Positions 1 to 13,938 of a stretch of 13,938 nucleotides of DNA are shown here, piece by piece. The notes under the pieces were generated by a model. The model was not told the origin of the DNA, searched no databases, and worked only from the letters and a program-made list of their open reading frames with translations. A program made the position numbers and the translations under genes. How positions within the stretch are numbered: the first letter of the stretch is position 1; each line of letters begins with the position of its first letter. The stretch lies in the NCBI RefSeq assembly GCF_000160855.1, contig NZ_GG700752.1:163842-177779 (forward strand). The letters are read 5' to 3'. Source of the DNA: Lactobacillus helveticus DSM 20075 = CGMCC 1.1877. Its GTDB lineage: Bacteria; Bacillota; Bacilli; Lactobacillales; Lactobacillaceae.

Positions 1-255
1 CAAATAATAATTTTCCAAATAAATATAAATATTTACCGTTTCCTTAAGGTGATTATACTAAATGAAATCTAGTGTTAGATAGTAATTTAATTGAATGATT
101 GTCTAGCACTTTTATTTTTGTTTTAAAATGAATGCACATAATCATCGGATGTTTTGATTGACCTAATACTTTGGAATAAACAGGAGTAGAGATATTTTTA
201 TTGTTTTCGATTATACTCCCCAGCCTTTCCGCTTGATGCTGTTACTTTGACATAG
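1..255. other. AT-rich stretch without a recognisable gene
   Basis: I see no open frame of useful length and no RNA gene here. The only structure is a possible terminator at 71-119, listed separately. In the frame of the ABC remnant that follows, a TAG at 253-255 closes the reading frame. The stretch probably consists of the tail of a gene to the left of the window plus decayed DNA. Confidence 0.5.
71..119 (+). terminator. possible rho-independent terminator of a gene left of the window
   Basis: AGTGTTAGA (71-79) can pair with TCTAGCACT (102-110), nine pairs with one G-U, and is followed by a T-rich run to 119. The 22-base loop is large, so the call is weak. It would end a plus-strand transcript coming from outside the window. 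Confidence 0.3.
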
Positions 256-444
256 ATAAATTTCAATAAAATTAATGACCGAAGTATTTTGGTTCTTGAT
301 GAATTTTCATCAGGAATTGATAAAACTACTTTGAGGAAGATTGAAAATAAACTGTTGGATTTACAGACAACGATTTTATATATTACCCATGTGTTAGATG
401 ATAATCTCAGTAGTAGGTTTGATGAAGTAATAAAGTTAAAATAA
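256..444 (+). pseudogene. C-terminal remnant of an ABC exporter ATPase
   Basis: An open stretch of 62 codons ends in TAA at 442-444. It encodes the end of an ABC ATPase: a Walker B strand ILVLDE, a D-loop region SSGID, and a switch-histidine strand ILYITH, followed by the typical tail FDEVIKLK. The style (DE-F-SSGID, then IENKLLDL and a short tail) resembles peptide or bacteriocin exporters with fused permease and ATPase. Walker A, Q-loop and signature are absent, and a stop codon (253-255) lies just upstream in frame, so this is the last tenth or so of a lost gene. It ends at the bidirectional terminator at 460-498. The ATPase identity is secure; the substrate cannot be told. Confidence 0.75.
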
Positions 445-459
445 TGCTATAAGCAAAAT

Positions 460-498
460 AAAAAATCAATTTGCATCAAAAAGCAAATTGATTTTTTT
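460..498. terminator. bidirectional rho-independent terminator
   Basis: AAAAAATCAATTTGC (460-474) and GCAAATTGATTTTTT (483-497) form a perfect 15-bp stem with an 8-base loop. The A and T ends give a U-tract on both strands. It sits between the ABC remnant (plus) and asnA (minus), so it can end both transcripts. Confidence 0.85.
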
Positions 499-510
499 AG
501 TTCATTTTTC

Positions 511-1524
511 TTAAAGTAATTCAATATTGTCTGCTTCGCATTTTTCAACCATATCTTCTGGCCAAATAGAAGCTTGTACTTCACCAATGTGAGCCTTACC
601 TAACAGCAACATACATAGACGAGATTGACCGATCCCACCGCCGATTGAATAAGGTAATTCACCCTTCAAAATCATCTGGTGGAATGGCAATTTAGTGCGT
701 TCTTCGCAGTGAGCCTTCTTAAGTTGTTCCTTTAAGCTCTCTTCACTGACTCGGATACCCATTGAAGAAATTTCAATCTTGCTTTGAAGAGGTTCATACC
801 AGAAAACTAAATCACCGTTTAATTGCCAGTCATCGTAGTCAGGTGCACGACCGTCGTGAGGTTTACCGCTACGCTTTAACTTATCACCGATCTTCATGAT
901 GAAGACAACTTTTTCTTCTTTAGCAATTTGATTTTCGCGTTCGTCTGGTGAAAGATCAGGCCAGCGGTCTTCAAGCTCTTGTGTAGTAATAAATGAAACG
1001 TGGTCACCAAGACGGTAGGTAGAACCAGTGTGGCGTGCAGATACTAATTTTTCAGTTTCTTTAATTGCTCTAAAAATCTTGTTAACGGTGATTTCCAAAG
1101 TATCGGTATTGCGTTCTTCCTTGCGAATGATTTTTTCCCAATCCCATTGGTCAACGTAAATGGAGTGGAAGTTGTCTAAATCTTCGTCGCGGCGAATGGC
1201 GTTCATGTTAGTATAAAGACCTTCGTGCATGCCAAAGCCGTACTTCTTAAGGGCGAGTCGCTTCCACTTAGCAAGGGAGTGGACAATTTCAATCGTATCT
1301 TCTTTAGGCATAGCCTTCACGTCGAAAGCAACAGGACGTTCGACACCGTTTAAGTTGTCGTTCAAACCAGTTTTTTGTTCAACGAACATTGGAGCAGACA
1401 TTCTTTGGATGCCAAGAATAGATGCTAATTTGTCTTGGAAGGTTTCACGGATGAAAACAATCGCTGCTTCAGTATCACGGACAGTTAATGTAGGGCGGTA
1501 GTCTTTAGGTAAAATAAGTGTCAT
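511..1524 (-). CDS. asnA: aspartate--ammonia ligase (asparagine synthetase A)
   Basis: AsnA makes asparagine from aspartate, ammonia and ATP (giving AMP and PPi) in the cytoplasm. Its fold is that of class II aminoacyl-tRNA synthetases. The 337-residue protein is close to the usual length of about 330. Family blocks seen: [16 protein letters not shown] near residues 53-68, the motif-2 region [13 protein letters not shown] (102-114), [11 protein letters not shown] (229-239), [10 protein letters not shown] (250-259), and the motif-3 ATP-binding block [14 protein letters not shown] (295-308). The ATG at 1522-1524 is preceded by AAAGAGG (1535-1541) at a normal distance. The gene stands alone, ends at the bidirectional terminator 460-498, and is controlled by the T-box leader upstream, so it should be switched on when tRNA-Asn is uncharged. 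The protein shows no lesion. Confidence 0.97.
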
Positions 1525-1560
1525 AATAATAAATCCTCTTTCTCGAAAATATTTGAGAGT

Positions 1561-1855
1561 AAAGAAAAAGCCCTTCGCTCCCTATAATCCAGGGACGAAA
1601 GGCTTTTTTCCGCGGTACCACCCATATTGTCTAATTATATAGACCTCTTTATGGAGCACAATCATGCCCCACCGGTGTGGTAACGTGCCGGAGACGTCTC
1701 AACCTACTTTAAGAATTGTTATTTCGGTGAGCTGCTAAAAGTGTTTTTCAATAATCCAGGGTCTATTAGTTTCGCACTAACACTAATTCACTGGAGAGAA
1801 ATAGATTATTTACTCGTCTTTTTCATAGCCTTTTAATTTATTTGATATTTATTTG
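1561..1855 (-). promoter_or_regulatory. T-box riboswitch leader of asnA, specifier AAC (Asn)
   Basis: Reading the minus strand, the hallmark T-box TGGGTGGTACCGCGG lies at 1624-1610. It is followed by a terminator: arms at 1604-1591 and 1583-1569, loop GGATTAT, then a U-rich run. Stem I is visible upstream: AATAATC and GATTATT pair, with CCAG/CTGG above, enclosing a loop-E-like AGACGAGTA on the 5' side. The 3' side of the specifier loop reads GAAAAACAC, so AAC (1745-1743), followed by A, is the specifier. Uncharged tRNA-Asn should stabilise the antiterminator and allow asnA expression. T-box assignment is certain. The exact specifier register and 5' end are my reading of the fold. Confidence 0.93.
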
Positions 1856-1861
1856 ATATAT

Positions 1862-1890
1862 ATTTAACAGTATTTCTCTAAAAAAAGCAA
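1862..1890 (-). promoter_or_regulatory. probable asnA promoter
   Basis: On the minus strand, TTGCTT (1890-1885) and TTAAAT (1867-1862) are separated by 17 bases. This gives a start near 1855, just upstream of stem I of the T-box. Both hexamers deviate from consensus. Confidence 0.4.
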
Positions 1891-1900
1891 GACAAAAATG

Positions 1901-1912
1901 TGATATGATAAT
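1901..1912 (+). promoter_or_regulatory. probable promoter of the MupG-family gene (extended -10)
   Basis: TGATATGAT (1901-1909) fits an extended -10 (TGnTATGAT), with an overlapping GATAAT at 1907-1912. No good -35 is seen; the corresponding bases lie in a poly-A run that also carries the asnA -35 on the other strand. The predicted start is near 1916. Confidence 0.4.
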
Positions 1913-1970
1913 TTAGAAACCGTTTTACTTATAGACATAAAAGAAAATATTATTACTTTAGAGGATTAAA

Positions 1971-3026
1971 ATGTTAGGTTTTTCTGTTTATCTCGGACAT
2001 GATTTGACGGCCGAGAATTATAATTATTTATTGATGATGCGCAACAGTGGTTTTATGTGCGTATTTACTCAACTTGGAGTTCCTGATACAGAGAATGACA
2101 TTGTATTAAAGCGATTAGCTAATTTGGTTAATTGGTGTCAAAAATTAGATTTAAAAATTGTGGCAGATGTATCAGAAGAAGTTCTACATAAGTTAAATAT
2201 TAACGGCGTGGATCAGATTAAAAGCTTAAATTTAACCGGTTTACGGGTAGATGATGGATTTGCTATGGAAACTATTACCAAATTATCTAAGGAAATGCCA
2301 ATTGTACTGAATGCCAGCACGATTACGCAAGATGATATTGATAATTTGAAATACAGCAATGCTAATTTTGATAATTTAACGGCGGGTCATAATTTTTATC
2401 CACGTCCAGAAACTGGGCTTGATGCCCACTGGATGCAAGAAAAGAATAAATGGCTCCATAGCTATAATTTGAAAACAGCTGCCTTTATTTCAGGAAATGG
2501 CAAGTTGCGCGGACCAATTTTTGCAGGGTTACCTACACTTGAAAAACAAAGAAATGAAAATCCACTTGCAGCAATCTTAGAATTACAAAAACTGGATTGT
2601 GATGATATTTTTGTGGGTGATCCGCAATTAACTAAGGATACAATTGAATCGATTACCAATTATCAAAAAGAAAAAGCTATTACATTGCACCTAGATACTG
2701 AAATTCCAGAATTATTTGAAAATGATTGGCATAATCGGCCTGATGTGGCAAGGGATGTAGTACGATTAAAGGAAAGCAGGGAAAAGCAATTGTTTTCAAC
2801 AGAACCACAAGACAACATTTATGCTCGGCCTAAGGGCAGCGTGACGGTCGATAATGATTTGTATCAGCGGTATAAGGGGGAAATCGAAATAACTAAGTGT
2901 GATTTGCCACGGAATGAAAAAGTTAACGTGCTAGCTCAGGTAAAAGATTATGATTTGCCATTACTTGATTATATTGGCTCTAATACGCGGGTAATTTTTA
3001 GAAAAGCAAATGCAAATAGTATTTAG
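1971..3026 (+). CDS. mupG: DUF871 / MupG-family 6-phospho-N-acetylmuramidase candidate
   Basis: The protein (351 residues) has the layout of the DUF871 family: an N-terminal TIM barrel (about residues 1-235) and a C-terminal cyclophilin-like domain (about 240-351). The best-known member, MupG, is a cytoplasmic glycosidase that splits 6-phospho-MurNAc-GlcNAc during cell-wall recycling. Visible family blocks are GFSVYLGHDL (3-12), HNFYPRPETGL (140-150), RGPIFAGLPTLEKQR (180-194) and VGDPQL (215-220). GAGG at 1961-1964 supports the ATG start. It forms a single-gene unit closed by the terminator at 3029-3060. No murQ, phosphotransferase permease or murR-like regulator is adjacent, unlike typical mupG operons, so the muropeptide role is inferred from family only. 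Older databases label such proteins outer surface protein. Confidence 0.8.
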   Translation: MLGFSVYLGHDLTAENYNYLLMMRNSGFMCVFTQLGVPDTENDIVLKRLANLVNWCQKLDLKIVADVSEEVLHKLNINGVDQIKSLNLTGLRVDDGFAMETITKLSKEMPIVLNASTITQDDIDNLKYSNANFDNLTAGHNFYPRPETGLDAHWMQEKNKWLHSYNLKTAAFISGNGKLRGPIFAGLPTLEKQRNENPLAAILELQKLDCDDIFVGDPQLTKDTIESITNYQKEKAITLHLDTEIPELFENDWHNRPDVARDVVRLKESREKQLFSTEPQDNIYARPKGSVTVDNDLYQRYKGEIEITKCDLPRNEKVNVLAQVKDYDLPLLDYIGSNTRVIFRKANANSI

Positions 3027-3028
3027 CG

Positions 3029-3060
3029 AAGAAGTATTTCTCAGGAAATACTTCTTTTTT
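3029..3060 (+). terminator. rho-independent terminator of the MupG-family gene
   Basis: AAGAAGTATTTC (3029-3040) and GAAATACTTCTT (3045-3056) make a perfect 12-bp stem with a TCAG loop, followed by a T run. The stem starts two bases after the stop codon. Confidence 0.9.
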
Positions 3061-3064
3061 GTAC

Positions 3065-3094
3065 AAAAAAAGAGATGAATCAAAGATTCATCTC
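3065..3094 (-). terminator. rho-independent terminator of the tRNA operon
   Basis: On the minus strand, GAGATGAATC and GATTCATCTC (arms 3094-3085 and 3081-3072) pair around a TTT loop and are followed by seven T. It lies just past the tRNA-Pro 3' end and faces the terminator of the convergent MupG-family gene. Confidence 0.88.
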
Positions 3095-3107
3095 ACAGTA
3101 AATATTA

Positions 3108-3181
3108 TCGGGAAAACAGGATTCGAACCTGCGACCCCCTGGTCCCAAACCAGGTGCTCTACCAAACTGAGCCATTTCCCG
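3108..3181 (-). tRNA. tRNA-Pro (anticodon TGG)
   Basis: The minus strand reads CGGGAAATGGCTCAGTT at the 5' end. The anticodon arm is CCTGG-TTTGGGA-CCAGG with anticodon TGG, the T-arm contains GGTTCGAATCC, and the acceptor 3' strand is TTTCCCG with discriminator A (position 3108). All four arms pair. The 3' CCA is not encoded. It is the second gene of a two-tRNA unit, eight bases after tRNA-Arg, and is followed by the terminator at 3065-3094. With anticodon UGG it can read most or all proline codons. Confidence 0.97.
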
Positions 3182-3189
3182 TTTTTAAG

Positions 3190-3263
3190 TGCGCCCTGAA
3201 GGATTTGAACCTTCAACCTTCTGATTCGTAGTCAGACACTCTATCCAGTTGCGCTAAGGGCGC
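3190..3263 (-). tRNA. tRNA-Arg (anticodon ACG)
   Basis: The minus strand reads GCGCCCTTAGC at the 5' end. The anticodon arm is TCTGA-CTACGAA-TCAGA with anticodon ACG (A34 is normally converted to inosine, reading CGN codons), the T-arm contains GGTTCAAATCC, and the acceptor end is AGGGCGC with discriminator A at 3190. The 3' CCA is not encoded. It is the first gene of the tRNA-Arg/tRNA-Pro unit and has its own strong promoter at 3280-3307. Confidence 0.97.
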
Positions 3264-3279
3264 GTCTATCAACTCAATT

Positions 3280-3307
3280 AGTATAACATAAATATAAGCG
3301 ATGTCCA
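3280..3307 (-). promoter_or_regulatory. tRNA operon promoter
   Basis: On the minus strand, TGGACA (3307-3302) and TATACT (3285-3280) are spaced by 16 bases (17 if the -35 is read as TTGGAC). A TG one base before the -10 makes it extended (TGTTATACT). It is placed to start transcription a few bases before tRNA-Arg. Confidence 0.75.
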
Positions 3308-3322
3308 ATAATTTTTTGCAAG

Positions 3323-3359
3323 AAAAAAGCCTAGTTACTGTCTACCCTCCAGTAACTAG
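3323..3359 (-). terminator. rho-independent terminator of guaC
   Basis: On the minus strand, CTAGTTACTG (3359-3350) pairs perfectly with CAGTAACTAG (3340-3331) around a 9-base loop, followed by GC and a run of six T. It lies about 100 bases after the guaC stop and just before the tRNA promoter, so the tRNAs are insulated from guaC. Confidence 0.88.
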
Positions 3360-3462
3360 ACCTATACTATTCTATCGAAAAAATGCCAATAAAACTATCT
3401 TATTACAAAATAATTAACAAAAAATAATCAAAATGCAACTATTTTGTATTAAAAATGTTTAA

Positions 3463-4455
3463 TTATCTATCACTATCAAAAATATTGTCTTTAACGATGA
3501 CGTAATCAACAAGCTTGATGGAGTTTAAATCCCGACCACCTGCATATGAAATTGATGATTGTAAATCTTCTTTCATTTCGCGCAAAGTATCTTTGATTGA
3601 TCCGCGATAGGGCACGAGCATTTGTTTACCTTCTACATTCTTGTAGGCACCTTTTTGCACTGCAGAAGCTGAACCCCAATATTGCTTATAAGTTTTGCCG
3701 TTAATTTTGATAACATTGCCAGGAGATTCTTCATGACCTGCAAAAAGTGAACCGATCATCACCATAGTTGCACCAAAGCGAACGGATTTAGCGATATCAC
3801 CGTTATGACGAATGCCACCGTCAGCGATCATCGGCTTGGATGCTGCTTTACTGCACATGCGTAAAGCGGCTAGTTGCCAGCCACCAGTCCCAAAACCAGT
3901 CTTTAATTTAGTAATACATGCCCGGCCCGGACCAACACCAACTTTGGTTGCATCAGCGCCGGCATTTTCTAATTCTCGCACAGCCTCTGGTGTAGCAATA
4001 TTACCAGCAGTAAGGAATGATTCTGGTAATTTTTGCTTAATGTATTTGATCATTTTAATCACATAAATTGAATGACCATGTGCAACATCAATAGTGATAT
4101 ATTCAGGCTTTAAATTTTGTTCAACTAATTCATCGATGAATTTGTATTCACTATCTTTGATGCCGACGGAGATTGATGCAAATAAGCCTTTTTTATGCAT
4201 CATTTTAATAAATAGAATCCGTTTTTCTGGCTGAAAACGATGCATTACATAATAATAACCATTTTCAGCAAGCCAAATTGCTAGGTCATCATTAATGACG
4301 CTCTCCATGTTAGCTGGCACAACTGGTATTTTAAATGTTCGGTTTCCGAACTTGACGCTAGTATCGGCGTCACGGCGACTATTAATGATGCCTTTGTTTG
4401 GAACAAGTTGGATATTATCGTAATCAAAGGCTTCCATACTGAAATAATTGCTCAC
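3463..4455 (-). CDS. guaC: GMP reductase
   Basis: GuaC reduces GMP to IMP and ammonia with NADPH, feeding guanine nucleotides back to the IMP branch point. It is a TIM-barrel enzyme of the IMP dehydrogenase/GMP reductase family. The 330 residues match the short bacterial GuaC form without CBS domains. Key blocks: [11 protein letters not shown] (10-20), VVPANM (45-50), the catalytic loop GPGRACITK with Cys180, the following [10 protein letters not shown] stretch, [11 protein letters not shown] (211-221), [12 protein letters not shown] (235-246) and SYAGG (303-307). The longest frame opens at a GTG (4453-4455) that lacks an SD; the ATG at residue 7 (4435-4437) is an alternative, with a weak GTGAG upstream, so the start is unsure by six residues. 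It is transcribed away from purA-purB, and the promoter at 4499-4527 and the PurBox-like site at 4532-4544 are shared intergenic elements. Confidence 0.95.
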
Positions 4456-4498
4456 TTTTTAAGTTCTACTTGTTAAGTTGTCGTATAAACCGTCAATT

Positions 4499-4527
4499 AC
4501 TATATTGAAAATAAATTATTTTGTCAA
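4499..4527 (-). promoter_or_regulatory. guaC promoter
   Basis: On the minus strand, a perfect -35 TTGACA (4527-4522) and -10 TATAGT (4504-4499) are spaced by 17 bases, giving a start near 4492 and a leader of about 40-55 bases. The PurBox-like site abuts the -35 on its upstream side. Confidence 0.8.
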
Positions 4528-4531
4528 TATA

Positions 4532-4544
4532 AAAATCGAACTAT
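4532..4544 (+). promoter_or_regulatory. PurBox-like operator between guaC and purA
   Basis: AAAATCGAACTAT matches the lactic-acid-bacterial PurBox consensus AWWWCCGAACWWT at 12 of 13 positions (T for the first C). With the purA promoter at 4581-4609 the start site falls near 4614-4616, so the central G (4538) is about 76-78 bases upstream. That is the position reported for PurR activation in Lactococcus. A half-matching inverted TTCG lies at 4568-4571. The operator role is inference. Confidence 0.55.
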
Positions 4545-4580
4545 GAAATAAATTAAAAATAAAAGAATTCGGAATTTGCA

Positions 4581-4609
4581 TTGACTAACGATTAACAAAT
4601 TGCTAGACT
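4581..4609 (+). promoter_or_regulatory. purA-purB promoter
   Basis: TTGACT (4581-4586) and TAGACT (4604-4609) are spaced by 17 bases, and TG at 4601-4602 makes the -10 extended. The start is expected near 4615, leaving a leader of about 50 bases that carries the duplicated ribosome binding site. Confidence 0.75.
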
Positions 4610-4638
4610 AGCATACGTAATATTTAAGAGGTTTTTAT

Positions 4639-4664
4639 GAGGTGAATTTTAGAGGTGAATTTTA
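4639..4664 (+). repeat. 13-bp tandem duplication carrying the purA ribosome binding site
   Basis: GAGGTGAATTTTA occurs twice without a gap (4639-4651 and 4652-4664). Each copy carries a strong SD, GAGGTG. The second copy is 8 bases from the purA ATG and is the functional one. The first copy is not followed by a usable frame: ATG 4637-4639 gives ATG-AGG-TGA, and GTG 4642-4644 stops after seven codons. Confidence 0.9.
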
Positions 4665-4665
4665 A

Positions 4666-5955
<1,290 letters not shown>

Positions 5956-5958
5956 AAT

Positions 5959-7257
5959 ATGATTGAACGTTATACTCGCCCAGAGATGGGAAAAATTTGG
6001 ACGGATGAAAATAAATATGCAGCTTGGCTTGAAGTAGAGATCGCTGCCACTAGGGCATGGGCTGAACAAGGCGAAGTACCTGCAGCTGATGCAGAAAAGA
6101 TTGCAAAGAATGCCTCCTTTACTGCAGAACGTGTAGCAGAGATTGAAGCTGTAACGCATCATGATGTGGTAGCCTTTACCCGAACTGTTTCTGAAAGCTT
6201 AGGTCCTGAGAAGAAGTGGGTCCACTTTGGTTTGACTTCAACTGATGTAGTTGATACTGCACAGGGACTTTTGCTTAAGCAAGCCGATGAGATTATTCGT
6301 AAAGATCTGCATGAATTAAAAGAAACGATTGCAGAAAAGGCTAAGAAGTACAAGTACACTGTCGAAATGGGACGTACCCACGGTGTACAAGCTGAGCCAA
6401 CTACTTTTGGTTTGAAACTTGCTCGTTGGTATGCTGAAATTAACCGTGATATTGACCGTTTTGAACGTGCAGCAAAAGGCGTAGAGTCTGGTAAAATCTC
6501 TGGTGCCGTAGGTACTTTTGCTAACGTGTCACCTGAGATTGAAACTAGCGTAATGAAGCAGCTTGGCTTAACTCAGCAGTCAATCACTAGTCAGGTTTTA
6601 CCACGTGACTTACATGCAGAATATATTGCAATGCTTGCTTTGATTGCTACTAGTATTGAAAACTGGGCTACTGAAATTCGCGGTTTGCAACGCAGCGAAA
6701 TCCATGAAGTTGAAGAACACTTCCGTGCGGGTCAAAAGGGCTCTTCTGCAATGCCCCACAAGCGCAATCCAATTGGCTCAGAGAATCTTTGCGGTATGGC
6801 CCGGGTAATGCGTGGTCATATTGTAACGGCATATGAAGACGTTGCATTGTGGCATGAGCGTGATATTTCGCACTCTAGTGCAGAACGTGTAATTTTACCT
6901 GATACGACTATTGGGATTGACTACATGCTGCACCGTTTCAACCGAATTTTAACTAATTTGGATGTTTTCCCTGAAACGATGCTTAAGAACATGGACCGTA
7001 CTTACGGTTTGATTTACTCACAACGAGTTTTACTTAAGTTAATTGATGAAGCAGGACTATCTCGTGAAAAAGCCTACGATATGGTACAAAAATTAACTGC
7101 TAAGTCATGGAATGAACAAAAGCAATTTAGGCCTCTAGTAGAAAATAGTGAAATTATGAATTATCTTTCTAAGGAAGATATTGATGATGCATTTGATTAT
7201 CATTACCATTTGCGTTATGTTGATGATATCTTTAAAAAACTTGGTTTAGATGATTAA
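5959..7257 (+). CDS. purB: adenylosuccinate lyase
   Basis: PurB belongs to the fumarase/aspartase superfamily and is cytoplasmic. It acts twice in purine synthesis: it splits SAICAR to AICAR and adenylosuccinate to AMP, releasing fumarate. The 432 residues are normal. The three conserved regions are TSTDVVDT (93-100), [10 protein letters not shown] (138-147) with catalytic His141, and the flexible signature loop [11 protein letters not shown] (261-271) with the catalytic serine. The ATG at 5959 has a purine-rich GGGAAAGG inside the end of purA, and the gap to purA is three bases, which implies co-transcription and coupled translation. PurA product is PurB substrate. The operon ends at the terminator 7260-7291. 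No lesions. Confidence 0.98.
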
Positions 7258-7259
7258 TT

Positions 7260-7291
7260 AAAAGCGTTTGGCATCAGCCAAGCGCTTTTTT
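7260..7291 (+). terminator. rho-independent terminator of purA-purB
   Basis: AAAAGCGTTTGGC (7260-7272) pairs with GCCAAGCGCTTTT (7277-7289) with one G-U, around an ATCA loop, followed by T. The U-tract runs directly into the extended -10 of the next gene. Confidence 0.92.
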
Positions 7292-7299
7292 GGTACAAT
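7291..7299 (+). promoter_or_regulatory. probable extended -10 promoter of the small membrane protein gene
   Basis: TGGTACAAT is an extended -10 (TGn-TACAAT). The only -35-like hexamer, TTGGCA at 7268-7273, lies inside the purB terminator stem with a long 20-base spacer. Confidence 0.45.
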
Positions 7300-7325
7300 G
7301 AGAACAATAATGAGAGGAAGAGACT

Positions 7326-7688
7326 ATGAAAAAATTTGTTTCATTCACAATTAGATTAATTGTTTTGCTCGCAGGAATTGCATTAGCGGGATTTATGGTT
7401 TGGCAGTTCTTTACTGATGCTTCAATGCTAGACGTCGATATTCAAACGCAGGGCCCCGTAATTATCGTAATCTTTAGCTTAGTTGCGCTAATTGCTTTGG
7501 GAGCCAGCGTAAGCTTTTTTACTGATAAAAATATGGGCTCGACCATCTTTTTAGGAGCATTATTAACAGTAATTGCTTTGATTTTATGGTTGAAAAACCA
7601 GGATCTGGCAGATATTTACCGTTGGTACTTCATTTACGGCTTGCTTGTAGCTGTACTTTGCCCATTTTTTAGAAAAGATACTAAATAA
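7326..7688 (+). CDS. small four-helix membrane protein of unknown function
   Basis: I do not recognise the family. The 120-residue protein is mostly hydrophobic, with four likely transmembrane helices at about residues 7-28, 43-65, 71-89 and 98-115. The positive N-terminus (MKKF) and C-terminus (FRKDTK) suggest both ends are cytoplasmic. No motif, cysteine pair or charged in-membrane residue points to a transport or enzymatic role. The start is well supported: GAGAGGAAG (7312-7320) lies at normal distance from the ATG. It is separated from purB by a strong terminator and has its own extended -10, so it is probably not part of the purine operon. It may be a single-gene unit, since the next gene has its own promoter. 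Confidence 0.8.
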   Translation: MKKFVSFTIRLIVLLAGIALAGFMVWQFFTDASMLDVDIQTQGPVIIVIFSLVALIALGASVSFFTDKNMGSTIFLGALLTVIALILWLKNQDLADIYRWYFIYGLLVAVLCPFFRKDTK

Positions 7689-7715
7689 TAAAAAATCTTC
7701 ATTTTAGAAAAAATT

Positions 7716-7745
7716 TTGCCACTTTTTTGCGTACTTATATATAGA
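7716..7745 (+). promoter_or_regulatory. probable promoter of the Rpn-like gene
   Basis: TTGCCA (7716-7721) and TATATA (7738-7743) are 16 bases apart; TATAGA (7740-7745) with 18 is an alternative. The predicted start is near 7751, about 35 bases before the ATG. Confidence 0.5.
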
Positions 7746-7785
7746 AGGGTAAAAACTCAAAATTTAACGAAATGAGGATTTTTTT

Positions 7786-8265
7786 ATGTTAGAAAATGGT
7801 GTGCCACCAGCAATGATAGATCACTTAACTGCAGGTATTTTGAAGAAATATAATGATAGGTTGCTTGATGAAGTACAAAGAATACTGCCTGAACTTGATA
7901 TTCAAGAAGCTACTTCACTTGATGATCCTAATAGAAATGTTTTAGAGGAAAAAGCAATTGTACATGTGATTGCACGAGATAAAAAGCACAACAAATATGG
8001 ATTGATCATTCAAGTAGGATCACAAGAACCAGGGGAAAATATTTTAGAGGTAGCCAATAGCTATCAAGAAGAGATAGTTTTTGGTGGGTTAGGCTGTCCA
8101 GAGGAGGAATTCAAAGTGGCATATGTAGTCTTTCTTTGTCGCACGGATCCTTTTGGTAAAGGGAAGCCTCGCTATGAATATTATGGTGGTAAGTATAATA
8201 AAGAAACTCATCAAACTTTCTCGGCGCCGAATGTGATTTTTCTTAATCTGAGTAGTAAAAAATAA
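7786..8265 (+). CDS. short Rpn/PDDEXK_2-family protein with degenerate active site
   Basis: The 159-residue protein resembles the middle of Rpn-like (YhgA/PDDEXK_2) proteins, annotated as recombination-promoting nucleases or PD-(D/E)XK transposases. Recognisable pieces are DDPNRNVLEEKAIV (46-59), YVVFLCRTDPFGKGKPRYEY (113-132), almost the family hallmark YVIFLC..DPFGKG.P.Y.F, and NVIFLNLSSKK at the end. Family proteins are usually nearer 250-300 residues, so the C-terminal region is missing. The nuclease core normally reads D-V-...-(D/V)-E-M-Q. Here the aligned positions are His60 (for Asp) and Ile74 (for Glu), with only Gln76 kept, so catalysis is doubtful. GAGGA (7774-7778) supports the ATG. 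It has its own promoter and terminator. The frame is clean, so it may be a domesticated or regulatory remnant rather than a random pseudogene. Confidence 0.72.
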   Translation: MLENGVPPAMIDHLTAGILKKYNDRLLDEVQRILPELDIQEATSLDDPNRNVLEEKAIVHVIARDKKHNKYGLIIQVGSQEPGENILEVANSYQEEIVFGGLGCPEEEFKVAYVVFLCRTDPFGKGKPRYEYYGGKYNKETHQTFSAPNVIFLNLSSKK

Positions 8266-8297
8266 AAAAGGGAATCGGATTATCCGATTCCTCTTTT
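8262..8297. terminator. bidirectional rho-independent terminator
   Basis: GGAATCGGA (8271-8279) and TCCGATTCC (8283-8291) form a perfect 9-bp stem with a 3-base loop. It is flanked by an A-run on the left and TCTTTTG on the right, so it serves the Rpn-like gene (plus) and, better, the convergent ABC-F gene (minus). Confidence 0.82.
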
Positions 8298-8306
8298 GCT
8301 TAGAGA

Positions 8307-9706
8307 CTAATCTATTGTTAGTAGCTTCTGTTCCTTAATCAGATAGTTTGATTGACAAAATTCAGTTAAGAACTTCCGATTATGAGAAGCAATAATACAT
8401 GTAAAGTGCGAGTCTTTTAGCATTTTAGCCAGAGCTATTACGCTTTCTGGATCTAAATAATTAGTAGGTTCGTCAATTAGCAGAATAGTTTCGTGGTCAA
8501 GGTACAATTGTTTAAGTAGAGCTAGCTTAGCAAATTCTCCACCGCTTAAATTTTTTATTTTAGTAAATAAATCAACAAGCATATCCATTTTGACTAATAA
8601 ACGCTTAATATCGGTTTTACCTAAAATTGTTTCTGTAAAAAAGTCATCTACTGTTTCATAGCTTTGTTGTTTGTTTAAATTTAAACCAATATAAGTTGCT
8701 TGAGGTAGTAGATGCTGATGATTAAAGTAATTCTTTAAGTATTTGAGTAAGGTAGTTTTGCCTGAACCATTCGGTCCAATTAACCCTAGCGATTGTCCTG
8801 TACATAAAGTTAATGCAGTAATATTTAAAATTGTTTCATGTCTAGGGCTAAGTAATTCATATATCTTAATAGAAAAAGTAGTCGATTTTTTGTACCAGTT
8901 TTTGAATTCAGGTAATTGAATATGGTGCTGATATACATGTCTTTTTCCAGGGAGATTACGCAATTCTCTTTCTGCACGCTTGACGCGACTGTTTAATCCT
9001 TTTTGAACATGATCATGACTGCGCGAGGTAAAACGGTCTAGTACTATCTTTCTGAGACTTAAAGTGATTATAATTGTTGCTCTTTTGTTGTAGAGCAACG
9101 ATTTTATCATTGATCTTATGCTGTAAAAGCTCTCTTTTTTCATTGAAATTGATCACAGACTGGTTATTAATCTGATGTTGTTCTAAGTATTGACTATAAT
9201 TTCCAGGGAAATGAATCACTTTATTGGGCTGAAGGATAATAGTCTTTTGACATAAACGATTAATAAAATCTAAATCATGACTAGCAACTAATAATGCACC
9301 ATTATAGTTTTTTAATAAATAAAGTAAGTTTTCAATGTTGTTTTCATCCAAGTATACAGTTGGCTCATCTAATAGTAATAATGATCCAGGTAGCCAAATT
9401 GTATTTTCGATTAAAGTGAGTCGCTTCTCTCCAGCACTTTTAAAATTATTAATTGTATCAGTATAATCAATTTGAGGTATATAGTTAATCTCACCATGAT
9501 GAATTATACGACCATGATCCGGTTGAATTTTATTACGAATTAAATTTAACAGTGTTGATTTACCAATGCCGTTTGGTCCTATTAAAACAATACGTTCCAT
9601 CTACAGCAATGGAAAAGCTTAAATCAGTGAATAAATTTCTATTTGGATAAGAAAAAGCAACATGATTAATACTTAATATTGTTTTATTTAGTTGTGGTTG
9701 TGACAT
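8307..9706 (-). pseudogene. ABC-F family ATPase, broken by two frameshifts
   Basis: ABC-F proteins are soluble twin ATPases that act on the ribosome; many relieve antibiotics bound at the peptidyl-transferase centre. The gene starts at ATG 9704-9706 (MSQPQLNKTILSINHVAFSY) behind a weak AGG. Near 9598-9606 the frame shifts by one, leading into NBD1 (Walker A GPNGIGKST, signature SAGEK, Walker B LLLLDEPT, switch SHD). Near 9031-9039 it shifts again, by one in the same sense, into the linker and NBD2 (GPNGSGKTT, LSGGE, LLIDEPTNYLD, SHN) ending at 8307. There is no transmembrane part. NBD1 has only about 15 residues between its Q-loop and signature, where ABC-F proteins usually have several tens, so an internal deletion is also likely. 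Restored length would be about 466 residues. The leader ORF and attenuator at 9712-9791 support a resistance-type role. The family is sure; the subclass and drug are not. Confidence 0.85.
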
Positions 9707-9711
9707 AATAA

Positions 9712-9769
9712 CCTGCTTTTTTATGAAAAGTCAGGACTTGTCATTCTGACTAACGACAGTTTGACAAGT
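9712..9769 (-). promoter_or_regulatory. erm-like translational attenuator in front of the ABC-F gene
   Basis: Four segments on the minus strand can form alternative hairpins. Hairpin 1:2 pairs ACTTGTCA (9769-9762) with TGACAAGT (9743-9736), with an inner CTG/CAG (9759-9757 with 9748-9746). Hairpin 3:4 pairs CCTG-a-CTTTT (9735-9726) with AAAAG-CAGG (9720-9712), burying the AGG of the ABC-F ribosome binding site. The alternative hairpin 2:3 pairs AGTCAG (9751-9746) with CTGACT (9734-9729) and excludes both. Segment 1 lies inside the leader ORF at 9750-9791, so a stalled ribosome would open 1:2, allow 2:3 and free the start. Pairings are seen; function is inferred from erm and ABC-F attenuators. 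Confidence 0.62.
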
Positions 9770-9791
9770 TATTTTTAATAATCCTAACCAT
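9750..9791 (-). CDS. putative 13-residue leader peptide of the ABC-F gene
   Basis: ATG (9791-9789) opens the frame MVRIIKNNLSNCR and closes at TAG (9752-9750), 43 bases before the ABC-F start. Upstream is GGGTGGG (9802-9796 on the minus strand), whose GGTG fits the anti-SD weakly, at a workable distance. It begins about 25 bases after the predicted transcript start. Codons 8-10 (Asn-Leu-Ser) coincide with the first arm of the attenuator hairpin, which is why I call it a regulatory leader rather than a chance ORF. I recognise no known stalling motif in the peptide, and expression is unproven. Confidence 0.5.
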   Translation of the reverse strand: MVRIIKNNLSNCR

Positions 9792-9822
9792 AATCCCACC
9801 CAATCTAAATTAAGTTACCTTA

Positions 9823-9828
9823 ATTATA
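9823..9828 (-). promoter_or_regulatory. probable -10 box of the ABC-F leader transcript
   Basis: A consensus TATAAT lies on the minus strand at 9828-9823. The nearest -35-like hexamer, TTGCTT, is only 15 bases upstream, so the -35 is uncertain. The predicted start near 9816 gives a leader of about 110 bases. Confidence 0.5.
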
Positions 9829-9851
9829 AAAGATTAAAAAATAAAGCAAAT

Positions 9852-9884
9852 AAAAAATGGCAGTTTAACTTGAACTGCCATTTT
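9852..9884 (-). terminator. rho-independent terminator of the YdcF-family gene
   Basis: On the minus strand, AAAATGGCAGTT (9884-9873) pairs perfectly with AACTGCCATTTT (9865-9854) around a 7-base loop, followed by further T. It starts just after the stop of the gene at 9888 and shields the ABC-F promoter downstream. Confidence 0.9.
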
Positions 9885-9887
9885 AAA

Positions 9888-10919
9888 TTAGAAGTTAAAT
9901 GCTGCAGCAATGATTGTCATTACTGCGAAAAATCCGGTAACTGTAATTTGAATTCTCTTGGTAATAACTAAATATGCGATGAATTCTCGCACAAAGGCAT
10001 TCAAGGTGAAGTACCATTTGGTTTTAGCTCCGTAGCCAATACATTGCAATCCTTGTCGTTTTGCCAAAACTAGAGCACGGTAAACGTGGTAAGAATTAGT
10101 GACGATGCAGAACTTGCTATTTGGTTTCATTAAGGCATATGAAAAGCGCAGATTTTCATTAGTAGTTCTAGATTTGTTCTCAATGATGATATCTTCTTTG
10201 GGGATGCCCAAGTTGATTGCGTATTCGGCCATAGCCTCTGCTTCTAGGATATCTTCGCCTGGACCTTGGCCACCAGACATGATTAATTTTGAACCAGGAT
10301 TCTTTTGGTAGATTTCTATTCCCCGGGTAATTCTTGCGGCTAAAAGTGGCGTTACCGTTTTTCCCATAATTCCTGCACCAAGTACAACGACGTAATCAAG
10401 ATGAGGAACATACCAGTTGATTAAATTGATCCAGGCGGTTAACGTGTACATCATCATAATAGTTACTAAGTAGATGATAACGAGCCACAAAAATCCATAA
10501 GGATAAACAAGCCATGAATCGTGACTGAATTTGCCTAATTGTGGGTAGAAGAACAAAAAGAAAATAATGACAATTCCCATGGCCAGTGACAAATAATTTG
10601 TCCAACGATTGCCTTCTTTACGAATAATTTTTATGCCATCATATAAAAACATAATAATCAGAGTAAAAGCAAAAACGGTGACTCCTAAAGCGACCGCTGC
10701 TAAGCCAAATACAAGAAGCGGCAAAATCCAATCTTTATAATGGGGATCAAGGTCTGCAATGTTAACTAGTACAGTTGCCGCAAAAAGTGCAAGACTGAAA
10801 AGTGTTAAGACAGACATAAAACCGGATTTAAGCGACCGTCGCTCATGCGTCAATATCAAAATAAAATATCCTAAAAATACTATAAATATTAAAAATGTAA
10901 TTAAAATCGGATAGGACAT
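9888..10919 (-). CDS. YdcF/SanA-like (DUF218) multi-pass membrane protein
   Basis: The N-terminal half holds about six hydrophobic helices. The second half (about residues 178-325, counted from an upstream TTG at 10931) is a DUF218 domain of the YdcF/SanA/ElyC family, followed by a last C-terminal helix. Domain motifs: DYVVVLGAG, PLLAARITRGIEIY, SGGQGPGE, EAEAMAEYAINLGIP, ENKSRTTNEN and VTNSYHVYRA, which form the nucleotide-like pocket. Family members are linked to cell envelope maintenance, but the reaction is unknown. I place the start at ATG 10917-10919 (343 residues, MSYPILITFL). The frame is open four codons further to TTG 10929-10931, but that codon overlaps the promoter -10. No SD precedes the ATG; the mRNA appears almost leaderless. 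It is a single gene with its own terminator, divergent from the membrane-protein pair. Confidence 0.85.
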   Translation of the reverse strand: MSYPILITFLIFIVFLGYFILILTHERRSLKSGFMSVLTLFSLALFAATVLVNIADLDPHYKDWILPLLVFGLAAVALGVTVFAFTLIIMFLYDGIKIIRKEGNRWTNYLSLAMGIVIIFFLFFYPQLGKFSHDSWLVYPYGFLWLVIIYLVTIMMMYTLTAWINLINWYVPHLDYVVVLGAGIMGKTVTPLLAARITRGIEIYQKNPGSKLIMSGGQGPGEDILEAEAMAEYAINLGIPKEDIIIENKSRTTNENLRFSYALMKPNSKFCIVTNSYHVYRALVLAKRQGLQCIGYGAKTKWYFTLNAFVREFIAYLVITKRIQITVTGFFAVMTIIAAAFNF

Positions 10920-10930
10920 ATTTTTAATCA

Positions 10931-10959
10931 ATTATACAGGTGAAATGAAGTAAGGTGAA
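10931..10959 (-). promoter_or_regulatory. promoter of the YdcF-family gene
   Basis: On the minus strand, TTCACC (10959-10954) and a consensus TATAAT (10936-10931) are 17 bases apart. The -10 ends only 11 bases before the ATG at 10919, so the transcript should start about 4-6 bases before the start codon. Confidence 0.65.
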
Positions 10960-11031
10960 TAAAAATCATGGGTGCTTATTTTGCAATTTTTAATTTTTTG
11001 AAAACTTCTGGTATTTTTTAAAAAATTAGAA

Positions 11032-11037
11032 TATAAT
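11032..11037 (+). promoter_or_regulatory. probable -10 box of the membrane-protein pair
   Basis: TATAAT lies about 40 bases before the GTG start at 11076. No convincing -35 is seen at 16-18 bases (the region reads CTGGTAT). Confidence 0.4.
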
Positions 11038-11075
11038 CATGGATAATTAGATTAAAATTAAAAGTAGGCGAGATC

Positions 11076-11704
11076 GTGAACGACCACATGGATGAGATGA
11101 TTTAAAGCCATGGTTAAAGCGGCGTAAAGTTGACAAAGTACTGGCTTATCTTGAGCTATTTTATGTAATTCTTTTATTGCTAAGTTTGCTCTATGATTTT
11201 TCAATGTTCATGCACTTGCTTTTAGTTCAAAGCATCGTAATTTCATTATATTTAGTAGTTGGTTGGATCTTTGATCGAGGAGATCCAATTATTCGTATGA
11301 GAAAGCGTGATACGCTGTGGGAGACCATTACAAGTATTAGGCTCACTAAGTTGTTTTTCTTGCGCTTATTTGAAGGCCTAATTTTATTCATCGCGCTGGG
11401 CAGTGCCATTAGATTTTCTCGTCAACTCTGGAATATTCTTTTTGAAATGCCATTTAAATTTAAACTTAGTGACACAGCCATGAACATTATGTTATATGGG
11501 GATTTTGCATATGTTCTGATCATGGTTGGCTTAGCTATCGGTATTTTAGCAGCTAATAAGAGATTCATTAGGGTAGCCAGTGTTATCACTATATTTTTAG
11601 CAATTGTTTTATTATTGGCAAAATCTCCATTGTTGATTACTAATATATTAGGGATGTTAGTTAGCTTAATCGGAATATGGTTTTCCTACCGAGCTAAGCT
11701 CTAA
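11076..11704 (+). pseudogene. multi-pass membrane protein of unknown family, frameshifted near its start
   Basis: From GTG 11076 (weak AGGCGAG upstream) the frame reads MNDHMDEMI and stops at TAA 11103-11105. One base is missing near 11101-11103, most simply a T from a TTTT run. Restoring it joins the frame at TTA 11102, giving LKPWLKRRKVDKVLAYLELFY and on to TAA 11704, about 209 residues. This restored N-terminus aligns with the next gene: K-R-x-x-x-V-L-x-x-x-E-L-x-Y-x-x-L-L-L, then a shared W and D about 33 residues on. So the two genes are tandem paralogs of similar length with about six transmembrane helices each. Without the missing base, translation could begin only at the rare TTG 11177, losing most of the first helix. 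I recognise no family. A sequencing error or slippage could also explain the break. Confidence 0.65.
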
Positions 11705-11721
11705 AGAAGGGGAAAATAGTA

Positions 11722-12366
11722 ATGATGGATCCAAATTCTGAAACTTTTACACGCTTATTTAAAGATAAAAAACGTATCAGATATGTACTTTACGCTGAAC
11801 TGATTTATGCTCTTTTACTTTTGACTACAGTAGTTTTCGCTATTCAAATTTTCTGGCGTTTAATGATTATTCAGTTCGTGTTAATTTTGGCTTTCTTTGT
11901 AATTAGCTGGGCATATAATTGGCATGACAAGAAGACTGGTAAGGTCGTAGCCGTTAAAAAAGATCGTTCTTTCTTCCTGAAAACATTTATGGAAGAGACG
12001 CCCGTTCAAAAGCAAAAAGCTATTTTTCGCACAATTAGCTTAATCACTGTCATTCTTTCTTTTGCAATTGCGGCTTTTTCTTGTTACGAAATTTTTGTAG
12101 ATATTGCAGGTAAACCTCAAGCAGGACAATTGGCAATCATTGAAAATATATTGATGAGTGCTGATACATTCTACGTTTTTACCACAGCTGGAATTATGTT
12201 TGGTCTGCTTTTTGGTAAAAAACGTCTAACAAGAAATTCAAGCGTAGCTACAATGTTTGTTTCATTGATCCTTTTAGCCTTCCATCCAGTTCTTTGGTGG
12301 ATGTATATAATCGGCTTGGTAATTGGTGCGGTTGGTTATACTTTGTATCATTTAAATCAACTTTAG
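11722..12366 (+). CDS. multi-pass membrane protein of unknown family (intact paralog of the preceding gene)
   Basis: The 214-residue protein has about six likely transmembrane helices (around 20-42, 47-66, 102-124, 150-165, 173-190, 191-210). A positively charged cytoplasmic-type loop around 68-102 separates helices 2 and 3. It aligns at the N-terminus and in topology with the product of the gene just upstream, so the pair arose by tandem duplication. The start is supported by AGAAGGGG (11705-11712) nine bases before ATG 11722; a second ATG follows directly. The 17-base gap to the previous stop suggests one transcript. The hairpin at 12367-12392 ends it. No enzymatic motif is visible and I cannot assign a function. 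Confidence 0.78.
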   Translation: MMDPNSETFTRLFKDKKRIRYVLYAELIYALLLLTTVVFAIQIFWRLMIIQFVLILAFFVISWAYNWHDKKTGKVVAVKKDRSFFLKTFMEETPVQKQKAIFRTISLITVILSFAIAAFSCYEIFVDIAGKPQAGQLAIIENILMSADTFYVFTTAGIMFGLLFGKKRLTRNSSVATMFVSLILLAFHPVLWWMYIIGLVIGAVGYTLYHLNQL

Positions 12367-12395
12367 AAGTGGTCGCCTTTGGGCGGATATTTTTG
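12367..12395 (+). terminator. rho-independent terminator of the membrane-protein pair
   Basis: AAGTGGTCGCC (12367-12377) and GGCGGATATTT (12382-12392) form an 11-bp stem with wobbles and one mismatch around a TTTG loop, followed by TTG. The first stem base abuts the stop codon. Confidence 0.7.
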
Positions 12396-12470
12396 TGCAA
12401 AAACCAATTTCCCTGCTAGTTTCTTTTTGCTATGTATAGAAGGTGCTAGTTTAGAATTGGGAAAAGAAGA

Positions 12471-13256
12471 ATGGTTACTTCAGGAATTATTTTGTTAATT
12501 GTAGCTGGAATTTTGAAACAGAAACCAATTGCTACAATAAAAAATAAGCACGATGCTTGGGTGATTATTGCTTATGGTGTATTTGGATTATTACCCGTGC
12601 AATTATTCTATTTTATGTGTATAAAAGTTGCTAATGCATCAATTGCAACAATTTTACAATTTATCGGTCCTGTTTTGGGCTACCTGACTATCACGCACAA
12701 ACAAGTTATGCGTAGATTGGATATCATTGCCGCAATTTGTGCTTTCTTGGGTGTTTTTCTTTTGTCGACGCATGGTCAGTTTGATCATTTGGCAATTACA
12801 CCAGCGTCTCTTTTTTGGGGCTTGCTTTCAGCCGTAGGTGAAGCAGCTTATACTTTAATTCCTGTTAATATTGTTAAAAAAGAATCCAGTATGGTAGTGA
12901 CTGGTTGGGGGATGCTATTTGCCGGACTTAGCCTAGTAATTATTCAGCCACAATTTCAAGCAATTCCTAATAAGTCTGAGGTTTGGCTATATACAGCAGC
13001 GGTTGTAATAATTGGTACCATCATTCCATTCCAAATTATGGCTAATGCCTTGCGCTATGTTGTCCCTTCAACTGCTAGTCTGCTTGATGCATTCGAACCA
13101 TTTTCTGCAACGATTGGCTCTGTACTTGTCTTTGGGTTAATTATGATGCCAATGGATTGGGTAGGAGCAGTCCTTGTCGTAGTAGCTGCCATGGCTCTTA
13201 ATATCATCCCTAAAAAGCGTAGTAATAAGATTGGACAAAATAAGTTAAGTAAATAA
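12471..13256 (+). CDS. EamA/DMT-family transporter, N-terminally truncated
   Basis: The 261 residues belong to the drug/metabolite transporter superfamily with two EamA repeats (about 1-100 and 108-243). Family-like stretches are QLFYFMCIKVANASIATILQ-F (44-63), PVLGYL, and in the second repeat TIIPFQIMANALRYVVPSTAS (183-203), then LDAFEP, the usual helix-9 site. Intact members have about 290-300 residues and ten helices. Here the protein opens at MVTSGIILLIVAGILK, which corresponds to helix 2, so about 35-40 residues with helix 1 are missing. In frame upstream, only RIGKRR precedes before a TAG at 12447-12449. The ATG has a purine-rich GGGAAAAGAAG but no well-placed SD. The substrate is unknown. 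It is probably non-functional, or at best a nine-helix variant; the remaining frame is clean. Confidence 0.72.
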   Translation: MVTSGIILLIVAGILKQKPIATIKNKHDAWVIIAYGVFGLLPVQLFYFMCIKVANASIATILQFIGPVLGYLTITHKQVMRRLDIIAAICAFLGVFLLSTHGQFDHLAITPASLFWGLLSAVGEAAYTLIPVNIVKKESSMVVTGWGMLFAGLSLVIIQPQFQAIPNKSEVWLYTAAVVIIGTIIPFQIMANALRYVVPSTASLLDAFEPFSATIGSVLVFGLIMMPMDWVGAVLVVVAAMALNIIPKKRSNKIGQNKLSK

Positions 13257-13329
13257 TTATTACTCAATTACAAAATTTTACTAGCTTTGTCAAATTGCTT
13301 AATTCGATAGTAGTCTTTTTAACATCTCT

Positions 13330-13357
13330 TTGTAATATTTCTTGGGTAATATATAAA
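13330..13357 (+). promoter_or_regulatory. probable promoter of the NlpC/P60 gene
   Basis: TTGTAA (13330-13335) and TATAAA (13352-13357) are 16 bases apart, giving a start near 13364 and a leader of about 50 bases that begins with a hairpin: AGTGATT (13364-13370) and AATCATT (13376-13382). Confidence 0.45.
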
Positions 13358-13414
13358 CCGTTGAGTGATTAAACGAATCATTTGACCTAAGAAATAATAT
13401 TAAGGAGAAATACA

Positions 13415-13899
13415 TTGGAATTTAAGCGTAGTTTAGTTAAGTTAGTTGCAGTTTTATCATTATTCTTTACAGGTGTATCTTTAATCAATGTGCCTAATTT
13501 GAATCAATCACAAACTGTACAAGCAGCAAGCAAAAAGGGAAAGCGTAACGCAGTTGCTAAACTTGCTAAGAAGCAAGTAGGTAAGCCATATGTTTACGGT
13601 GCAACTGGTCCTTCCGCATTTGACTGCTCAGGCTTAGCTCAATACGTTTATAAAAAAGCTGCCAATAAGACCTTGCCTATAGAACTACATATAGTCAGGT
13701 AAACAAAGGTAAGCGCGTATCCTTAAACCATCTTAAAAAAGGTGACTTATTATTCTGGGGTTCAACTTCATCTCCTTACCACGTAGGTATTTATGTTGGT
13801 GATGGCAAGTATGTTCATGCCGCAACGCCAGGTCAAGGTATTAAAAAGCAAGCTATTAGCATGTACTTTTACCCATCAGCTGCTAAGCGTGTTTTATAA
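13415..13899 (+). pseudogene. secreted NlpC/P60 cell-wall hydrolase, broken by a 2-base insertion
   Basis: The TTG start is fixed by a strong AAGGAG (13402-13407). Residues 1-37 are a signal peptide: KRSLVK, a hydrophobic core, and VQA-A cleavage. The mature part is one short NlpC/P60 domain, a cysteine peptidase acting on peptidoglycan stem peptides, with catalytic Cys71 in DCSGL. After Pro88 (CCT 13676-13678) two extra bases (13679-13680, AT) shift the frame, which then stops at 13700-13702. Skipping them restores RTTYSQVNKGKRVSL, GDLLFWG, the catalytic-His motif YHVGIY, VGDGKYVHAATPG, and an end at TAA 13897-13899, for about 160 residues. As it stands, the product would be 95 residues lacking the catalytic His. 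The domain call is firm. Whether the shift is real or a sequencing error cannot be told here. Confidence 0.88.
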
Positions 13900-13938
13900 T
13901 TATTAAGAATAGAAATTAAAAAGCTCAATCTGCAAAAT

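What the first reader, a model, noticed from the sequence alone, without database searches (positions are those of the whole stretch)
9712..9791. Leader ORF and mutually exclusive hairpins: an erm-type attenuator before a dead ABC-F gene
A 13-codon ORF (MVRIIKNNLSNCR) contains segment 1 of a four-segment switch. Pairing 1:2 (8 bp plus an inner 3 bp) coexists with 3:4 (9 bp with one bulge), which hides the ABC-F SD. Alternative pairing 2:3 (AGTCAG/CTGACT) would free it. Ribosome stalling on the ORF therefore predicts induction. I know of no described leader with this peptide, and the sensor is intact while its target gene is broken.
Basis: partly seen in the sequence, partly recalled or inferred. 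Interest (0 to 1): 0.75.

Follow-up and report, generated by a model that had tools for sequence, protein, structure and literature searches.

The report
Worn antibiotic-sensing leader in Lactobacillus
A tiny gene and folding RNA that probably let Lactobacillus sense ribosome-blocking antibiotics sit in front of a broken resistance-type gene; intact relatives carry the same switch, and some use it to control a quite different enzyme.

Summary
Confirmed: a 13-codon ORF (9791-9750, minus) and the two hairpins precede an ABC-F gene broken into three frames. Relatives support an attenuator. The 3 intact orthologs found in 75 genomes of one genus (taken as Lactobacillus) carry matching leaders (MRIRKNNLSNCH, MRIRKNLSNVR, MKLRKNLSNR) and SD. 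A homologous cassette (MRLRRKASQFSR type) precedes an acetyltransferase (GNAT) gene in 6 further genomes. MR[L/I]R fits the Arg/Lys-X-Arg/Lys macrolide-arrest motif of ErmDL and MefAL.

Two corrections. First, the best-kept pairing is segment 1 with the SD (1:4) around hairpin 2:3; 1:2 is only half paired. A ribosome at the arrest codon frees the SD in silico in 6 of 9 leaders, not in G763, G281 or the window. Second, the sensor here does not look intact: of 10 leaders only the window's lacks the charged motif and breaks a 2:3 pair. In the model its SD opens only for ribosomes at codons 10-13.

So this is probably a decayed member of a Lactobacillus leader family that serves ABC-F and GNAT genes. 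No drug response has been tested.

The parts
9845..9850 (-). -35-like hexamer TTTGCT (3 of 6); the nine relatives have 4-6 of 6
   Evidence: not listed by the stricter scan
9823..9828 (-). -10-like TATAAT, 31 nt upstream of the leader ATG; best pair at 28-33 nt in all ten loci
   Evidence: a pair as good at 28-33 nt in 13 of 500 shuffles for the window, 0-39 of 500 for the others
9795..9801 (-). SD-like GGGTGGG of the leader ORF; GGTG is aligned and invariant in the four ABC-F leaders
9750..9791 (-). leader ORF MVRIIKNNLSNCR*, homologous to MRIRKNNLSNCH*, MRIRKNLSNVR*, MKLRKNLSNR*
9762..9770 (-). segment 1 (AACTTGTCA, codons 8-10): pairs with segment 2 (1:2) or with the SD (AACTTG:CAGGTT, 1:4)
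9736..9751 (-). segment 2 (AGTCAG and TGACAAGT); one 2:3 pair is an A x C mismatch here only (1 of 10)
9726..9735 (-). segment 3 (CCTGACTTTT): pairs with segment 4 (3:4) or segment 2 (2:3)
9710..9720 (-). segment 4 with the ABC-F SD GCAGG (9716-9712)
8307..9706 (-). broken ABC-F gene, three frames (9706 to a stop at 9562-9560; 9600-9013; 9143-8307)
9854..9884 (-). terminator-like hairpin just after the upstream DUF218 gene (not part of the attenuator); no other terminator-like site found in 9600-9950

Best explanation
This is a decayed copy of a Lactobacillus translational attenuator. In the working relatives a short leader ORF starting MR[L/I]R or MKLR is translated first. Without drug the ribosome finishes, and the end of the leader ORF (segment 1) folds back on the main gene's SD around hairpin 2:3, or 3:4 forms beside 1:2, so the gene is off. 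[quoted passage not shown] In the window the target ABC-F gene is broken, and the leader lacks the motif's second charged residue, one 2:3 pair and a good -35. It most likely no longer works as an early-stall sensor. Shown by comparison or computation: conserved ORF and pairing, promoter-like box, in-silico SD release in most relatives. Inferred: drug stalling, induction, resistance, loss of function.
For: The 3 intact orthologs found among 75 genomes have the leader, with codon-sized indels and mostly synonymous or conservative changes. Promoter-like pair at the same distance in 10 of 10. In the 10-leader alignment 1:4 + 2:3 is 93.8% paired, one pair of each helix changes on both sides, slid controls give 19-50%. 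A ribosome mask at codon 3 lowers SD-opening cost by 2.8-5.1 kcal/mol in 6 of 9 leaders, reached by 0-1 of 150 shuffles each. M[RK]x[RK] starts: 2 of 199 short ORFs upstream of 93 other ABC-F loci, against 3 of 9 (the leaders) at the 3 orthologs. The same cassette precedes a GNAT gene in 6 genomes. The window is the only row breaking the 7 counted 2:3 pairs, and masks at codons 2-9 raise its SD-opening cost from 2.3 to 4.2-6.3. Arrest motif: PMC4335068, PMC8298421, PMC10314930 (passages).
Against: G763, the closest ortholog, with an intact gene, shows no codon-3 relief in the shuffle test (-0.4), nor does G281 (0.1); over other settings G763 ranges from -1.7 to 2.8 and G281 from -3.3 to 0.5. 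Unmasked SD-opening cost is not above shuffles in the window (71 of 150 as high), G763 (63) or G281 (137). The covariation score does not tell the two schemes apart (0.186 for 1:4 + 2:3, 0.189 for 1:2 + 3:4), and the number of pairs with a change on both sides is no higher than in shuffles (378 of 500 and 274 of 500). In the shared columns 1:4 has a G x G mismatch in all six GNAT leaders. Masks at codons 10-13 lower the window's cost to 0.6-1.2, so a late stall might still open it. No expression or drug data. Only one sequence of the window's species was seen, so the leader change could be strain-specific.
Confidence: 0.68

Rival explanations
1. The window leader still works: it senses a drug that stops ribosomes with little sequence preference (pleuromutilin, lincosamide, streptogramin A) or late in the ORF, so the charged motif does not matter and only the target gene is dead.
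For: CplR's uORF is only MR[I/M] and is thought likely to be stalled by such drugs (PMC10201436 passages). The ABC-F is nearest to Vga and Msr types. Masks at codons 10-13 lower the cost of opening the window SD.
Against: Masks at codons 2-9 do not. The late-codon opening depends on RNA behind the ribosome: in folds of the downstream RNA alone 3:4 stays. The 2:3 pair broken here is kept in the 9 relatives.
Confidence: 0.18
2. The hairpins are a conserved RNA element with another role (mRNA stability, protein binding, fixed SD sequestration) and the short ORF is incidental.
For: The 2:3 hairpin is the best-conserved piece; RNAalifold alone returns only it.
Against: The ORF keeps frame, stop, SD and peptide through codon-sized indels. 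The MRLR start recurs in a different leader architecture.
Confidence: 0.07
3. Transcription attenuation rather than translation attenuation.
For: Known for ABC-F genes: msrD (PMC10314930, passages); cplR uses both kinds (PMC10201436, passages).
Against: The only terminator-like site in 9600-9950 lies just after the upstream gene. The hairpin pairs the SD itself.
Confidence: 0.05
4. Chance ORF and chance hairpins.
For: Fold z-score in the window is only -2.36; SD-opening cost is ordinary.
Against: Conservation in 3 of 3 orthologs and 6 GNAT loci.
Confidence: 0.02

Closest known systems
ErmDL / ErmKL and MefAL (Mef(E)L) leaders (MTHSMRLR..., MTASMRLR)
   Same: Short leader with MRLR, an Arg/Lys-X-Arg/Lys macrolide-arrest motif (PMC4335068, PMC8298421, PMC10314930, passages); in relatives of the window the peptide starts directly with MR[I/L]R or MKLR
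   Different: No MTxS N-terminus; erm(K) and mef(E) act through transcription attenuation (PMC4335068, passages). The window copy has R-I-I-K, not R-X-R
CplR / VmlR / LsaA uORFs of ABC-F genes
   Same: uORF upstream of an ABC-F gene; the cplR uORF is MR[I/M], with an anti-SD element and translational beside transcriptional attenuation (PMC10201436, passages)
   Different: Leaders here have 10-13 codons, the anti-SD lies inside the leader ORF, and no terminator was found between leader and gene
ermC translational attenuator (ErmCL)
   Same: SD exposed when a ribosome stalls on the leader (PMC10219788, figure legend passage); four-segment layout recalled
   Different: The best-kept off-state here is 1:4 + 2:3, so 2:3 is present in both states in eight of ten leaders; peptide unrelated

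Membership tests
Translational attenuator (erm/cplR type) | short leader ORF with SD, conserved in homologs | tested here: met
Translational attenuator (erm/cplR type) | main SD hidden in the drug-free fold | tested here: met
   hidden in the predicted fold (window mean unpaired probability 0.05), but the opening cost is not above shuffles in the window, G763 and G281
Translational attenuator (erm/cplR type) | ribosome on the leader frees the SD | tested here: inconclusive
   in silico: 6 of 9 leaders at codon 3; window not at codons 2-9, lowered at 10-13
Translational attenuator (erm/cplR type) | drug-dependent induction | not testable with these tools
   needs reporter or toeprinting
Macrolide +X+ arrest leader | Arg/Lys-X-Arg/Lys near the start of the leader | tested here: not met
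   window MVRIIK; present in 3 of 3 orthologs and 6 of 6 GNAT cassette leaders
Antibiotic-resistance ABC-F (ARE-ABCF) | score above curated NCBIfam cut-offs (NF000355, 380 bits) | tested here: not met
   intact homologs P0005, P0010, P0009 score 297.2, 282.8, 298.1; best named subfamilies are Msr and Vga, also below cut-off
Antibiotic-resistance ABC-F (ARE-ABCF) | sequence kinship to resistance factors of known structure | tested here: met
   best PDB matches 7nhl (lincosamide-streptogramin A resistance protein, 3e-61), 5zlu (macrolide efflux protein), 6ha8 (ExpZ), 7nhn (Lmo0919); that these are Vga, Msr and VmlR types is recalled
Antibiotic-resistance ABC-F (ARE-ABCF) | confers drug resistance | not testable with these tools
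   gene broken here; intact homologs untested
Rfam families | match to any family at gathering score in the leader | tested here: not met
   only a T-box and two tRNAs elsewhere in the window

The most novel reading that the evidence does not exclude
Lactobacillus has a small regulon of exchangeable MR[L/I]R leader cassettes that sense ribosome-blocking drugs. Besides ABC-F proteins it drives a GNAT acetyltransferase not known to act on ribosome drugs, in two architectures (a four-segment cassette and an 8-codon MRLRxxAF leader with one hairpin). That would point to a new induced resistance or ribosome-protecting enzyme. The window would show how sensor and effector decay together in a dairy species.
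Probability: 0.35. Interest if true: 0.75.

Novelty: new variant of a known kind. Interest (0 to 1): 0.55.

Why it matters
The relatives show one stall-sensing leader cassette placed in front of two unrelated genes in Lactobacillus, which marks the GNAT gene as a likely ribosome-drug response gene worth testing. The leader architecture (SD-blocking sequence inside the leader ORF, two off-states) is simple to test with reporters. The window looks like a natural case of sensor and target decaying together, useful for judging cryptic resistance genes in food bacteria.

Tried and rejected
Rejected: chance (conservation); transcription terminator; a known Rfam element; plasmid or phage carriage (no DNA match to 8307-9850 in either collection; tblastn of the C-terminal piece against plasmids gave 2188 records, each below 60% identity). 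A viral-contig scan for a 16-base leader piece gave 15 matches, none scored by the RNA model at E <= 0.1: chance. A class-wide protein search (398 genomes) gave 10 matches of 30-32% and an order-wide one (395 genomes) gave one of 34%, both with only up to 4 candidates scored per genome; the eight class loci shown and L091 have no MR.R leader. The RNA model over 330 genomes of the family gave 8: 6 GNAT leaders and 2 weak hits that I read as a terminator after a ribosomal-protein gene and a phage gene (gene labels recalled); the three ABC-F genomes are not among those 8, so presumably were not drawn. Structure prediction and fold search were not used.

Counted sets: the SD-release test used 9 of the 10 leaders (G210 was read later, and is only in the alignment, the forced folds). 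The outermost 2:3 column pair (58/83), unpaired in 7 of 10, was left out of the structure. L118's GNAT lacks its N-terminus beside the match; its leader was read separately as L146. L101, L102 and L150-L155 repeat loci already counted. L097 (30%) has no MR.R leader; L098-L100 have a different ORF (MRIQLTSKQAMEIA).

Full report
WHAT IS THERE. The window is from Lactobacillus helveticus or a close relative: a 267-residue protein named for that species is 100% identical to the last ABC-F frame over 96% of its length, and its 90%-identity cluster has 53 member sequences. On the minus strand a 13-codon ORF, MVRIIKNNLSNCR*, runs 9791-9750, followed by the ABC-F start at 9706. The ABC-F gene is in three frames: 48 codons, then 9600-9013, then 9143-8307. 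A partial 439-residue relative at 98% identity and full-length relatives at lower identity exist, so the break is not general to the family. The hairpins 1:2 and 3:4 are the MFE, but z is only -2.36 (2 of 200 shuffles as good) and the SD is no better hidden than in shuffles, so the fold alone would not carry the claim.

RELATIVES. Of 75 genomes of the genus of G464, 7 had a match at E <= 1e-40: three orthologs (99, 57 and 55% identical to P0005) and four distant ABC-F genes at 30-34%. I take the genus to be Lactobacillus because five genomes of the preceding draw encode an adenylosuccinate lyase 86-87% identical to the window's, and because the G761 contig has the length of the contig of P0010, named L. 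colini. All three orthologs have a leader 79-82 nt upstream: MRIRKNNLSNCH* (G763), MRIRKNLSNVR* (G816), MKLRKNLSNR* (G761), each with an AAGGTG SD, a TAG stop and the main SD GCAGG. Differences are codon-sized indels, synonymous changes (AGG/AGA, TTG/CTG, TCA/TCC/TCT, AAC/AAT, CGT/AGA, AAA/AAG), conservative ones (R/K, I/L) and a few at the C-terminus. G763 has the window's neighbours on both sides; the other two lie elsewhere. Among 199 short ATG ORFs upstream of 93 other ABC-F loci, 2 begin M[RK]x[RK]; at the 30 GNAT loci it is 11 of 71, of which 8 are the leaders below and 3 (L126, L128, L130) are not leader-like.

A SHARED CASSETTE. A DNA search with the G763 leader over the same 75 genomes was run at E <= 10, so all 75 gave matches, nearly all chance. 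It found G816 (80%) and, weakly (E 0.002-0.06 in five genomes), leaders upstream of a 137-residue GNAT acetyltransferase; it did not find the G761 leader. A protein search with that GNAT gave matches in 28 of 75 genomes; six close relatives (85-100%) belong to the cassette, with leaders MRLRRKASQFSR (G612, G458), MRLRRKASQFSH (G484), MRLRRKASQFGH (G281, G210) and MRLRTEASQFSR (G451); in G210 the gene is displaced after its first codons. None of the three ABC-F genomes has so close a GNAT. Four less similar GNATs (45-51%) have 8-codon leaders MRLRTNAF, MRLRLVAF, MRLRTIAF and MRLCTIAF. There the last codons can pair with the GNAT SD in one hairpin, and a ribosome at codon 3 frees it in 3 of 4 (relief 2.7-6.9, at most 2 of 150 shuffles as good), but not in L124 (-1.3, 137 of 150). 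The other GNAT loci read show no such leader. The GNAT matches RimI below cut-off; its function is unknown. An RNA model over 330 family genomes found the 6 GNAT leaders plus 2 weak hits.

STRUCTURE. In the 10-leader alignment the structure 1:4 (segment 1 with SD) around 2:3 is paired in 93.8% of cells (1:4 88.3%, 2:3 98.6%); slid controls give 19-50%. One pair of each helix changes on both sides (GC/AU; GC/AU/GU). Against shuffled columns, percent paired, cells changed on both sides and covariation score stand out (0 of 500), but the numbers of such pairs (378 of 500 as high) and of pair types (495 of 500) do not. For 1:2 + 3:4 the covariation score is the same (0.189 against 0.186), 3:4 is paired in all cells, and 1:2 in only 52.5%. 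So percent paired, not covariation, favours 1:4 + 2:3. RNAalifold alone returns just 2:3. In the GNAT leaders 1:4 can also form in another register (CTAGCC:GGTTAG), which the forced folds used. The free RNA thus has two off-states, and a ribosome over segment 1 can leave 2:3 with an open SD. Forced folds give 1:4 + 2:3 as the better off-state in G816, G761 and the six GNAT leaders, and the 3:4 state in the window and G763. With the ribosome at codon 3, SD-opening cost falls by 2.8-5.1 kcal/mol in 6 of 9 leaders (0-1 of 150 shuffles as good); G763 gives -0.4, G281 0.1, and the window, at codon 4, -2.5. Over codons 3-8, two footprints and four 3' lengths, relief is positive in every setting for G816, G761, G612, G484 and G451 and in all but two for G458; it ranges from -1.7 to 2.8 in G763 and -3.3 to 0.5 in G281, and is -4.8 to -2.1 in the window. 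In the window masks at codons 2-9 make the SD harder to open (4.2-6.3 against 2.3), while codons 10-13 lower the cost to 0.6-1.2.

MECHANISM. The leaders of the relatives begin with Arg/Lys-X-Arg/Lys. MRLR is the erm(K) stall site (PMC4335068, passages), and short MRLR peptides are described as arresting with macrolides (PMC8298421, passages). The same source reports that with erythromycin the motif is less critical than with telithromycin in ErmDL, so loss of one Arg does not prove loss of sensing. For ABC-F genes, cplR uses a uORF MR[I/M] with translational and transcriptional attenuation (PMC10201436, passages), and msrD a leader with transcriptional attenuation (PMC10314930, passages). The drug class sensed here is open. 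The best promoter-like pair ends 28-33 nt upstream of the leader ATG in 10 of 10 loci. A pair as good at that distance occurs in 0 of 500 shuffles for the three ABC-F orthologs, 13 for the window and 3-39 for the GNAT loci. So the leader is probably transcribed.

THE WINDOW COPY. Of 10 leaders it is the only one with R-I-I-K instead of +X+, the only one breaking a counted 2:3 pair, and the one with the weakest -35 match (3 of 6). With a broken target gene this fits joint decay. One strain was seen, so this is inference.

LITERATURE. Eight full-text searches: none of the papers listed is, by title and start of abstract, about such a Lactobacillus leader; for MRIRK together with 'leader peptide' there were 0 papers. 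Searches listed only 12 of 42, 12 of 35, 8 of 26 and 8 of 11. Only listings and the passages named above were seen, and most subscription papers are not held, so absence is not proof.

VERDICT. A real, conserved leader attenuator of a known kind, in a new variant.

Noticed in passing
L116, L117, L119, L120, L121, L146: A leader cassette homologous to the window's precedes a GNAT acetyltransferase in six genomes; in G210 the leader is intact but the gene is displaced after its first codons (insertion-like).
   Followed up: partly
L122, L123, L124, L127: A second leader architecture: 8-codon MRLRxxAF ORFs with a GGAG or GGGG SD, whose last codons can pair with the SD of another GNAT gene; L127 has MRLC, and L124 keeps MRLR but has a weak hairpin.
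   Followed up: partly
L116-L121 leaders and L126: The GNAT leader tail RKASQFSR/H resembles the C-terminus of ribosomal protein S9 (ARKASQFSKR; Pfam PF00380). In G767 (L126) a related GNAT lies just downstream of the S9 gene, so the leader may derive from an rpsI end.
   Followed up: partly
L147 1874-2909: In G763 the DUF218 gene upstream of the intact ABC-F appears in two frames (165 and 206 codons), whereas in the window it is one 347-aa ORF and the ABC-F is the broken one.
   Followed up: no
L098, L099, L100: Another ABC-F lineage of the genus (520-residue frames, 29-34% identical) has a near-identical upstream ORF (MTM)RIQLTSKQAMEIA.
   Followed up: no
window 1588-1835, minus: T-box leader (Rfam RF00230, E 9.9e-26) upstream of an AsnA-type aspartate-ammonia ligase gene (511-1524); two tRNA genes at 3108-3263.
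   Followed up: no
window 9808-9825: A perfect short inverted repeat (AATTAAG-GTAA-CTTAATT, seen by eye) overlaps the -10 box and probable transcript start of the leader; possible operator or 5' hairpin.
   Followed up: no
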